DNA of 64,000 nt, taken from positions 1-64,000 of the forward strand of contig OMOD01000144.1 of NCBI GenBank assembly GCA_900290255.1. The letters run 5' to 3'. Below the pieces are notes generated by a model, which was not told the origin of the DNA, ran no database searches, and worked only from the letters and a program-made list of their open reading frames with translations. Source of the stretch: Candidatus Sulfotelmatobacter kueseliae. Its GTDB lineage: Bacteria; Acidobacteriota; Terriglobia; Terriglobales; Acidobacteriaceae. The position numbers were made by a program, and so were the translations under genes. Of the stretch, positions 1-64,000 are shown in pieces. The stretch's first letter is position 1, and each line of letters starts with the position of its first letter.

Positions 1-44
1 TGCGTGCAGCTTACCCGTACTAATCGCCCGTTCGGCTTGACCAT
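1..44 (+). rRNA. rrl: 23S rRNA, 3' end (partial)
   Basis: The first bases contain the conserved 3' terminus of bacterial 23S rRNA (GTACTAATCGCCCGTTCGGC followed by TTGACC). The rest of the gene lies before the window. The end at about 44 is approximate. It is followed by a spacer and 5S rRNA on the same strand, as in an ordinary rrn operon. Confidence 0.9.
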
Positions 45-399
45 AAAATTTACTCGGTGCAGACCAGCCGTCAGCCATCAGCCCTGGTAGGGCATGGCTT
101 CAGCCATGCCTCAGCTAGAACCTGAGCTGAGCCAAGGCGGAGACTGACGACTGGGCGCCGACGCTTTTCGGATTCTGATAAGAAGAGGAAAGCAAAGCCG
201 ATGTAACTGAGTGGCTGAAATCGGAAACAAACCAACATGAAAGTAAGTCACACCCAATCTATTCAGCTGTGAGAGATCGTTCTCAGGATCTTTTACAAGT
301 TCGTCGCTGAAAAGCGACACCGAGATGGCGTAGAGATCCCTCGCAAAGAGCGCTCGGGATTTCGGCTCGCGGCTCAGACGCCGCGAAAACGCCTCAAGT
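45..399. other. 23S-5S spacer with short repeats
   Basis: About 355 bp without a tRNA or gene that I can recognise. It holds a CAGCCRTCAGCC tandem stretch (about 67-80) and a small palindrome, GGCATGGCTTCAGCCATGCC (92-111), both belonging to repeat types found elsewhere in the window. The spacer is long for a 23S-5S spacer, which may reflect repeat insertion. Confidence 0.5.
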
Positions 400-517
<118 letters not shown>

Positions 518-525
518 TTAATAAA

Positions 526-556
526 GGCCGATCATGGAAACATGGTCGGCCTTTTC
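526..556 (+). terminator. Rho-independent terminator of the rrn operon
   Basis: GGCCGATCATG (526-536), loop GAAA, CATGGTCGGCC (541-551), then TTTTCC. The 11-bp stem has one G:U pair and a tetraloop and is followed by a U-tract, directly after 5S rRNA. It also lies just downstream of the convergent PilZ gene and could serve both directions. Confidence 0.88.
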
Positions 557-560
557 CTTT

Positions 561-905
561 TCATTTCTTCCCGGCCGCGGCGAGTTCCTGTTTCTTGGCG
601 AGGGACTCGAGGAAGGCGCGCAGTTCAGCGCGGTCTTCGGGCAGCATCCTGATGAACTCCATGCCGTTGCCGACCTGCGGGTACGAAGTGACAACCTTGG
701 CCTCGACGAGCAGGGTGTTCTCGAGTTGCAGTCTAAGGTCGAGGGTGGCGCCGACGGGAAATGGATACATGCTTTCGATGTAGCAGCCGCCGAGGCTGAG
801 GTCGGAGGTAGTGCACCGAATGGGGGTGTCGCTGCCTTCGGCGTGAACTTCGACGGGCACGCTCACCGTGAATCGCGGGTGCTTACGCCGCTCAGGTGAA
901 TACAT
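561..905 (-). CDS. PilZ domain protein
   Basis: A 114-residue single-domain protein. It carries both halves of the PilZ c-di-GMP signature: an N-terminal RRKHPRF (RxxxR type, about residues 6-12) and DLSLGG (about 36-41), followed by a beta-barrel with a hydrophobic core. Binding of cyclic di-GMP is expected from the family; the effector role is unknown. I place the start at the ATG at 905, which has an AAAGGA ribosome site 7 nt upstream. A GTG at 932 would add nine residues. It stands alone, convergent to the rRNA operon, with no motility or exopolysaccharide gene beside it. Confidence 0.85.
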   Translation of the reverse strand: MYSPERRKHPRFTVSVPVEVHAEGSDTPIRCTTSDLSLGGCYIESMYPFPVGATLDLRLQLENTLLVEAKVVTSYPQVGNGMEFIRMLPEDRAELRAFLESLAKKQELAAAGKK

Positions 906-1068
906 GGCCCAGTCCTTTGCAACCTGGGACACCCAACAAATCCCTACCTGCGCAGTATAAACCCCGGAAATGTGCGAAAACAGCTGGGATTGGTAACTCC
1001 GCGAGATTACCGAGGTACCGGGTGGGATGTTACCCGGGAGGGTAGCCGCGTCCTTCCCATTCTTGCCT

Positions 1069-2094
1069 CTATGCGGCGGGGTGAATGAGGCGGATAAGCC
1101 AGAAGGCGAGAGCCGCTACGGCAGCGGAAGCGGGGATGGTCATCACCCAGGCCCAGACGATGCGGGTTGCGACACCCCAGCGCACGGCAGAGAGCCGGTG
1201 CGTAGCGCCGACGCCGACAATGGCTCCGGTGATGGTGTGGGTGGTGGAAACCGGGATGCCCGCCAGCGCAGTGGCGAACAAAGTGATGGCACCGGCGGTC
1301 TCAGCGCAGAAGCCGCCGACGGGTCTGAGCTTGGTGATGCGGGTGCCCATGGTGTGGACGATGCGCCATCCGCCAAAGTAGGTTCCGAGAGCGATCGAAG
1401 TGTGGGCGGCAAGAATGATGGGCCAGTGATAGTGTCCCCAGCTTCCGGCGAGCTGAGAGGCAGTAAGGATTTTGGCACCGTAGAGTGCGCTGGCGACGAT
1501 TCCCATGGTTTTCTGAGCGTCGTTGCCGCCGTGGCCGAGGCTGTAGGCAGCGGCGGAAAGAAGCTGGAGACGGCGGAACCAGGCGTCAATGCGCTGCGGG
1601 GCCTTGTTGCGCAGGATCCAGAAGACGGCGACCATGAAGCCGAAGCTGAGGGTGAGTCCCATGATGGGGGCGACGACGATAAAAATGAGGGTTTTGTACC
1701 ACCCGGCCACGATAATGACGCGCCAGCCGGCGCGCAAGATGGCGGCGCCGGCCATGCCGCCGATCAGAGCGTGCGAGGAGGAAGTAGGAAGGCCCCACCA
1801 CCAGGTGAGGAGGTCCCAGACGATGGCGCCGAGGAGTCCGGCGATGACGACATATTGCGTGACGAAATCAATGCGGATCATGCCGCTGCCAATAGTCTTG
1901 GCGACGGCAGTTCCAAGCATAAAAGCGGCGACGAAGTTGAAGAAGGCGGCCCAGACCACGGCCAGACGGGGAGAAAGAACGCGGGTGGAAACGACGGTGG
2001 CGATGCTGTTGGCGGCGTCGTGGAATCCATTGAGGAAGTCGAAGGTCAGGGCGACCAGGAGGGTGATGATCAGCAGCAGGAACTCAGGTTTCAC
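1069..2094 (-). CDS. pit: PiT family inorganic phosphate transporter
   Basis: A 341-residue polytopic membrane protein of the PiT (SLC20) family, which couples inorganic phosphate uptake to H+ or Na+. The duplicated family signature is visible: FDFLNGFHDAANSIAT near residues 19-34 and GHGGNDAQKTMGI about residue 188 onward. It has roughly ten hydrophobic segments and usual bacterial length. The start is GTG at 2094. It lies 30 bp downstream of a PhoU-like gene on the same strand, the common two-gene Pit arrangement, so the two are probably co-transcribed. Confidence 0.95.
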   Translation of the reverse strand: MKPEFLLLIITLLVALTFDFLNGFHDAANSIATVVSTRVLSPRLAVVWAAFFNFVAAFMLGTAVAKTIGSGMIRIDFVTQYVVIAGLLGAIVWDLLTWWWGLPTSSSHALIGGMAGAAILRAGWRVIIVAGWYKTLIFIVVAPIMGLTLSFGFMVAVFWILRNKAPQRIDAWFRRLQLLSAAAYSLGHGGNDAQKTMGIVASALYGAKILTASQLAGSWGHYHWPIILAAHTSIALGTYFGGWRIVHTMGTRITKLRPVGGFCAETAGAITLFATALAGIPVSTTHTITGAIVGVGATHRLSAVRWGVATRIVWAWVMTIPASAAVAALAFWLIRLIHPAA

Positions 2095-2124
2095 GAAGTC
2101 TGCCTGTAGGCAAAAGCGCGAGAT

Positions 2125-2739
2125 TTAAGAACTCTTCAGAACTATGGTTTCCAGCACGTTCGCTACATCTTCTGCTTTGTCGGTTGCGAGTTCGAGGAAC
2201 TCGATCAGCTCTTTGCTCTTGAGCAGGGTAATGGGATCTTTCTCCTGATCGAAGAGTTGGCCAATGGCGGCGCGCGAGATAACGTCGGCTTCGTTCTCGA
2301 GGCGATTGATTTCGACGCAGTGGGTTAGGATGTCGCCGTTCTTACGGAGAAGAGAAAGGGCGCGCTGCACTTCCTGGGTCTGCAGAAGAATCAAGCGGGC
2401 GAGTTCCATGGCCACGGGCGGCGGATTGGTGATGCGGTACATGATGATGCGGGCGCAGGCGGCGTTCATCAAGTCAAGCACGTCGTCCAGGGACGAAGTC
2501 AACTGGTGGATGTCCTCGCGATCGAAAGGGGTAATGAAGCTCTGATTGAGCTTGATGAGGACGGCGTGGGTCATTTCGTCGCCCACGCGCTCAATGCGGC
2601 GAATCTCGGCGACTTTGGCGTCGAGGTCAGTGTAGTCAGTAAAGAGGCCCACCAGTGTCCGAGCGCCAGCGATGAGGTTTTCGGACATCTGGGAGAACAT
2701 CTCAAAGAAGGTGTTATCCCGGGGAATAAGAGGGGTCAT
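2125..2739 (-). CDS. PhoU-like (DUF47) phosphate transport accessory protein
   Basis: An all-helical protein of about 204 residues of the DUF47/TIGR00153 family, typical partner of PiT transporters. The sequence MTPLIPRDNTFFEMFSQMSENL is the usual N-terminus, so I prefer the ATG at 2739 over an upstream one at 2760. The family motif ERVGDEMTH...TPFDREDIHQL is present (roughly residues 50-80), corresponding to the metal-binding E/DxxxD pattern of PhoU relatives. It probably modulates the phosphate transporter encoded 30 bp downstream. Confidence 0.92.
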   Translation of the reverse strand: MTPLIPRDNTFFEMFSQMSENLIAGARTLVGLFTDYTDLDAKVAEIRRIERVGDEMTHAVLIKLNQSFITPFDREDIHQLTSSLDDVLDLMNAACARIIMYRITNPPPVAMELARLILLQTQEVQRALSLLRKNGDILTHCVEINRLENEADVISRAAIGQLFDQEKDPITLLKSKELIEFLELATDKAEDVANVLETIVLKSS

Positions 2740-2889
2740 CGGGAAGCAATAGGGCTCCAAACCAGAATGTATGAGGTAGAGCGTGACACTATCTCATGCG
2801 GGCGGGAGGGCCGTCAAATGGGGGGTCATACGGCGGGCGTGAGGATTCGCGACGGGGCAGAAGCCAGCAGCGGAAGCGCCGGGTAGCAG

Positions 2890-3027
2890 CTAGCGGTTCG
2901 TGCGGTGAATCCGAACTGCGGAGCGACGGGGGATACCGATGCCGGCGACCAGAATGACAAACAGAGCAGCGGCGATGCCACAAGCGGCGCGGACGAAAAA
3001 GTCGATGCAAGCCTGATCCAGGCCCAT
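2890..3027 (-). CDS. Possible small membrane protein
   Basis: A 45-codon ORF beginning MGLDQACIDFFVRAACG, with one strongly hydrophobic stretch (GIAAALFVILVAGIGI) followed by a basic tail ending RIHRTNR. The composition (TM helix then positive residues) looks protein-like, and coding-like codons continue upstream of the ATG without an earlier standard start. There is no clear ribosome site. I do not recognise a family; this could be a chance ORF. Confidence 0.25.
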   Translation of the reverse strand: MGLDQACIDFFVRAACGIAAALFVILVAGIGIPRRSAVRIHRTNR

Positions 3028-3126
3028 GCCGAGCAGTATGGCGCGGATGGCGGTCCGAAGCGAGGTTACTAAAAGGCTAGGACCAAAGTTCGTAACGGGG
3101 TGGGGTTTCAGTGCGAAGAGTCAAAA

Positions 3127-3166
3127 GTCCCCCTCTCACAGAGAACGCGAGAAGGGTGGGGCATCC
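3127..3166. repeat. GGGGCAYCC palindromic repeat copy
   Basis: Diverged member of the dispersed family with CCCC(N)-TCTCGC / GCGAGA arms and a trailing GGGGCACCC; here the tail reads GTGGGGCATCC. It lies between the radical SAM gene end and an intergenic region. Confidence 0.55.
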
Positions 3167-3193
3167 GCTATAGTTCGTAAACGGCGCGTTTCT

Positions 3194-4771
<1,578 letters not shown>

Positions 4772-5086
4772 GACCGCTCCTCCTGAAGCGGTACTTAGTT
4801 ATACGTCTGGGCCGTCACGGGCGATGCCGCGAACTGGCATCTTTGCTAGTGTCTTGCGGAATGAATTTGTCTGGGTTCCCCAGTCCTGAGGAATTGTACA
4901 GATTTCGGTTTCTGAATGGTATGCAATTTTGAACAGCGGTTCGTATCAGGGTTCGGGAGCCAAAGTTAGGATCGACTGCACCGTCAAGGACGGCGGACAG
5001 GAGTGTCCGCCCTACACAGAAGTCAAAATCCCCATCCTTGTCTCGCCAAAGAACGGCGAGACAAGGATGGGGCACCCGATCTTGAC
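4772..5086. other. Intergenic region filled with two palindromic repeats
   Basis: 315 bp separating two minus-strand genes. It holds GGCGGACAGGAGTGTCCGCC (about 4992-5011), a tight hairpin of the GGCTGTCCCCACA-like family, and a perfect 18-bp hairpin (5030-5072) of the GGGGCACCC family. The part nearest 4772-4980 probably carries the promoter of the radical SAM gene; no clear element was recognised. Confidence 0.6.
5030..5078. repeat. GGGGCACCC palindromic repeat, perfect copy
   Basis: Arms CCCCATCCTTGTCTCGCC (5030-5047) and its exact complement (5055-5072) surround the loop AAAGAAC, followed by CACCC. With 18 uninterrupted pairs it is the best-formed copy of the family in the window. It sits immediately downstream of the lipoprotein gene's stop and could act as a transcript 3'-end stabiliser, but it has no U-tract. 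Confidence 0.85.
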
Positions 5087-6118
5087 TTACTGCGCCGGGC
5101 TTGCAGCAGCGGCCGGAGTGGCCGGAGCATCGGCACTTGCTTCGGCGGTCACCGGACTGATCTTCACCGTGGAGAGGATCTGCTCCAGGCGGTTGAAGAC
5201 TTTGTCGCGGTCCACGTGCTTGATGAGGCCGTCCCCAGTCGCGACGGTGGTCACGTTCACAGCGAACTCGTAGCAGGCTCCATTCTGGAAGACATGGACG
5301 TACTTCGAATCGCTCTGGCGCGTGCCCTCGCCGGAGACAGCTTCGGCGGCGCGGAGTTCCATATCACCGAGCAGGAACTTAGCGCCGGATGCAGGCTCGG
5401 CGGACGAGGCCGGAGCAGCGTCATTGGACGCTTTAACGGAGTTCGTTTGCTCGCTGGCCACGGTTGTGGCCGAGGCAGCCTGAGCGACGGCCGGCTGAGC
5501 TTCTGGCGTGGTGGCGGCAGCAGCGGGAGTGGTTGTGGCCTCAGCAGGCGCAGCCGCCGGGGCAGAGACTTTCGGCTGGGGCACCGCGAACTCGTTGCAT
5601 TGATCGGCGGTGAGAGCCTTGTTGACACTCACGTTGAAGAACGCGGACGAGAAGTCGGTGTTGAGGTAGCCGGTCTCGGGCAATTCAACTGCGGCCAGTG
5701 CAATTCCACCGGGCTCGACGAAATTCATGGGGAGCGGATTCGTCGCCACGAACTGCGCGGCGGCGTCACCGGTCTCGATGGCATAGCGGCGCGGATATTC
5801 GAAGGCTACGCCGTAGGCTTTGTCAGTGTAGTTCGCGGTCGCGGGCTTCCTGTGCACGACTTTCCTCGGCGCCGGCTTGTTCTCAGCCTGCATGGCTGGC
5901 GCGGGCACGATCGGGCTCTGGGCATGCGTGACGGGAATCTGGTTGTTGGAGCTAACGGGCTTCGGCTTCTCGCTGGAGCAGCCGACGGTCAGGGAGCAGA
6001 CGATCAGCACGGCAGCGAAGACGAGCGCGCTGAGGTTGCCCCAGGTCATTACTCCGTTACCCCAAAATGGGGAACTGCGAGTTTCTGCGATCTTGCGTAA
6101 TGGGTTGATGCGGGTCAT
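5087..6118 (-). CDS. Putative lipoprotein of unknown function
   Basis: 343 residues. The hydrophobic stretch LSALVFAAVLIVCSLTVGC ends in a lipobox-like VGC (Cys at residue 47), predicting a lipidated envelope protein. A Pro/Ala-rich linker follows, then a folded segment with YGVAFEYPRRYAI, and an Ala-rich insert near residues 180-235. The start at 6118 is supported by an excellent AGGAGGTGA ribosome site six bases upstream, although it gives a long 46-residue signal region; an ATG at 6049 would give a standard 23-residue signal peptide but lacks such a site. I do not recognise the family. Neighbours give no functional clue. Confidence 0.7.
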   Translation of the reverse strand: MTRINPLRKIAETRSSPFWGNGVMTWGNLSALVFAAVLIVCSLTVGCSSEKPKPVSSNNQIPVTHAQSPIVPAPAMQAENKPAPRKVVHRKPATANYTDKAYGVAFEYPRRYAIETGDAAAQFVATNPLPMNFVEPGGIALAAVELPETGYLNTDFSSAFFNVSVNKALTADQCNEFAVPQPKVSAPAAAPAEATTTPAAAATTPEAQPAVAQAASATTVASEQTNSVKASNDAAPASSAEPASGAKFLLGDMELRAAEAVSGEGTRQSDSKYVHVFQNGACYEFAVNVTTVATGDGLIKHVDRDKVFNRLEQILSTVKISPVTAEASADAPATPAAAASPAQ

Positions 6119-6568
6119 GGTTGGTCACCTCCTGCCGACTAGCGGCGCTAGGGAGAATGCACGGTACGGGCCAGGAGCGGCTGCTTTGATTCGGCGGGAG
6201 TTAGAGAGCTAAATACGATTGCGGGGCGTGGGGCGCGGGACACGATGTGGATGGGAGGACACGGGCGGAACTCTTGTGAACCTCGGGCGTTGCTTCGCGG
6301 ACTTCGCGGTCTTCTCTGCGAGCTTTGCGGTAGAAGATCTTAGACCGCAAAGTACGCGAAGGATTCGCAAAGGACGCAAAGGAGTCATCCGGAAAACTGA
6401 GGCTGCACCAGGCTAATGTGTGCCGGACTTCGACGAAATGGAGGAATTCAGCTATCGTAATCGGCTCGGTGGAAAGCGTTTCTGGGCGGCAAGCGAGATA
6501 CGGAGAGATGCCGGCTGTGCGAGAAGATCCGGGCGAACTAAGGAAATGGGCGTGAGGGAGACGAAGCG
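6119..6568. other. Intergenic region with inverted degenerate repeats
   Basis: 450 bp between divergent genes. Positions 6291-6382 contain two arms of a degenerate tandem repeat in opposite orientation: TTCGCGGACTTCGCGGTC... on the left and ACCGCAAAGTACGCGAAGG... on the right, able to fold back on each other. The remainder should contain the divergent promoters; none was clear enough to call. Confidence 0.6.
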
Positions 6569-7498
6569 ATGATCGAGCGTGTAGGGTACCGGGGTTGGGA
6601 GAACTGCTGGAAGTTTTCGAATGCGTCGGTCGAGCTGATCGTGCTGGCGGATGTGGGGCCGCGGGTGATCTGGTATGGGCTGCGAGGCGGGGAGAATCAA
6701 TTTCATGAAGTGGAGGAGGACACGGGGCGAACGGGATCGGCGGAATTCCGGTTGTATGGGGGACATCGGTTATGGGCATCACCGGAAGTGAAGCGGACTT
6801 ATTTCCCCGATAATGCTCCAGTGATGGTATCGCGGCAGGGCAGGGCGGTACGTTTTACCGCTCCGCGCGAAGACGCGCCGCCGGGAACGAAGTTGCAGAA
6901 GGAGATGGAAATCGAACTGGCTGCGGAGGGAACGGAGGTCCGAGTGACGCACCGGATTACGAATCACGACGGGGAGCCAACAGAACTGGCGGTGTGGGCT
7001 CCGACGATGATGCGGGCCGGGGGGCGGGCGGTTCTGCCGCTGCCGGCACGCCATGCGATGGACACGGATCACTATCTGCCGGTGGGGGTGTTTGGCATCT
7101 GGTCGTACACCGATTTTGCCGACACACGGTGGAAGCTGGGCACGGAATTTGTGCAGTTGGTGCAGGCGAAGCATCCGACGGGACGGTTTCGAGAGCAGAT
7201 GAATGGAATCTTCAATCCTGCGGGATGGGGAACTCACTTCCGGCGCGGGACTTTGTTTGTGAAGCGGGCCAGCGTCGTGGCAGGGGCGCGGTATCCGGAT
7301 GAAGGGTGCAATTTTGAGCTGTTTACCAATCCGGAATTTCTGGAGGTGGAAACGCTCGGGCCGCTGGTCGAATTAAAGCCGGGAGCAACAGCGGAGCATG
7401 TGGAGCGATGGTGGTTGTTCGGCGACGTTCCCGCTGGAGAGGGAGACACGTGGGTGCGGGAAGCAGTCTTGCCGTGTGTCGAGAGAACCGGGAAGTAA
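6569..7498 (+). CDS. DUF4380-like, galactose-mutarotase-fold protein
   Basis: 309 residues, all-beta in appearance. The start MIERVGYRGWENCWKFSNASVELI followed by GPRVIWYGLRGGENQF, YGGHRLWASPE, and a TELAVWAPTMM/GRAVLPLP segment is the pattern of DUF4380-type aldose-1-epimerase-fold proteins. Such proteins bind or act on sugars, but a reaction cannot be assigned. A GGGAG ribosome site precedes the ATG. No signal peptide is seen. Downstream is a fragment of a polysaccharide deacetylase gene. Confidence 0.65.
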   Translation: MIERVGYRGWENCWKFSNASVELIVLADVGPRVIWYGLRGGENQFHEVEEDTGRTGSAEFRLYGGHRLWASPEVKRTYFPDNAPVMVSRQGRAVRFTAPREDAPPGTKLQKEMEIELAAEGTEVRVTHRITNHDGEPTELAVWAPTMMRAGGRAVLPLPARHAMDTDHYLPVGVFGIWSYTDFADTRWKLGTEFVQLVQAKHPTGRFREQMNGIFNPAGWGTHFRRGTLFVKRASVVAGARYPDEGCNFELFTNPEFLEVETLGPLVELKPGATAEHVERWWLFGDVPAGEGDTWVREAVLPCVERTGK

Positions 7499-7605
7499 GG
7501 GAAGGGGTTCACGCGAGAGGAGCCAGCGAAGCCGAATGCGCGGGTTTGCCTGGGACCGAGCGAGCAGGAGTTTTTCGAGTTCTATGGGAAAAGAGTAGCG
7601 GGGAA

Positions 7606-7956
7606 ATGACAGTCACCCTGCGGTCGAGTTACCTGAGCACCGAGTCCTCGTATCTGGATCTTGGACGCGAGTTGGCGCAGATGGTCTACGGGCACGATAT
7701 CGATCATGTGCTCCTGCTGCATCTGGGGGCGTTCGGCAGCACGATTTTGCCGGATGCGCTCGATCTGCTGGAGAAGAAAGGATTCAAGCTGGTGACGATC
7801 GAGGAGGCAGAGAGCAATCCGGTGTACGAGGGAGATCCGGATGTAGGCTCGCAATACGGAGGAACGCTGCTGGAGTTGTGGATGGAGGCGAAGAAGATCA
7901 AGTTTCCGCCGGCGATGGCGAAGCCGTATAAGGAGTTGGCCGAGATCTGCAAGTGA
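7606..7956 (+). pseudogene. Polysaccharide deacetylase, C-terminal remnant
   Basis: About 116 codons from the ATG at 7606 resemble only the last part of NodB-type polysaccharide deacetylases: YLDLGRELAQMVYGHDIDHVLLLHLGAF then LPDALDLLEKKGFKLVTIEEAE, with a C-terminal helix. The catalytic N-terminal half (the Asp and HxxxH metal motif) is missing upstream, where the preceding 100 bp follow directly on the stop of the previous gene. I read it as a decayed or deletion-truncated gene. An intact small protein is possible but unlikely to be a deacetylase. Confidence 0.6.
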
Positions 7957-7984
7957 AATGCCTCGGCTGATGCGAAGTCGAGAT

Positions 7985-8023
7985 CCCCACTTCTCGCGAC
8001 GGCAGCGAGAAGTGGGGCACCCA
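7985..8023. repeat. GGGGCACCC palindromic repeat copy
   Basis: CCCCACTTCTCGC (7985-7997), loop GACGGCA, GCGAGAAGTGGGG (8005-8017), then CACCC. A perfect 13-bp stem just upstream of the trpC promoter region. Confidence 0.8.
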
Positions 8024-8104
8024 CATTCTTGACCTCAGTGACAGAGTCAAAGTTCCGTCTCTAGCGGTGGGTTTCGCCTCCCCCTTATAATCAAGAGATT
8101 CTCT

Positions 8105-8926
8105 ATGGCTGCGGTTCTTGACCGGATCGTTGCGGCTACGCGGGCGCGGGTGGCGGAGGCCAGACGCAGCGCCGACTTGCGCGAACTGGAGCGATGGGCG
8201 GAACAGCATGCGCCGCGCGGGTTTCGGCGAGCGCTGGCCGCGAAGGGGCGGGACGGAGTTGCAGTCATAGCGGAGTTGAAGAAAGCATCGCCGTCGAAAG
8301 GGCTGATCCGGGCAGATTTTCGTCCGGCGGAATTGGCGCGGGAGTTGGAAGCGGTCGGCGCAGCGGCGCTTTCGGTACTGACCGACGAAGAATTCTTTCA
8401 GGGGTCGCTCGAGAATCTGCGCGAAGCGTCGGCAGCAGTGAAGATTCCGTGCCTGAGGAAAGATTTCATCGTGGATGAGTTTCAGTTGGTGGAGGCGCGG
8501 GCAAACGCGGCCGATGCAGTGCTACTCATTGTGGCAGCATTGCATGAGCAGGAGTTGGGCAGGCTGGCGTCGTCGGCACGCAGCCACGGCTTGGACTTTC
8601 TGTGCGAGATACACGACGGGGAGGAGTTGCAGCGGGCGCTGGATGCCGGGTGCGACCTGATCGGGGTGAATACACGCGATCTGAGGACGTTCCAGGTGAA
8701 TCTGGAGACAGCGTTCCAGCTGGTGGAGAAATTTCCTGCGAATGTCGTGCGCGTGGCAGAGAGCGGAATTCGTTCGCCGGAGGATGTCGCACGGTTGCGG
8801 GCGGCAGGATATGACGCATTTCTGGTTGGTGAATCGCTAATGCGGGCGGAAAAGCCGGGAGAAGCGTTGAGGGTGCTGCTGACGGCGGCAGCGGGCGTTC
8901 GGCAAGGAGTATCGAGTGCGCGATAG
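8105..8926 (+). CDS. trpC: Indole-3-glycerol phosphate synthase
   Basis: 273-residue TIM barrel that closes the indole ring in tryptophan synthesis (CdRP to indole-3-glycerol phosphate). Family motifs are all present: IAELKKASPSKGLIR (phosphate/substrate loop with catalytic Lys, about residues 56-70), LTDEEFFQGS, PCLRKDFIVDEFQ, CEIHD, IGVNTRDLRTF, and VAESGI near the C-terminus. It is the first gene of a run trpC-trpF-trpB-trpA on one strand. The trpE/G/D genes for the earlier steps are not upstream of it here. Confidence 0.97.
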   Translation: MAAVLDRIVAATRARVAEARRSADLRELERWAEQHAPRGFRRALAAKGRDGVAVIAELKKASPSKGLIRADFRPAELARELEAVGAAALSVLTDEEFFQGSLENLREASAAVKIPCLRKDFIVDEFQLVEARANAADAVLLIVAALHEQELGRLASSARSHGLDFLCEIHDGEELQRALDAGCDLIGVNTRDLRTFQVNLETAFQLVEKFPANVVRVAESGIRSPEDVARLRAAGYDAFLVGESLMRAEKPGEALRVLLTAAAGVRQGVSSAR

Positions 8927-8937
8927 GAGAGTTTCTA

Positions 8938-8970
8938 CGTCTCGCAAAGGAAGCGAGACATGGGGCACCC
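8938..8970. repeat. GGGGCACCC palindromic repeat copy
   Basis: GTCTCGC (8939-8945), loop AAAGGAA, GCGAGAC (8953-8959), then ATGGGGCACCC, between trpC and trpF. It is followed directly by a GGCAACTGGGTACTGGCAAC tandem-type repeat (8981-9011) that abuts the trpF start. Confidence 0.8.
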
Positions 8971-9013
8971 GGACTTTACCGGCAACTGGGTACTGGCAAC
9001 TGACAACTGGTTT

Positions 9014-9679
9014 ATGACTTGGATAAAGATTTGTGGGATGACGAATCTCGAGGATGCGCTCGTGGCGGTCGAGGCGGGTGCGGATGCGGTGGGGTTCGTC
9101 TTTTATGAGAAGAGTCCGCGGTGCGTCGGTGTGGAGATAGTGCGGGAAATTGTGGGGAAGTTGCCGGAAAGTGTGGACAAGATTGGGGTATTTGTAAATG
9201 AGCTGCCCGAAAGAGTATCGGCAATCGCAGATGAGGCGGGCCTGACCGCAGTGCAATTTCACGGGGATGAATATCGGAGCCCAGCAAGGTACGTGGTCAA
9301 TCGAGACGCCTTCTTCTGTTTGCCCGCTGCTGAAATGGTCTGTGATCTGCGAGGCCAAGGTGTTTTTTGGGCCCTCCCCAAGTTTCCGAATCTAGCTGGT
9401 CTTTTGTTGGATTCGGGGACGCAGGAGGAGCGCGGTGGTACAGGGAAGACCTTTGCTTGGGGAGAGGCTCGTGCCATTGTGGCCGGGTTGCTGAGGTTTC
9501 ATCCGGTGGTAATTGCCGGTGGGCTTACACCCTCAAACGTGGGATGGGCTGTCGACTTTTTGAAGCCATGGGGAGTAGACGTGGCGTCCGGAGTGGAGGC
9601 GAGGCCCGGGAAGAAAGATCCGGAGAAGGTGCGGGCGTTTGTGCGGGCGGCGCGGGGGATGGATCGCAGAACTTCCTGA
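9014..9679 (+). CDS. trpF: Phosphoribosylanthranilate isomerase
   Basis: About 221 residues, converting PRA to CdRP. The start [15 protein letters not shown] holds the catalytic Cys (KICGMT), [10 protein letters not shown] follows, QFHGDE holds the second family motif, and GGTGKTFAW and [10 protein letters not shown] form the C-terminal phosphate site. The ATG at 9014 is chosen because it precisely precedes the first beta strand; upstream sequence is repeat DNA. The protein is slightly longer than usual (about 200-210), with extra residues around [18 protein letters not shown]. The 3' end is followed by a repeat before trpB. Confidence 0.95.
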
Positions 9680-9708
9680 CTTACGCGGTTCTAATCGATG
9701 GAAAAAAA

Positions 9709-9747
9709 GCAGGTTCCTCACCGGCTTTGCCGGTTCGGAATGACAAC
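9709..9747. repeat. GTTCCTC...GGAATGACA repeat copy
   Basis: CAGGTTCCTCACCGGCTTTGCCGGTTCGGAATGACAAC in two overlapping parts: an ACCGGC/GCCGGT stem flanked by constant GTTCCTC and GGAATGACA. Other copies are at 18469-18516 and 19871-19910, with degraded relatives inside tgt and at the 3' end of the thioesterase gene. Confidence 0.75.
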
Positions 9748-9768
9748 GGTTTAGAGGCGGGAAAGTCG

Positions 9769-11058
9769 ATGCCCACGGTTCCACGGACTACTAAGGTCAA
9801 CGTCCCCACCCTAGCCGCAAAGAACGCGGCTAGGATGGGGCACCCTCAGGGTCCTTCTGTGTCGTGGGGATCTGCTTCGACCAATGAACCGGGGCGGTTC
9901 GGGGCCTACGGGGGGAGATATGTCCCGGAAACTTTGATGGCCGCGCTTGACGAGCTGGAGCACGAGTACGAGAAGGCGAAGCGCGACCGCAAATTTCAGG
10001 CGCGGCTGGAGGAGTTGCTGCGGACGTATGCGGGGCGTCCGACGCCGCTATCTTTTGCGCGACGGCTGACCGGGAAGCTGGGCGGAGCCAAGATTTATTT
10101 GAAGCGCGAAGACCTGCTGCACACCGGCGCACACAAGATCAACAACTGTCTGGGACAGGCGCTGCTGGTGGAGCGGATGGGAAAGCATCGAGTGATCGCG
10201 GAGACCGGTGCGGGGCAGCACGGAGTGGCGACCGCGACGGTATGCGCGCTGCTGGGGTTTGAGTGTGTCGTCTACATGGGCACCGAAGACATGCGGCGGC
10301 AGGAGTTGAATGTGTTCCGCATGCGGCTGCTGGGCGCGGAGGTGCGGGGCGTGGATTCGGGGTCGCGCACGTTGAAAGACGCGATCAACGAGGCCATGCG
10401 CGATTGGGTCACCAACGTCCGTACTACGCATTATTTGCTGGGGAGCGTGCTGGGGGCGCATCCGTATCCGACGATGGTGCGGGATTTTCATCGCGTGATC
10501 GGGCGGGAGGCGCGGGAGCAGATTCTAAAAGCCGAGGGGAAGTTGCCGGCGGCGATCATCGCGTGCGTGGGCGGGGGATCGAATTCAATTGGCATCTTCT
10601 ACGAGTTTCTCAAAGATAAGAGAGTTCAGTTGATTGGAGTGGAGGCCGGTGGGCGCGGCGAGAAATTGGGCGAGCATGCGGCGCGATTTCGGGGAGGGTC
10701 GCCGGGCGTTCTGCAGGGAACGTATTCTTATGTACTGCAGGATGCGGCGGGACAAATTGCAACCACGCATTCGGTGTCGGCTGGGCTGGATTATCCCTCG
10801 ATTGGGCCGGAGCATGCAGCGTTGAGGGACGCTGGGCGGGCGGAGTACGTGCCAGCGTCGGATGCGGAGGCCTTAGAGGCAACTACGATTTTGGCGCGGA
10901 CTGAAGGGATTATTCCGGCGCTGGAGTCGGCGCATGCGGTGGCCGAAGCCGTGAAGCGCGCTCCGAAGATGAAGAAGTCGGAGATTGTGATCGTCAACAT
11001 CTCGGGCCGCGGCGACAAAGATATTGGGATTTTGCGGGAGAACTTGAAGATCGAATGA
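9769..11058 (+). CDS. trpB: Tryptophan synthase beta chain
   Basis: About 429 residues. The canonical TrpB sequence begins at [21 protein letters not shown] (about residue 40). The PLP lysine lies in [15 protein letters not shown], the glycine-rich GGGSNSIG, and [13 protein letters not shown] are all present. It forms the alpha2beta2 complex with TrpA and joins indole to serine. The first 40 residues are not family sequence: they include a peptide ([17 protein letters not shown]) encoded by a GGGGCACCC-type palindromic repeat at 9804-9846. The start is therefore uncertain; ATG at 9769 or at 9835 (just after the palindrome's second arm) are the candidates. Confidence 0.95.
9804..9846. repeat. 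GGGGCACCC palindromic repeat inside the trpB 5' region
   Basis: CCCCACCCTAGCCGC, loop AAAGAAC, GCGGCTAGGATGGGG, then CACCC. Arms pair with two mismatches. It lies between the ATG at 9769 and the conserved start of TrpB, so it is either translated as an N-terminal extension or forms the leader of the true start. Confidence 0.8.
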
Positions 11059-11181
11059 AGAAGTCAGAAGTCTCAATGCAGAAGTTAGAAGTCAGAATGC
11101 GGATTTCAGATTGTAGATTTAGGAGCCTAACTTGGGAACTGGTTTTCATTCTGCAATCTGAAATCTGACTTCTGCATTCCA
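11059..11181. repeat. Inverted degenerate repeat (GAAGTCAGAA / CAATCTGAAATC type)
   Basis: The trpB-trpA gap is made of two arms in opposite orientation: GCAGAAGTTAGAAGTCAGAA... GATTTCAGATTGTAGA on the left, and CTGCAATCTGAAATCTGACT TCTGCATTC on the right. The right arm pairs with the left over about 30 bp with mismatches. Units of 7-8 nt recur within each arm. Confidence 0.75.
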
Positions 11182-11184
11182 GTT

Positions 11185-11973
11185 ATGCCTCTGACCTTTT
11201 ACAAAAAGCCGGCGCTGGTGGCGTACGTGACGTGCGGTGATCCGGATCTCGCGACGACGCGGGAGATCGTGATCGCGGCGATTGAGGCCGGTGCAGACGT
11301 GATTGAACTGGGCGTGCCGTTCAGCGATCCGGTGGCGGATGGGCCGGTGATTCAACGGGCAAGTGAGCGGGCGCTGAAGCATGGGACTTCGCTCGGGCAG
11401 GTGCTGACACTGGCGGCGGAGATCCGCCAGCAGGCGCAGTCAACGGGGCTGATTGTGTTTTCGTACTTGAATCCGATTTTGCGCATGGGCATGAAAAAGT
11501 TCTGCAAAGTGGCGCGGGCGGCGGGCGTGGATGGCGCTCTGGTCACGGATTTGCCGGTGGAAGAAGCAGGCGAATATTTGCAGTCGATGCGGGAACATGA
11601 TCTGGCCCCGGTGTTTCTGGCGGCGCCGACGAGTCCGGATGAGCGGCTGAAACGGATTGCGCAGGCATCGCGCGGGTTTGTGTACGCGGTGTCGCGGACG
11701 GGCGTAACCGGAGCGCGGCAGCAGTTGGCAGAAGACGCGCGCAAACTGGTGCGGCGGCTGCGGCGTGTAACCAAGTTGCCAATCGCGTTGGGATTTGGGA
11801 TTTCGACAGCCGAGCAATTTGCTGAAGTCGGCGAGTTTGCCGACGCAGTCGTCATAGGCAGCGCGATTGTCGAGACGATTGAGCGGAATCGCGGACGGGA
11901 GGCGGCGGCCGTGGGGGAGTTTGTGAGGCAGTTATCAGCTGTCAGTCGTCAGCCGTCAGTTGCTTCACGATGA
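11185..11973 (+). CDS. trpA: Tryptophan synthase alpha chain
   Basis: 262-residue TIM barrel. It cleaves indole-3-glycerol phosphate and passes indole to TrpB. Catalytic motifs: ELGVPFSDPVADGPVIQRA (Glu of ELG and Asp of SDPVADGP), TDLPVEEA, FLAAPTSPDER, YAVSRTGVTGAR, GFGIST, and VVIGSAIV. The last 15 residues (RQLSAVSRQPSVASR) are encoded by a GTCAGTCGTCAGCCGTCAGT tandem repeat, so the C-terminus is probably extended by repeat DNA. It is the last trp gene of the run. Confidence 0.97.
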   Translation: MPLTFYKKPALVAYVTCGDPDLATTREIVIAAIEAGADVIELGVPFSDPVADGPVIQRASERALKHGTSLGQVLTLAAEIRQQAQSTGLIVFSYLNPILRMGMKKFCKVARAAGVDGALVTDLPVEEAGEYLQSMREHDLAPVFLAAPTSPDERLKRIAQASRGFVYAVSRTGVTGARQQLAEDARKLVRRLRRVTKLPIALGFGISTAEQFAEVGEFADAVVIGSAIVETIERNRGREAAAVGEFVRQLSAVSRQPSVASR

Positions 11974-11997
11974 GGATCGAGTTGGTTTGTGAAAATT

Positions 11998-12113
11998 CCC
12001 ACGTCTCGCAAAGGACGCGAGACATGGGGCACCCAGTGTGTATCGGGAGAACGAGCATCAAGTTTCCCAACCTATCTCGCCAAAGAACGGCGAGACAAGG
12101 GTGGGGCACCTAG
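11998..12113. repeat. Two GGGGCACC palindromic repeat copies
   Basis: Copy one: CCCACGTCTCGC (from 11998), loop AAAGGA, CGCGAGACATGGGGCACCC (to 12034). Copy two: CCTATCTCGCC, loop AAAGAAC, GGCGAGACAAGGGTGGGGCA CC (12071-12110). They fill the gap between trpA and the chorismate mutase gene in the same orientation. Confidence 0.8.
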
Positions 12114-12137
12114 CTGAGGGGCTGGCGGCTGGTTTCC

Positions 12138-12458
12138 ATGGATATCGAAGACTGGCGAAAGAAAATTGATGAACTCGACCGCAAATTGGTGGCCCTGCTC
12201 AACGATCGGGCGCGGGCGGCGGTGGAGATCGGAAAACTCAAACGCGAAACGAACCTGCCCGTATATGAACCGGACCGGGAGCGGGTGGTGTTTGCGAACG
12301 TGCAGGAGGCGAACCGCGGCCCCCTGCCCAGCCGGGATCTGGTGCGGATTTATGAGCGCATCATTGATGTGATGCGGAATATTCAGAAAGAAGAAATTGC
12401 GCCGGTCGCCGAGCCGACCGGTGCGGAGACGGAACTGGATTCGGAAGTGAACGACTGA
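12138..12458 (+). CDS. Chorismate mutase, AroQ class
   Basis: 106 residues, the three-helix AroQ type. It turns chorismate into prephenate, the branch point for Phe and Tyr. Seen: WRKKIDELDRKLVALLNDRARAA (the helix with the active-site Arg), IGKLKRE with the catalytic Lys, YEPDRERVV, and a C-terminal helix IYERIIDVMRNIQ. No signal peptide, so it is cytoplasmic. It is followed, after a repeat, by a DAHP synthase gene, with prephenate dehydrogenase beyond: the mutase may interact with the DAHP synthase, as in other lineages (inference). Confidence 0.93.
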   Translation: MDIEDWRKKIDELDRKLVALLNDRARAAVEIGKLKRETNLPVYEPDRERVVFANVQEANRGPLPSRDLVRIYERIIDVMRNIQKEEIAPVAEPTGAETELDSEVND

Positions 12459-12497
12459 TAGCTACGAGCTGTGAGCCGCGAGCTACGAGCGAGACTT

Positions 12498-12539
12498 CCT
12501 ACCTTGGTCGCAAAAAACGCGGCTTGGATGGGGCACCCG
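12498..12539. repeat. GGGGCACCC palindromic repeat copy between tandem repeats
   Basis: A diverged copy (ACCTTGGTCGC AAAAAAC GCGGCTTGG, then ATGGGGCACCC). On each side are short GAGCTACGAGC/GAGCTGGGAGC tandem stretches (12460-12492 and 12541-12564). Confidence 0.65.
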
Positions 12540-12569
12540 CTAAGAGCTGGGAGCTAGGAGCTGCTTTCT

Positions 12570-13589
12570 ATGATTGTTGCGATGCAGGAAGGCGCGGACG
12601 AGGCGCAGATTCAGCAGGTGATTGAACAACTGGTGAAGATGGGATTTGAGGTGCACCGCTCGACCGGCGCGCGCATGACGGTACTGGGCGCAGTGGGTTC
12701 CGGCATTGATCTCGATATCCGCATTCTGGAGTTGCTGCCAGGGGTGCAGGAAGTTCACCGCATCAGTTCACCGTACAAGCTGGCGGGGCGGAGCTTTCGT
12801 CCGGAGGGGACAATCGTCCAATTGGCGAATGGGGTTGGTATTGGCGGAAATGAAGTCGTGGTGATGGCCGGGCCGTGTTCGGTGGAATCGCGGGAACAGC
12901 TCTTCACTACGGCAGAAGCGGTCGCCAGGGCGGGTGCGAAGGTGTTGCGGGGCGGAGCGTTCAAGCCCCGCAGCTCGCCGTATTCGTTTCAAGGACATGG
13001 GGAAGAGGCGCTGAAGCTGCTGCGCGAGGCAGGAGAGAAGTACAAACTGCTGGTGATCAGCGAAGTGATGGAGATTTCGCAGATTCCGACGATGCTCCCC
13101 TATGTGGACATTCTGCAGGTGGGTGCGCGCAACATGCAGAACTTCAATTTGCTGCGCGAACTGGGGAAGGCGCGCAAACCGGTGCTGCTGAAGCGCGGGA
13201 TCGCGGCGACACTGGAAGAACTGCTGCTTTCGGCGGAATACATCATGGCGGGCGGGAATTACGATGTGATTCTGTGCGAGCGCGGGATTCGGACGTTTGA
13301 AACGTATACGCGGAACACGATGGACATTTCGGCGATCCCGATCATTCACAAGCTGTCGCATTTGCCCATCACTGCCGATCCGTCGCATGGTACAGGGCGG
13401 CGCGACAAGGTTGCGCCTATGGCACGGGCGGCGGTGGCGGCGGGAGCCGATGCGCTGCTCATCGAAGTGCACTGCGATCCGGATAAGGCGTTGTCGGACG
13501 GAGCGCAGTCGCTGTTCCCCGAGCAGTTCGCCAAATTGATGGACGAGTTGCGGATGATTGCGCCGGCAGTAGGAAGGAAGATGTGGTAG
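12570..13589 (+). CDS. aroF: 3-deoxy-7-phosphoheptulonate synthase (DAHP synthase, class I-beta)
   Basis: 339 residues. The N-terminal 70 form a ferredoxin-like regulatory domain ([21 protein letters not shown]...) as in Thermotoga-type enzymes, which commonly mediates feedback control by Phe/Tyr. The barrel carries [60 protein letters not shown], and DPSHGTGRR (metal His), then [14 protein letters not shown] with further metal ligands. It condenses PEP and erythrose 4-phosphate, the first shikimate step. Full length and intact. Confidence 0.97.
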
Positions 13590-13607
13590 TCTCTGCGAAA
13601 ACAAATC

Positions 13608-13742
13608 CAGAACACAGCGGACACAGAGTACGCAGAGGGGATGAAAGAAAAATCGCACTGTTGAGCTACCGCAGTCTCCGTCGCGCTAGTTGAGCGATCC
13701 AGTTCCTTAGATCCTCTGTGTCCTCAGCGTCCTCTGCGTTGT
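13608..13742. repeat. Inverted degenerate repeat (CACAGCGGACACAGAG type)
   Basis: The aroF-tyrA gap. The left arm AACACAGCGGACACAGAGTA CGCAGAGG (about 13611-13638) is roughly the reverse complement of the right arm CCTCTGTGTCCTCAGCGTCC TCTGCGTT (13712-13739). It is the same type as the arms at 40918-41010. Confidence 0.7.
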
Positions 13743-13758
13743 TCATTTTCTTGTCTTT

Positions 13759-14625
13759 ATGGCCATTCGGCAAATCACGATCATCGGGACCGGGCTCATT
13801 GGCGGGTCGCTCGCCCTCGCGCTGCGCAAGAAAAAATTTGCCGGGCGAATTGTGGGTTGCGACCGCGAGGCGACGCTGGAGCGGGCCCGAAAGCGCGGCG
13901 CGATCGACGATGGAACTTCTAATCCCGGGGACGCGATCCGTGGGAGCCAGGTCGTCGTGCTGGCAACTCCGGTGCTGGCGATCGTGGATTTGATTGAGCG
14001 TGTGGGGCCGGTGCTTCCGGCGCGCGCTCTGCTGACAGATGTGGGCAGCACGAAGGTCGCAGTTGTGGAACGCGCGCGGAAGGTATTCGGAAAGAATGCG
14101 GGCAAGCGGTTTCTGGCCGGGCATCCGATGGCGGGGAAAGAGTTGAGCGGCGTGGATTATGCGGATGCCGATCTGTTTCAGAATGCAGTGTGGTTTCTGA
14201 CGCCGTTTCCTGGGCAGAGTCTGAATGAGGGCCTGTTTGCGGAGTACGCGGGATGGATTGATCAGATCGGGGCGCGGATCGCCATGCTGCCGCCCGAGGA
14301 TCATGACCGGCTCTGCGCGTGGATAAGCCACGTGCCGCAGATGATGTCGACGGCGCTGGCCGCGGCGCTGGTGGAGGAGTTCGGGGCCGAGGCTCCGCTG
14401 TTGCCGGCCGGTGGACGCGCGCTGCAGGAGATGACACGGATTGCCGCGAGTCCGTATTCGATGTGGCGGGATATTGCCATCAGCAACCAAAAGAATCTAG
14501 AGAATGCGCTGTGGAGAGTCGAACAACGGCTGGCGCACATCCGGGAAAACCTGACGACGCGGGAGCTGGCGGTGGAGTTCGAGCAGGCGCATGCGTTGCG
14601 GAAGGTTTCGCTGAAGAAGAAATAG
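13759..14625 (+). CDS. tyrA: Prephenate dehydrogenase
   Basis: 288 residues. It oxidatively decarboxylates prephenate to 4-hydroxyphenylpyruvate for tyrosine. The N-terminal NAD(P) fold is clear: ITIIGTGLIGGSLALAL (GxGxxG). TDVGSTK, then AGHPMAGKELSGVDYADADLF carry the catalytic His and substrate residues, followed by the helical dimerisation domain (RLCAWISHVPQMMSTALA). No ACT domain is fused. It is the last aromatic-pathway gene in the run and is followed by a long inverted repeat. Confidence 0.96.
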   Translation: MAIRQITIIGTGLIGGSLALALRKKKFAGRIVGCDREATLERARKRGAIDDGTSNPGDAIRGSQVVVLATPVLAIVDLIERVGPVLPARALLTDVGSTKVAVVERARKVFGKNAGKRFLAGHPMAGKELSGVDYADADLFQNAVWFLTPFPGQSLNEGLFAEYAGWIDQIGARIAMLPPEDHDRLCAWISHVPQMMSTALAAALVEEFGAEAPLLPAGGRALQEMTRIAASPYSMWRDIAISNQKNLENALWRVEQRLAHIRENLTTRELAVEFEQAHALRKVSLKKK

Positions 14626-14633
14626 AAGATTGA

Positions 14634-14735
14634 GTAATTGGGGAATTTGGTTATTGAGTAATTGAAAAGCACGCACTACACCCCGCCAAGATTTTCAATT
14701 ACCCAATAACCAAATTACACAATTACTCAATTTCC
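14634..14735. repeat. Near-perfect 41-bp inverted repeat (GAGTAATTG type)
   Basis: Left arm AGATTGAGTAATTGGGGAAT TTGGTTATTGAGTAATTGAA and right arm TTCAATTACCCAATAACCAA ATTACACAATTACTCAATTT differ at only a few positions when one is reverse complemented, with a 23-nt spacer. It lies between tyrA and scoA and could form a long RNA hairpin. A weaker relative is downstream of secD (48637-48732). Confidence 0.88.
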
Positions 14736-14752
14736 TTTAGAATTCTTCCGCT

Positions 14753-15460
14753 ATGAACAAAGTTGTGGCCAATGCGGATGAAGCCATCCGCGACGTGTTT
14801 GACGGCGCGACGATCATGATCGGGGGCTTCGGCCTCTGCGGGATTCCGGAGAACCTGATTCGAGCGCTGGTACGCAAGGGAACGAAGAATCTGACCACCA
14901 TCAGCAACAACGTGGGCGTCGATGGGGTGGGCAACGGCTTGCTGCTGGCGGCGGGGCAGATCGCGCACCACATCGGGACGTACGTGGGTGAGAACAAACT
15001 GCTGGAGGAAATGATTCTGCAGGGCAGGATCAAGCTGGACCTGATTCCGCAGGGGACATTTTCGGAACGGATTCGCGCCGGCGGAGCAGGGATTCCAGCT
15101 TTCTATACCCCGACCGGCGTAGGGACTGTGGTGGCGGAAGGCAAAGAAACGCGCGAGTTTGCCGGACGATTGTACGTGATGGAGCGCGGTCTGACGGCGG
15201 ACTTTGCGTTTGTGAAGGCGTGGAAGGGCGACCGGCAGGGCAATTTGATTTATCGGAAGACGGCGCGGAATTTTAATCCTATGATGGCGACGGCAGCGAA
15301 GATCACGATTGCCGAGGTCGAGCATCTGGTGGAGGTGGGTGAGTTGGAAGGCGATCAGATTCACACGCCTTCGATTTACGTGAAACGGATTTTTCAGGGA
15401 GAGTTGTACGAGCGGAGGATTGAGAGAAGGACGGTAAGGAAAGTGGTCAGTGGCCAGTGA
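14753..15460 (+). CDS. scoA: 3-oxoacid CoA-transferase, subunit A
   Basis: 235 residues, family I CoA-transferase alpha subunit. Motifs: GATIMIGGFGLCGIPENLI (the GGFGxxGxP oxyanion motif), TTISNNVGVDG, VGENKLLEEMILQGRIKLDLIPQGT, FYTPTGVGT. With subunit B it moves CoA between succinyl-CoA (or another acyl-CoA) and acetoacetate. The tail (RKVVSGQ) runs into a GTGGTCAGTGGCCAGTG repeat, so its last residues are probably repeat-encoded. Subunit B is 76 bp downstream. Confidence 0.95.
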   Translation: MNKVVANADEAIRDVFDGATIMIGGFGLCGIPENLIRALVRKGTKNLTTISNNVGVDGVGNGLLLAAGQIAHHIGTYVGENKLLEEMILQGRIKLDLIPQGTFSERIRAGGAGIPAFYTPTGVGTVVAEGKETREFAGRLYVMERGLTADFAFVKAWKGDRQGNLIYRKTARNFNPMMATAAKITIAEVEHLVEVGELEGDQIHTPSIYVKRIFQGELYERRIERRTVRKVVSGQ

Positions 15461-15530
15461 TTAGTGGCGAGCTACAGAGATTGTTTTTGCTGACCACTGA
15501 TCACTAGCCACTGATCACTCGGCCATCGAA
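15443..15530. repeat. Inverted degenerate repeat (CAGTGGCCAGTGAT type)
   Basis: The scoA-scoB gap. The left arm AGTGGTCAGTGGCCAGTGAT and the right arm ACTGATCACTAGCCACTGAT CACT are mutually complementary with mismatches. The left arm includes the end of the scoA coding sequence. Confidence 0.7.
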
Positions 15531-15536
15531 ACCGAT

Positions 15537-16220
15537 ATGTCTCTACCAAACAAGCCAGGCAAAGACGCGGATAAGCGCGAGCGGATCGTGAAGCGGGTCG
15601 CGCGCGAGTTGCGCGATGGGTTCTACGTGAACCTGGGGATTGGCATGCCGACACTGATTGCAAATCATGTGCCGGAGGGGATGGAGGTCACGCTGCAGTC
15701 GGAAAACGGCATGCTGGGGATTGGGCCGTATCCGATCGAGGGGCAGGAAGATCCCGATCTCATCAATGCGGGCAAGGAGACGGTGAGCGAGATGCCGGGT
15801 ACGTCGTATTTTTCGAGCGCCGAATCGTTTGCCATGATCCGCGGCGGGCATATTGATTTAAGCGTGCTGGGCGCGATGGAAGTGGACGAGTCGGGAAGCC
15901 TGGCGAATTGGATGGTTCCGGGGAAGATGGTGAAGGGCATGGGCGGCGCGATGGACTTGGTGGCTGGAGCGCGGCGCGTGGTGGTGGCGATGGAGCACAC
16001 GACGCGCGACGGCGCGCCCAAGATTCTGAAGAAGTGCACGCTGCCGCTCACCGGCGTAAGCGTGGTGGATACGATCGCGACGGAGATGGCGTACATTCGG
16101 GTGACGAAGGATGGGCTGGTGCTGGAGGAAGTGGCTCCGGGGCTGACGGCCGAGGATGTACAGCGGGCGACCGAGGCGCGACTAATTGTAAGCCCGGGGC
16201 TGAAGGTGATGGAAAATTAG
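15537..16220 (+). CDS. scoB: 3-oxoacid CoA-transferase, subunit B
   Basis: 227 residues, beta subunit with the catalytic glutamate in [10 protein letters not shown] (about residue 60). Also seen: [50 protein letters not shown], and [18 protein letters not shown]. Together with ScoA it should act in ketone-body or short-chain acyl-CoA metabolism. Intact, usual length; the C-terminus KVMEN ends just before a palindromic element. Confidence 0.96.
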
Positions 16221-16257
16221 GCAGCGGGATTGGATCGCGAGGAAGAACACTTGAATC

Positions 16258-16322
16258 TCGGCTCCCCGGACGCCCTCGTCCGGGGAGCCGATTTCACGCG
16301 ATTTGCCGGGCAGACGAGGGCG
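16258..16322. repeat. GGACGAGGGCGTCC palindrome between convergent genes
   Basis: CGGCTCCCCGGACG (16259-16272), CCCT, CGTCCGGGGAGCCG: a perfect 14-bp hairpin, followed by a second inverted part (GCAGACGAGGGCGCCCGCC). It lies between the convergent scoB and aldo/keto reductase genes. A close relative is between the convergent mnmE and ruvA genes (40206-40269). A bidirectional terminator role is likely. Confidence 0.75.
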
Positions 16323-16351
16323 CCCGCCGTTCCATGAGTTGATCGAATTCC

Positions 16352-17218
16352 TTACGCGGCCGCAATCCGACGGATCAGGTCTTCCTGCTCCGCCTTACTT
16401 TCGGCGCCAATGGTGAAGGCGTCGAGCACGCCGAGCGATAGAGCGTACTTGATGGCTTCGTCCTGACGGTTGCGCAGCGTGCCCTGACCCAGAATTTTCA
16501 TTCCTACGACGGCCTTCCCTGCCGCTTTCATCTCCTTTAAGACCCCAACAACAGTCGCGGGATCGGCGTCCATGTAAGCGCCGATGGGGTTGATGCGGGC
16601 GAGATCAATTTCGACCCACGGCGACTTCGCCGCGGCGCGTAGGGCTTCGATCGAGTGGCAGGAGCAGCCGTGGGTGCGGATGATTCCCTTCTCTTTCGCT
16701 TCTGATAGCACGTCCATCACACCGCGATAGCGGTCTGTCCAGTCGGCTTCGGTGACACAGTGCATGAGGCAGACGTCGAGGTAGTCGGAGCCCAGTTCGC
16801 GGCGGAAGCGGTCGAGATCGGCGCGAGCGGAGGCCGGATCGCGGGAGAACGTCTTGGTCAGCACGGTGACTTGGTCGCGAGGCACGTGCTTGAGCGCCTC
16901 GGCGACGTGAGGATGGCTTCCATAGGAGTCGGCGGCGTCGAAGAAACGCAAGCCGTGGTTGTATCCGTTGAGCAGGAGGTCGGAGAGCCCTTTCACGCCC
17001 AGCGCGGTCTGGTGCGAGTGATGCTCGGATCCGACAGTGCCGGTGCCCATGGCGAGGCGGCTGGTCTTGATGCCGGTGCTGCCAAGCGTCACCGTGTCGG
17101 AGGCGGAGAATTTTGCGGGGAGAGGCTGGTCCGCGATGGCTTGCAGGATGGACTTGGACGAGAGCCAGGCCGCTCCCAGGCCTGACGCGGAACGAATGAG
17201 GAATTCGCGGCGACGCAT
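16352..17218 (-). CDS. Aldo/keto reductase with Tat-type leader
   Basis: 288 residues. The N-terminus MRRREFLIRSASGLGAAWLS has a twin-arginine motif (RRxFL) and a hydrophobic core, suggesting Tat export of a folded enzyme. The aldo/keto reductase barrel follows: LGSTGIKTSRLAMGTG, FFDAADSYG (catalytic Asp and Tyr), TKTF (Lys), LMHCV (His). Export of a family that normally uses cytoplasmic NADPH is typical of Tat-dependent AKRs in Acidobacteria and Planctomycetes, where the cofactor and substrate are unknown. It is convergent to scoB across a palindrome. Confidence 0.88.
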   Translation of the reverse strand: MRRREFLIRSASGLGAAWLSSKSILQAIADQPLPAKFSASDTVTLGSTGIKTSRLAMGTGTVGSEHHSHQTALGVKGLSDLLLNGYNHGLRFFDAADSYGSHPHVAEALKHVPRDQVTVLTKTFSRDPASARADLDRFRRELGSDYLDVCLMHCVTEADWTDRYRGVMDVLSEAKEKGIIRTHGCSCHSIEALRAAAKSPWVEIDLARINPIGAYMDADPATVVGVLKEMKAAGKAVVGMKILGQGTLRNRQDEAIKYALSLGVLDAFTIGAESKAEQEDLIRRIAAA

Positions 17219-17277
17219 GGAGTCCTCCTGAGCGCGCGGCTCACCGTTCGTATGAGGCTACACCGAAAGGGGTAGAG

Positions 17278-17375
17278 CGTGGAAGGCCGGGTTGAGGTTG
17301 CACCGGGGCTGAAGCCCAGGAATACATTAGCGCTGATCGCGGCGCTGAAGCGCCGCTCTTCCACGTTAGTGCGGC
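17278..17375. repeat. GGCTGAAGCCC / GCGCTGAAGCGCCGC repeat
   Basis: Contains CCGGGGCTGAAGCCC and GGCGCTGAAGCGCCGCTCTT CCAC palindromes between two minus-strand genes. A related CAGCGCTTCAGCGCTG unit occurs inside mnmE (about 39826-39841). Confidence 0.6.
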
Positions 17376-17384
17376 TCTTCCACT

Positions 17385-18062
17385 CTATTCGAATTGCTTG
17401 CGGAAAGCGGCGAGCTGCTGCTGGACCTCGGAGAGTTCGTGGCGGAGTATCGCAACTTCCTCTTCCAGAGCCGCCAGACGATTGGCCGTTGGGTTCGTAC
17501 CGGGATGCCCGGGCGAGTCGCCCGCGCTCACACTTGTCCCCGTTGCCACATTGAGGTCCGGCGGCTCGCCGGAGAACAGGTGAGTGTAGCGGGATTCTTT
17601 CGTGCCGGGCTGGCGGGGGAGCATGCGAGCCAGCGGAGGATCGCGGTGGGCGAGGCGGTCGAGGGTGGAGACGACGTCATCGAGAGCCTCGAAGTGGTAC
17701 ATGCGGTCGGTGCGGCTGCGAAGTTCGCCGGGAGTCTGCGGTCCGCGGAGAAAAAGCACGCACAGAATCGCGGTTTCGCGCCGGTCGAAGTTGAAGACTT
17801 CCTGCAGCCGGTGTTCGAACTTGGGAACGCGGCTGTCGGCGCCGCTGGCCGGACCGGCGAGGCGCTTTTCCTGCAACGTCGCCAGTGCTTGACGAACTGC
17901 TGCCTCGTCTAAGGTCATCACCGGGTCGCGATTATTCTTCTGATTGCAGGCGTTGACCAGGGCATTGAGCGACAGAGGGTAGTAGTCGGGCGTGGCGATG
18001 TCTTTTTCGATCAGAGCGCCCAGTACGCGGGTTTCGATGTCGGTGAGAGGCGGGTTCATCAA
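17385..18062 (-). CDS. YceH family protein (DUF480)
   Basis: 225 residues. It begins NPPLTDIETRVLGALIEKDIATPDYYPLSLNALVNACNQKNNRDPV, the signature of the YceH/DUF480 family, which is a tandem winged-helix fold. FRGPQTPGELRSRTDR-type second domain motif is also seen (LRGPQTPGELRSR). The C-terminal 50 residues form a coiled coil (LAALEEEVAILRHELSEVQQQLAAFRKQ). Probably DNA-binding or regulatory; the cellular role is not established. Confidence 0.93.
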   Translation of the reverse strand: MMNPPLTDIETRVLGALIEKDIATPDYYPLSLNALVNACNQKNNRDPVMTLDEAAVRQALATLQEKRLAGPASGADSRVPKFEHRLQEVFNFDRRETAILCVLFLRGPQTPGELRSRTDRMYHFEALDDVVSTLDRLAHRDPPLARMLPRQPGTKESRYTHLFSGEPPDLNVATGTSVSAGDSPGHPGTNPTANRLAALEEEVAILRHELSEVQQQLAAFRKQFE

Positions 18063-18199
18063 CGTCCAGGAGACCTCAAGGAGCCGGGAACAATCTTAAC
18101 GCATCGGCTTCGCGGGCAAAGCCTGCCCTGAGCGAGCGCAGCGAGTCGAAGTGAGTGCCCGCGCCACACGTTAGATCGGGGCCAAACTCCCATCGTCTG

Positions 18200-18400
18200 C
18201 TAAATCCGGAACGGTGCGGCCAGCAGACGGAAGGGCAGAGTGATGGCAAGATAGATGATCTCCAGGACGCCGTGAACGGCCACGCCCAGGATGCGGAACG
18301 GAAGCAGGAGCAGCCAGACAACGGGGTAGGCAATCAACGCGGCGATCGCGAGCGGCCAGCAGAGAACGAAAAGAACGCACCAGAGCAGGAATGTAAACAT
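18200..18400 (-). CDS. Small membrane protein
   Basis: 66 residues, nearly all hydrophobic, with two or three membrane segments: LLWCVLFVLCWPLAIAALIA, then VVWLLLLPFRILGVAV and IIYLAITLPFRLLAAPF. The ATG at 18400 has a GGAGG ribosome site; upstream in-frame sequence is repeat DNA, so a longer start is unlikely. I do not recognise a family. It is divergent from the holin-like gene at 18559. Confidence 0.6.
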   Translation of the reverse strand: MFTFLLWCVLFVLCWPLAIAALIAYPVVWLLLLPFRILGVAVHGVLEIIYLAITLPFRLLAAPFRI

Positions 18401-18468
18401 GACGTGAGACCTCCGCTCTCTGATTAATTCTACGCGGCAGGCGACCGAAAAGTTCCGTCGGACTGCAG

Positions 18469-18516
18469 AAAGTTCCTGCTTGCCGGGTCGCTCCGGCAGG
18501 GTTCGGAATGACAACA
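18469..18516. repeat. GTTCCTC...GGAATGACA repeat copy
   Basis: GTTCCTGCTTGCCGGGTCGC, then TCCGGCAGGGTTCGGAATGA CA. It supplies an ATG (18508) in frame with the downstream holin-like gene, but that start is judged false because it comes from the repeat and has no ribosome site. Confidence 0.7.
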
Positions 18517-18558
18517 ACGTGGTGCGAGCCTTATAGTGTTCTTTCTGAGGAGGAACGG

Positions 18559-18912
18559 ATGCGGTTGCTATTGAGCTGGGTGTTAAGCGCGCTCGCAGTA
18601 TGGATTGTGGCGCACCTTGTGCCGGGAATCTCGGTGAGCGGCCCGGTTGCGGCGCTCATTGCGGCGCTGGCCATCGGGTTCATTAATGCGACGATCGGTC
18701 TGGTGCTCAAGGTCATTACTTTTCCTCTAACGCTGATCACGCTGGGATTGTTCTGGTTTGTCATCAACGCCCTGATGCTGGAACTGGCGTCGGTGGTGGT
18801 TCCGGGGTTCCACGTGAACGGTTTTCGCGCGGCGTTTCTAGGCGCAATTGTACTGAGCCTGGTGAACCTGCTGCTGAAGAGTCTGTTGATGCCGCGCAAG
18901 GAGCATCGTTAG
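18559..18912 (+). CDS. Phage holin family 4 (DUF360-like) membrane protein
   Basis: 117 residues with four membrane helices (LLLSWVLSALAVWIVAHLV; VAALIAALAIGFINATIG; LTLITLGLFWFVINALML; FRAAFLGAIVLSLVNLLL). The order and the motif GFINATIGLVLKVITFPLTLITLG match the mycobacterial-type four-TMS holin superfamily IV, common in non-phage chromosomes with unknown function. The start at 18559 follows GAGGAGGA at a good distance. There are no phage genes nearby, so lysis is unlikely. Confidence 0.88.
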   Translation: MRLLLSWVLSALAVWIVAHLVPGISVSGPVAALIAALAIGFINATIGLVLKVITFPLTLITLGLFWFVINALMLELASVVVPGFHVNGFRAAFLGAIVLSLVNLLLKSLLMPRKEHR

Positions 18913-18990
18913 CTGCTTGTTGTTGCCATAGTGAGTGGCCCAAAGCTTCTCCTCCCCGCTGCGTACCCGCTGCTGCCCCACCAAATTGGC

Positions 18991-19836
18991 CTAGGGAGCT
19001 GACCGCTTGCGCGGTTTGAGTGATTCCCAGTCTTCCTCCTTCAGGATGCGGCCCAAGCTGCTGAATTCGCCGGCGCCTTGCAAGAATTCGCCGCCATCCA
19101 TGCGGATGACCTCGCCGTTGATGTAGCCGGAGCCGTCGCTTACGAGAAACGCAGCGAGATTCGCGAGTTCTTCGATGGTGCCGAAGCGATGGAGCGGGGT
19201 GCGATCGAGGGCGAGAGTTTCAAGTTCGGGGCGCGGCAGCAGGCGCGAGAATGCGCCTTGCGTAGGGATCGGGCCAGGAGCGATGGCGTTCATGCGGATG
19301 CCGCGATCGCCCCATTCGACGGCAAGGCTGCGGGTGAGCGCTTCGACCCCGGCTTTCGATATGGCGGAGGGAACGACATAAGCCGAGCCGACCGGCGCAT
19401 AGGTCGCCGAGATGTTGAGCACGGTGCCGCGATGAGCCGATTTTAGCCAGCGGCGTCCGCAGGCGAGCGTGCAATGGAGCGTGCCCATCAGCACGATGCC
19501 GATGACGGACTCGAAGGCGCGCGGAGAAAGATCTTCGGTGCGGGCGATGAAGTTGCCGGCGGCGTTGTTGACGAGCACATCGAGCGGGCCGCCGACCCAG
19601 ACCGAATCGATCATGCGCTCAACGGCATCGAGGTCGCGGACATCGCAGGAAAGAGCGTGGATTGGACCTTTTCCCAAGAGTTCGGAGGCAGTTTTCTGGA
19701 GGACTTCTTCGCGGCGGCCGCAGATGTAGACGACGGCTCCGAGTTCGAGGAAGCGTTCGGCCATGCCTTTGCCGAGGCCGGTGCCACCCCCGGTGATGAG
19801 GATGCGTTTGTGCTGGAGAAGATCGGTACGGAACAT
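18991..19836 (-). CDS. 2,4-dienoyl-CoA reductase (DECR-type SDR)
   Basis: 281 residues, short-chain dehydrogenase fold: ILITGGGTGLGKGMAERF (NADP site), NNAAGNF, and the catalytic region YAPVGSAYVVPSAISKAGVEA. The usual YxxxK is SxxxK (SAISK), with Tyr displaced to YAPVG, as in mitochondrial 2,4-dienoyl-CoA reductases. IAPGPIPTQGAFSRL, RFGTIEELANLAAFL, INGEVIRMDGGEF and GEFSSL also match that subgroup. It should reduce 2,4-dienoyl-CoA with NADPH during breakdown of unsaturated fatty acids. I start at ATG 19836; upstream in-frame sequence is repeat and another gene's shadow. Confidence 0.88.
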   Translation of the reverse strand: MFRTDLLQHKRILITGGGTGLGKGMAERFLELGAVVYICGRREEVLQKTASELLGKGPIHALSCDVRDLDAVERMIDSVWVGGPLDVLVNNAAGNFIARTEDLSPRAFESVIGIVLMGTLHCTLACGRRWLKSAHRGTVLNISATYAPVGSAYVVPSAISKAGVEALTRSLAVEWGDRGIRMNAIAPGPIPTQGAFSRLLPRPELETLALDRTPLHRFGTIEELANLAAFLVSDGSGYINGEVIRMDGGEFLQGAGEFSSLGRILKEEDWESLKPRKRSAP

Positions 19837-19870
19837 GGGCTCCTCGGAATCCTGGGTTGTGCCGGCAAAC

Positions 19871-19910
19871 AGCAGGTTCCTCACCGGGCGTTGCCCGGTT
19901 CGGAATGACA
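19871..19910. repeat. GTTCCTC...GGAATGACA repeat copy
   Basis: CAGGTTCCTCACCGGGCGTT GCCCGGTTCGGAATGACA, with a CCGGGC/GCCCGG stem, between two minus-strand genes. Confidence 0.75.
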
Positions 19911-19921
19911 AATTATAGGCG

Positions 19922-20656
19922 CTACACGTTGCACGCCACGCGAAAGCCGTAGTCGGCGTATTGAAAATGTGGCGGGATGCTCGATCGCGCCGAGCAGCGG
20001 GCAACTTTGATGTGATGACGCCAGGAGCCTCCGCGGGAGGACTTGCGCGGCGGGCGCATCGAGCATTCCTCCGGCCCCTGCGGATTGCGGTCGGGCGAGA
20101 CCGCGTAGTAGTTGGCGTCGTACCAGTCGCTGCACCATTCGTGGACGTTGTCGCAAATGTCGTAGAGCCCGAAGGCATTGGGAGCGTAGCGGGCGACAGG
20201 TTCTGGACCGGTTTGCCAGCGCGTGGGGTAGTCCGGAAGAGATTGCGGAGGGTCGTTGCCCCAGGGAAACTGGTGCTGTTCGAGACCGCCGCGGGCGGCG
20301 CGCTCCCACTCGGCTTCAGTGGGCAAACGGTAGGTGCGCCCGGTCTGCGAACTTAACCACTCGCAATAGCGGGCGGCTTCGTGCCAGGAGACTCCCGTAA
20401 CTGGCTGCTGGGGATGGTTGAAGTTGGGGTCCTGCCAGAATGGGGGCGGCAGAGCCGACGTTGCCCGCAGAAAGCGCTCGTACTCGGCGTTGGTGACCTG
20501 CGTGGCAGCGAGCAGGAAGGCGTCGACCCAGACGCGGTGGATCGGACGTTCGCAGTCCTGGCCGCAGTCGGAGCCCATGAGAAAGCTGGCTCCAGGGATC
20601 AAGACGAACTCGGGTTCCAGAGGCACAGAGCTTGCGAGATACGAGTGTGTTCCCAT
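19922..20656 (-). CDS. FGE-sulfatase fold protein (SUMF1-like), catalytic Cys pair not seen
   Basis: 244 residues of the formylglycine-generating-enzyme fold: FVLIPGASFLMGSD, ERPIHRVWVDAFLLAATQVTNAEYERFL, PVTGVSWHEAARYCEWLS, RLPTEAEWERAARGG, GLYDICDNVHEWCSDWY, SRGGSW, and DYGFRVAC. True FGE has two copper-binding cysteines after GGS; here that stretch reads GGSWRHHIKVARCSAR, with only one Cys and a shortened loop. So oxidase activity on sulfatases is doubtful; many such proteins have other roles (for example EgtB-like or structural). No sulfatase gene is adjacent. Confidence 0.85.
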   Translation of the reverse strand: MGTHSYLASSVPLEPEFVLIPGASFLMGSDCGQDCERPIHRVWVDAFLLAATQVTNAEYERFLRATSALPPPFWQDPNFNHPQQPVTGVSWHEAARYCEWLSSQTGRTYRLPTEAEWERAARGGLEQHQFPWGNDPPQSLPDYPTRWQTGPEPVARYAPNAFGLYDICDNVHEWCSDWYDANYYAVSPDRNPQGPEECSMRPPRKSSRGGSWRHHIKVARCSARSSIPPHFQYADYGFRVACNV

Positions 20657-20723
20657 CGGGCAAGTTCCAGTTTAGCAATGACAAAGTCTCAACCACAGAG
20701 GCACGAGAACACTGGGGGAATCA

Positions 20724-21458
20724 CTAGAGACTCCGCAATCTTCGGACAGTGTCCACGACATCGTTTTCCTGGAAGAGGCGGATAGCGGCGATGCCGGCGG
20801 CTCCGGCGGCGAGACAAGAGCGGGCATTGGAGACTGTGATTCCGCCAAGAGCGAGGACTGGGATGTTGGTTAGGCAGGCTTGCTGAAGCATCGCCAGACC
20901 GGTGGGGCGCGCGGCAGGGGAATCTTTCTTTTCGAACACAGGAGCGAAGACAGCGAAAGTGGCTCCGTTAGCCGCGGCTTGCGCTACCTCTGCCGGGGAG
21001 TGACAGGAGGCTCCGATGATCGGAGCTTGTAGCAGGTTCTCGTGGGCGAGGGTGGCTGCGGTGCTGCGCACCGCCGGACGGCCGGGGGCGGCCGTCCCCA
21101 CATGACCCTTTTCCCATGTTGTTCTCACCTCCAGGGCAGAAACGTCGTCCGAGCGCAGGTGGACGCCCCCGGCTTCTACAGCGAGGGCTACGTCGGTGCG
21201 GGAATTGATCAGGAGAGCAGTTGCCAGTTGCCGGTTGCCAGTCGCCAGTTTTCGGGCTTTTCGGATCGCGCGGACGGCTTCGCGGGCGAGGGATTCCAGT
21301 TCCCGCGTGGGCAGGTCTTTTTCGCGGAGTTGGATGTAGTCCACGCCGGCGCGGGCGGCTTCCGCGATCTTTTCGAGCAGGCGGCGACGGCGGGCGGGTT
21401 CATCCGCCGCAAGCGCGGTTCGATCGGTGATGTAGTAGAGAAGGCAGCTTCCAGCCAT
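20724..21458 (-). CDS. thiE: Thiamine phosphate synthase with repeat-encoded inserts
   Basis: 244 residues against about 210 for the family. It couples HMP-PP and THZ-P to thiamine phosphate. Seen: LLYYITDRTAL, GVDYIQLREKDLPTRELE, LLINSRTDVALAVEAGGVHLRSDD, IGASCHSPAEV, FAVFAPVFEKKDS, LALGGITVSNARS. Two extra stretches do not belong to the family: LATGNRQLATA (from a GCCAGTTGCCGGTTGCCAGT tandem repeat, about 21218-21250) and TWEKGHVGTAAPGRPAVRST AATLAHEN (from a GGCCGTCCCCACA palindrome near 21071-21113). Reading frame is intact. Confidence 0.9.
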   Translation of the reverse strand: MAGSCLLYYITDRTALAADEPARRRRLLEKIAEAARAGVDYIQLREKDLPTRELESLAREAVRAIRKARKLATGNRQLATALLINSRTDVALAVEAGGVHLRSDDVSALEVRTTWEKGHVGTAAPGRPAVRSTAATLAHENLLQAPIIGASCHSPAEVAQAAANGATFAVFAPVFEKKDSPAARPTGLAMLQQACLTNIPVLALGGITVSNARSCLAAGAAGIAAIRLFQENDVVDTVRRLRSL

Positions 21459-21494
21459 TAGCTCTCGGCTATCAGATAAGGTCTACCGACTGCC

Positions 21495-21540
21495 GGGCTG
21501 CGCCCGGCCGGACAGCCGAGAACGGCTGTCCCCACACGAT
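21495..21540. repeat. CGGACAGCC...GGCTGTCCCCACA palindromic repeat
   Basis: GCCGGACAGCCGAGAACGGC, then TGTCCCCACA, upstream of thiE. Coding copies of the same family lie inside thiE (about 21071-21113), mnmE (about 38880-38925) and, diverged, mnmG (about 41535-41580). Confidence 0.65.
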
Positions 21541-21567
21541 TTTCCTATATCCTCCGCGATCCGGTCC

Positions 21568-22446
21568 TCACGGCCTTGTTTTGGCGATTTCCGGCACGAT
21601 TTCGCCCACTTTCCTGGGTGCGGGGCCGAGGTGATGTTTGGTCAGGCCGTCGCGGAGATACTCGAAGGCTTCCTCCGGGGAATCGATGACCTTGAATTGG
21701 TCGAGGTCCTGAGGAGAGACGGTGCCGGCATCCACGAAGGCCTGGAAGTTGATGATGCGGTTCCAGTATTCACTGCCGTAGATCACGACCAGGATCTTCT
21801 TGGCCAGCTTGTCGGTCTGGGCGAGGGTGAGGATTTCAAACAACTCGTCCATGGTGCCGAAGCCGCCGGGGAAAATGACGAGCCCCTTGGCTAGATAGGC
21901 AAACCAGAATTTGCGCATGAAGAAGTAGTGGAACTGGAAGTTCAGCGAGGGCGTGACGTAGGGGTTGGGAGACTGCTCGAAGGGCAGCTGAATGTTGAGC
22001 CCGATGGTTTTGCCGCCAGCTTCGTGGGCGCCGAGGTTGGCGGCCTCCATGATGCCGGGGCCTCCGCCGGTGGTGACGACGAAACGGCGGCGGCGGGCGG
22101 GAATCTGGACCGACCATTTGGTCAGCAGGTAAGCCAGGCGACGGGCGTCTTCGTAGTAGCGGGCCATGTCAATGCCGGCCTGGGCGAGTTTGAGATCCTC
22201 GTGCAGCTTGGCTTCGGGAACGTTGGCGTGGTTATTTTCAACGGCAGTCAGGTTCTTCAAGGCCTCCTGGCGCCCCTGGAAGCGGGCTGAGCCGAAGAAG
22301 ACGACCGTGTCCTGAATCTGCTCGCGGCGGAAGCGGGCCAGAGGTTCCTGATATTCAGACAGCATGCGCAGGATACGGCCGTCAGGGCTGTTGAGGAAGA
22401 TTTCGTTCTCGTAGGCGACGGGAGCGGATTTGAGCTGGTCAGACAT
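21568..22446 (-). CDS. LOG family protein (TIGR00730-like)
   Basis: About 292 residues with the Rossmann-like lysine-decarboxylase/LOG fold: VVFFGSARF, VVTTGGGPGIMEAANLGAHEAGG and FPGGFGTMDELFEILTLAQ. The last two are the PGGxGTxxE and GGGxGxM signatures that form the phosphoribohydrolase active site. LOG proteins release free cytokinin-like bases from nucleoside monophosphates; in bacteria they act as nucleotide hydrolases of uncertain role. I use the ATG at 22446 (MSDQLKSAPVAYENE) because the sequence upstream overlaps the membrane protein gene. Confidence 0.88.
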   Translation of the reverse strand: MSDQLKSAPVAYENEIFLNSPDGRILRMLSEYQEPLARFRREQIQDTVVFFGSARFQGRQEALKNLTAVENNHANVPEAKLHEDLKLAQAGIDMARYYEDARRLAYLLTKWSVQIPARRRRFVVTTGGGPGIMEAANLGAHEAGGKTIGLNIQLPFEQSPNPYVTPSLNFQFHYFFMRKFWFAYLAKGLVIFPGGFGTMDELFEILTLAQTDKLAKKILVVIYGSEYWNRIINFQAFVDAGTVSPQDLDQFKVIDSPEEAFEYLRDGLTKHHLGPAPRKVGEIVPEIAKTRP

Positions 22447-22478
22447 AAGTGACTCACATTGTTGAAAAGGCCTTAGGG

Positions 22479-22865
22479 CTATTCTTGCTCGTGGTAGTGG
22501 AGCGCCTCCCAGAAACCGATCCAGATATCGAGCATACCCAGACCGCTGCACATGCCGCGAAAGAAACCGTGTGCGATCACCGGGCGGAGGCTGGGATAAG
22601 CGAGCAACAAGTAATTGTCGGTCCACTCCGGGGTCCAGGGGAGAATGATGAGAAGCACTCCCGCCACAGCACTGACTAAGACAAAAAGAAAAACAGAAAT
22701 GCGGTGCAGCCATAGCTTCAGGCGGCTGGGGCTTGCCGGCGGAACGGGCGGCTGGGGTGGCTCAAGCAAAGCAGTACGGGTCTCGGGCTGCGGCGGGGTG
22801 GTGTCCGGCAGCTTGCCAGGCGGAGAGGAGAAGAGCGTCGGGTCGGTCATGCTCTCCGCCCCCAC
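22479..22865 (-). CDS. Small membrane protein of unknown function
   Basis: 128 residues: a Pro-rich cytoplasmic N-terminus (PPGKLPDTTPPQPETRTALLEPPQPP), one clear membrane helix (ISVFLFVLVSAVAGVLLIILPW), a short loop, and a second weaker hydrophobic segment (LRPVIAHGFFRGMCSGLGMLDIWIGFW). I know no family. It precedes the LOG gene by 32 bp on the same strand and may be co-transcribed with it. The start could also be the ATG at 22850. Confidence 0.6.
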   Translation of the reverse strand: MGAESMTDPTLFSSPPGKLPDTTPPQPETRTALLEPPQPPVPPASPSRLKLWLHRISVFLFVLVSAVAGVLLIILPWTPEWTDNYLLLAYPSLRPVIAHGFFRGMCSGLGMLDIWIGFWEALHYHEQE

Positions 22866-22975
22866 GCCTTCGGATGCCGCAAACAGCCTAACGCAAGGGA
22901 AACAGCCCGGAGGTGAATGTAAGGCGCACAGAATTCCGCGCGGAGAGAGTTGGGGACAAAACCCATCGGGATATT

Positions 22976-25900
22976 CTACGACTTCAGGGCCTTGATGCGC
23001 TCGGCGACGTCGCGATAGTCAATGTTGGTGCCGTAAACGTCCATGAAATGCTTGAGTGCGGCGGGCTTGTCGCCCGCAGTTTCGTAGGCCGAGGCCAATT
23101 CATAGTTGAGGGCGACGCGGGTTTCGCCATCGATGGTGGGAACGCCGAGAGCTTTCTCATACCAGCGTACGGCAGCCTCGGGCACGCCTTTGTCGAGGAA
23201 GCACTGCGCCAGCCAGGTGTAGGTCTGCATGATCTGGGGGAAGGCATGTCCGCGATCGAAAAATTGGCAGGCCTTCTGCAGCTCTCCGATGGCTTCGTCG
23301 AGCAAACCCATTTCGCGGAAAGCAATGCCGAGGTTGTAATGGGTTTCGGGATCTTCGTCAGCAGCAGCGACGTCGGCTTCCAGGTCCTGCTTGAGTTCGC
23401 CAAACATCTCGGCCAGGTCCACTCCCGCTTCTTCGCCGAAGGGCGAGGCTGCTGCGGCAGCGGGCGCGTGAGGGGCAGGGGCGGCCGGCGCGTGAGGAGC
23501 AGGGGCCTCGGCTGCGGGCGCATGCCAGGCTGGCGGTGCGCTTGGTGATGCAGGAACAACAACCGGAGGAGCAACATAAGCCGGGGCTGAGGCCGAAGCC
23601 GCGGCGCTGGCGGCAATCGCCGGGCCAGTTTTCAGAGCGGTCGCGGGCGTAACCACCGGCGCTGCAGGTACGACTTTGACAACGGGAGCGGACGGCTGCG
23701 GCTTGGCGGCCGGAGCGGCCTTCAGGAAATCTTCGCCCAGAGATGCCTCGATATCGGCCACAAATTGGCCCAGGACCGGGGCAGCGTGCGCGGCCGGAGC
23801 CGGGGCATGCGCTGGGGGCGGAGGCGGAACCGGCTTTTTCGCAGGCTTGGCCACCTTGCCAGGCAGGAATTTATCGCCGAGAGAAGACTCCAGGTCGGAA
23901 ACGAACTCGGTAAGGACCCTGGGCGAGTGCGCGGGTTCGGAAACCACGGGTTCAGGTTCACGTTCAGGCTCTGGCTCTGGCTCAACGGCAGCAGTTTCTT
24001 CTGCGACTGGAACTTCTTCCGCTTCAGCGGCGGCCGCAGTTTCCTCGATGACCTCAGGAACCTCCTCGGGTGTAACCTCGATGGTGGGGATATCGTCGGC
24101 GGTCAGTTCCTCGACCACCGGCTCAGTTTCTACCTGGACCTCTTCTGAAGGCTGCTGCGCAGCGGCTTCTACCTCGGCGCGGAGTTCGGCGAGCAGGTCC
24201 TGATCGCCGGTGAGAGTCTGAAGCTTGGCCAAAGCCGCCATGGCCTGCTCGGGCATGCCGTTGGCGAGGTAGAAGCGAATTTCTTCGATGGTTTCTTCTG
24301 TTTTGGTGGAATCACCCTCAGCGGCTGAAGCCTCGGCTTCGGCCACTTCTGCCTCGGGCGTCTCGGCTTCGACGGTAACGGAGTCATCCCACTCGGCCGA
24401 CAGATCAATCTCAGACTCCGTCGCCGCAGCCTCAGCCGGAACCGCAGCAGAATCTTCAACCACGGCGAACTCAGTCTCCTCAGCCGGCTCGCCCGTGACC
24501 TCTTCGGCTGCTTCCGCCTCGGCCTCGGAGGTTTCCTCCACCACTTCGACTTCAGGTTCGGCTTCTGAGTCGGGGACAGTCTCTGACTCGCTGGTCGCGA
24601 CTTCGGGTTCGGCCGCGTGCGCCGCTGGCGCTGGGGCCGGAGCATCCAGGTAAATATGAGCTTCCTCGTGCGCGACCACTGTACCGGGCACCGAGGAGCG
24701 CTCTTCATAGCGCTCAGCCAGTTCCCCGTAGCGCGTGGCTTCGTCGGGATATCCCGCCTCGGAATAAAGATTCTGCAGGGTGCGGCAACAGACGCCGGCG
24801 TCGGCGAAGCGGCCAGCGCGCGTGTGCAAGGCCGCCAGACGCTGGTTGATGCGAAGATCGTTCGGCGCCATGGGCAGAACCGTGACCAGTGGTCCCAGCG
24901 CCTTGGCCGGCATGTTGTAAGAGATGAACAGTTCGGCGTCGGTCAGAGCGGAGCGCACGGCGAGCGCCACTTCGTCGGAGTAGTGCTGGTGGACCGAAGG
25001 CGCGGTGGCTTCGATGTCGTCAATGAGAACCACGGCTTCTTCCGGCGTAATCAGCTTGACGTCGGAAGTGCCGCTGAGCTGGCTGACCACCTGCTGGTAA
25101 TTCTGCATGTGCAGGGGGTTCTGGGGCTCGACTTGGGCCAGCTTCTGGTAGAGATCGCGGGCGCGCGGCAGGTCGCCAGCCTGGACGCTGGCATGAGCCA
25201 GCAGTTCGATGACCTCGCTGACATGGGTGGTTTCACCAGCCTTGTTGAACAGATCCAGCAGCTTTTCCAGAGAGGCGGGATTGTCGCGCACGTGCCCGAT
25301 AATGCTGTGCAGGTGGGCGAGCACCTTGTCCGAGTTCTCCGCCAGCAGACGCTCGGCATGCTCGTCGTATACCTGCAGGGCAGTATCGTACTGGCCCGCC
25401 TGCATGAGGGCATCGGCGAAGCTGGAGATCGCTGTCAGATCATTGTGGACGGTCAGCAGCTTGTTGGCGGTAGCCCCGGCTTCGGAGAGTTGCCCGGTCT
25501 GCAGGTAAGCCTTGAGCAGATCGCGCAGGCCATCGGGATTGGAATCGATGTCGGCGACTTTCAGCAGGGTGGCAACGGCTCCGGCGGCATCGCCCGACTC
25601 GGCCTGGTTTTTGCCCTGCATGAGCAGGGCATACGCATTGCCGGGTTCGAGGGCGAGCATGCGCTGCAGAATCTCGTCGGCGCCGTTGAGCGAACCCTTG
25701 GAGCGCATGCTCTCGGCGGCAGCAGTGAAAATCTGCCAGGCTTCCGCCTTCTTGCCCAGGCGGACATAAACCTCCGCCAAACGTACCCGCATGGTGGTAT
25801 TTTCCGGGTCCATTTCCAGGATCTTCTGGAAGATGCGGACCGCGTTTTCCAGTTCGTTGGCCTTCAGGAATTCTTCCGCCACCTGGAGGTACTGAGCGCG

Positions 25901-26242
25901 GGCGTCATTGAACAGTCCCTGCTGGGTGTAGAGTTCTGCCAGTTTCAGCAGGCTCTCGAGCGAAGGCTTGAGCTTGCTGATCTTCTTGTACATGGCGATC
26001 GCCTTGACCGTGAAGCCCTGGCTGGCATAGGCATCGCCTACGGTCTTGAAGCACTCAGTAGCCTTGTCGGCCTCGCCGATGCGCGAGTAAAGATCGCCGA
26101 CGGTGTTGGTGACGGTTAGATCCTTAGCGTCGTTCTTGAGGATCTTTTCGTACTCCGAGATGGCGTTCGGCAGCTTACCCTGCTGGACATACTTCTCCGC
26201 ATTGGCGAGGACTTTCTGTTTGTTGAAGCCGAACAGCGCCAT
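22976..26242 (-). CDS. Very long TPR protein
   Basis: 1088 residues, cytoplasmic-looking (MALFGFNKQKVLANAEKYVQ QGK, no signal). Residues 15-540 are tandem TPR-like helices (AISEYEKILKNDAKDLTVTNTVGDLYSRIG, and many more). Residues about 545-800 are very rich in Glu, Ala and Val (for example EAEPEVEVVEETSEAEAEAAEE) with a short helical pair, then an Ala/Pro-rich linker with two LxxFVxDIExSLGDxFL repeats. The last 130 residues are again TPR (THYNLGIAFREMGLLDEAIGELQKA). It probably serves as a protein-interaction scaffold. It is divergent from the selenoprotein candidate. Confidence 0.85.
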   Translation of the reverse strand: MALFGFNKQKVLANAEKYVQQGKLPNAISEYEKILKNDAKDLTVTNTVGDLYSRIGEADKATECFKTVGDAYASQGFTVKAIAMYKKISKLKPSLESLLKLAELYTQQGLFNDARAQYLQVAEEFLKANELENAVRIFQKILEMDPENTTMRVRLAEVYVRLGKKAEAWQIFTAAAESMRSKGSLNGADEILQRMLALEPGNAYALLMQGKNQAESGDAAGAVATLLKVADIDSNPDGLRDLLKAYLQTGQLSEAGATANKLLTVHNDLTAISSFADALMQAGQYDTALQVYDEHAERLLAENSDKVLAHLHSIIGHVRDNPASLEKLLDLFNKAGETTHVSEVIELLAHASVQAGDLPRARDLYQKLAQVEPQNPLHMQNYQQVVSQLSGTSDVKLITPEEAVVLIDDIEATAPSVHQHYSDEVALAVRSALTDAELFISYNMPAKALGPLVTVLPMAPNDLRINQRLAALHTRAGRFADAGVCCRTLQNLYSEAGYPDEATRYGELAERYEERSSVPGTVVAHEEAHIYLDAPAPAPAAHAAEPEVATSESETVPDSEAEPEVEVVEETSEAEAEAAEEVTGEPAEETEFAVVEDSAAVPAEAAATESEIDLSAEWDDSVTVEAETPEAEVAEAEASAAEGDSTKTEETIEEIRFYLANGMPEQAMAALAKLQTLTGDQDLLAELRAEVEAAAQQPSEEVQVETEPVVEELTADDIPTIEVTPEEVPEVIEETAAAAEAEEVPVAEETAAVEPEPEPEREPEPVVSEPAHSPRVLTEFVSDLESSLGDKFLPGKVAKPAKKPVPPPPPAHAPAPAAHAAPVLGQFVADIEASLGEDFLKAAPAAKPQPSAPVVKVVPAAPVVTPATALKTGPAIAASAAASASAPAYVAPPVVVPASPSAPPAWHAPAAEAPAPHAPAAPAPHAPAAAAASPFGEEAGVDLAEMFGELKQDLEADVAAADEDPETHYNLGIAFREMGLLDEAIGELQKACQFFDRGHAFPQIMQTYTWLAQCFLDKGVPEAAVRWYEKALGVPTIDGETRVALNYELASAYETAGDKPAALKHFMDVYGTNIDYRDVAERIKALKS

Positions 26243-26571
26243 AAGAGTGCGAACTCCAGACCCTGGTCTTGGTACAGAACCCGCCGAACGTTGAGGGAGT
26301 CGCTCCCGGGTACAGTTCGGGCGGACACCTCACCTATCGGCGGGTGGCCGGCCGGACAAGCCCCATTGTAAGGCCATGGGTCACGAACCGCATGGTTACC
26401 AAGGGTTACCGAAAGGGAGTGTACGAAAGGTTACCGGCGGAAGGGGACGCGGCATCGGGCAAGTTCTGACTTCCAGGAAGCTAAGTATGAACGCGTTATG
26501 GGTAGGCCGCGGGCTGAAAGTGTATCTTTCCGCACATTGCCGGGACATCGAAGCGGGAGACAAGCGCAATC
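26243..26571. other. Divergent promoter region of the TPR and selenoprotein genes
   Basis: 329 bp between divergent genes. It contains three GGTTACC heptamers (listed separately). No gene of convincing length. A GGGAG ribosome site lies 12 bp before the start at 26572. Confidence 0.5.
26394..26435 (+). promoter_or_regulatory. Three GGTTACC direct repeats (possible operator)
   Basis: GGTTACC occurs at 26394, 26404 and 26429, spaced 10 and 25 bp (about one and two and a half helical turns), about 140-180 bp upstream of the peroxidase start. Such spacing fits a regulator site, but no regulator is known to me for this heptamer, and chance clustering remains possible. Confidence 0.35.
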
Positions 26572-27138
26572 ATGACCTGGATTCGAACCGTGCCGTTAAC
26601 CGAGGCAGACGAAAAGCTTCGCCGCGCAATCGAAGGCGAGAAGTTGCTGTATCCGAAAGAGTATGCCGAGCCGGTGCATCCCGATGCGTCGGGGGCGTCG
26701 TCGATTGTGGGGTCGCATACGCTGATTCCGGAGGCGCTATATCACGCCTTCTCGACGTTTGGGGCGCTGATGTCGCCGGATTTGCCGCTGGAGCGGCGGC
26801 AGCACGAGATGATCGCCACCATGGTCTCGGTGACCAACCGGTGCGTGTATTGAATCGAGTCGCACGCAGAGTTTCTGCGTAGGGTGACTCTGGATAAAGG
26901 ATTAGTCGAGGCGCTGGAGAAGGACTACACCGCAGCGCCCATCACGCCGCAGGACCGGGTGATGCTTGATTATGTGGTCAAGCTGACCAGGGACGCGACC
27001 AAGGTCTGGAAGGATGACATCGAGGGGCTGCGCCAGGCCGGCTTCGACGACCGCGGCATTCTGCAGATTACGCTGATCGCGTCATGGTTCAACTACATCA
27101 ATCGGGTAGCGGACGCGCTGGGCGTGGGGCGGGAGTAG
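26572..27138 (+). CDS. AhpD-like peroxidase, probable selenoprotein (in-frame UGA at residue 94)
   Basis: 188 codons read through a UGA at 26851-26853. The sequence before it ends [19 protein letters not shown], and after it continues in the same frame [16 protein letters not shown]. This is the AhpD/peroxidase-related motif E(12)CxxC(3)H with the second Cys replaced: Glu79, Cys91, UGA94, His98. The spacing equals that of Mycobacterium tuberculosis AhpD (Glu118, Cys130, Cys133, His137), where the second Cys is peroxidatic. A stable hairpin follows the UGA (see next entry). The C-terminal half is full-length ([24 protein letters not shown]). Read as Sec, it would be a CxxU hydroperoxide-reducing enzyme; read as a stop, it would be a broken gene. 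I favour Sec. Confidence 0.8.
26857..26890 (+). promoter_or_regulatory. Candidate bacterial SECIS element
   Basis: Starting 3 nt after the UGA: GAGTCGC (26857-26863) pairs with GTGACTC (26884-26890, one G:U), then a 3-nt bulge AGG on the 3' side, then ACGCAG/CTGCGT (26864-26869/26875-26880) closing the loop AGTTT. That gives 13 pairs with a bulge, an apical loop of 5 nt with G as the second base, and a loop beginning 16 nt after the UGA: the geometry required for SelB-binding SECIS hairpins of the fdhF type. It lies within the coding sequence, as bacterial SECIS must. Confidence 0.75.
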
Positions 27139-27277
27139 GGCTGCCGTGGTTTGTATTGCCGGGGTAGCTAGTGCAGTTGGAAAACTGTACTCCCACCCAC
27201 TCCTGCGCCGCGCGCTTCCACTACACTTGAGCTGAACCGAGGGCGATGGCTGAGTGCAGCTCTTGCCCCGCCTCGTC

Positions 27278-29809
27278 ATGGCCGAATCGTTAGCAGACTT
27301 TTTCCTAAGAAATTTCCGGGAGCACGAGCACGAGTGCGCCTACCGGCAGCATCGCGGATATCGCACGGAGTCGTTCAGTTACGGCCGACTCCTGGAGACG
27401 TCCTTGGGCTTGGCTCGCAAGCTGGAGGCGCTCGGGATTGCGAAGGGCGATCGCGTGATGCTCTGGGGAGAGAACTGCGCCGAGTGGGTCGCAGTTTTCT
27501 TCGGATGTGCGCTGAGCGGGGTGATTGTTGTTCCCATGGATGACGAAGCGGCCCCAGACTTTGCCTTGCGCGTAGCTCAGCAAGCCGGGGCAAAGTTACT
27601 GGCCGGTTCGCGGCGGCACGTGCATGACTGCGCAGTTTCCGCATGTTCTCTCCCAACCCTGGCATTGGAAGATCTGGCGCAAACTCTGGACTCTACTGCA
27701 GCCGCGCCTCCAAGTGTTCCACTGGGCGGCGACGACATTCTGCAGATTGTCTTTACTTCGGGTACGACTGCAGAGCCCAAAGGAGTGGTGATCACGCACG
27801 GCAACGTGCTGGCCAACATCGCGCCGCTGGAGCGGGAGATGCAGGCGTATCTGAAGTACGAATGGCTGGTGCATCCGCTGCGATTCCTGAATCTGCTGCC
27901 ACTCAGCCACGTATTTGGGCAGTTTCTGGGGATGTTCCTGCCTCCTCTGCTGGGCGGAACGGTGATTCTTCAGAACGAACTGAAGCCTTCGGAGGTGATG
28001 AGCACGATCCGGCGCAAGCGAGTTTCGGTGATGGTGAGTGTGCCGCGGGTGCTGCAATCGCTGAAACAGAAAATCGAGCGCGATCTGGAGGACCGAGGCG
28101 AAATGGAGGCTTTCCGGCGTGATTTCGCAGCCGCGAAGGAGAAGCATTTTCTGCGGCGATGGTGGCGGTTTCGCGCGATTCGGCGGCAGTTCGGCTGGAA
28201 ATTCCTGGCGTTCATCTCAGGCGGGGCGGCGCTCGATAGTGAGATCGAAGAGTTTTGGGGACGGTTGGGATATGCCGTGATCCAGGGTTACGGGCTGACA
28301 GAAACCACATCGCTAGTCAGCGTGAACCATCCGTTCCGGCTGGGGAAGGGTTCGATTGGCAAGGTGCTGCCAGGACGGGAGGTGAAGCTAGCGGAAGACG
28401 GCGAGATTATGGTCCGGGGCGGAGGCGTGGCGAGCGGGTACTGGGATGGGCTGGGCGCGCGGAGTGCTTCCGATGAACAGGGCTGGTATCGCACCGGCGA
28501 CATCGGCGCGCTGGATGCCACGGGGAACCTCTATTTCAAGGGACGAAAGAAAGAAGTGATCGTAACTCCGGGCGGAACGAATGTTTATCCGGAAGATTTG
28601 GAAGCGGCATTGCAGCGGCAGCCGGAAGTGAAAGATTGCGTGGTGGTGGGAATCGAGCGCGGAGGAAACGCCGAGCCGTGCGCGGTGGTGATCCCACGCG
28701 GCGAGGCCGACTTAGACAGAGTGGTCGAGCGGGCGAACGAATCGCTGGCGGAGTATCAGCGGATACGGATGTGGGTCGAGTGGCCGCAGGAGGATTTTCC
28801 CCGCACGAGTACGCAGAAGCCGAGAAGAAATCTGATTCGAGATGTGGCGCAGGCACGGATACGTCAGGAGCGTGGGGCAGGTCGAGAGAGCGGACCAATG
28901 GCCGAGTTGATTGCGCGCGTCTCGGGGCGTTCTGTGGGCGGGTTGCGCGATGATGCCAGCCTGGATTCCGATCTGGGCCTAAGTTCACTGGATCGCGTCG
29001 AACTGCTCAGCGCTTTGGAGGATCGCTACCAGATTGATCTCAGCGAGACACGCTTCAGTTCGGTGCAGACGGTCGGGGACCTGGAGCGCATGCTGCGCGG
29101 AGAAACTGCTCCCGGCGCTGGGTATCACTATCCCAGTTGGACCTTGCGGTGGCCGGTGACGTGGGTGCGGTTTGTGGCGCATTATCTGCTGATGCGGCCA
29201 GCGATCATGCTTTTGGGCTGGCCGCAGATCGCAGGGCGCGAGCATTTGCGCGGAGTCGAAGGCCCGCTGCTGGTGGTTTCGAATCACGTAAGCGACGTTG
29301 ACGCGGGATTCATTCTGACCGCGCTGCCCGGCCGCTTTCGGCACCGACTGGCGGTCGCGACCGGAGGAGAAGCGCTCGACGCGCTGCGCACACCGCCGGC
29401 AGGCAGAGGATTCTTCTTGCGGATTTATGACCGCGTGCAATGGGTTCTCGGAGTTTCGCTGCTGAATCTGTTTCCCCTGCCGCGCGAGGCGGGATTCCGG
29501 CGAAGTTTTGCCTACGCGGGAGAGGCCGTGGATCGCGGTTACAGTGTGCTGGTCTTTCCCGAGGGACAGCACACGAAGGGTGGAAAAATGCTGCCGTTTC
29601 GCGCCGGGATCGGGCTGCTGGCGGCGAATTTGGGAATTCCTATATTGCCCATGCGAATCGACGGATTATTCGAACTGAAAGCCGCAGGCAAGAGATTAGC
29701 GCGACCTGGGAAGATTCGCGTGCGAATGGGCGCGCCGATGAGATTTCTGCCGGGAACCGCGCCGGAGGATTTTGCCGCGGAGTTGCAGAAGGCGGTGGAA
29801 CAACTCTAG
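27278..29809 (+). CDS. AMP-ligase / acyl carrier / acyltransferase fusion
   Basis: About 843 residues in three domains. Residues 1-520: acyl-CoA/acyl-ACP synthetase (IVFTSGTTAEPKGVVITHGN, GYGLTETTSLVSVN, GWYRTGDIG, KEVIVTPGGTNVYPED). Residues 535-615: an acyl carrier domain with the phosphopantetheine serine in DSDLGLSSLDRVEL. Residues 640-843: PlsC-type acyltransferase with NHVSDVD (an NHxxxxD box) and FPEGQHTKGG. It could activate a free fatty acid, hold it on its own carrier, and pass it to a lysophospholipid or another acceptor. An alternative GTG start is at 27254. It resembles the Aas-type fusion but with an added carrier domain and reversed domain order. Confidence 0.9.
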   Translation: MAESLADFFLRNFREHEHECAYRQHRGYRTESFSYGRLLETSLGLARKLEALGIAKGDRVMLWGENCAEWVAVFFGCALSGVIVVPMDDEAAPDFALRVAQQAGAKLLAGSRRHVHDCAVSACSLPTLALEDLAQTLDSTAAAPPSVPLGGDDILQIVFTSGTTAEPKGVVITHGNVLANIAPLEREMQAYLKYEWLVHPLRFLNLLPLSHVFGQFLGMFLPPLLGGTVILQNELKPSEVMSTIRRKRVSVMVSVPRVLQSLKQKIERDLEDRGEMEAFRRDFAAAKEKHFLRRWWRFRAIRRQFGWKFLAFISGGAALDSEIEEFWGRLGYAVIQGYGLTETTSLVSVNHPFRLGKGSIGKVLPGREVKLAEDGEIMVRGGGVASGYWDGLGARSASDEQGWYRTGDIGALDATGNLYFKGRKKEVIVTPGGTNVYPEDLEAALQRQPEVKDCVVVGIERGGNAEPCAVVIPRGEADLDRVVERANESLAEYQRIRMWVEWPQEDFPRTSTQKPRRNLIRDVAQARIRQERGAGRESGPMAELIARVSGRSVGGLRDDASLDSDLGLSSLDRVELLSALEDRYQIDLSETRFSSVQTVGDLERMLRGETAPGAGYHYPSWTLRWPVTWVRFVAHYLLMRPAIMLLGWPQIAGREHLRGVEGPLLVVSNHVSDVDAGFILTALPGRFRHRLAVATGGEALDALRTPPAGRGFFLRIYDRVQWVLGVSLLNLFPLPREAGFRRSFAYAGEAVDRGYSVLVFPEGQHTKGGKMLPFRAGIGLLAANLGIPILPMRIDGLFELKAAGKRLARPGKIRVRMGAPMRFLPGTAPEDFAAELQKAVEQL

Positions 29810-29900
29810 ATGGTTCGGAACCAGGCGCTAGAATCCGCGCCTCAGAGACTGACGAGGACTGGCAGATCCCCCGGTAAGAGCTGCCGCGGCGTGTTGCAGT

Positions 29901-32900
29901 TTACTCTTCGTCCTCTTGCGGCTCGGGCGGATGCGGGTCTGTCTCCAGAATGATCTCGGGAACCTTGGATTCGCGGAGCAAGCGATTGAGCGCGGGCAGA
30001 TCCAACGTCTTCAATTCATTCCACCGTTTCAGAAGGTCGGGGCTGTCGTGTTCGGTGGTCGCAAGGCCTTCCATCTGAGAAGACGTCGGTGCGGCATCGG
30101 CCTGCCAAACCTGCCGGTACAAAGTGCTGGCATTGCCGTTCAGCCGGCTCAGGGTGACTTCCGCAGATGGTGGCGCGAAGAATCCGCTCGCGGCGCCCAT
30201 CAGGGTTGAGAGTCTCTCCTCAAACGACTGGATGGCGGCTTTGGCTGGCGGATGGGCTTGCGCGGACACTTTTTCCAGTTGCTCGCGAATCGAGTTGCCC
30301 TGCAGCAGCGCCAGCGAGGACTCGCTCAACAGAGAGGCCAGGCGTGTCTCCACCGCAAATTTCTTTTCGAGCGCTGCTGGCGAGGTCTTTATGCGCGGGT
30401 CCATTTTCACCGTCAGCGGGGCGGTGAAGGTTTTTCCATCGACCGTAAGCCGGACGGTGTAGTTCCCAGGCAGGACGGTCGGGCCGAGGGGGTATCGAGG
30501 CGTGTCGTGCGGAATCGCTGCGCTCGGAAAGTCGTGGCGCACCGAGGTCGGCGCCGGGCAATGCAGGCCCCAGGCCCAGCGGTGCATTCCGGCATCGGTT
30601 GGAAGCCGCCCACGTTTGCGCACCCAATACAGAGGAATTAACTGCTTCTGAAGCTCCTCTTGGGTGGGGCCGCGTTGGTCGGCGCTGGAAAAACGCCGGA
30701 CCAGCTTGCCCTGCGCGTTCAAGATTTCCAAGGTGACCGAGCCTGCAGCTGCGGGCAGGTAGTAATCGAGCACCGCGCCATCGGGTGGGTTGGCTGCAGC
30801 CGACTCGTCGGGGGGAAGCGGCGTGTCGGTGTTGGTGTCGCGTTGCACACGGTAGGCCGGTGCGGGAGTGAAAAGATGGATGGATTGCGCAAGTTCAGTC
30901 GAAGCTTCGCGCAGGGGCGAGATGTCGTCGAGGACCCAGAACGAGCGTCCGTGCGTGCCGACAATCAGATCATTCTCGTGAATCCACAGATCACGCATCG
31001 CCGTGTGGGGAAGGTTTAACTGCAGCGACTGCCAGTGGTCGCCGTCGTCGAACGATACCCAGACGGCGTTTTCCGTGCCGGCGAACAGCAGGCCCGTGCG
31101 GATGGAATCTTCGCGCACCGTGTCAGCGGGCCCAAAGTCGGGCAGGCCGGTCGTGATCAGCTTCCAGCTTTTGCCGCCGTCATGCGTGCGATAGATGTAC
31201 GGATGGGTGTCGTCTATGCGGAAACGGCTGACCGAAGCACAGGCAGTTTGCTCGTCAAAATGCGAGGCCGAAATCTGCGTGACCTTACTCCACGGGGTGA
31301 GTTCTTTAGGGGTGATATCGGTCCAATTCTTGCCGCCGTCGCGGGTGAGCCAGATCAAGCCGTCGTCAGTGCCCGCCCATAATGTGTTGACCGTTTTGAA
31401 GGACGGCGCCAGGGCGTAGATGACGCCGCGCTGCTTATCTGCATCCTTGGGCATCTCACGGCCCACACTGGGGGGCGCACCCGGGCTTTCCCGCGTCAGA
31501 TCAGGGCTGATGATCTGCCAGGAATTGCCTCCGTCGGTGGTCTTGAACAGCACGTTGGCCGCGTAGTAAAGCGTGTGGGGATCGACCGGAGAAAACATCA
31601 GCGGTTCGGTGCGGTCGGTGCGGTACTTGGCGCTGCGCAGCGGGATGGGAGTAACGTTCTGCAGTTGGCCGGTGGACCAGTGATACTTGGAAACTTCGCT
31701 TCGGCCGCCGCCGTAAATGATGTCGTCATCGAGCGGATCCGGTGCGATATAGCCGTATTCGATCGCGCCGACGGGATGCCACTCGCGGAAGGTGATGGCG
31801 CCGTCGTTGCCGCGGTTGGAGATGCAGACCGAGCCGCTTTCCTGCTGCCCGGCGCAAACGCGATAAGGGAATGTATTGCTGGCAATCACATGATAAAGCT
31901 GGGCGGTGGGCTGGTTGTACCACGAACTCCAGGTCGCGCCGCGGTTGACCGTGATGATCGCGCCCTGATCGCTGACCAGAAGAATGATGTCGCCGTTGTT
32001 GGGGTTGATCCAGAGATTCTGGTAATCGTCGCCGCCGGGTGCGCCGCGGAAGCCTGACCAAGTCTTTCCGCCGTCGGTGGAGCGCATGGTGACGGTGCTG
32101 GCGACGTAGACCAGGTCCGGATCTTTCGGATCAACTTTTGGAATCGGAAGATCACCGCCGCCGATGCGGCCTGAAGGACGCGGGTCGGTTGTGATCTGCG
32201 ACCAGCTTTCGCCGGCGTCGTCAGAGCGGTATACACCCAACTTTCCGGAAGCAGCGCCGACCGTGGCATAAAGACGGCGAGCATCGCTGGGCGCGATGGC
32301 AACGTGAATCTGAGCAAGATCCTGGGGCAAGCCGCTGGTTAACGGACGCCATGTATTGCCGCCGTCAGTGGACTTGAACAGTCCTCCATTCGTGCCGTTG
32401 AATTCGTTGCCGTCCTCCCACGGGCCTTCGCGGGCTTCCCACATCGACGCGTAAACGACGTCAGGATTCGAAGGATCGATCTGCACGTCGGAGCCGCCGG
32501 TGTTCTCGTCCTTGGAAATCACTTTCTCCCAGGTCTGGCCCCCATCGGTCGATCGATAGATTCCGCGCTCCTCGCTGGGCCCGTAAGGATGGCCGAGCAC
32601 GGCAGCGAAAACTCGGTTGGGGTCGCGGGGATCGACGGCGAGCGCCGGGATTTGCTGGCCTTCGACCAAGCTGAGGTAAGTCCAGGTCTTGCCGGCGTCT
32701 GTGGACTTGTAAATGCCGTTGCCCACGGAAAGATCGGGGCGATGCAAACCTTCACCCGTGCCGACATAGACGACGTTGGGATCGGAGGGGGCGACGGCGA
32801 TGGCGCCAATCGACTGCGTGGGCTCCTGATCGAAGATGGGGTTCCAGGTACGGCCGTAGTCGTCGCTCTTCCACACGCCACCGTTGACCTGCCCCATGTA

Positions 32901-33083
32901 GAAAACGTTGGGCTGGCTGGGAACGCCCACCGCGGCGCGGGTGCGGCCGCCGCGGAACGGGCCGATCATGCGCCAGTGCAGTTCCTGATAGCTGCTTTCG
33001 GGAACCTGCGCCCAAATTGCGTTCGCAGACAGGAAAACCAGGCAGGATACAAACAGACGAAGGACCGTCCGAGATCGGATCAA
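29901..33083 (-). CDS. Secreted Asp-box (VPS10/sortilin-like) propeller protein
   Basis: About 1060 residues. From the likely TTG start at 33083 (GAGGGGGG ribosome site 7 nt upstream) the signal peptide is IRSRTVLRLFVSCLVFLSANAIWA. The body carries at least ten Asp-box motifs (KSDDYGRTW, KSTDAGKTW, RSTDGGQTW, RSDDAGESW, RSTDGGKTW and others), each closing a propeller blade, and the family opening LHWRMIGPFRGGRTRAAVGV. The last 350 residues lack Asp-boxes and hold a beta-sandwich-like segment (PGNYTVRLTVDGKTFTAPLTV) and helices. Such proteins are abundant in Acidobacteria; the function is unknown, perhaps polymer binding or hydrolysis. Catalytic residues cannot be assigned. Confidence 0.88.
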   Translation of the reverse strand: MIRSRTVLRLFVSCLVFLSANAIWAQVPESSYQELHWRMIGPFRGGRTRAAVGVPSQPNVFYMGQVNGGVWKSDDYGRTWNPIFDQEPTQSIGAIAVAPSDPNVVYVGTGEGLHRPDLSVGNGIYKSTDAGKTWTYLSLVEGQQIPALAVDPRDPNRVFAAVLGHPYGPSEERGIYRSTDGGQTWEKVISKDENTGGSDVQIDPSNPDVVYASMWEAREGPWEDGNEFNGTNGGLFKSTDGGNTWRPLTSGLPQDLAQIHVAIAPSDARRLYATVGAASGKLGVYRSDDAGESWSQITTDPRPSGRIGGGDLPIPKVDPKDPDLVYVASTVTMRSTDGGKTWSGFRGAPGGDDYQNLWINPNNGDIILLVSDQGAIITVNRGATWSSWYNQPTAQLYHVIASNTFPYRVCAGQQESGSVCISNRGNDGAITFREWHPVGAIEYGYIAPDPLDDDIIYGGGRSEVSKYHWSTGQLQNVTPIPLRSAKYRTDRTEPLMFSPVDPHTLYYAANVLFKTTDGGNSWQIISPDLTRESPGAPPSVGREMPKDADKQRGVIYALAPSFKTVNTLWAGTDDGLIWLTRDGGKNWTDITPKELTPWSKVTQISASHFDEQTACASVSRFRIDDTHPYIYRTHDGGKSWKLITTGLPDFGPADTVREDSIRTGLLFAGTENAVWVSFDDGDHWQSLQLNLPHTAMRDLWIHENDLIVGTHGRSFWVLDDISPLREASTELAQSIHLFTPAPAYRVQRDTNTDTPLPPDESAAANPPDGAVLDYYLPAAAGSVTLEILNAQGKLVRRFSSADQRGPTQEELQKQLIPLYWVRKRGRLPTDAGMHRWAWGLHCPAPTSVRHDFPSAAIPHDTPRYPLGPTVLPGNYTVRLTVDGKTFTAPLTVKMDPRIKTSPAALEKKFAVETRLASLLSESSLALLQGNSIREQLEKVSAQAHPPAKAAIQSFEERLSTLMGAASGFFAPPSAEVTLSRLNGNASTLYRQVWQADAAPTSSQMEGLATTEHDSPDLLKRWNELKTLDLPALNRLLRESKVPEIILETDPHPPEPQEDEE

Positions 33084-33206
33084 GGTTCGCCCCCCCTCAA
33101 AGAGCAAACTGCAAACTACGTAGAATAAACCAAAAACGCAGCGATCGGGATCCGACACGAATTCAGGCACTGGGTTAATTTCATGTTGCTGAGAAGAAAT
33201 GGCGCT

Positions 33207-33413
33207 TTACCAGATATACGGCGGGAAAGCCCGCGATCCGTCCCCACGTCTCCAAGTGATGCAGTAGAGAGCCGCATAGACGACGGCTCCAGCGGCTACC
33301 CGCAACCAGCGCGGGAGAGGCAGGAGTGCGGAAATAACCCCAGCCAGGACCGCAGGAATGAGCTTAATGCGCCCGAACCACTGCCAGATGCGAACTGCGC
33401 GAAGACTAGGCAT
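33207..33413 (-). CDS. Small hypothetical membrane protein
   Basis: 68 residues: MPSLRAVRIWQWFGRIKLIP followed by AVLAGVISALLPLPRWLRVAAGAVVYAALYCI, suggesting one or two membrane helices with basic flanks. No family is recognised. It lies in the small accessory stretch beside the zinc-ribbon-like gene. Confidence 0.5.
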   Translation of the reverse strand: MPSLRAVRIWQWFGRIKLIPAVLAGVISALLPLPRWLRVAAGAVVYAALYCITWRRGDGSRAFPPYIW

Positions 33414-33447
33414 GCTGGCCCGATTATAACTTCAAGGGGACCGGGGT

Positions 33448-33858
33448 TCAGATTTGTCTCACCGATTCAGGCAGCAGAGCCGAATGGCCCTTCCTGCAGC
33501 GATACTTGGCCCAGTCGTATCCGTGGAGTTGTTCCAATTGCTGTTCGTCAGTGGTTCCACTTTTCGCTATTGCGACAAGTTCTAGTGGAGACCCGCAGCT
33601 TGGCTCACCGCATTTCGTTGAGACGACACGGAAGGACGGTTCTGAACTACGCGGAGGTTTCTCAATCTCTTCCGCAGGTATCCTGTTGCCATAGTCGAAA
33701 TGCAGCGCAGTTCTGCAGTGCGGGCATAAAAGAGTTATCCAAGGATCGTCCCTATCTAACCCTGGGAGATTTGCGATTATTCGCTGCAGGGTTCCTTCTA
33801 GCAGAGAGATGGTTTGCCCACAGGGACACGGAACGTCGTAACGCGCAACAAGACTCAT
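33448..33858 (-). CDS. Hypothetical protein with Cys pairs (zinc-ribbon-like)
   Basis: 136 residues with three cysteine pairs: VPCPCGQ (residues 10-12), LCPHC (about 43-46) and CGEPSCG (about 84-89), plus a C-terminal RCRKGHS. The pattern suggests one or two structural zinc sites; the segment CPHCRTALHFDY resembles a rubredoxin-like knuckle. No family can be named. Its start lies 25 bp from the transposase gene's end, so its promoter may be affected by the insertion. Confidence 0.6.
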   Translation of the reverse strand: MSLVARYDVPCPCGQTISLLEGTLQRIIANLPGLDRDDPWITLLCPHCRTALHFDYGNRIPAEEIEKPPRSSEPSFRVVSTKCGEPSCGSPLELVAIAKSGTTDEQQLEQLHGYDWAKYRCRKGHSALLPESVRQI

Positions 33859-33870
33859 CGGCTAACCCCG

Positions 33871-34894
33871 ACAACGGCAATTCTAAGCTGCTCCCAGCAG
33901 CTCAGCAAGACTCCACACGCGATCTGTTAGCCCTGCTTCCATCGCAGGCGTTACGCGATGAGCTTGATTCACGCGCACGAAGTTGTACCAAGCAAAATAC
34001 AGAGTCACAGCCGCTTTCAGATTCTCCAACTTCTTCGAGTGCGCATTCGTTAAGCGGGTAAAACGGCGCAAGTGCATACGCAAACTCAAATTCGACCTCT
34101 CCACATGCGACGTGCTGATGTGCTCGGGATCGGGCCGTCCGTCGCGGACTCTGGATATAACCTCCGTGATTCTTGGTGGGGAGTACCTCGCTTCGGCAGT
34201 ATCGTGCTGCCCGTAGTCCCCGAACAATTTCACAAGCTGCGCGAAGTCTGTCTGTCCCGCGAACACGTCCTCAACTCCGCGCTCATAGAAGTGGAAGCCA
34301 TCCGTCGTCAGTTGAAAGCGGTCGGCACTGAGCCGCTGCTTCAGATTCGCCAGAAAGCGCAATGTCGTCTCCTTGGTACGCTTGCCAATCTCGAAACAAG
34401 GCACAAGCTTGGTTTCGGCATCGAGTGCGACGAAAACCCACTGGTCTCCGATCTCGGCGGGATCACTCTTGCGAACTCGCTTCGCCTTTTTTCCGACAAA
34501 GCACCAAATTTCATCGCACTGCAAGTAGCGGGGACGCAGGTCGTGGATGGCATCGAGCGCATGGCTGGCCTTCGCTGCCGCCGTCTGCATCAGGGAGAGA
34601 ACCGTGTTCTTGTGCAGGCCCGTGAGGCGCGAGATGGCGCGAATACTCATACCTTCGAGCATCATCGCAAGGGCTTGTGTCGCACGCTCCGGAGCGACGT
34701 AGTGATTCCCCAGGTTGGGATGGGCTTCGCAGAAGGTTGCTTTGCAGGATTGGCAGCGCCAACGCTGGATGCGGCGCTTGCCGAAGTAACCAAATCTCTT
34801 GCAGGTTTGGTGCTGGCATCTGATGCAGGTCATGGCTTTTCTCCACTTGACTCATGCGGGGAAAAGCCTCAGACTCTTCTTGGGTTCAGATCGT
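33871..34894 (-). mobile_element. IS1-family-like insertion sequence (boundaries tentative)
   Basis: The transposase gene is flanked by an 11-bp direct repeat GGCTAACCCCG at 33860-33870 and 34895-34905, a plausible target duplication (IS1 elements make 8-9 bp or longer). The enclosed 1024 bp would be the element. Terminal inverted repeats are not obvious: the two ends match at only about 9 of 23 positions. The element inserted next to the zinc-ribbon-like gene. Confidence 0.5.
33883..34833 (-). CDS. IS1 family transposase
   Basis: 316 residues in a single frame, without the insA/insB frameshift of classical IS1. The N-terminus is a zinc ribbon with helix-turn-helix: MTCIRCQHQTCKRFGYFGKR RIQRWRCQSCKATF, then MLEGMSIRAISRLTGLHKNTV. 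The catalytic core has LQCDEIWCFVGKK (first Asp), a second acidic site LTTDGFHFY, and HVERSNLSLRMHLRRFTRLT (Glu). All DDE residues appear intact, so the enzyme may be active. Confidence 0.92.
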   Translation of the reverse strand: MTCIRCQHQTCKRFGYFGKRRIQRWRCQSCKATFCEAHPNLGNHYVAPERATQALAMMLEGMSIRAISRLTGLHKNTVLSLMQTAAAKASHALDAIHDLRPRYLQCDEIWCFVGKKAKRVRKSDPAEIGDQWVFVALDAETKLVPCFEIGKRTKETTLRFLANLKQRLSADRFQLTTDGFHFYERGVEDVFAGQTDFAQLVKLFGDYGQHDTAEARYSPPRITEVISRVRDGRPDPEHISTSHVERSNLSLRMHLRRFTRLTNAHSKKLENLKAAVTLYFAWYNFVRVNQAHRVTPAMEAGLTDRVWSLAELLGAA

Positions 34895-35100
34895 GGCTAA
34901 CCCCGCGATTTGGATTAGCCCCGCAACCTGTTTCCGCAGGAAGCGGGGCGCTGAGTGTTAACTACGTTTTAGGGTGGTGGCTGGACCGTGATCTCTACGG
35001 TCTGACCAGCAGCGAAGCGGATCACGATTCGGATTCTCATGCTGCTTGCATCCTTCCTGAAAGCCCCGTTCGCGCGGGGCTTTCGCATTTAACTCCAAAG
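34834..35100. other. Intergenic stretch beside the IS
   Basis: Contains the right copy of the GGCTAACCCCG direct repeat, a local GGATTAGCCCCGC that is nearly palindromic with it, and a hairpin AAAGCCCCG TTCGCG CGGGGCTTT (about 35062-35085), probably a terminator of the minus-strand gene starting at 35529. I see no gene. Confidence 0.5.
35062..35085 (-). terminator. Possible terminator hairpin
   Basis: Nine-bp perfect stem AAAGCCCCG/CGGGGCTTT 15 bp past the stop codon of the minus-strand gene that ends at 35101. The A-rich left arm gives a short U-run on the minus strand. Confidence 0.5.
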
Positions 35101-35529
35101 TCATCCTTCGGCGATCATCTGGCCGACGGACTTCCGTCCGTTGTAAACGTAGACGGGTTCTCCTTGTTCATTTATAGCTTTAGAGAAACCACTGTGCGGG
35201 CGGGCGATTCTGTAGAGAGTGGTATGCAATACAGCAAGTGGATTCTGGTACCCGCTGATATCCACTCCCATCGCCGCCAGATGCTGCATGACATCCACGG
35301 CCCTGAATGCAAAACCCGGTTGCGACATAAGAATTTGACGGCAAAGTTCAGGCAGGCCAGCCGTAGGCGCAACACCTTCATCATTGGCGAGCGGTTCCAA
35401 CGTTCTTATTGTTTCTTCCAATTGAGAAATGCGCTGAGTGATGCGAACCGATTCCTGCTTCAGTTGGTTAAGCTCCTGCTGCGCGGCAAGGTAGCTGGAC
35501 TTATACGGATTGATATAAACGTAAGGCAT
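35101..35529 (-). CDS. Small coiled-coil protein with winged-helix-like C-terminus
   Basis: 142 residues from the ATG at 35529. Residues 10-45 are a coiled coil (YLAAQQELNQLKQESVRITQ RISQLEETIRTLEPLA). The C-terminal half (LCRQILMSQPGFAFRAVDVM QHLAAMGVDISGYQNPLAVL HTTLYRIAR, ending PVYVYNG) looks like a HARE-HTH or related winged helix, as seen in proteins of DNA modification and restriction systems. The region is richer in A+T than its surroundings and sits beside an IS, so it may be acquired. It is divergent from the next gene with less than 25 bp between starts. Confidence 0.6.
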   Translation of the reverse strand: MPYVYINPYKSSYLAAQQELNQLKQESVRITQRISQLEETIRTLEPLANDEGVAPTAGLPELCRQILMSQPGFAFRAVDVMQHLAAMGVDISGYQNPLAVLHTTLYRIARPHSGFSKAINEQGEPVYVYNGRKSVGQMIAEG

Positions 35530-35551
35530 GTCCGACAGGAGTAACGATAAC

Positions 35552-35797
35552 ATGGCACGTGTAACGAAGTCAAGCAGTATTTTACACAAGCAAGCTGTTG
35601 ATTTAACGGTAGATAGTTGGGATAAGCTGATTTTCTCTGCTGAAAGCGAGATGAGTAGGATAGCGCAGAGAATTCAAGAGCTGAAAAAAGCTGTGGTGGT
35701 TTTTAAAAAGAAAAAGGGCGCAGGAGAGCGTTGCCCTGCAATTAGCAACACAATGTCGACGACACTACCGGATCGCGAATCGGCAACAGCGAATTAG
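35552..35797 (+). CDS. Small coiled-coil protein of unknown function
   Basis: 81 residues from ATG 35552 (MARVTKSSSILHKQAVDLTV), preceded by AGGAGTAACG, a good ribosome site; an in-frame ATG at 35528 is less likely because it overlaps the opposite gene's start. The middle is helical and basic (SEMSRIAQRIQELKKAVVVFKKKK). A+T-rich relative to the window. It forms a divergent pair with the HTH-like gene, sharing the ...RISQLEE / RIAQRIQELK coiled-coil style; the two products may interact (inference). Confidence 0.6.
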   Translation: MARVTKSSSILHKQAVDLTVDSWDKLIFSAESEMSRIAQRIQELKKAVVVFKKKKGAGERCPAISNTMSTTLPDRESATAN

Positions 35798-35826
35798 CCC
35801 AGTACCCGAATTCAGTCTCAAATATT

Positions 35827-35856
35827 AAAGGCGGCCATTTCTGGCCGCCTTTATTC
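35827..35856. terminator. Bidirectional terminator
   Basis: AAAGGCGGCCA (35827-35837), loop TTTC, TGGCCGCCTTT (35842-35852), then ATT: an 11-bp perfect stem with A-run and U-run on the two sides, between the convergent small coiled-coil gene and the cold-shock gene. Confidence 0.9.
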
Positions 35857-35878
35857 GGATTGTCACTTGCGAAGCGTT

Positions 35879-36079
35879 CTAGACGCCCTTGACGTTTTCT
35901 GCCTGCCAGCCCTTAGGGCCTTTGACCACGTCGAACTGCACTTGCTGTCCTTCTTGGAGACTGCGGAATCCGCTCGCCTGGATGGCGGAGAAATGCACGA
36001 AGACATCCTCACCATTCTGGCGGCTGATGAAACCGTAGCCCTTAGCGTCGTTAAACCACTTCACTGTTCCTGTTTCCAT
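35879..36079 (-). CDS. Cold-shock domain protein
   Basis: 66 residues, a single cold-shock domain: [69 protein letters not shown]1 (KGYGFIS) and RNP2 (VFVHFS) are intact, so it should bind single-stranded nucleic acid as an RNA chaperone. The start at 36079 is set by alignment with the family; a longer frame upstream would be leader. An AAAGGAA ribosome site is close upstream. Confidence 0.96.
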
Positions 36080-36450
36080 GTTGTTGCACTGTTCCTTTTC
36101 TTCTTGATGTAGCGCTGAAACTTTCAGGGTCTTCTGCAGGCAGGTCACACGCTGGGTTGAGCGGAGATGCTTGTACTGCGAAGGAACTCTAAAGATCAAA
36201 CGCAACATCATTCTACCGGAACGGCCCTGAAATAGCTACACAATTCGTCAACAGCTACTCCTAACTTACAGATATATATGGTTTTACGGGTTCATGTCGG
36301 CGGGCGGGATGGCAGATTGAAGATTTCAGATTGCAGATTTTCAAAACCTTCGCGGCGCAGGGGGCTTCAAATCTGCAATCTACGATCTGAGATCCGCAAT
36401 CGTCTTGCGCGGGATTTGCCACTTTTGGGCGGGGGACTCATCATTAAAGC
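36080..36450. other. cspA-type leader and inverted repeat
   Basis: 371 bp between divergent genes. The first 150 bp or so probably form the long 5' leader usual for cold-shock genes. Positions 36312-36403 hold inverted arms of the ATTTCAGATTGCAGATTT type (left) and AAATCTGCAATCTACGATCT (right). No further gene was seen. Confidence 0.55.
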
Positions 36451-37380
36451 ATGCGTTCAAGAATGCGTTTGGGGACTCTGTTGGCTTCTGTGGCGCTCAC
36501 GGCTTCAGCGTGGGCGGGGATTGTGGACGAGGTTCGTCTCGCTCTGCTACGTAACAGTTTTTCAGCGGCGGAGTCGGAACTGAACTCTTATCGCAGCCAG
36601 CAGGGACTGACCCCGGAATATGTTGAGGCCTATTCCTGGCTGGCGCGCGCCGCTTTGGATCAGCAGCATTACGAACAGGCTGCCTCTTACGCCAAGCAGA
36701 CTAAGGCCATGGTGCTGGACCAACTCAGGCAGCGTCCGCTTGACGGCGATCCGCACTTGCCGGTTGCCCTCGGAGCAGCGCTGGAAGTGCAGTCACAAGT
36801 GCTGGCTGTGCAGGGTCAGCGGACGCAGGCCATCGCGTTGCTGCAATCTGGGCTGCGGACTTATGGGAATACTTCCATTCACGACCGGCTGCAGAAGAAC
36901 CTGAACCTGCTCTCGCTGCAGGGGAAGCCCGCGCCTGCTCTGAGATCAGAAGAGGAATTCGGCGCGACGCTGACACCACTCTTCCAGCTCAAGGGGTCTC
37001 CTGTGCTCTTGTTTTTCTGGGCGCACTGGTGCGGGGACTGCAAGGCGGAAGCGCCCATCATTACCCAGTTGCGCTCGGAATTCGCTTCAAAGGGGCTGAC
37101 GGTGATCGGCCCGACTCGGCTCTATGGCTACACCGCGCAGGTCGAGCACGCCTCGCCCAGCGACGAACTCAGGTACATTGACGCGGTGCGGCGCCGCTTC
37201 TATTCGGGACTGCTCGACATGCCGGTACCCATCAGCAAGTACAACTTCGATACCTACGGGGCTTCGACCACGCCTACGCTGGTGCTTCTGGACCGCGAGG
37301 GGAAGGTTGCCATGTACCATCCGGGGGCCCTGCCTTATGCCGAGTTGCGGGCGGAGATTGAGAAGGTCGTGGCGCGATAG
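36451..37380 (+). CDS. Secreted TlpA-like thioredoxin-fold protein with TPR N-terminus
   Basis: 309 residues. Signal peptide MRSRMRLGTLLASVALTASAWA. Residues 25-150 are TPR-like helices; residues 160-309 a TlpA/ResA-type thioredoxin fold with the active site HWCGDCKAEAP (CxxC as CGDC) and the cis-Pro region STTPTLVLLD. Likely a periplasmic thiol oxidoreductase. The WCxDC form with Gly-Asp is less usual than CPPC or CGPC. The next gene starts 13 bp downstream, so the two are probably co-transcribed. Confidence 0.85.
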   Translation: MRSRMRLGTLLASVALTASAWAGIVDEVRLALLRNSFSAAESELNSYRSQQGLTPEYVEAYSWLARAALDQQHYEQAASYAKQTKAMVLDQLRQRPLDGDPHLPVALGAALEVQSQVLAVQGQRTQAIALLQSGLRTYGNTSIHDRLQKNLNLLSLQGKPAPALRSEEEFGATLTPLFQLKGSPVLLFFWAHWCGDCKAEAPIITQLRSEFASKGLTVIGPTRLYGYTAQVEHASPSDELRYIDAVRRRFYSGLLDMPVPISKYNFDTYGASTTPTLVLLDREGKVAMYHPGALPYAELRAEIEKVVAR

Positions 37381-37393
37381 AGAGAGTTCCTCA

Positions 37394-38545
37394 ATGACCC
37401 AAATGTCAGGACGGATCGGGCGCCTGATTCTGAGGGGCGCGCGGTGGGTCTGTATCTATTTTCTTTGTTTGTCAAACTCCGCTGCGTGGCAAGGAAATTC
37501 GAGCTCCAAAGTTGAATCATCTCCGTGGCCGGAAGCCGACCAGATCTTTCGATCAGACCCGCGATGGTTAGGCGGTGATGCGGCGTTTTCGGTCGATCTT
37601 GGCGACGGTCGCGTTTTGTGGATGTTCGGTGATTCTTTTGTTGCCAAGAAAGCGGGTGAGACCCGCATGCAGGCGGCCTTCATTCGGAACAGCGTAGCGA
37701 TTCAGACGGGATACGATCCGTCGCGCGCCGCGATAAAGTTCTATAGCGCAACGCGGCACAACGAGCCGGGCGATTTTATGCCGTCCAAAGGCACGACTTG
37801 GCTCTGGCCGCTCCATGGTATCCGCTTGCGGGATCGCCTGCTGCTCCTCTACATGCGGATGGCCCGCGACCCGAACAAGAGTTCCCTTGGATTCCAGTCC
37901 CTCGGATGGAATGCATTCATGGTCGACAATCCAGATGCGGAACCCTCGAAATGGAAACCCCGCAAGTTGGACGGACCTGAAACCCAGGGAAAGATGCTGG
38001 TCGGCATGTCAGTCATTCGCGACGACGAGTTTGTCTACGCCTTCGTTTTGCACGATGTCGAGCATCATGCCTATCTGCTTCGATGGCCGGTGGGCGAAGC
38101 CATGGCCGGACGCCTTTCCTCGCCTCAGTGGTGGTGCGGTTCCGTAGAAGGCTGGCGGGAGAATTCAGCGCATCGCCAGGTCGTGATTCGGGATGCTGGG
38201 AGCGACTTCAGCGTGCAGCGCGATCCTCGCGGTGAAGGCTTCCTCGAGGTGAACACTGACGGCTTTGGCGCGACTAACATCGTGTTCCGCCGTGCCGCGC
38301 GACTGGAAGGCGCGTGGAGCGAGCCGCAGAAGCTGTATCGCCCGCCTGAATCCGCCGCGCCCAACGCATTCGTATATGGCGGGAAAGCGCACCCCGAGCT
38401 CTCTGGAGGCGATCTGATCGTGACCTACACGGTTAATGGCTCCGATGAGCGGTTGGCTCACGATATGAGCATCTATTTCCCCAGATTTGTGCGGGTAACG
38501 TTCAGCGAGGATTCAACAGGCGGCCAGCCTCGCATGCAGCACTGA
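37394..38545 (+). CDS. Secreted beta-propeller-like protein (DUF4185/DUF5005-like)
   Basis: 383 residues from the ATG at 37394. Signal-like N-terminus with hydrophobic ARWVCIYFLCLSNSAAWQ. The body opens with a WLGGDAAFSVDLGDGRVLWMFGDSFV motif, which in the family sits in the first blade of a five-bladed propeller, then TTWLWPLHGIRL, WRENSAHRQVVIRDAGSDFSVQ, and YGGKAHPELSGGDLIVTYTVNG. Sugar binding or glycosidase activity is likely by analogy, unproven. It follows the thioredoxin-like gene by 13 bp. Confidence 0.65.
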   Translation: MTQMSGRIGRLILRGARWVCIYFLCLSNSAAWQGNSSSKVESSPWPEADQIFRSDPRWLGGDAAFSVDLGDGRVLWMFGDSFVAKKAGETRMQAAFIRNSVAIQTGYDPSRAAIKFYSATRHNEPGDFMPSKGTTWLWPLHGIRLRDRLLLLYMRMARDPNKSSLGFQSLGWNAFMVDNPDAEPSKWKPRKLDGPETQGKMLVGMSVIRDDEFVYAFVLHDVEHHAYLLRWPVGEAMAGRLSSPQWWCGSVEGWRENSAHRQVVIRDAGSDFSVQRDPRGEGFLEVNTDGFGATNIVFRRAARLEGAWSEPQKLYRPPESAAPNAFVYGGKAHPELSGGDLIVTYTVNGSDERLAHDMSIYFPRFVRVTFSEDSTGGQPRMQH

Positions 38546-38691
38546 GAGCTTATGAAAGACAGATATGACGATCCTAATGCGCTCCGGTTAAGATTCTTGG
38601 GCATTTCTTCACTGGTCCGGCCTCAACTGCGGTTCATTTGCTCGAGCCTTTTGCTGCTGGTTGTCCCTACGTTTGACGCTACAATCTCCCC

Positions 38692-40197
38692 GTGAACCTC
38701 GATGACACCATTGTCGCGATCGCCACGCCGCCCGGGCGCGGGGGCATTGGCGTCGTGCGGTTGTCCGGGCCTGACGCACGCAAGATCGCCTCGCCGATGC
38801 TGCGGTTGAAGCATGAACTGGAGCCGGGAAGGGCGGTGTTCGGGGAATTAGCTGAACCTGGTGGTGAGGCTGCCGAGCTTCGCTCGGCCGGACAGCCGGG
38901 GGCGGCTGTCCCCACACAGACTACTCGCATCGACGAAGTGGTCGTCACCCACTTTGCCAAGCCACATTCTTACACCACCGACGACATCATCGAGATTTCC
39001 GCACACGGCTCCCCGGTCGTGCTGCGGCACGTCGTTGAGCTTTGTGTGGCTGCTGGTGCGCGCCTGGCGGAGCCGGGCGAATTTACCATGCGGGCCTTTC
39101 TCAATGGCCGCATTGACCTGACGCAGGCCGAGGCCGTCCGCGACCTGATTGACTCGCAGACTCTGTACCAGGCGAAAGTCGCGGCGCAGCAACTGGAAGG
39201 AGCGCTCTCGCGGCGCCTGCAGCCGATCAAACAGAAGCTGGTCGAGTTGATCGCGCTGCTCGAGGCGGGCATTGATTTTGCCGAGGACGACGTGTCTGTC
39301 CTGCCCGACGCCACGATTCTGGAGCACATTGACGCTGTCCGCGCGCCACTCGAACTTCTCGCCGCCAGCTTCGCCTACGGCAAGATGGTGCATGAAGGAT
39401 TGACGCTGGCGATCGTCGGCCGTCCCAACGTGGGTAAGTCGAGCCTTTTCAACCGCCTGGTCGAGCGCGAGCGCGCCATCGTTACGGCCACTCCGGGCAC
39501 GACGCGCGATCTGGTGAGCGAAACCGTGGCGATTGGCGGCATTCCGGTGAGACTGGTGGATACGGCAGGTATTCGCCAGGCGCTCGATGAGGCCGAGTCG
39601 ATCGGCATTCGCAAATCCATGGAAGCGCTGGCGGATGCGGACCTCGTGCTGGTGGTGACGGATGCGTCGCAGCCGGTCACTGAGGAAGATGAAGAACTGG
39701 CCGGGCAGGCAACGCAGCGCGCTGCGATCGTGGTGGAGAACAAGTGTGATTTAAGGGCCAGCGGCCAGGGGTCAGGGGCCAGCACACCGAGCCCGACAGC
39801 CCCGGAGGGGCGTCCGAAAATAGCCCAGCGCTTCAGCGCTGGGACTGGCAGCGGGGAGGAGCGCGTCCCGGAGGGACGCCTGAGCCACGTCCGCACGTCG
39901 GCCATCACGGGCGAAGGCATCGCGGAGCTGCGCGCGGAAATTCTCCGGCACGTTGGAGGAGAAGCCGGAGCGCAGGCCGAAGCCGGATTCCTTACCAACG
40001 TTCGGCATCAGGGTCTGATTCAAGATTCCTGGACCGCGCTGGATGCGGCGAGGAACGCCGTGGCCGGGAAAGTCCCGCACGAAATGCTGCTGCTCGATCT
40101 CTACAATGCCCTGCGTCCGCTGGATGCGATCACGGGCGCGACCACGACCGACGACATCCTCAACTTGATCTTCAGCACCTTCTGCGTCGGAAAGTGA
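38692..40197 (+). CDS. mnmE: tRNA modification GTPase MnmE with repeat-encoded inserts
   Basis: 501 residues (family about 455), GTG start. N-terminal tetrahydrofolate-binding domain, then the GTPase with [12 protein letters not shown] (P-loop), TPGTTRD, DTAGIR and ENKCD, and the C-terminal FCVGK with the catalytic Cys. With MnmG it makes the 5-carboxymethylaminomethyl group at wobble U34 of tRNA. Two segments are foreign: residues about 58-80 ([20 protein letters not shown], from a GGCTGTCCCCACA palindrome) and about 355-400 ([40 protein letters not shown], from CAGCGCTTCAGCGCTG and CGTCCCGGAGGGACG palindromes). The second lies right after the NKCD guanine motif. Frame is intact. Confidence 0.96.
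38874..38927. repeat. GCTTCGCTC/GGCTGTCCCCACA repeat inside mnmE
   Basis: GCCGAGCTTCGCTCGGC followed by CGGACAGCCGGGGGCGGCTG TCCCCACA: two consecutive palindromes, translated in frame in MnmE. A diverged copy with the same first palindrome is inside mnmG at 41535-41583. Confidence 0.8.
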
Positions 40198-40205
40198 GAT
40201 TTGTG

Positions 40206-40269
40206 GAGGGGCGGACGCCCTCGTCCGCCAAGAAAATATTTCCCCGGACGAGGGCGTCCGGGGCTCCAC
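40206..40269. terminator. Large palindrome between convergent mnmE and ruvA
   Basis: GTGGAGGGGCGGACGCCCTC GTCCGCC, a 13-nt AT-rich spacer (AAGAAAATATTTC), then CCCGGACGAGGGCGTCCGGG GCTCCAC. The outer GTGGAG/CTCCAC and the 15-bp GGACGCCCTCGTCCG/ CGGACGAGGGCGTCC arms are complementary, and each arm is itself a hairpin. It can serve as terminator for both genes and belongs to the repeat family also found at 16258-16322. Confidence 0.75.
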
Positions 40270-40275
40270 GAACAA

Positions 40276-40866
40276 CTACTTTGACAGCGCGGCCAGCGCT
40301 TCCCGGAACAGCGCATCGAACGACCCGCCTTTACCATTCTTCGTCGCGGCAGCGAGTGCCTTCTCCGCTGCTGCGCGCTGATAACCCAGATTCACCAGCG
40401 CTGAAAGGACATCTTCTTCCGTCGCGCTCATGGCCGGAATGGCTCGGGTGGACGCTGGTCCGACTTCCGGCAGTTTGTCGCGCAACTCCAGCACCATACG
40501 CTCGGCAGTCTTCCGGCCAATGCCGGGGATGCGCGTGAGCCGGACGACGTCATTGCCGCGAATCGCGCTCACCATTTCCTCTGCGGCCATGCCGCTGAGA
40601 ATCTTAACGGCCAGGGTCGGTCCGATCCCGCTTACCGTGATCAGCTTCTCAAACAGCAACTTCTCTGAGGGGCGGAGAAATCCGTAAAGCGCGATCGCAT
40701 CCTCGCGAACATGCGTATGGATGTGCAGGGCAACCTCGGCGCCAGCCGCAGGCAAATCAGAAAATGTCGGCACACTGATAGTCACGTCGTAACCGACGCC
40801 GCCGGTTTCGACAATGGCCTGGTTGGGATGCTTGGCCAGCAGCTTTCCGCGCAAGTGAGCGATCAT
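40276..40866 (-). CDS. ruvA: Holliday junction branch migration protein RuvA
   Basis: 196 residues. The N-terminal OB-fold (MIAHLRGKLLAKHPNQAIVETGGVGYDVTISVPTF), two helix-hairpin-helix motifs (LITVSGIGPTLAVKILSG and LTRIPGIGRKTAERMVLEL), and the C-terminal RuvB-binding domain (VLSALVNLGYQRAAAEKALAAA) are complete. It binds four-way junctions and loads RuvB. No ruvB or ruvC is beside it in this window; it stands between mnmE and mnmG. Confidence 0.97.
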   Translation of the reverse strand: MIAHLRGKLLAKHPNQAIVETGGVGYDVTISVPTFSDLPAAGAEVALHIHTHVREDAIALYGFLRPSEKLLFEKLITVSGIGPTLAVKILSGMAAEEMVSAIRGNDVVRLTRIPGIGRKTAERMVLELRDKLPEVGPASTRAIPAMSATEEDVLSALVNLGYQRAAAEKALAAATKNGKGGSFDALFREALAALSK

Positions 40867-40917
40867 GCTGAGGACATTGTAGGGCAGAAGCGGCGAACTG
40901 CGTAGGAAGGCTTAACC

Positions 40918-41010
40918 GCAATTCCCACCACGGAGTCACGGAGAAATGCCGTTCGTGAGTGGCACGCTTGACATTGCGGCTGCTCCCCGTGTCTCTGTGC
41001 CTCCGTGGTG
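40918..41010. repeat. Inverted degenerate repeat (CACGGAGTCACGGAG type)
   Basis: Left arm CCACCACGGAGTCACGGAGA and right arm CGTGTCTCTGTGCCTCCGTG GTG face each other across about 45 bp, in the gap between ruvA and mnmG (both minus). Confidence 0.75.
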
Positions 41011-41053
41011 AGAGTTCAGATTGAATCCCGGATGGACACCTGCTCCGCAGCCG

Positions 41054-43228
41054 TCAGAGCGTTGCGGCCTGTTCCCTGCGACGGGCCTGGATTTCGATGT
41101 AGACATTTACTAGCGACACTGCCGCTGGGGTCACGCCGGGAATGCGCGAAGCCTGTCCGAGGGTGCGTGGCTGAATCTTCGTCAGCTTTTCCTGCATCTC
41201 GCGCGAAAGCCCGCTCACCGAGCGATAGTCGAACCATTCGGGGATGGTATGCTGCTCGGCCTTCTTTAGACGCCCCATGGCGCGCTGCTGCTGCAGCAGG
41301 TAGCCTTCGTACTTGATCTCCGTTTCGACGGACTTCAGCTCATTCCGAATCTCAGAAGAAACCGTGGCCACGGATTCGCACGGATTTGCACGGATCCCAT
41401 TTCTTTCAAAGAAGCCGGGCGTGAGTTCCCTCAAGATCGGGGTAAGTTGCTCGACAGTCACTTCGGGACGCTTCAGGAGTTGCGCGAGCGTCTGGCCGAC
41501 CGAGGACCCGAAGTCGGTTGCGGTGGAACCCGCTGCCGAGCTTCGCTCGGCCTGGACGGGCGGGGCGCCCGTCCCCACACGGCCATTGCTGATCACCTCC
41601 GCCATCTCGGGCGTCAGCCGCGTGCTTTCGAGCACCTTCTTCAGTCTCTCCAGCCGCTCCTGCTTGGCCTGGAAATCTGCCCAGGCTTCATCAGAAATCA
41701 GACCCACGCGGCGTCCGTGCGGCGTAAGGCGACGGTCAGCATTGTCAATCCGCAGGTGCAGGCGAAATTCGGCGCGCGAGGTAAACATGCGGTAAGGCTC
41801 GTTGGTGCCCTTGGAGATCAGGTCGTCAATCAGAATCGCCGTGTAGGCTTCGGTGCGGTCGAGGATCAGAGGGGGCTGATGCTTCACCTTGAGCGCGGCG
41901 TTGATGCCCGCCATGATCCCCTGGCACGCCGCTTCCTCGTACCCCGACGTGCCGTTGATCTGGCCGGCGAGAAACAGGCCGGCAATCTTGCGGGTTTCAA
42001 GCGTGCGTTCGAGCTCGGTGGGATCAATCGAGTCATACTCGATGGCGTACCCTGGCCGCATCATTTCTGCGCCGTCAAGGCCCGGGATCGACTTCAGGAT
42101 GGCAAGCTGCACATCCACGGGCAGCGATGTGCTCAAGCCGTTCACGTAGATTTCGTACGTGTTCAGTCCTTCCGGCTCGAGGAACAGCTGGTGCGTTGTC
42201 TTGTCAGGGAACTTCACGATCTTGTCTTCGATGGAGGGACAATACCGCGGGCCGATGGACTGAATCTGTCCGCTATACATCGGCGAGCGGTGCACGTTTT
42301 CGCGGATGACGCGGTGGGTTTCTTCGGTGGTCCAGGCGATGTAGCAGGGCACCTGCGAATCGTGGTGGGCAACGCGCCGGGTGCGGAAGCTGAACGGTGT
42401 GGGGTCGGCGTCGCCGGGCTGCGCTGGGAAGCGCGACCAGTCAATGGTGCGCCCGTCGAGTCGCGGCGGCGTGCCGGTCTTGAGCCGGCAACCGCGCAAG
42501 CCCAGTTTCTTCAGAGCCTCGCCCAGCAGGACCGCGGGCGGTTCACCGGATCGTCCCGCAGGATACTGCTGCTCGCCGCAGTGGATAAGTCCGTTGAGGA
42601 AGGTTCCGGTCGTAATGATGACCGCTTGCGCGCCGACGGTACGGCCGTCGCGCAGCTTGATGCCGGAAACACGGCGACGATCGTCGGTCGTTGGTCGTTG
42701 GTCGTTGGCCGAGCCCCAAGCGGCTGAAGCCGCATCCTGAAAAGGATTCTTTTCGGCACGACTGAAGCCGTGCCCTTCCCGGTTTTGCTGAGGGCTGAGG
42801 GCTGACGGCTGACGGCTGTTTTCGACGATCAAATCCGCCACTTCCGCCTGCTTGATCTTCAGGTTTGGTTGCGATTCCAGCACCTCGCGCATCTTCAGGC
42901 GATAAGCCTGCTTGTCGCACTGCGCTCGCGGAGACCACACCGCCGGACCGCGCGAAGTGTTCAGCAGACGGAACTGGATGCCCACCGCGTCAGTGATTTC
43001 ACCCATGATGCCGCCGAGGGCATCGACTTCGCGGACAAGGTGCCCTTTGGCGATTCCGCCGATGGCTGGATTGCACGACATCTGCGCAATCAGGTCCACG
43101 TTGAGCGTGTAGAGGGCGGTCTTCAGTCCCATGCGGGCGGCGGCCATCGCGGCCTCACAACCGGCATGACCGGCGCCGACAACGACTACGTCGAATTGTT
43201 CGGTGAACTGCATCCGGACTAGCGCCAC
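41054..43228 (-). CDS. mnmG: tRNA modification enzyme MnmG with repeat-encoded inserts
   Basis: 724 residues against about 625 for the family. FAD-binding [45 protein letters not shown], the [16 protein letters not shown] region, [20 protein letters not shown] and C-terminal [29 protein letters not shown] are canonical. Three foreign inserts account for the extra length: residues about 135-186 ([20 protein letters not shown] through [11 protein letters not shown]), about 548-573 ([20 protein letters not shown]) and about 609-625 ([15 protein letters not shown]). All are encoded by dispersed repeat motifs. The frame stays open and the flanking domains are intact. Partner of MnmE at tRNA U34. 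Confidence 0.96.
42690..42830. repeat. Repeat cluster inside mnmG (largest insert)
   Basis: Within the coding region lie tandem GGTCGTTGGTCGTTGG (42692-42712), an AGCGGCTGAAGCCGC palindrome (42719-42733), GCACGACTGAAGCCGTGC (42757-42774), and GCTGAGGGCTGAGGGCTGAC tandem units (42788-42825). All of these families have non-coding relatives in the window. They encode the insert at residues about 135-186. Confidence 0.75.
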
Positions 43229-43354
43229 CCCAGATTCGCTGCACTCTTTCCTCTTTCATTCTAGCAACTTGGCGGGACTGGTGATTCCCATCACTTCTGA
43301 CTCACTAGACGCGCCGTATACTAGAAAGTCATACAGCGAGCCTTAGGGGGAATC

Positions 43355-44057
43355 GTGACTACAGCCGAATTTTTCGAGCAATTAGAGGCCCGGATCGCGC
43401 CCTACGACATGCTTCGCCATCCTTTCTACCAGGCGTGGGCCGCTGGCGAGTTGACCCCGCGACGATCTGCGCGCCTATGCCCAGGACTACTACCGTCACG
43501 TGGAGGCCTTTCCCTCCTACCTGGCGGCCTTTGGGCTGCGCCTGGAGGAAGGCGAACTGCGGCGTGCCGTGCTGGCCAATATGTGCGACGAAAAGGGCGG
43601 GAAAGCCCGGCGGGGCATAGGGTCGGTGTCGCACTCCGACCTATGGCTGGACTTCGCCGAAGGTATGGGATCGACTCGCAACCTCGACTGGCACAGCCCC
43701 GTGCCGGAAATTCGGCAACTCGTCCGGCATTTTCATCGCGTGGCCAGCGAAGGCTCGCCCGCGGAAGCACTGGCCGCCTTCTACGTCTACGAGTCGCAGG
43801 TGCCGCGCATCGCGCAGGAAAAGGAACGTGGCCTGCGCGAGATGTACGGCGCTGACGACAAGACTTGCGGATACTTCAAACTCCACGCGACCGCCGATGT
43901 CTATCACTCTCAGGTCTGGCGCAAGCAACTCGAAAAGTGGATCGCGGCCAATCCCGACTCTGCCCCTGCAGCTCTGGATGCCGCGGAGAATGCCGCGCGC
44001 ATGCTGTGGAAGGCCCTGGACGGGATCGAAGCGCGGCGGGGGGCGGCAGTAGCATAG
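43355..44057 (+). pseudogene. CADD/PqqC-like heme-oxygenase-fold protein, frameshifted
   Basis: The N-terminal part (GTG at 43355, MTTAEFFEQLEARIAPYDML RHPFYQAWAAGELT) and the C-terminal part (DDLRAYAQDYYRHVEAFPSYLAAFG onward, to 44057) are one protein interrupted by one extra C in the run CCCC at 43455-43458. The family signature is clear: NMCDEKGG, HSDLWLDFAEGMGS, FYVYESQVP, and the metal site HATADVYHSQVW (HxxxDxxH). CADD-type proteins bind two irons and supply p-aminobenzoate for folate in Chlamydia by self-sacrifice. The frame defect is either a true mutation or a sequencing error; the rest is undecayed. Confidence 0.8.
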
Positions 44058-44135
44058 ACCGAATCTCAGCTCAAAACGATTCGGGCCAGTGATTCGATAG
44101 AATCATTGGCTCATTATCTTTTGGAGGGGACAATT

Positions 44136-44603
44136 TTGGCCAAGGACATTCCGATCGGGGCGCGCGGTGAAGCGGAGGAGACGGTTGAATTCAAGCACAC
44201 GCTGACCTCGCACCATCCCGAATTGCCACCGGTGTACTCCACGCCCGAGATGATCCGATTGATGGAGACGGCGGCGTTCCACGCGCTGCAGCCCTACTGT
44301 GAGGGCGATGAGATCACGGTGGGGACGTCGATCAACATCGAGCATCGCGCGGCCAGCCGCATCGGAACCCGGGTCAAAGCCGAAGCTGCGCTCGAATCTT
44401 TCGACGGGCGCTTTTACACTCTGCGGGTCACGGCGCGGGATGAGAAGCAGGAGATTGGCCGCGGTACGGTGGGGCGAGCCGTCGTCAGCATCGGAAAGTT
44501 CGTCGAGCGGATGAAGGGCGGCAGCGGTAGCGCTGCCCGCGAGATCCCTCGCCCCGCTCGCGAAAACGCGGGGCTTCGGGATGACGCACCACCGGGAAAG
44601 TGA
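44136..44603 (+). CDS. Thioesterase-superfamily protein (hot-dog fold)
   Basis: About 155 residues from a TTG at 44136 preceded by GGAGGGG seven bases upstream. The hot-dog fold resembles fluoroacetyl-CoA-thioesterase-like proteins: ETVEFKHTLTSHHPELPPVYSTPEMIRLMETAAFHAL, then GTSINIEHRAASRIGTRVKAEAALESFDG and GRGTVGRAVVSIGKFVERM. The last 27 residues (GGSGSAAREIPRPARENAGL RDDAPPGK) come from a CCTCGCCCCGCTCGCG/ GGGCTTCGGGATGAC repeat, so the natural C-terminus probably ended near VERMK. Acyl-CoA substrate unknown. Confidence 0.8.
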   Translation: MAKDIPIGARGEAEETVEFKHTLTSHHPELPPVYSTPEMIRLMETAAFHALQPYCEGDEITVGTSINIEHRAASRIGTRVKAEAALESFDGRFYTLRVTARDEKQEIGRGTVGRAVVSIGKFVERMKGGSGSAAREIPRPARENAGLRDDAPPGK

Positions 44604-44638
44604 CATCTTACAACTGAGGAAGTCCGATTTCTATTGGC

Positions 44639-45085
44639 GTGATCTCCGACACCCACGGCTTGCTTCGGCCTGAGGCGCTCGAAGCATTGCGCGGGGCCGA
44701 GCATATCATTCACGCTGGCGACGTGGGCGCGCCCGAGGTTCTGGACCAGCTTCGCGCCATCGTCCCGGTAACGGCTGTGCGCGGCAACGTCGACAAGGGC
44801 GCTTGGGCTCGCAAACTGCAAGACACCGAGATCGTGGAAATCGGCGGCGTGTCTATCTATGTCCTGCACGATCTCGCGCGGCTTGACCTCAAGCCGGAAG
44901 CCGCCGGGTTCCATGTGGTGATCTTCGGGCACAGCCACAGGCCAATGCAGGAGAGGCGCGGCGGCGTGCTCTACTTCAATCCCGGCAGCGCCGGACCGCG
45001 ACGGTTTAAATTGCCGGTCAGCGTGGGGATGCTGATGGTTGAACGCGGAGGGATACGCGCAGAGATCGTCCGGATTTGCGATTGA
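44639..45085 (+). CDS. YfcE/MJ0936-type metallophosphoesterase
   Basis: 148 residues. Metal-binding motifs: VISDTHG, IHAGDVG, VRGNVD, LHD, and FGHSHRP with FNPGSAGPRR near the end. It should hydrolyse phosphodiesters (family activity, physiological substrate unknown). The start is unusual: GTG at 44639 would cut into the first strand. Just upstream, in frame, ATT at 44627 would give (M)SIGVISDTHG, a normal N-terminus, and has GAGGA six bases before it; a stop codon lies at 44615. So an ATT start is possible. Confidence 0.88.
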   Translation: MISDTHGLLRPEALEALRGAEHIIHAGDVGAPEVLDQLRAIVPVTAVRGNVDKGAWARKLQDTEIVEIGGVSIYVLHDLARLDLKPEAAGFHVVIFGHSHRPMQERRGGVLYFNPGSAGPRRFKLPVSVGMLMVERGGIRAEIVRICD

Positions 45086-45120
45086 CGATTTACGATTGAC
45101 GATTGAAGCGGCTCGCTTGG

Positions 45121-45158
45121 CTCCCATGTCTCGCAAAAGCGGCGAGACATGGGGCCCC
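45121..45158. repeat. GGGGCACCC palindromic repeat, altered tail
   Basis: CTCCCATGTCTCGC, loop AAAAGC, GGCGAGACATGGGG, but the tail is CCCCCCCC instead of CACCC. Tandem GATTGACGATTTACGATTGA units lie to the left and CTGGCTACTGACCACTGGTC ACTG to the right. Confidence 0.7.
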
Positions 45159-45224
45159 CCCCGCATTTTTATTTGCTGGCTACTGACCACTGGTCACTGA
45201 CCACGGTTGCTACAATCCCAAACA

Positions 45225-46448
45225 GTGTCATTCTCGTTCAACATCGAAAAGGCCAGCGGCCGCGCCCGCGCCGGGCGTCTCGTCACTCCGCATGGTGAAA
45301 TCGAAACGCCGGTATTTATGCCGGTGGGAACCCTCGCGTCGGTTAAGGGAGTGCCGCAGGACACGCTGGAGGAACTAGGCACGCAGATCATTCTCGGTAA
45401 CACCTATCATCTTTACTTGCGGCCGGGCGTCGAAACTGTCCGGCGGATGGGCGGGTTGCATGGGTTCATGGCGTGGCCGCGAGCCATCCTCACGGACTCG
45501 GGCGGGTTCCAGGTCTTCAGTCTGAACCAACTGCGCAAAGTGACCGAAGAGGGCGTCGACTTCCGTTCGCATCTGGACGGCTCCTCTCATTTTTTCAGCC
45601 CGGAAAGCGCGATGGACGCGCAGATCGGGCTGGGTGCCGACATCATCATGGCGTTCGACGAGTGCACGGAGTATCCCGCGGACCACGATCGCATGCGAGC
45701 CTCGATGGAACTGACCCTGCGCTGGGCGGCAAGGAGCAAGAAATGTTTTGAGGCACATAAGAGTGAAGTGCCGTGGAGCAGACCTCGGACCTCAGACGTC
45801 GGGCCTCAGCAAGAGCGGATTCCTCGCTTCGCTCGGAATGACAATGAAGAAGGTCAGAATGAACTCAGGACTGGCAACTGGCAACTGGCAACTGGCGGCT
45901 GTTCCACGCAGTCTTTATTCGGCATCGTGCAGGGCGGCATGGATCGCGAACTGAGGAAAGAATCCGCCGAGCGAACAATCGAAATCGGTTTCCCCGGCTA
46001 CGCCATCGGCGGGCTGAGCGTCGGAGAGCCGCGTGCCCTGACCCGCGAGATCGTTGAATCCACACTCGAACACTTGCCGGCCGACAGGCCGCGTTATCTG
46101 ATGGGAGTCGGGACGCCAGAAGAAATCGTCGAATACGCCAGCCTGGGTGTGGACATGATGGATTGTGTGCTGCCCACGCGGGCGGCGCGCCACGGGCTGC
46201 TGTTCATGTCGGAAGGTAAGATCTCCATCAAACAGGCGCGCTATGCCCAGGACCAGGGCCCGCTCGACCCCAACTGCGGCTGCCGGGTGTGCCGCCGCTA
46301 TTCGCGTGCCTATTTGCGGCATCTCTATGCTTCCAACGAAGTGCTGGCCCAGGTCTTGAACACGATCCACAACCTGAGTTTCTACCTTGACACTATGCGG
46401 CGGGTGCGGCATTCTATTTCACTTGGGGAAGTCCGGTTTCCTTTCTAG
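45225..46448 (+). CDS. tgt: tRNA-guanine transglycosylase with a repeat-encoded insert
   Basis: About 407 residues from the GTG at 45225 (MSFSFNIEKASGRARAGRL); the family has about 375. It exchanges guanine for preQ1 at position 34 of Asp/Asn/His/Tyr tRNAs. LTDSGGFQVFSL (nucleophile/acid Asp region), FDECTEYPA, FGIVQGG, GLSVGEP, LMGVGTPEEI, and the zinc site CGCRVCRRY...H are intact. Residues about 180-226 (KSEVPWSRPRTSDVGPQQER through ELRTGNWQLATGGC) are foreign, encoded by CCTCGGACCTCAGACGTCGG, TTCCTCGCTTCGCTCGGAAT GACA, and GGCAACTGGCAACTGGCAAC repeats. The frame is open. Confidence 0.95.
   Translation: MSFSFNIEKASGRARAGRLVTPHGEIETPVFMPVGTLASVKGVPQDTLEELGTQIILGNTYHLYLRPGVETVRRMGGLHGFMAWPRAILTDSGGFQVFSLNQLRKVTEEGVDFRSHLDGSSHFFSPESAMDAQIGLGADIIMAFDECTEYPADHDRMRASMELTLRWAARSKKCFEAHKSEVPWSRPRTSDVGPQQERIPRFARNDNEEGQNELRTGNWQLATGGCSTQSLFGIVQGGMDRELRKESAERTIEIGFPGYAIGGLSVGEPRALTREIVESTLEHLPADRPRYLMGVGTPEEIVEYASLGVDMMDCVLPTRAARHGLLFMSEGKISIKQARYAQDQGPLDPNCGCRVCRRYSRAYLRHLYASNEVLAQVLNTIHNLSFYLDTMRRVRHSISLGEVRFPF
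45776..45900. repeat. Repeat cluster inside tgt
   Basis: In order: CTCGGACCTCAGACGTCGGG CCTCAG, TTCCTCGCTTCGCTCGGAAT GACA (45820-45843, GGAATGACA family) and a CTGGCAACTGGCAACTGGCA tandem (45868-45897). All are translated in frame between two conserved Tgt blocks. Confidence 0.75.
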
Positions 46449-46548
46449 CGTCTGGTCTCGACCGAAACCGTAGACCTCCCCGGATTCAAGCCTGAAGCTG
46501 AAGGAACCCGGCCGAAGTCGATCCAAACCCCGTGGTGAAATGACAGCT

Positions 46549-46580
46549 CCCGCGGCGCTAGACGGCGCGGGTGATTTTTC
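46549..46580 (+). terminator. Probable terminator between tgt and yajC
   Basis: CCCGCG...CGCGGG hairpin (46549-46571, inner CG/CG pair and one mismatch) followed by TGATTTTT. It would separate tgt transcription from the yajC-secD-secF genes, which usually form one unit. Confidence 0.45.
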
Positions 46581-46609
46581 GCGGACGTATCCGTTAAAGA
46601 CTAGACCTC

Positions 46610-46927
46610 ATGAATATGCCCTTATGCTTGGCTGTACAAACCGGTGGCGGAGGGCTGCCCGGGTTGGTGCTGTTCCTGCCCATCATTCTGCTGGTTGTCT
46701 ATATGTTCTATTCCCAGCAACGCCGCCAGAAAAAATGGCAGGGCATGCTGGAGCAGCTTAAGACCGGAGATAAAGTCACCACCAGCGGAGGCCTGCGCGG
46801 CACGATCATTGCGCTGAAAGATGACGCGATCCACCTGCGCGTCCCGCCGGACAACCTGCGGGTGGAAGTGACCAAGGCTTCCGTGGTATCGGTGACGACG
46901 GCGGAGGAAGAAGTGAAGGCAAAATAA
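46610..46927 (+). CDS. yajC: Preprotein translocase subunit YajC
   Basis: 105 residues with one membrane helix (GLVLFLPIILLVVYMFYS) and the family motif QQRRQKKWQGMLEQLKTGDKVTTSGGLRGTI, then VEVTKASVVSV. It is the small partner of SecDF at the Sec translocon. secD starts about 90 bp downstream after an inverted repeat. Confidence 0.96.
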   Translation: MNMPLCLAVQTGGGGLPGLVLFLPIILLVVYMFYSQQRRQKKWQGMLEQLKTGDKVTTSGGLRGTIIALKDDAIHLRVPPDNLRVEVTKASVVSVTTAEEEVKAK

Positions 46928-47013
46928 GTCCTGAGTTGCGAGTCCCGAGTCGCGCGGCGCGTTTGCGCGATCGGACGGAAGCTCGGGACTCGGGACTCAC
47001 GACTCGGGACCGA
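46928..47013. repeat. Inverted degenerate repeat (GAGTCCCGAGTCGCG type)
   Basis: Left arm TCCTGAGTTGCGAGTCCCGA GTCG and right arm CGGGACTCGGGACTCACGAC TCGGGA face each other across a GCGCGTTTGCGCG palindrome. It fills the yajC-secD gap. Confidence 0.75.
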
Positions 47014-47019
47014 TTCTTT

Positions 47020-48636
47020 ATGAACAAGACTCTTCTTACCAAGCTCGGCATCATCCTGGGCACGCTGCTGTTCTTCCTGGCAGGCATCTTTGGAATTCCC
47101 AAGAGCCTCTCTCCCCAGGGACTGCTTGCGGCCATGGGTGAGCGCATTCATCTCGGTCTCGATCTGCGCGGCGGCACTCACCTGATTCTCCAGGTTCAGG
47201 TGAACGACGCCGTCAATGTGGATGCGCAGAACGCGATCGAAATTCTGAAGCAGCAGATGCGCAGCCACAAGATCGACTACGCCGATATCACTCAGCCGGA
47301 TCCGCAGAACAATCCGGATCACGTCGTTTTGAAAGGTGTGCAGGCCAGTTCCCGCACCGATCTGCTGAGCATCGTGCAGGACCACCTGCCCGAGTACAGC
47401 ATCAATGGGGGAGCGGAAAATTCCTGGGACCTTTCCATGAAGACGCAAAACCTCACCGAACTCAAGAACAAGGCGGTGACGCAGGCCATCGAGACCATCC
47501 GCAACCGGATTGACCAGCTGGGCGTCAGCGAGCCCACCATCGCTCCTCACGGATTGGGCCAATATCAGATTCTGGTGCAACTGCCGGGAGTGGACGATCC
47601 GGCGCGCGTGAAGGACATCATGCAGTCGACCGCGATGCTTGAGATCAAGCAATCTCTGGGTGGACCGTACCCCAGCGAGCAGGCGGCGAGACAGGATAAG
47701 GGTGGCATTCTGCCCTCGGATGCGATGCTTCTTCCCGGACACAACATGCCCGGGACCGAAAGCGAAGGGCCCGCATGGTATCTGGTGTCCCGTATCTCCG
47801 CCGTTAGCGGGAAAGACCTGCGCGATGCGCAGCCCAGCCGCGATCAGAACGGCCAGCCCAGCGTGAGTTTCACGCTGACCACTGAAGGTGGGCAGCGGTT
47901 TTACAACTTCACTTCCGCGCACGTGGGTGACATGCTGGCCGTGGTGCTCGACAACAAGGTGCAGGAAGTTGCCAATATCCACGAGGCCATCCGTGATCGC
48001 GGCGAGATCTCGGGCGGCCGCATGAGCGAGCAGCAATCGAAAGATCTATCCATGATCCTGCGCTCCGGTGCTCTGCCGGCCGGCATCAAGTACTTGCAAG
48101 AGATTACCGTGGGGCCGTCTCTAGGCGCGGATTCGATTCGCGCCGGTGTTCGCGCCGCCGTTGTCGGCATGGTGGCCGTGCTGATTTTCATGCTGATCTA
48201 TTACCGCGGCGCCGGTATCAACGCCGATGTTGCCCTGATTTTGAACCTCATCATCCTGCTCGGCTTCATGGGCTATTTCGAAGCCGTGCTTACGCTGCCC
48301 GGAATCGCGGGCGTGATTCTGACGGTGGGCATGGGCGTGGATTCTAACGTGCTGATCTTCGAGCGCATTCGCGAAGAACTGCGCAACGGCAAGACGCCGT
48401 CTTCGGCGGTGGATCAGGGTTTCAGCCACGCCTGGGTCACGATCGTGGATACCCACGTCACCACGATTGTCTCGGCAGCAATTCTGTTTATATTCGGCAC
48501 AGGTCCGGTGCGCGGGTTTGCCACCACGCTGACGTTCGGTCTGCTGGCGAACCTGTTTACCGCTGTGTTCGTCTCGCGCGTGATCTTCGACTGGATTCTG
48601 AGCCGTAAGCAGCGCGGCGAAGCGCTCAGCATTTAG
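47020..48636 (+). CDS. secD: Protein translocase subunit SecD
   Basis: 538 residues from ATG 47020 (MNKTLLTKLGIILGTLLFF). The first helix, the periplasmic P1 domain (LGLDLRGGTHLILQV; RNRIDQLGVSEPTI) and six-helix RND core (SLGADSIRAGVRAAVVGMV; ALILNLIILLGFMGYFEAVLTLPGIAGVILTVGMGVDSNVLIFERI) are complete. It pulls proteins through the Sec channel using the proton gradient. secF follows, separated by an inverted repeat of the GAGTAATTG type. Confidence 0.97.
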   Translation: MNKTLLTKLGIILGTLLFFLAGIFGIPKSLSPQGLLAAMGERIHLGLDLRGGTHLILQVQVNDAVNVDAQNAIEILKQQMRSHKIDYADITQPDPQNNPDHVVLKGVQASSRTDLLSIVQDHLPEYSINGGAENSWDLSMKTQNLTELKNKAVTQAIETIRNRIDQLGVSEPTIAPHGLGQYQILVQLPGVDDPARVKDIMQSTAMLEIKQSLGGPYPSEQAARQDKGGILPSDAMLLPGHNMPGTESEGPAWYLVSRISAVSGKDLRDAQPSRDQNGQPSVSFTLTTEGGQRFYNFTSAHVGDMLAVVLDNKVQEVANIHEAIRDRGEISGGRMSEQQSKDLSMILRSGALPAGIKYLQEITVGPSLGADSIRAGVRAAVVGMVAVLIFMLIYYRGAGINADVALILNLIILLGFMGYFEAVLTLPGIAGVILTVGMGVDSNVLIFERIREELRNGKTPSSAVDQGFSHAWVTIVDTHVTTIVSAAILFIFGTGPVRGFATTLTFGLLANLFTAVFVSRVIFDWILSRKQRGEALSI

Positions 48637-48740
48637 GAATTGGGTAATTGGGAGATTTAGTAATTGAGTGATTGAAAACCTTGGGCGGATTCAAGTACCG
48701 GGTTTTAAATTGCCCAGCCAGATTTCCCAATTATTAGATC
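48637..48740. repeat. Inverted degenerate repeat (GGGTAATTGGGAG type)
   Basis: Left arm AATTGGGTAATTGGGAGATT TAGTAATTGAGTGATTGAAA ACC and right arm GGTTTTAAATTGCCCAGCCA GATTTCCCAATTATT. It fills the secD-secF gap and is of the same family as the near-perfect one after tyrA. Confidence 0.75.
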
Positions 48741-48778
48741 GCTGCTAAGTCATAGAAAGATAAGGGGCTAGACAAAAG

Positions 48779-49981
48779 GTGGAGTTCTTTCGCGACGTAA
48801 ACATAGATTTTCTTGGCAAAAAGTGGTATTTTCTCGCCTTTTCGCTGGTCTTTAGCGTCGCAGGCGTGTTCTCCATGTTGTTCTGGCACGGCATTCCCTG
48901 GGGCGTGGAGTTTCGTGGCGGGACTCTGGTAAACGTGAAGTTCTCGCACACGCCAGACCTGGGAGTGGTGCGCGCCGACATGAATCGCGTCGGCTTGCAC
49001 GACCCTAAGATTCAAACGTATGGGCTGATCGCGAACGACGAGATTCTGATCGACCTCGATGTGCGCGAAACCAGCGCGCAAGCGCTCGATCAGGGCAAGC
49101 TGACGATCATCCGGGCGCTGGAGAAAAATGTTCCAGCAGGGAAACAATGCGGCGCAGCCAGCGCCGATGCATGTGACCTGAACAACGCCAGTTCTTTGAC
49201 AATCAAGAATTACCTGATGGATAAAGACCCGCTACGCCTAGGGTCCGACGCCGAACAGAAATACACGGCGCAGGCTCAGGCGATCGTGGATTATCGCGAC
49301 AAGACCATGAGCGGGGTGCTGAATTCAATTGACCAGCTTAAGGGCGCGGCCGATCCAGCGGTGGTAGCTTCGTTGCAGGATGGCTTCTTCCTCTCCGATT
49401 TCGGGGTGCGTAACGTCCAGATCGTCGGCCCGGAGGTCGGCGGACAGTTGCGCCAGCAGGCAGGTCTGGCCACTCTCTATTCGCTGGGGGGGATGCTGAT
49501 CTATCTCGGTTTCCGGTTCGAGTGGATTTACGGCGTCGCGGCTGTGATCACGGTATTTCATGACACGCTGATCACTGTGGGGTTCTTTTCTCTGAAAAAG
49601 GAGGAGGTTTCCCTGACCGTGATCGCGGCCATCCTCACCCTGATCGGTTACTCGAATAACGACACGATCGTGGTATTTGACCGTATCCGGGAAAACGTTA
49701 AACTGATGCGGCGCGAGAAACTGTCGGAGATCGTCAACCGCAGCATCAATCAGACCCTGAGTAGAACGATCTTGACAGCGGGCCTTACCTTCCTTACCGT
49801 ACTCGCACTCTTTTTATTCGGTGGCGAGGTGCTGCATGGTTTCAGCCTTGCCCTGGTTATTGGCATCTTAATTGGAACGTATTCGTCCATCGCGATCGCG
49901 GCTCCGATCCTGGTGGCGTACCAGGATTGGCGGATGGAAAGAGGCAAGCGTCCGGTGACCATGCCCGGCAAGACCAAGTAA
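48779..49981 (+). CDS. secF: Protein translocase subunit SecF
   Basis: 400 residues, GTG start. MEFFRDVNIDFLGKKWYFLAFSLVFSVAGV (first helix), GVEFRGGTLVNVKF, GPEVGGQLRQQAGLATLYSLGGMLIYLGFRFEWIYGVAAVITVFHD, and GYSNNDTIVVFDRIREN are the family blocks. The periplasmic part has an extra stretch with Cys (KQCGAASADACDLNNASS). It is longer than E. coli SecF (about 320) mainly because of this periplasmic segment, a common feature in Acidobacteria. Confidence 0.96.
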   Translation: MEFFRDVNIDFLGKKWYFLAFSLVFSVAGVFSMLFWHGIPWGVEFRGGTLVNVKFSHTPDLGVVRADMNRVGLHDPKIQTYGLIANDEILIDLDVRETSAQALDQGKLTIIRALEKNVPAGKQCGAASADACDLNNASSLTIKNYLMDKDPLRLGSDAEQKYTAQAQAIVDYRDKTMSGVLNSIDQLKGAADPAVVASLQDGFFLSDFGVRNVQIVGPEVGGQLRQQAGLATLYSLGGMLIYLGFRFEWIYGVAAVITVFHDTLITVGFFSLKKEEVSLTVIAAILTLIGYSNNDTIVVFDRIRENVKLMRREKLSEIVNRSINQTLSRTILTAGLTFLTVLALFLFGGEVLHGFSLALVIGILIGTYSSIAIAAPILVAYQDWRMERGKRPVTMPGKTK

Positions 49982-50160
49982 GGGCTACGAAGCCGTGGAA
50001 GTGGTTCGGTTTAGGCCTTTGATTGTAAGCAGTTAGAAAGGTTTATTGGAAAGTTCGGCGAGCCGCCGGGGGACTCGCGGGCAAGACTCGGATCCCGGGA
50101 GCAAAAAGGGAACGGACGGTGTCTAAATTTCCGTAGGCTCTGAAGTAGGGGGAGAATCAT

Positions 50161-50904
50161 ATGTTTGAAGACAGTCTCATTGAGTCAGGGGGCAGGTTAA
50201 AGACCAGGCGGGGGCGCACATCCGCAATCGCGTTTCTGCTGGAGATCATGATCATCATTGTGATGATTCTGATCCCGCTGATCTTCACCGAGGCCTTACC
50301 GAGAACGCAGCTCATGACATTCCTGGTGGCGCCGCCTCCGCCTCCTCCGCCGCCGCCGCCCGCCGCCGCGCCGGTGAAGATCGTGAAAGTAATCCAGACC
50401 GACATCGTGAACGGCGAGTTGCGCACGCCAACCAAGATTCCGCAAAAAGTACAGATGATCAAGGAAGACGAGGCGCCCCCGCCGGTCATGTCTACGGCCG
50501 GCGTGATCGGAGGAGTTCCCGGGGGTGTTCCGGGTGGACAGATGGGCGGCGTCATTGGTGGCATCGTTAATGCCGCCAGCAACTTGCCCGTGCCCAAGAT
50601 CGCCACGCCGCAGCGCATCCGCGTTTCGTCAGGCGTACAGTCGGGTCTTCTGATCCGCAAGGTGAACCCCACCTACCCGCCGCTGGCGCGGCAGGCACGC
50701 ATTCAGGGCGTGGTGATTCTCCAGGCCCAGATCAGCAAAGAAGGCAACATCGAGAACCTGCAATTGATCAGCGGGCATCCGATGTTGGCCCCGGCCGCGA
50801 TCGACGCCGTGAAGCAGTGGAAGTACAAGCCGTATCTGCTGAACGGCGAACCGGTCGAGGTCGAAACCCAGGTGCAGGTGAACTTCACGCTCTCCGGGGG
50901 CTAA
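50161..50904 (+). CDS. Energy transducer TonB
   Basis: 247 residues. N-terminal cytoplasmic tail, one membrane anchor (FLLEIMIIIVMILIPLIFTEAL), a Pro-rich spacer (a run of ten prolines near residues 61-70), and a C-terminal TonB domain: VNPTYPPLARQARIQGVVILQAQISKEGNI, then PAAIDAVKQWKYKPYLLNGEPVEVETQVQVNF. The cell uses this to pass the proton force to outer-membrane receptors. Clear AGGGGGAG ribosome site. Genes exbB and two exbD follow. Confidence 0.95.
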   Translation: MFEDSLIESGGRLKTRRGRTSAIAFLLEIMIIIVMILIPLIFTEALPRTQLMTFLVAPPPPPPPPPPAAAPVKIVKVIQTDIVNGELRTPTKIPQKVQMIKEDEAPPPVMSTAGVIGGVPGGVPGGQMGGVIGGIVNAASNLPVPKIATPQRIRVSSGVQSGLLIRKVNPTYPPLARQARIQGVVILQAQISKEGNIENLQLISGHPMLAPAAIDAVKQWKYKPYLLNGEPVEVETQVQVNFTLSGG

Positions 50905-51191
50905 ACTCCCAAGTGTGGCGTGAACCGGACGAAAGTAGTAGAAGGTAGTTAGTTGATATCGGGCCCTCCCTTTTCCCACCAAAGCGCGGTGGCCGGGAGT
51001 GGCTTGGTAAGAGAGCTCGGGCCAGACCGCTGTCATGCCGGAGTCCTGATTCGGCACGGGGTAGACCCGGGTCCTGTGCGGCGAAAGCCGTACGCCCGCC
51101 GGCGATGCACTTTCCAGCCAGCGGTTGGCCGAACCGACGCATCAAAGTGTCTTAACCAGTAAGAAGAATTCCGAGGAGGGAAAAGCAACTC

Positions 51192-51950
51192 ATGCTTGCA
51201 GCTCACGTAACAGGAGTCATTCTCAGTCACGTTTCCATCGCAGCCACCTGGGTTATCCAGGAGGGCGGTGGCATGGCAACCGATCCCTTGGGCTTGTGGA
51301 AGGCAATGGGATGGGTGGCCCGGACGGTGGTCCTAATTCTGTTCGTCATGTCCGGCTGGTCCATCGGAGTGATGATTGACCGGTGGATGGCCTACAGCGC
51401 GGCGCGTAAGCAATCACGCGCCTTTGCCCCCGCAGTGGCGGGAGCCCTGCGCGACGGCCGCATTGACGAAGCCATCAAGGTCGCCGAGCGCAACAAGAAG
51501 AGCCACCTGGCCAAGGTGGTCACCGCTGGCCTGATGGAGTTCAGGGCTCACCAGGATAGCCCGGGTGCGATTCCCGGCGAGACCATTGAGGCCTCGAAGC
51601 GCGCTCTCGAGCGCACCGAAGCCATTGTCCATGCTGAACTGAAGCGCGGACTGGGCGGCCTGGCCACCATCGGCTCGACCGCTCCCTTCGTAGGATTGTT
51701 CGGAACGGTGATGGGCATTCTGAACGCGTTCACGGGCATCGCCAACACCAAGGCCACCGGTCTGGCAGCAGTCGCCGGCGGTATCGCGGAAGCGCTGGTC
51801 ACGACGGCCATCGGGCTGCTCGTCGCCATCCCGGCCGTGATGATGTTCAACTACCTGACCGGCCGCGTGGAAGCGTTCGACGTGGAAATGGACAACTCGT
51901 CGAGCGAACTGATCGACTACTTCCTCAAGAAGCGCGGCGATCGCCGGTAA
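51192..51950 (+). CDS. exbB: ExbB/TolQ/MotA-type proton channel
   Basis: 252 residues with three membrane segments (VVLILFVMSGWSIGVMIDRWMAY; GSTAPFVGLFGTVMGILNAF; LVTTAIGLLVAIPAVMMFNYLTGR). The GLFGTVMGI/TTAIGLLVAIPAV region is the ExbB/TolQ signature. Together with ExbD it makes the proton channel that energises TonB. GAGGAGGG ribosome site. Confidence 0.96.
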   Translation: MLAAHVTGVILSHVSIAATWVIQEGGGMATDPLGLWKAMGWVARTVVLILFVMSGWSIGVMIDRWMAYSAARKQSRAFAPAVAGALRDGRIDEAIKVAERNKKSHLAKVVTAGLMEFRAHQDSPGAIPGETIEASKRALERTEAIVHAELKRGLGGLATIGSTAPFVGLFGTVMGILNAFTGIANTKATGLAAVAGGIAEALVTTAIGLLVAIPAVMMFNYLTGRVEAFDVEMDNSSSELIDYFLKKRGDRR

Positions 51951-52069
51951 AGGGCGCGGCCTGCATTCCGCATTGAGTTGCTTGTCCGGCGCTGGAGGAC
52001 TCCGGCGCCGGACCTTCCCAACTTGACGCGGTGCGCTGTTCCGGCCGCAGTAGGGGAGATACGAAAGCT

Positions 52070-52531
52070 ATGGCACTTTCAAAGCGAGACGAAGGATCCA
52101 AAATCAGTTCCGACATCAACGTCACGCCCATGGTGGACGTGATGCTGGTGCTGCTGATCATCTTCATGGTGGTCACGCCCATGTTGCAGAAGGGTGTCAG
52201 CGTGGACATGGTGAAGGTGAACAACCCGACTCCCATGGAGGACGCCGACAAGGAAGACGCCTTGCTGGTTTCCATCACGCGGGATGGGCAGGTGTATCTG
52301 GGCAGCGACCGGATTACGGTAGACGCTCTGACGACCAAGGTGAAGGACCGCCTCACCAACGCGCAGAACAAGCGTGTCTACGTGAAGTCGGACATGCGGG
52401 CTCGTTACGGCGGCTTCGTGCAGGTCGTGGATGCCGTCCGGGCTGCCGGGGTGGACGATCTTGGCTTGCTCACCGATCAGAAGAAGACAACCACGCCCCC
52501 GCCGGCTCCGCCTGCTGCGGGCGGGCAATAG
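52070..52531 (+). CDS. exbD: ExbD/TolR family protein 1
   Basis: 153 residues. SSDINVTPMVDVMLVLLIIFMVVTPML holds the single membrane helix with the essential Asp of the channel (PMVDV). A periplasmic domain with YGGFVQVVDAVRAAGVDDLGLLT follows and a Pro-rich tail TTTPPPAPPAAGGQ. It precedes a second exbD by 12 bp. Confidence 0.96.
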   Translation: MALSKRDEGSKISSDINVTPMVDVMLVLLIIFMVVTPMLQKGVSVDMVKVNNPTPMEDADKEDALLVSITRDGQVYLGSDRITVDALTTKVKDRLTNAQNKRVYVKSDMRARYGGFVQVVDAVRAAGVDDLGLLTDQKKTTTPPPAPPAAGGQ

Positions 52532-52543
52532 AGGAGAACGACT

Positions 52544-52984
52544 ATGTCAATGGCAGTTGGCACGAAGGGTGGACAGAACGCGAACATCAACGTCACCCCG
52601 CTCATTGACGTGCTGCTGGTGCTGTTGATCATCTTCATGGTGATCTCGCCGGTAACACCGAAAGGGTTGGATGCGCTGGTGCCGCAGCCGCCTCCACCGA
52701 ACGCGCCTAAGAACACCACTCCGGACCGCACTATCGTCGTGCAGTTGATTGACCGTGGCCCGGGCCAGGAGCCGGGTCTGAAAATCAACAACGAAGACGC
52801 AACTTGGGACAACCTGGAAGGACGTCTCTCCGATATCTACAAGCAACGCGCGGAAAAGGTCATGTTTATCAAAGGAGATGACGCGATTCCCTTCGCGAAT
52901 GCCGCCAACGTGATTGATATCGCGCACGCTGCCGGCGTGGACAAGGTTGGCCTGATCACCGCCAAGATCGAGGCGGGCAACTGA
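52544..52984 (+). CDS. exbD: ExbD/TolR family protein 2
   Basis: 146 residues. NINVTPLIDVLLVLLIIFMVISPVTPKGLDALVP with the same channel Asp, then a periplasmic domain with a long PQPPPPNAPKNTTPD linker. Two different ExbD proteins per cluster are common in Acidobacteria and Myxococcota; they may form a heteromeric periplasmic part. Good GAGGAG ribosome site. Confidence 0.96.
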   Translation: MSMAVGTKGGQNANINVTPLIDVLLVLLIIFMVISPVTPKGLDALVPQPPPPNAPKNTTPDRTIVVQLIDRGPGQEPGLKINNEDATWDNLEGRLSDIYKQRAEKVMFIKGDDAIPFANAANVIDIAHAAGVDKVGLITAKIEAGN

Positions 52985-53130
52985 TATTGCCCGCTGAGTA
53001 GGTTTTTGGAGTGCGTCTGCGCATCCGGCCCACGGCGCGGGAGCGTACCGCTCCCGTGCTGCCGCAGCCCGCTCTTGCAAACCGCTGTCCCTGGGCCTAG
53101 GATGCTGTGGCGAGGGAGACTTATACCGCA

Positions 53131-53973
53131 ATGAATAATCATCTAAGAATACTCACGCTGGCGGCGGTAGCGCTGGCCCTTTTCTCTTCCGTAGGCTGCA
53201 ACAAGCTGCGAGCCCGCGACCAGCTCAATAAGGGTGTTGAAGCCTACAAGAACTCTCATTACGAGCAGGCTATCGATCATTTCCAACAGGCCGTGGAATT
53301 GGACCCGAGCCTCATCAACGCGCGCATGTATCTGGCCACGGCTTATGTTTCGCAATACATTCCCGGCGTGGACGCACCGGATAATCTGCGCACGGCGCAA
53401 CAGGCCATTGATGAATATCAGAAAGTGATTGACGCCAATCCTGCCCGTGATCAGAAGGTCAACAGCGCCAAAGGCATCGCCTATCTTTATCTGAACATGA
53501 AGAAGTTTGACGATGCCAAGAAGTATTACCGCATGGCGTCCGATCTCGATCCCAACGATCCCGAGCCCTACTACTCGGTAGGCGTGATTGACTGGACAGC
53601 CTGCTACGCGCCGCGCATGGAAGAGCGGGCCAAGCTGGGCCTGAAGCCGGACGAGCATCTGAATCCCAAGAACAAGGACCAGAACAGAGTCTGTGCCGAA
53701 CTGAAGGTGAAGAACTCGCCCGCCATCCAGGAAGGCATCGACACGCTCAAGAAGGCGATCGAACTCCGTCCAGATTACGACGATGCCATGGCCTACCTGA
53801 ACCTGATGTATCGCGAGAAGGCGGACGTGGAGTGCGACGACCTTGACGCGCGCACCCAGGATCTGAAGACCGCGGACAGTTGGGTGGACCAGGCCATGCA
53901 GGCTAAACAAGCCCGAGCCGCGAAGGAAGCGCAAAAAGCCGGCGGCGGCATCACGGTGGATCAACCTAAATAA
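53131..53973 (+). CDS. TPR lipoprotein
   Basis: 280 residues. Lipoprotein signal MNNHLRILTLAAVALALFSSVGC (lipobox SVGC). The rest is TPR-rich: KGVEAYKNSHYEQAIDHFQQAVELDPSLINARMYLATAY, AKGIAYLYLNMKKFDDAKKYYRMASDLDP, and GIDTLKKAIELRPDYDDAMAYLNLMY. It likely works in the envelope next to TonB/ExbBD, perhaps organising a complex. The start at 53131 is fixed by the signal peptide. Confidence 0.88.
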   Translation: MNNHLRILTLAAVALALFSSVGCNKLRARDQLNKGVEAYKNSHYEQAIDHFQQAVELDPSLINARMYLATAYVSQYIPGVDAPDNLRTAQQAIDEYQKVIDANPARDQKVNSAKGIAYLYLNMKKFDDAKKYYRMASDLDPNDPEPYYSVGVIDWTACYAPRMEERAKLGLKPDEHLNPKNKDQNRVCAELKVKNSPAIQEGIDTLKKAIELRPDYDDAMAYLNLMYREKADVECDDLDARTQDLKTADSWVDQAMQAKQARAAKEAQKAGGGITVDQPK

Positions 53974-54016
53974 GCTCAGGCCAAGTAATCTCGGCTGAGC
54001 TGCTGTCAAGAACTCG

Positions 54017-54049
54017 AAGCCTCTTTCGCCATGTGAGAGAGGCTTTTCT
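54017..54049 (+). terminator. Terminator of the tonB-exb-TPR cluster
   Basis: AAGCCTCT (54017-54024), loop, AGAGGCTT (54038-54045), followed by TTCT: an 8-bp stem with a U-rich tail after the TPR lipoprotein gene, upstream of the convergent glycosyltransferase stop at 54085. Confidence 0.75.
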
Positions 54050-54084
54050 ACGCCCTTGGGCACGCCGATCTTGAGACCGCCGAA

Positions 54085-55653
54085 CTACCTGCTGTAAAGG
54101 CGGACTTCGACCCTGGCGAACTGCCAGCGCTGCACTTTCGGGAAAAACTCCGGGAGCGCTCGATTCATCATCGCCGTGGTGGGATCGGGAACTGCTGCCG
54201 GCGTCTCGTTGTACATCAGCATGACCCACAGGCGGGCGTGAGTGGGAGCGACCGAGCGCAAGAAGTCCTCCGCAGGCTTGCCCGTGAAGTCGCGGTAGTC
54301 TAGGCCTGCACCGTGCCGCGGGAAGAGAATCTCAGGCCCCAGCGGAGAAGTAAAGTCAGGGCTGGCGGTGTTCTCTCCGGCGCGGACCAAGCGGAAAAAC
54401 TCATAAGGCACGCGCGTCTCAGCAATGTGAAAGATAATCCCGTCTCCGGCCTCGCTATGATCCAGAATATAGTAAGTCGCCGACCCTGAAGCGTCGCGTT
54501 CATGGTCGAAATCGTGACCGTAGACGAATAAGATTCCCTGCGAGCAACAGAGCAGTATTCCGGCCAGTACTGCCGCGAGCATCCAGGCTTTCCCCAACCG
54601 AGCCAGCCCCGCAGCGACCAGGATGAGCAGCGCGGGCAGGCAGAAGATCATGTAGCGCGCCAGAAAAACCGGCCTGGCGAACGACAGCAAAACTGTCAGC
54701 AGCACTGGAAACAACAGCCAGACGAGCAGGAACTGCACGCGCCAAATCTGCCACCGCTGATTCCTCGCCCACAAACGGCTTCCGAGCGGAGCCACCGCGG
54801 CAAGGCAGCATACCGCATAGATTGCTGGGAGTGGCCAACTGGCGCTGCCCGCCAGATTTTCGAAAAATCGAAGCAAATCGTGAATTCCGGGCCGGGGTAT
54901 CCAACGGATGGGGCCAGCGCCTGTCTTGGCCAAAAAAATCAGCAGTGGCAGCGCCGCCAGCCCGATCGTCCTCCAGGCGCGCCGCAGGTCTGCTGGCGCG
55001 CTGGACTGATCCGCGCTCTCCGGCGCGCGGCCCAGCCCCCGAAGCGCCAGCCAGTGGGCTGCCACCAGCAGCAGCGCGTAAAGATGAGCGTACGTCGCCA
55101 GAATGCTGATCAGGATGTAGCCCAGCCGGTTGCGCCTGCCCGGCTGTCGGATGTGGGCAATGAAGAACCCGGAAGAGAGAGTCGCCAGCAGCAGGAATAG
55201 CGCATAACTGCGCGCTTCCTGGGCATAGCGAACGCTGTAGGCATTGAACGTCAGAAGAGCGGCCGCGATCACTGCGGCTCTCCGGTCGTATAACAGCTCA
55301 GCCAGCCAGTAAACGGCGGGGATCGTCGCCGCAGCAATCAGGACTGACAAGCTGCGAATGAAGAACTCGCTCTGTCCAAAACGCAGCCAGATCCGCAGCA
55401 ACAAGTAGTACAGCGACATGTTGGCTTCCCGCCACCACAGCAAGTGGAGGAAACTCGGCCAGCCGATGCGGGCGGCTTCCGCGCTGAAACACTCGTCAAA
55501 CCAGAACGGTTTTGAGGTCAGGCAGACGAACCGCAAGGCTGTGCCCGCGCCCAGTAGCAGCAGAATCGTGAGCCGGTGTGCAAATCGCGCAGGTTTGGAA
55601 AGCAGAGGTAAAGTGCCTGCGCTTTGCTTCGTCGCGAGTTCAGGCGGAGACAT
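54085..55653 (-). CDS. Glycosyltransferase family 39-like membrane protein
   Basis: About 522 residues with roughly ten to twelve membrane helices. The first loop after helix 1 has FWFDECFSAEAARIGWPSF, containing the acidic DE pair (metal/nucleophile site) of the ArnT/PMT GT-C family; NAYSVRYAQEARSYALFLLLATLS is the second typical block. It should transfer a sugar from an undecaprenyl- or polyprenyl-phosphate donor to an envelope acceptor (family knowledge). It is divergent from a GT2 dolichyl-phosphate-type synthase that could make such a donor. Confidence 0.88.
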   Translation of the reverse strand: MSPPELATKQSAGTLPLLSKPARFAHRLTILLLLGAGTALRFVCLTSKPFWFDECFSAEAARIGWPSFLHLLWWREANMSLYYLLLRIWLRFGQSEFFIRSLSVLIAAATIPAVYWLAELLYDRRAAVIAAALLTFNAYSVRYAQEARSYALFLLLATLSSGFFIAHIRQPGRRNRLGYILISILATYAHLYALLLVAAHWLALRGLGRAPESADQSSAPADLRRAWRTIGLAALPLLIFLAKTGAGPIRWIPRPGIHDLLRFFENLAGSASWPLPAIYAVCCLAAVAPLGSRLWARNQRWQIWRVQFLLVWLLFPVLLTVLLSFARPVFLARYMIFCLPALLILVAAGLARLGKAWMLAAVLAGILLCCSQGILFVYGHDFDHERDASGSATYYILDHSEAGDGIIFHIAETRVPYEFFRLVRAGENTASPDFTSPLGPEILFPRHGAGLDYRDFTGKPAEDFLRSVAPTHARLWVMLMYNETPAAVPDPTTAMMNRALPEFFPKVQRWQFARVEVRLYSR

Positions 55654-55741
55654 GCGGAACGTGGGAGATCCAGACAAAACTAGATGATACTATGCTACAG
55701 AATCCTCAAGATTGCCGATGTGCGCGAGCGGAGCCCCGATT

Positions 55742-56554
55742 GTGACATCTCTCTATACCGCGCCGGCGGGAATTCCGGCCGAGGCCAACGATCCCTGGAA
55801 GGGATGCGTGTCGGTGATCGTGCCGGTCTACAACGAGGTAGCCCATGTTGACGAGTTGTTGCAGGCCATCCACGGCTCTCCGGTGAGGAAGGAAATCATC
55901 GTCGTAGACGACGGTTCGACCGACGGCACGCGCGAGAAACTGCAGGCTCTGCCGCCGATGGACGACGTCACCGTGGTTTTCCACGAGAGAAACTGCGGCA
56001 AGGGAGCGGCCATTCGTACGGCCCTCGCCTATGCACGGGGCGAGTACGTACTGATTCAGGACTCCGACCTGGAATACGATCCGCAGGATTATTCCGCATT
56101 GTTGCGGCCACTCGACGAAGGCAAGGCAAATGTCGTCTATGGTGTGCGGCCGGATCGTCCGGAACGCGGGCTGCGCTTCTTTCTCGGCGCGAAGCTGCTG
56201 ACGCACCTGACCAACCTGCTTTACGGCGCGGGCATTCACGACGAGGCTACCTGTTACAAGGTCATCCGACGCTCGCTCCTGACTCGCATCGAACTGCAGT
56301 GCCATCGCTTTGAGTTCTGCCCGGAGGTGACGGCCAAGCTCTGCCGCATGGGCGAGAAGATCGCGGAAGTTCCCATCTCGTATAATCCCCGTTCCGCCGT
56401 CGAGGGGAAGAAAATCCGTCACTCCGATGGGTGGCTGGCGATCTGGACGCTGGTCCGCTACCGCTTCATCCCTCGGAAAAGTTGGCTGCAGCGTGGACCC
56501 GGCGAGCAACCAACGCCATTCACCGTCAGTTTTTCGCGGCGGCCGTCGAGGTAG
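55742..56554 (+). CDS. Glycosyltransferase family 2 (polyprenyl-phosphate mannose/glucose synthase-like)
   Basis: About 270 residues. CVSVIVPVYNEVAHVDELLQ, KEIIVVDDGSTDGTREKL, YVLIQDSDLEYDPQDYSALL (DxD-like), and YNPRSAVEGKKIRHSDGWLAIWTLVRYR match the DPM1/ Ppm1 group. No C-terminal membrane helices are seen, so it should act at the cytoplasmic face. The start is GTG 55742 with GGAG upstream; an ATG at 55718 is the alternative. It probably supplies the donor for the divergent GT39-type enzyme. Confidence 0.88.
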   Translation: MTSLYTAPAGIPAEANDPWKGCVSVIVPVYNEVAHVDELLQAIHGSPVRKEIIVVDDGSTDGTREKLQALPPMDDVTVVFHERNCGKGAAIRTALAYARGEYVLIQDSDLEYDPQDYSALLRPLDEGKANVVYGVRPDRPERGLRFFLGAKLLTHLTNLLYGAGIHDEATCYKVIRRSLLTRIELQCHRFEFCPEVTAKLCRMGEKIAEVPISYNPRSAVEGKKIRHSDGWLAIWTLVRYRFIPRKSWLQRGPGEQPTPFTVSFSRRPSR

Positions 56555-56666
56555 TCGGCGGCCACCTGCGATCACAAACCGCAGCGCAGCCTCTGGGCCT
56601 CCGTTACAATGTTCGGACTGGCCGGAGCCTTCTGCTTCCGAATCCCGCTCCGCCCAGTGCCTTTCC

Positions 56667-58205
56667 ATGTTCAAGAAGATCCTGATCGCGAACCGGGGCG
56701 AAATTGCCGTGCGCGTGATCCGCGCTTGCCACGAGATGGCGGTCGCCGCGGTTGCCGTTTACTCGGAGGTGGATCGCGCGTCCTTGCACGTGCGCAAGGC
56801 TGACGAGGCTTACCCGATCGGTGCGCCCGCCGCTGCCGAGTCTTATCTCAACATTGCGAAAATTCTTGACGTCGCCCACCGCTCCGGCGCTGAGGCCATT
56901 CATCCCGGCTACGGCTTTCTTTCCGAAAATGCACAATTCGCCCGGGCCTGTGCCGATGCAGGGGTGAAATTCATAGGCCCCACAGCAGTGGCTATGGAGG
57001 CAATGGGATCGAAAACCCGTGCCCGGCAGGCGATGGAGCGTGCCGGCGTTCCCTTTGTGCCCGGGACTTCGCGCGGTCTGGAATCGCTCGAACAGGCCGA
57101 ACAGGTAGCGGCGCGCATCGGCTATCCCATCATGCTGAAGGCGGCGGCGGGTGGCGGGGGCAAGGGCATGCGTCTGGTGCAGGCGCCGCAGGATCTCAAG
57201 TCCGCGCTGGAAGGCGCGCGCAGCGAGGCCGAGCGCTCGTTTGGCGACGGCGAAGTTTACATCGAGAAGGCGATCGTCAATCCGCGCCACATCGAAATGC
57301 AGATCCTGGCCGACGAGCACGGAAATACCGTGTATCTCGGGGAGCGCGAATGCTCGCTGCAGAGGCGGCATCAAAAAGTTGTCGAAGAAGCCCCCTCGCC
57401 GATTGTCGACCACGACATGCGGCGCCGGATGGGCGAAGTCGCCGTTCGTGTGGCCCAGGCCGCCGCATATACCAATGCCGGCACGGTCGAGTTCCTGGTG
57501 GACCAGCAGAAGAATTTCTATTTCCTCGAGATGAACACTCGCCTGCAGGTGGAACATCCGGTCACTGAATTAATCACCGGGCTCGATCTGGTGCACCTGC
57601 AGATTCGCATCGCCAACGGCGAGCGGCTTCCCTTCACCCAGGATGAAATCAAGATTCGTGGCCATGCCATCGAGTGCCGCATCTACGCCGAGGATCCCGA
57701 CAACAACTATTTTCCCAGCCCGGGAAGAATCACTCTTCTGCTGGCGCCTTCGGGGCCGGGCATTCGCCGCGACAGCGGCATGTACGAGGGCTGGACCGTA
57801 CCCATGGACTACGATCCGCTGCTGGCCAAGCTGATCGGCTACGGCGCCGACCGCGAGCAGGCCATCGGCCGGCTGACTCGCGCTCTCAGCGAGTACTTTG
57901 TGGGCGGGATCAAGACCAACATTTCGCTGTTCCGGCGCATCTTGCGTCATCCCGATTTCCGCGCCGCGAAACTGGACACTGGATTCCTCGATCGCATGTT
58001 ACAGGAGAAACCGGTCAACCGCCCAGATTTCCAGACTGATTCCAAAGCGGCCGAAGTCGCGGTGATCGCCGCAGGCATGTTTGCCGCGCTGGGCCTCTCG
58101 GCGACAGGGGCGGGTGAACATGCCGTGCTAAACGGCTCTCCCGGCGGCAATTCGAAGACGGCCTCGCGATGGAAAAGTGCGGCTCATCGGGAGGCGCTGC
58201 GATGA
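56667..58205 (+). CDS. accC: Biotin carboxylase (acetyl-/acyl-CoA carboxylase)
   Basis: 512 residues, ATP-grasp: MFKKILIANRGEIAVRVIRA CHEM, HPGYGFLSENAQFARAC, KAAAGGGGKGMRLVQ, ERECSLQRRHQKVVEEAPSP, FLEMNTRLQVEHPVTELITGLDLV, then the C-terminal biotin carboxylase domain. It carboxylates biotin on the carrier protein with bicarbonate and ATP. About 60 residues longer than E. coli AccC (449), at the C-terminus (MLQEKPVNRPDFQTDSKAAEVAVIAAGMFA...), as in acyl-CoA/propionyl-CoA carboxylase alpha chains. The carrier protein is encoded 180 bp downstream. Confidence 0.95.
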   Translation: MFKKILIANRGEIAVRVIRACHEMAVAAVAVYSEVDRASLHVRKADEAYPIGAPAAAESYLNIAKILDVAHRSGAEAIHPGYGFLSENAQFARACADAGVKFIGPTAVAMEAMGSKTRARQAMERAGVPFVPGTSRGLESLEQAEQVAARIGYPIMLKAAAGGGGKGMRLVQAPQDLKSALEGARSEAERSFGDGEVYIEKAIVNPRHIEMQILADEHGNTVYLGERECSLQRRHQKVVEEAPSPIVDHDMRRRMGEVAVRVAQAAAYTNAGTVEFLVDQQKNFYFLEMNTRLQVEHPVTELITGLDLVHLQIRIANGERLPFTQDEIKIRGHAIECRIYAEDPDNNYFPSPGRITLLLAPSGPGIRRDSGMYEGWTVPMDYDPLLAKLIGYGADREQAIGRLTRALSEYFVGGIKTNISLFRRILRHPDFRAAKLDTGFLDRMLQEKPVNRPDFQTDSKAAEVAVIAAGMFAALGLSATGAGEHAVLNGSPGGNSKTASRWKSAAHREALR

Positions 58206-58290
58206 CGCACACAACAAGTCCAACTAGGTCAGGCACAGCCCGCGAACGGCTGGCGCTCGAATGGGTTTTGTGCGGGACAGGATGTCAAGG

Positions 58291-58338
58291 TCCCCACCCT
58301 GTCCCTCCAACAAACGGAGGGACAAGGGTGGGGCACCC
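58291..58338. repeat. GGGGCACCC palindromic repeat copy
   Basis: CCCCACCCTGTCCCTCC (58292-58308), loop AACAAAC, GGAGGGACAAGGGTGGGG (to about 58333), then CACCC. A 17-18 bp stem. Next to it a GGCAACTGGCCACTGGCAAC TG tandem (58349-58373) abuts the next gene's start. Confidence 0.8.
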
Positions 58339-58384
58339 GCTCTACTTCCGGCAACTGGCCACTGGCAACTGACCACTGTTTCAC

Positions 58385-58879
58385 GTGACTTACGACATCA
58401 CCATCGACGGGAAACACCATCGACTCGAGCTCAATCGCGCCGACGGCCACTGGCTGTGCCGCCTCGACGGTCGCGAAGTCGAGGTGGACGCGGTTGTGGC
58501 GCGCCCGGACGTGCTCTCGCTTCGCATCGGCAACCAGGCCTACGAAGTGAAATGCGAACGCGTGGCCAGTGATCTGCATCTTTGGGTGGGCAGCGAGCGC
58601 TTTGCCGTCGAAGTTCGTGATCCGCGTTCGTTACGCGGGCGCGCGGACGCGGTGGATGAGCTTGGTCCAAGGAAACTGACGGCTCCCATGCCGGGTAAGG
58701 TCGTTCGTGTGCTAGCTGACCAGGGAAGTGAGGTCGAGGCGGGCGCAGGCGTTCTAGTCGTGGAGGCAATGAAAATGCAGAACGAGATCAAGTCGCCCAA
58801 GAAAGGGACGATTCAGAAGATCCTGGTCACTGAAGGCGCAGCCGTAAACGCCGGAGATGTACTGGCGATTGTAGAATAA
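58385..58879 (+). CDS. Biotin carboxyl carrier protein
   Basis: 164 residues from GTG 58385. An N-terminal beta-rich domain (TYDITIDGKHHRLELNRADG, as in acyl-CoA carboxylase alpha chains' BT-like region) is followed by the biotinyl domain with VEAMKMQNEIKSPKKGTIQKI. The lysine in AMKM is biotinylated. It follows accC across a repeat; together they look like the two halves of a propionyl-/acetyl-CoA carboxylase alpha subunit. The carboxyltransferase is not in the window. Confidence 0.93.
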   Translation: MTYDITIDGKHHRLELNRADGHWLCRLDGREVEVDAVVARPDVLSLRIGNQAYEVKCERVASDLHLWVGSERFAVEVRDPRSLRGRADAVDELGPRKLTAPMPGKVVRVLADQGSEVEAGAGVLVVEAMKMQNEIKSPKKGTIQKILVTEGAAVNAGDVLAIVE

Positions 58880-59974
58880 CTATTTCTGCACTCCGTTGCT
58901 GTCAAGCACCTTCTGAGCGTAGTAATTCTCCACCTTGGCGGAATCCCGCAAAACCTCGTAGTAGGCCTCTTTCAGCAACTGCTCGCGGCGGTCGTGCAGC
59001 TGCGAGCGGATGGCCTGCTGCACCCGCGGATCCGACAGGTCACGCTGGCCCGCCGGTTCCTTGGATACCAGCTTTACGATGCGGAATTCCATCGCTCTTC
59101 TCGACGCAGGATCGATCACGCTGACGATGGGGCTGTACTGGCCGGGTTTGAGCTTGGCTATCGCTTCGCGGGTTGCGAGATCGTTGATTCCTTTAAGACC
59201 CGACTCAGGAAAAGTGCCCAGGTCCCCGCCATTACCAGACGTTTCCGGATTTTCAGAGTACTTCATCGCCAGCGTCGCAAAGTCGTCTCCGCTGTCCAGG
59301 CGGTTAGCGATCATCTGGATTTTCTTGCGCGCATCGGCTTCGTTCTGTGCTTTGTCGTTCTGATTCTGGACCTGCGGGTTCGGAGCCGTAGTCACCGTGA
59401 TCAGGGCCAGATGGTACTGCGGCTCGATCAGGTTGAAATCGCCCTTGTGCGCATTGTAGTACTCAGTGATGTCCTGATCCGTCACGTTGATCTTGGACGA
59501 CACTTCCTTGTTCAGCACTTTGTCCCGCGTAATGGAGCGGCGGATGTCGCGCTTAAAATCGGCCAGCGTGATTTTCTTGTCTTTGAGCCGCTGGTCGAAT
59601 TCCTCCTGGGTAAATGGGGCTTTGTATTCGTTGAATTTGCGGTCAACCTCTTCGTCGGTGGCCAGAAGCCCGAGTTTTTCGGCGCGGCGCATGAGGATTT
59701 CGTCTTCGATCATCTGATTCAGAATCTGGAGACGAAGAGCGGTAGCCTGTTCGCCGGAGGGCGCCTGCTGCGTGGAAGAAGCCTGATAATTATCATAGTA
59801 CTTGTCCACATCGGAGCGAAAAATCTTCCGCCCATCTACCGTAGCCATTACATCGCCACCTACCGGCGAACTGCACCCAATCAAAATTGCCAGCAGCGCG
59901 GCGGCAGAAAACGCCGCGGCGGCTTGGGCAGAGAATGAGATTCTTTTCAAGGCTATTTCTCCCGTCATAACCAT
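58880..59974 (-). CDS. Parvulin-like peptidylprolyl isomerase lipoprotein (SurA/PrsA-like)
   Basis: About 364 residues. Signal with lipobox LAILIGC. SurA N-terminal helical part (EQATALRLQILNQMIEDEILMRRAEKLGL) and rotamase domain (EPQYHLALITVTTAP; ANRLDSGDDFATLAMKYSENPETSGNGGDLGTFPESGL) are seen. It folds outer-membrane or exported proteins; lptD, a major OMP client, is nearby. The stop codon at 58880 is immediately adjacent to the stop of the convergent carrier protein gene (58879). Confidence 0.92.
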   Translation of the reverse strand: MVMTGEIALKRISFSAQAAAAFSAAALLAILIGCSSPVGGDVMATVDGRKIFRSDVDKYYDNYQASSTQQAPSGEQATALRLQILNQMIEDEILMRRAEKLGLLATDEEVDRKFNEYKAPFTQEEFDQRLKDKKITLADFKRDIRRSITRDKVLNKEVSSKINVTDQDITEYYNAHKGDFNLIEPQYHLALITVTTAPNPQVQNQNDKAQNEADARKKIQMIANRLDSGDDFATLAMKYSENPETSGNGGDLGTFPESGLKGINDLATREAIAKLKPGQYSPIVSVIDPASRRAMEFRIVKLVSKEPAGQRDLSDPRVQQAIRSQLHDRREQLLKEAYYEVLRDSAKVENYYAQKVLDSNGVQK

Positions 59975-60012
59975 CACCAAACTCGACTGAACCGGCGGTC
60001 TACTGCCCGACA

Positions 60013-60966
60013 CTACTTGGAAGCTGGTGCGGGAGCCGTAGGCAGGTGCTCCGGCACGGGCTGCCCTGCATCTCTCAAGGCGCTGTCGAGGGCGGCGCGG
60101 ATTTCGCTGCCCGCAACGGCTCCGTCGATCTTCTGCCCGTTGATGAAGAGAGTGGGCGTTCCGTTCACGCCAAGGGCATCGGCTTCCTTCATCGATGCCC
60201 GCACCGCATCCTCGTTTTGCGCCTTGATGCACGACTGCAACTTAGCCACGTCCACGTTATGCTTCTGCCCCTGCAGCATCGCAAGCTTGTCGATGGCATC
60301 GAGGCGTGCGCCCGGTGTTTTTTCGTTGTCCACTTCGCGCTTGTTGGCATGGATATAGTCGGCGAAATCCCAATAGGAGTCAGCGTTTTGGGCTGCCAGG
60401 CAGTTCGCGTCGACGGCGGCATGGATCGCCCAGGGATGAATCTCCGCCAGTGGAAAGTCTTTGTAGATGAATGACACCCGGTCTCCGTACTCCTTGAAGA
60501 TCTGGGGGAACAGCGTCTGGTGCATGCCCGCGCAGTACGGGCACTCGAAGTCGTCAAAATTAACTACTACCACCTTCGCCGACTTGGCCCCGCGCGACGG
60601 ACGGCCGGTGAGGTCAATCTTGCTCATCACCTCGGCAAACGGATCCTTGCTCAGGTCGAACTTTGTGACTCGCAGCATGGTGGTGCGGTCTTTGGAGAGA
60701 AGAAACTTCAAGTCCTGCTTGTTGCTGTCACCGCCGCCGTCGAGGGTAACCGAGACCGTGTCGTAGCCAGGCCAGTCGCTGCCGGGCGTGATGGTGCCTA
60801 CGGTCACCTTGACCTCCGGCGGAACGGTGTAATGAGCGCGTACCTGACGCTCGATCCTGCGGACCAGGTCCGGGGGCGTAGATTGGGCGACACAGCCTAG
60901 GCAAATCAGAAGCAGGATCAGGAACGAGCGGCGAATTGTGGTCACCAGGAACCGCCTCAGCATCAC
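60013..60966 (-). CDS. DsbA-like thioredoxin-fold lipoprotein
   Basis: 317 residues. Signal FLILLLICLGC with a lipobox. N-terminal 95 residues form an alpha/beta extension (LVRRIERQVRAHYTVPPEVKVTVGTITPGSDW), then the DsbA-type domain: VVNFDDFECPYCAGMHQTLFP (CPYC active site, as in DsbG-like and DsbA-like oxidases) and GVNGTPTLFINGQKI (cis-Pro). It likely catalyses disulfide formation or isomerisation in the envelope. It ends 38 bp before the start of the parvulin lipoprotein gene on the same strand: probably one operon. Confidence 0.9.
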   Translation of the reverse strand: MMLRRFLVTTIRRSFLILLLICLGCVAQSTPPDLVRRIERQVRAHYTVPPEVKVTVGTITPGSDWPGYDTVSVTLDGGGDSNKQDLKFLLSKDRTTMLRVTKFDLSKDPFAEVMSKIDLTGRPSRGAKSAKVVVVNFDDFECPYCAGMHQTLFPQIFKEYGDRVSFIYKDFPLAEIHPWAIHAAVDANCLAAQNADSYWDFADYIHANKREVDNEKTPGARLDAIDKLAMLQGQKHNVDVAKLQSCIKAQNEDAVRASMKEADALGVNGTPTLFINGQKIDGAVAGSEIRAALDSALRDAGQPVPEHLPTAPAPASK

Positions 60967-61033
60967 GAGTTGAACATCCGATTATCTCACAGCCGATACG
61001 GGCCGAGTGGCCGCCATTGAGCGGCTAGGTCCC

Positions 61034-61885
61034 TTAACCGCTACGCCGAAGTTGTTCTGCAGGCAGCAACGAGTTCATCGACCCGGAACGGAAGCCCTCC
61101 AGATCGAGGGTGACGAAGCGGAAGCCGAGCGCCTTGAAAATAGCGGTGAACTCCGCGGCCATGGCGGGATTCAGGGCCCGATCGAATTCCTCCCTGGCGA
61201 TTTCGATGCGAACCATTTCGCCGTGATGCCGGACGCGGAACTGGCGGAAACCGAGAGCGCGCAGCGCATCTTCACCGCGTTCGACTGCATCGAGAGCTTC
61301 CCGCGTCACCGGACGGCCGTATTCGATTCGCGAGGAAAGACAGGCCGATGCGGGCTTGTCCCAGATGCGCAGTCCGGCTTGGCGCGCGAGTTCCCGGATT
61401 TCCTGTTTAGTAAGTTCCGCCAGCAGCAGCGGCGCAGCGACGTGATGTTGCCGGGCGGCCTCCTGGCCCGGGCGAAAGTCGCTCTGGTCCTCCAGGTTCA
61501 CGCCGTAGGCGATCGTGTCGAACCCGCGGGCCGCACGCAACTTTTCCATCACTGTGAAAAGCTCGTCTTTGCAGTAAAAGCAACGCTGACCGTCGTTGCG
61601 TGCGTACTCGGGACTCTCCAGTTCGGAGGTCGAAATAACTTCGAGCGGAATCTTCTGCTCGGTGGCAAAGGCGATAGCATCCACCAGATGAGTACGAGGC
61701 AGGCTGGGGGAGTCGGCAATCACAGCCAGCATGTTGTCGCCCAGCACCCGGTACGCGGCCCAGGCCAGATACGCGGAATCGACGCCGCCGGAGTAGGCGA
61801 CCAACATCCGGCCCAGTTCACGCAGATTCGCGCTGAGACGGGACTGCTTGGCGGCAGTGCTGTTCTCGCCCGACGGCATAGGCAC
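61034..61885 (-). CDS. larE: ATP-dependent sacrificial sulfur transferase LarE
   Basis: 283 residues. PP-loop (VAYSGGVDSAYLAWAA), CFYCKDELF with the cysteine region, NLEDQSDFRPGQEAA and KPASACLSSRIEYGRPVT (second Cys pair). LarE gives sulfur to the nickel-pincer cofactor of lactate racemase. The expected partners larB and larC are not in the window, so the cofactor role here is inferred. Start is GTG 61885 or ATG 61879. Confidence 0.92.
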   Translation of the reverse strand: MPMPSGENSTAAKQSRLSANLRELGRMLVAYSGGVDSAYLAWAAYRVLGDNMLAVIADSPSLPRTHLVDAIAFATEQKIPLEVISTSELESPEYARNDGQRCFYCKDELFTVMEKLRAARGFDTIAYGVNLEDQSDFRPGQEAARQHHVAAPLLLAELTKQEIRELARQAGLRIWDKPASACLSSRIEYGRPVTREALDAVERGEDALRALGFRQFRVRHHGEMVRIEIAREEFDRALNPAMAAEFTAIFKALGFRFVTLDLEGFRSGSMNSLLPAEQLRRSG

Positions 61886-61960
61886 TATGGTAGCAGTCCC
61901 GGACCGCGGGAGCCACGCCCTCAGGCGGATTCACCCATGTTTTGGGGCAGTACCGGGGGG

Positions 61961-63999
61961 CTAATACAGCCGCTCTTGCCGCCTCAAATTCCCGAAGGTT
62001 GCGATGTTCGCCAGGGTGAAGGTGAAGCGGAACAGGTTTTCGTTGCGCACGTTCGCGATCGCGTAGCGGCGGTATTCCAGAGTCAAGCCGCAGCAATTCC
62101 AGTTGTAGGTAGTCTGCGCGGTGGCGAACTGTAGTTGCCGGATTTCAGAGTCAAAGCCAATACTGGTGGCGGCGCTGAATCCGCGGCGGTTTAGCCCGCC
62201 ATAGCCGAGCGCCACGCGAAATTGTTGAAACTTGCACGTCACCTGACCGCTCTCTGTCGGTCCGCAGGTGCCCTCGCTCTGGGCGGGAGGGCTCGTGGCC
62301 GTTTGCGGAATCTGCAGGAAAGCATCTCCGCCGCCCACCGTGAATGGTCCGACGTTGTAGTTCACCAGTAGCGTGCTGGCATTGATGCGGCCCAACTGAA
62401 AGTCATAATCGAGATCCCACTCTGTGTCGGTGTGACTGCTGGTAGCAGCCCGCAGGCGCGACACCAGGGGAGAAAGATGCCGCGGCTCGATAAGAAAGGC
62501 AATGCCCGTCAGATCCTCCGTGGTCGTGAAAACATTGCGCTGCCCGGAAACGAGTGCACCGCCGAAAGTCGGGTCGAGAAAATACTTTTGTGCCAGCTCC
62601 CAGGTAACGATCTCTTTCACTTCGGGCCCCTGATTACACGGCTGATTCTCCAGGTTGTCGGCTCGCTGCCAGGGCACGATCTGTTCCGGCGCGGCAGCCC
62701 CGACGGCCAGCCCAGTCATGGGCGTCGCACACTCCTGAGTTTGAGGGGCGATGCGCTTGGCATAGAGGCGGGTCACCAATCCGTACTCGACCTCATCCGT
62801 GTTACTCAGGATGTCACGCTCATCGAAGTGGAGAACATTGGCAAAGTCATTCACCCCCGTCACCATGCGATAGACCACGCGCGGCTCGATGACATGCTTC
62901 CACTTCCGTCCGAGAAACTCTTGGTCGAAGATCTTCTCCAGTGCTGGCGGCCGCAGCTCCACCGACGCGTCCAGAGCCTGGCGATTAGTAGGATCATTCA
63001 CCGCACTCCCGTTCACGAAACGCTCGGTGTAGTAAGTCTCATGCAGGGCCAGTGCCGGGCGCAGGGACCATCCCCCGAAATACAAGGGCAAGGAAAGCTC
63101 CGGGCTGAAGTCGAAGCGCCCCAGCAGCGTGCCCGTGAAGCCGGGCTCACCGCGGGTCAGCCCCGCCAGCGAGGCATCGAATGACCAGAAAAATGGGGAC
63201 CGGCCCAGTTCATGATCCACACTGGAGGCATCGAAGCTGGGAACGTGCAGAATCCGGATGGAATCGAAGCTCGGCGGGTTCGAGAGTACGCCACTAACCG
63301 TCGTTTGGAAAAAATTCTGATAACGATCGACCATTCCGCTCAGAAAGAATCCGTTGACCGGTCGGGACAGAAAAGCCTGTGATTTGACCTCGGAATTCAC
63401 CGCCTGGGTGAAGACTTCGTTGAAGGCCAGCCGGAATAGAAATGAGCTCAAGTAGTCGATGTTGGCCACGCTGCGAAACCCGTAGAAGCTGCCTTGCCCG
63501 GCCAGGCGTGCTTCCTCGCCGCCCTCGCGCAACAGTTGCGGGCCGGTGCTGGTCCCCACCTCGATACCGCGATCGATTACACCGAAATAGTTCAGGTCCA
63601 CATAGGAAGTGTCGCTGGGGCGGGCGCGAAATTCTCCCTTCTGCGACCATCCGCGCTTGGAAAAGTATTCCGCTCCGATCTCGGCATCCATGCTCCGGTT
63701 CATGTCCCAATAAAAGCCTTCGCCGAGAATGGTGCCTTTGATCGAAGATTGGCCCGCCGTCGGAACCAGAAATCCCGTGTGCCGCGTCTCCCGTTCCACC
63801 GGATAAGTCGCATACGGAAAATAGAAGACTGGGAAGCCATGCAGGAAGAACCAGCTGTGGAAAATGCTGGCGTTGCCGCCCACGTCGACCACCACTTTGT
63901 TTGCGTCAAACCGCCAACCGGGATGCGGCAGTTCGCAGGTGGTGATAGTGCCGTCGTAGACGAGGTAATGATCGGAGCTGGTTTTTTCCACCATCTTGC
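61961..63999 (-). CDS. lptD: LPS-assembly protein LptD (partial, C-terminal part)
   Basis: At least 679 codons remain to the window edge; the start lies beyond 64000. The sequence shows the OstA/LptD barrel: VDVGGNASIFHSWFFLHGFPVFYFPYATYPVERETRHTGFLVPTAG with repeated aromatic strands (YVDLNYFGVIDRG; RLAFNEVFTQAVNSE) and a C-terminal FTFTLANIATFGNLRRQERLY. LptD inserts lipopolysaccharide in the outer membrane, supporting a diderm host. The PPIase SurA-like and DsbA-like genes downstream would help fold it. Confidence 0.92.
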   Translation of the reverse strand, partial: KMVEKTSSDHYLVYDGTITTCELPHPGWRFDANKVVVDVGGNASIFHSWFFLHGFPVFYFPYATYPVERETRHTGFLVPTAGQSSIKGTILGEGFYWDMNRSMDAEIGAEYFSKRGWSQKGEFRARPSDTSYVDLNYFGVIDRGIEVGTSTGPQLLREGGEEARLAGQGSFYGFRSVANIDYLSSFLFRLAFNEVFTQAVNSEVKSQAFLSRPVNGFFLSGMVDRYQNFFQTTVSGVLSNPPSFDSIRILHVPSFDASSVDHELGRSPFFWSFDASLAGLTRGEPGFTGTLLGRFDFSPELSLPLYFGGWSLRPALALHETYYTERFVNGSAVNDPTNRQALDASVELRPPALEKIFDQEFLGRKWKHVIEPRVVYRMVTGVNDFANVLHFDERDILSNTDEVEYGLVTRLYAKRIAPQTQECATPMTGLAVGAAAPEQIVPWQRADNLENQPCNQGPEVKEIVTWELAQKYFLDPTFGGALVSGQRNVFTTTEDLTGIAFLIEPRHLSPLVSRLRAATSSHTDTEWDLDYDFQLGRINASTLLVNYNVGPFTVGGGDAFLQIPQTATSPPAQSEGTCGPTESGQVTCKFQQFRVALGYGGLNRRGFSAATSIGFDSEIRQLQFATAQTTYNWNCCGLTLEYRRYAIANVRNENLFRFTFTLANIATFGNLRRQERLY

Positions 64000-64000
64000 C

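Follow-up and report, generated by a model that had tools for sequence, protein, structure and literature searches.

A predicted AhpD-like selenoprotein gene in an uncultured acidobacterium, with a near-invariant SECIS core

AhpD-like selenoproteins with a CxxU motif (U, selenocysteine or Sec) have been known since 2005. In the portions of the publications available to us, 27 such COG2128 proteins are reported from the Sargasso Sea (PMC1088965), a 2008 GOS study gives 299 'AhpD-like 1' (COG2128) and 70 'AhpD-like 2' (pfam02627) proteins (PMC2398784), and the sequences of both reports come from marine metagenomes. The available parts of other sources add that a 2006 survey counted two AhpD-like selenoproteins and credited Acidobacteria with four selenoproteins in three families (PMC1794560), that two reviews list the AhpD-like selenoprotein (PMC9312934 and PMC13188914, the latter as TIGR01926 with CxxU), and that deep-Sep was tested on one acidobacterium having three known selenoprotein genes (PMC12013277). 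The string 'acidobacteri' has no occurrence in the accessible part of a 2026 selenoproteome review, and within the open-access literature we found no title on the orthologous group described below. The active sites of two relatives are given in the accessible text of PMC3141380: M. tuberculosis AhpD has Glu118, Cys130, Cys133, and His137, and P. aeruginosa PA0269 (structure 2o4d) has Glu36, Cys48, Tyr50, Cys51, and His55.

We analyzed a 64,000-nucleotide stretch of DNA (the window) from an uncultured, probably soil-living acidobacterium. It contains a gene that is predicted to encode a protein of this kind, with the following parts:

26572..27138, + strand: AhpD-like (TIGR01926/COG2128) selenoprotein gene, 188 residues with U94, predicted from the frame, the profile score, and TGA and codon conservation
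26842..26844, + strand: codon of C91, which opens the CxxU motif
26851..26853, + strand: in-frame TGA, predicted selenocysteine codon of residue 94

The frame runs from the ATG at 26572 to the TAG at 27136-27138 and, as the original prediction had it, is open on both sides of the TGA at 26851-26853, which is its sole internal stop. Translation with U at the TGA gives a single 188-residue protein and, the TGA aside, the window copy has no other defect. A plain ORF listing splits the gene into 93- and 84-residue ORFs, in keeping with the expectation that standard gene calling would make it look truncated. The joined protein (C for U) scored 111.2 bits with TIGR01926, over the cut-off of 81.8, which assigns it to that family, and the match (residues 50-185) spans the TGA. 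The Pfam CMD model gave 16.8 bits with the part preceding the TGA alone versus 36.5 bits with the joined protein, and profile searches with the ORF following the TGA (26884-27135) alone found no match. Hence, the claim of one AhpD-type protein across the TGA stood at the level of the wider family but not for AhpD proper, as TIGR00777 scored 16.7 bits, below its cut-off of 191.95.

The active site motif is E79-x11-C91-V-Y-U94-I-E-S-H98. The claimed spacing of Glu, Cys, UGA, and His (E79-x11-C91-x2-U94-x3-H98) is borne out, and is identical to that of Glu118, Cys130, Cys133, and His137 of M. tuberculosis AhpD as given in the available text of PMC3141380. The window protein differs from that enzyme in having Tyr in place of His132 and Sec in place of Cys133. 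PA0269, again as described in the accessible part of PMC3141380, has the same five-residue set including the Tyr, but with Cys at the U column; its sequence (2o4d) matched the window protein with an E value of 1.1e-6. The structures 2pfx, 3c1l, 2oyo, 2prr, and 6k40 gave E values of 7e-23 to 4e-17, and the first three of these have Cys at the U column of the alignments. Two NCBIfam 20.0 models of AhpD-like (seleno)proteins, NF041238 (AhpD_rel_CFYUT) and NF053654 (GroundWater_YciW), match all 19 members of our alignment A1 with E values of up to 0.001; the window protein scored 57.2 bits versus a cut-off of 175 with the former and 28.1 bits versus 310 with the latter, and thus falls below both.

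A scan of contigs confirmed 254 relatives, the best 80 of which were taken (a choice that under-samples distant Cys forms), and the column was counted with a motif that accepted Cys or any stop. In these best 80 of 254 the U94 column had TGA in 80/80 and never TAA or TAG, and no sequence had a second internal stop. Where the stretch extends to the gene end, the final stop is variously TAG, TAA, or TGA. By record title, 71 of the 80 are acidobacterial, eight are Gemmatimonadetes or Gemmatimonas, and one is Latescibacterota, although the titles of metagenome-assembled genomes (MAGs) can err. Two genome sets were also searched. The first (61 genomes, the window's own included) had 28 genomes with a full-length match of at least 60% identity and one TGA; the second (396 genomes, own included) had 29 matches with one TGA, spread over 28 genomes, at 61% identity or more, plus one genome, G074, with a full-length match lacking any stop. 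TAA or TAG was seen in the two sets among some distant matches (five rows, 30-38% identity).

Some copies are damaged. Those of G041 (L162) and G047 (L161) are frameshifted with the TGA retained, and in L162 the core of the hairpin described below is broken as well. Remnants are found in G001 (L216, residues 1-37 alone, within a 195,588-base contig) and G376 (L217, residues 118-188 alone, within a 78,325-base contig). These frameshifts and remnants show that part of the lineages have lost the selenoprotein gene or have it in decay. In G032 the match leaves the contig end after residue 81. The original prediction had named other stops or frameshifts in orthologues as the observation that would count against it: the best 80 of 254 relatives have no other internal stop, but the frameshifts of G041 and G047 and the remnants of G001 and G376 do exist. 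Loss in some lines does not outweigh the evidence for Sec.

The decayed copies are what a pseudogene reading, in which a once intact CxxC gene acquired a nonsense mutation, has in its favor. Against it stand the TGA column in relatives carrying three phylum labels, the conservation of the hairpin at codon level, and low dN/dS past the TGA: between the window gene and 15 chosen orthologues dN/dS was 0.03-0.20 for the part preceding the TGA and 0.03-0.21 for the part beyond codon 103, rough values given that many dS were near or above 1. In the 15 pairs compared this indicates purifying selection on both sides of the TGA. We therefore regard a pseudogene as extremely improbable and reject it, together with sequencing error, on the TGA column, codon conservation, stem conservation, and dN/dS.

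The selenoprotein reading calls for a hairpin close to the UGA, and the original prediction put one of 13 bp with a 5-nt loop (AGTTT) right after it. A hairpin is there, but its dimensions differ:

26857..26890, + strand: whole window hairpin in the MFE fold, 14 pairs and a 3-nt bulge, the lower half unconserved
26863..26880, + strand: predicted SECIS core, codons 98-103 (HAEFLR)

In the MFE fold three unpaired nucleotides follow the UGA before the stem begins, and the loop is GTT. The extent of the hairpin had been overstated, as the upper seven pairs are conserved but the lower stem is not. The core pairs 26864-26870 with 26874-26880 around the GTT loop at 26871-26873; the conserved stem begins 10 nt past the UGA, and the distance from UGA to loop is 17 nt. 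Codon conservation was scored in 113 distinct genes obtained from 136, with L161 (149 codons) and L163-L165 (not orthologues) excluded. Codons 98-103 were the six most codon-conserved of the 112 degenerate columns having conserved amino acids. They read CAC GCA GAG TTT CTG CGT, frozen in this form although GCA makes up 14% of the Ala codons and CGT 13% of the Arg codons of the set; silent positions of codons 95-97 and 104-107 are variable. For the hairpin itself, 114 distinct sequences were picked by the motif C-x-x-stop-x-x-x-H-x-E-F, and so have a stop by construction (TAA or TAG would pass). The 18-nt core was identical in 102 of the 114 and the loop G was invariant (114/114). Changes of core pairs were G-U wobbles (five sequences), loss of the outermost pair (six), and loss of the loop-closing pair (one), with a deeper stem break in the frameshifted L162 alone, which is one of the six. 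No compensatory double change was found at any stem pair among the 114 sequences; covariation support is lacking because the stem hardly varies.

A synonymous-recoding control gave z = -1.7 for the window gene, with 4% of the recodings equally stable. Over the 113 genes the mean z was -1.04, with 102 genes below zero and 11 at z of zero or above. When 22 sliding 13-codon windows were compared (at most 29 genes each), that of the hairpin was lowest at -1.32 and the other 21 ranged from -0.59 to 0.63. This folding advantage is modest, and codon conservation is therefore the stronger evidence. A hairpin just past the UGA with G in a 3-nt apical loop agrees with the bacterial SECIS criterion of a small apical loop containing G, as stated in the available part of PMC1088965, and the hairpin of codons 98-103 is thus a predicted SECIS element.

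The register of the core offers an explanation for the freeze. Numbered over the 18 nucleotides, the pairs are 2-18, 3-17, 4-16, 5-15, 6-14, 7-13, and 8-12. Third-codon bases 3, 6, 12, 15, and 18 thereby pair with second-codon bases 17, 14, 8, 5, and 2; the loop G is at position 9. Hence, the amino acids would fix one side of the stem and pairing the other, which leaves hardly any base free to vary. We consider it likely that this is a selenoenzyme spread through Acidobacteria and Gemmatimonadota, without a Sec-specific NCBIfam model, the SECIS of which is frozen by an RNA-protein lock that bars silent compensation, and that the hairpin was released where Sec was lost, for which G074 is the one case; the two statements share that grade. 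If so, the gene would be a clean natural case for gauging the demands that SelB makes on a SECIS, and would mark selenium use by soil bacteria.

The G074 orthologue (L192, 61% identity) is the only full-length orthologue with a sense codon at the U column. It has TGC (Cys) there, and C91 is replaced by Thr (ACC), giving T-R-Y-C. Its seven stem positions read AG, CC, AA, CG, GT, GC, and AC, so that four pairs are lost, one is a wobble, and two are kept; the L192 RNA still forms some other hairpin (-14.9 kcal/mol). The genome of G074 (99% complete) had no selA match in profile searches and no selB over the cut-off (best 182.5 versus 242.25 bits, positions 1-277 alone), and its best tRNA-Sec match (47.1 bits) was called tRNA-Ser by ARAGORN. 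G367, of the same family as G074, has selA, selB, and a 63.7-bit match that ARAGORN called tRNA-SeC. In a tree of 45 rows (the fragment L210 was excluded, and 25 rows had been chosen for the clade, of which one was lost, being absent from the distinct set) the window clade had 24 Sec rows and one Cys row with support 100/99. L192 lies inside this clade and Sec-to-Cys is thus the simple reading there, a natural exchange that merits study. For the family at large, six changes of the Sec label are required on the tree, in which some end branches are long and of unsure placement. Paralogues with Cys at the column have CxxC (L203-L205 and L207-L209) or SxxC (L202 and L206). With L192, these provide the Sec/Cys pairs that uphold the claim of a UGA in place of the second Cys of CxxC. 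Genomes of the phylum also encode other AhpD-like Sec subfamilies (L193-L201 and L211-L213, with two TGA in the stretch taken for L213), and these carry different hairpins, such as ACGGAGA-GGA-TCTCCGT in L194.

Selenocysteine insertion in bacteria requires SelD, which makes selenophosphate, SelA, which forms Sec-tRNA(Sec), and SelB, which delivers the Sec-tRNA while bound to the SECIS. The window's own genome is a MAG of 198 contigs (96.1% complete, 8.46% contamination), and with such contamination sel genes could in principle stem from another organism. It has selA on C25 (526.6 bits) and selB on C57 (375.6 bits), both over their cut-offs, and selD on C155 in two matches of 270.4 bits (over the cut-off) and 96.1 bits that gave 368.1 bits when joined in one frame. 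The selD gene itself has a Sec TGA (...KAAG-U-ASKLSP...), followed by a GTCCAGC-GGC-GCTGGAC hairpin.

The tRNA was another matter. The Rfam model, a hand-made pattern, and a search with relative sequences found no whole tRNA-Sec gene in the 198-contig assembly. The failure of the pattern in this genome means little, as it required YTTCAAATC where the relative L107 reads CTTCAAAAC. Two fragments are present: L163 (G000:C9:369-437, 91% identity), which starts at the anticodon loop and includes the 3' end, and L164 (G000:C150:45088-45133, 89% identity), a 5' part with an altered anticodon loop. A third match had 23 bases with an E value of 0.97, and ARAGORN called none of the fragments a tRNA. 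L163 and L164 resemble remnants of putative integration into a tRNA-Sec gene. As the Rfam model also scores tRNA-Ser and tRNA-Leu (matches in 14/14 control genomes, over the cut-off in five), tRNA-Sec was counted solely at 64 bits or more or upon an ARAGORN call. Matches of at least 64 bits were found in 23 of the 31 genomes searched, including all 15 other genomes of at least 95% completeness. ARAGORN called tRNA-SeC with anticodon TCA at 15 of 20 loci, the other five being weaker matches; it covered 15 of the 23 strong loci and called all 15 tRNA-SeC. Eight of the 31 genomes had no strong match, and four of these have the TGA gene: our own, G008 (80% complete), G016 (93%), and G026 (89%). 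We read the missing tRNA-Sec of the own genome as a putative assembly gap. In L107 (G013) the tRNA-Sec gene (1501-1598) lies downstream of ORFs whose translations read as peroxiredoxin-like (174-866) and cytochrome-c-like (818-1468).

The machinery accompanies the gene. We surveyed selA in 40 of the 55 TGA-gene genomes other than our own (two with frameshifted copies), together with G074, G367, and G376, and in 15 of 20 same-family control genomes having no gene match at E 1e-15. SelA scored over the cut-off in 39/40 TGA-gene genomes versus 3/15 genomes of the same family without the gene; the exception, G004, had no selA scoring over the cut-off but has both selB and tRNA-Sec. The sel genes sought by the original prediction were therefore found in the own genome as selA, selB, and Sec-type selD, with tRNA-Sec as fragments alone and whole in relatives.

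The frame would be open whatever the TGA encodes, and another residue could enter through code reassignment (code 4/25 type) or near-cognate read-through. Yet TGA terminates another ORF of the window (21568-22713) and is the final stop of this same gene in some relatives, such as L029, and Sec is indicated by the conserved hairpin, by the co-occurrence with selA, and by the exchange with Cys. We give such decoding almost no credence, and reject code reassignment since TGA works as a stop and Sec-specific features are present.

The selenoprotein reading is thus sustained by a single conserved frame, TGA at the U94 column of relatives, replacement of Sec by Cys in G074, a conserved hairpin, and the greater part of the insertion machinery. 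From these sequence comparisons we put the probability at about 0.94 that this is the gene of an AhpD-fold selenoprotein of 188 residues in which UGA 94 is decoded as selenocysteine by the standard bacterial machinery. SelD would supply selenophosphate for Sec synthesis, SelA would make Sec-tRNA(Sec), and SelB, bound to the SECIS, would bring it to the ribosome at UGA 94. The protein joins a known kind. It shares with the published AhpD-like CxxU proteins, as described in the available text of those reports, the family model, the motif, Sec in second position, and a SECIS with G in a small loop. By description its group is set apart from the marine ones by coming from MAGs that carry the labels Acidobacteria, Gemmatimonadetes, and, in one case, Latescibacterota, and by its near-invariant SECIS core.

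In AhpD it is the second Cys that attacks. The mature window protein would be a thiol/selenol redox enzyme using the C91-U94 pair with E79 and H98 assisting: U94 would attack and C91 resolve via a selenenylsulfide. The most likely substrate would be peroxide or, as AhpD does, the enzyme may feed electrons to a peroxiredoxin. Judged from sequence, reduction of peroxides seems somewhat more probable than not. A real selenoprotein that is not a peroxidase (a disulfide oxidoreductase, an adaptor, or a CMD-like enzyme with another substrate) is a tentative alternative to be taken seriously, given that TIGR01926 is merely 'peroxidase-related' and that the TIGR00777 score is low. The flanking genes, neither of which is peroxide-related, also fit a non-peroxidase:

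22976-26242, - strand: TPR protein, upstream neighbor
27254..29809, + strand: AMP-binding/PP-binding/acyltransferase protein, an acyl-activating downstream neighbor

Members of the downstream protein's cluster occur in 43 of 81 stretches (window included), many of which have short flanks. Moreover, the G074 orthologue is TxxC and, in the accessible part of PMC3141380, the fact that TTHA0727 lacks the first Cys is taken to indicate no peroxidase activity. On the other side, E79, C91, Y93, U94, and H98 all match the proton-relay set proposed for PA0269 in the same source. A peroxide-reducing selenoenzyme remains our preferred reading, and the chemistry that it predicts can be tested.

Standard calling divides this gene in two, and it is hereby corrected to a single predicted selenoenzyme gene. 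The AhpD-like selenoprotein is common among uncultured Acidobacteria, and its branch is widespread and easily misannotated.

ARAGORN found no tRNA genes in the window. Two other RNA genes were seen there, an Acido-Lenti-1 RNA at 39798-39843 (- strand, 58.6 bits) and, near the window start, a 5S rRNA gene at 401-517 (+ strand, 99.1 bits). A second Acido-Lenti-1 RNA (40.1 bits) lies at 2941-2986 of L020, on contig C155 of the own genome, with selD within about 1 kb.
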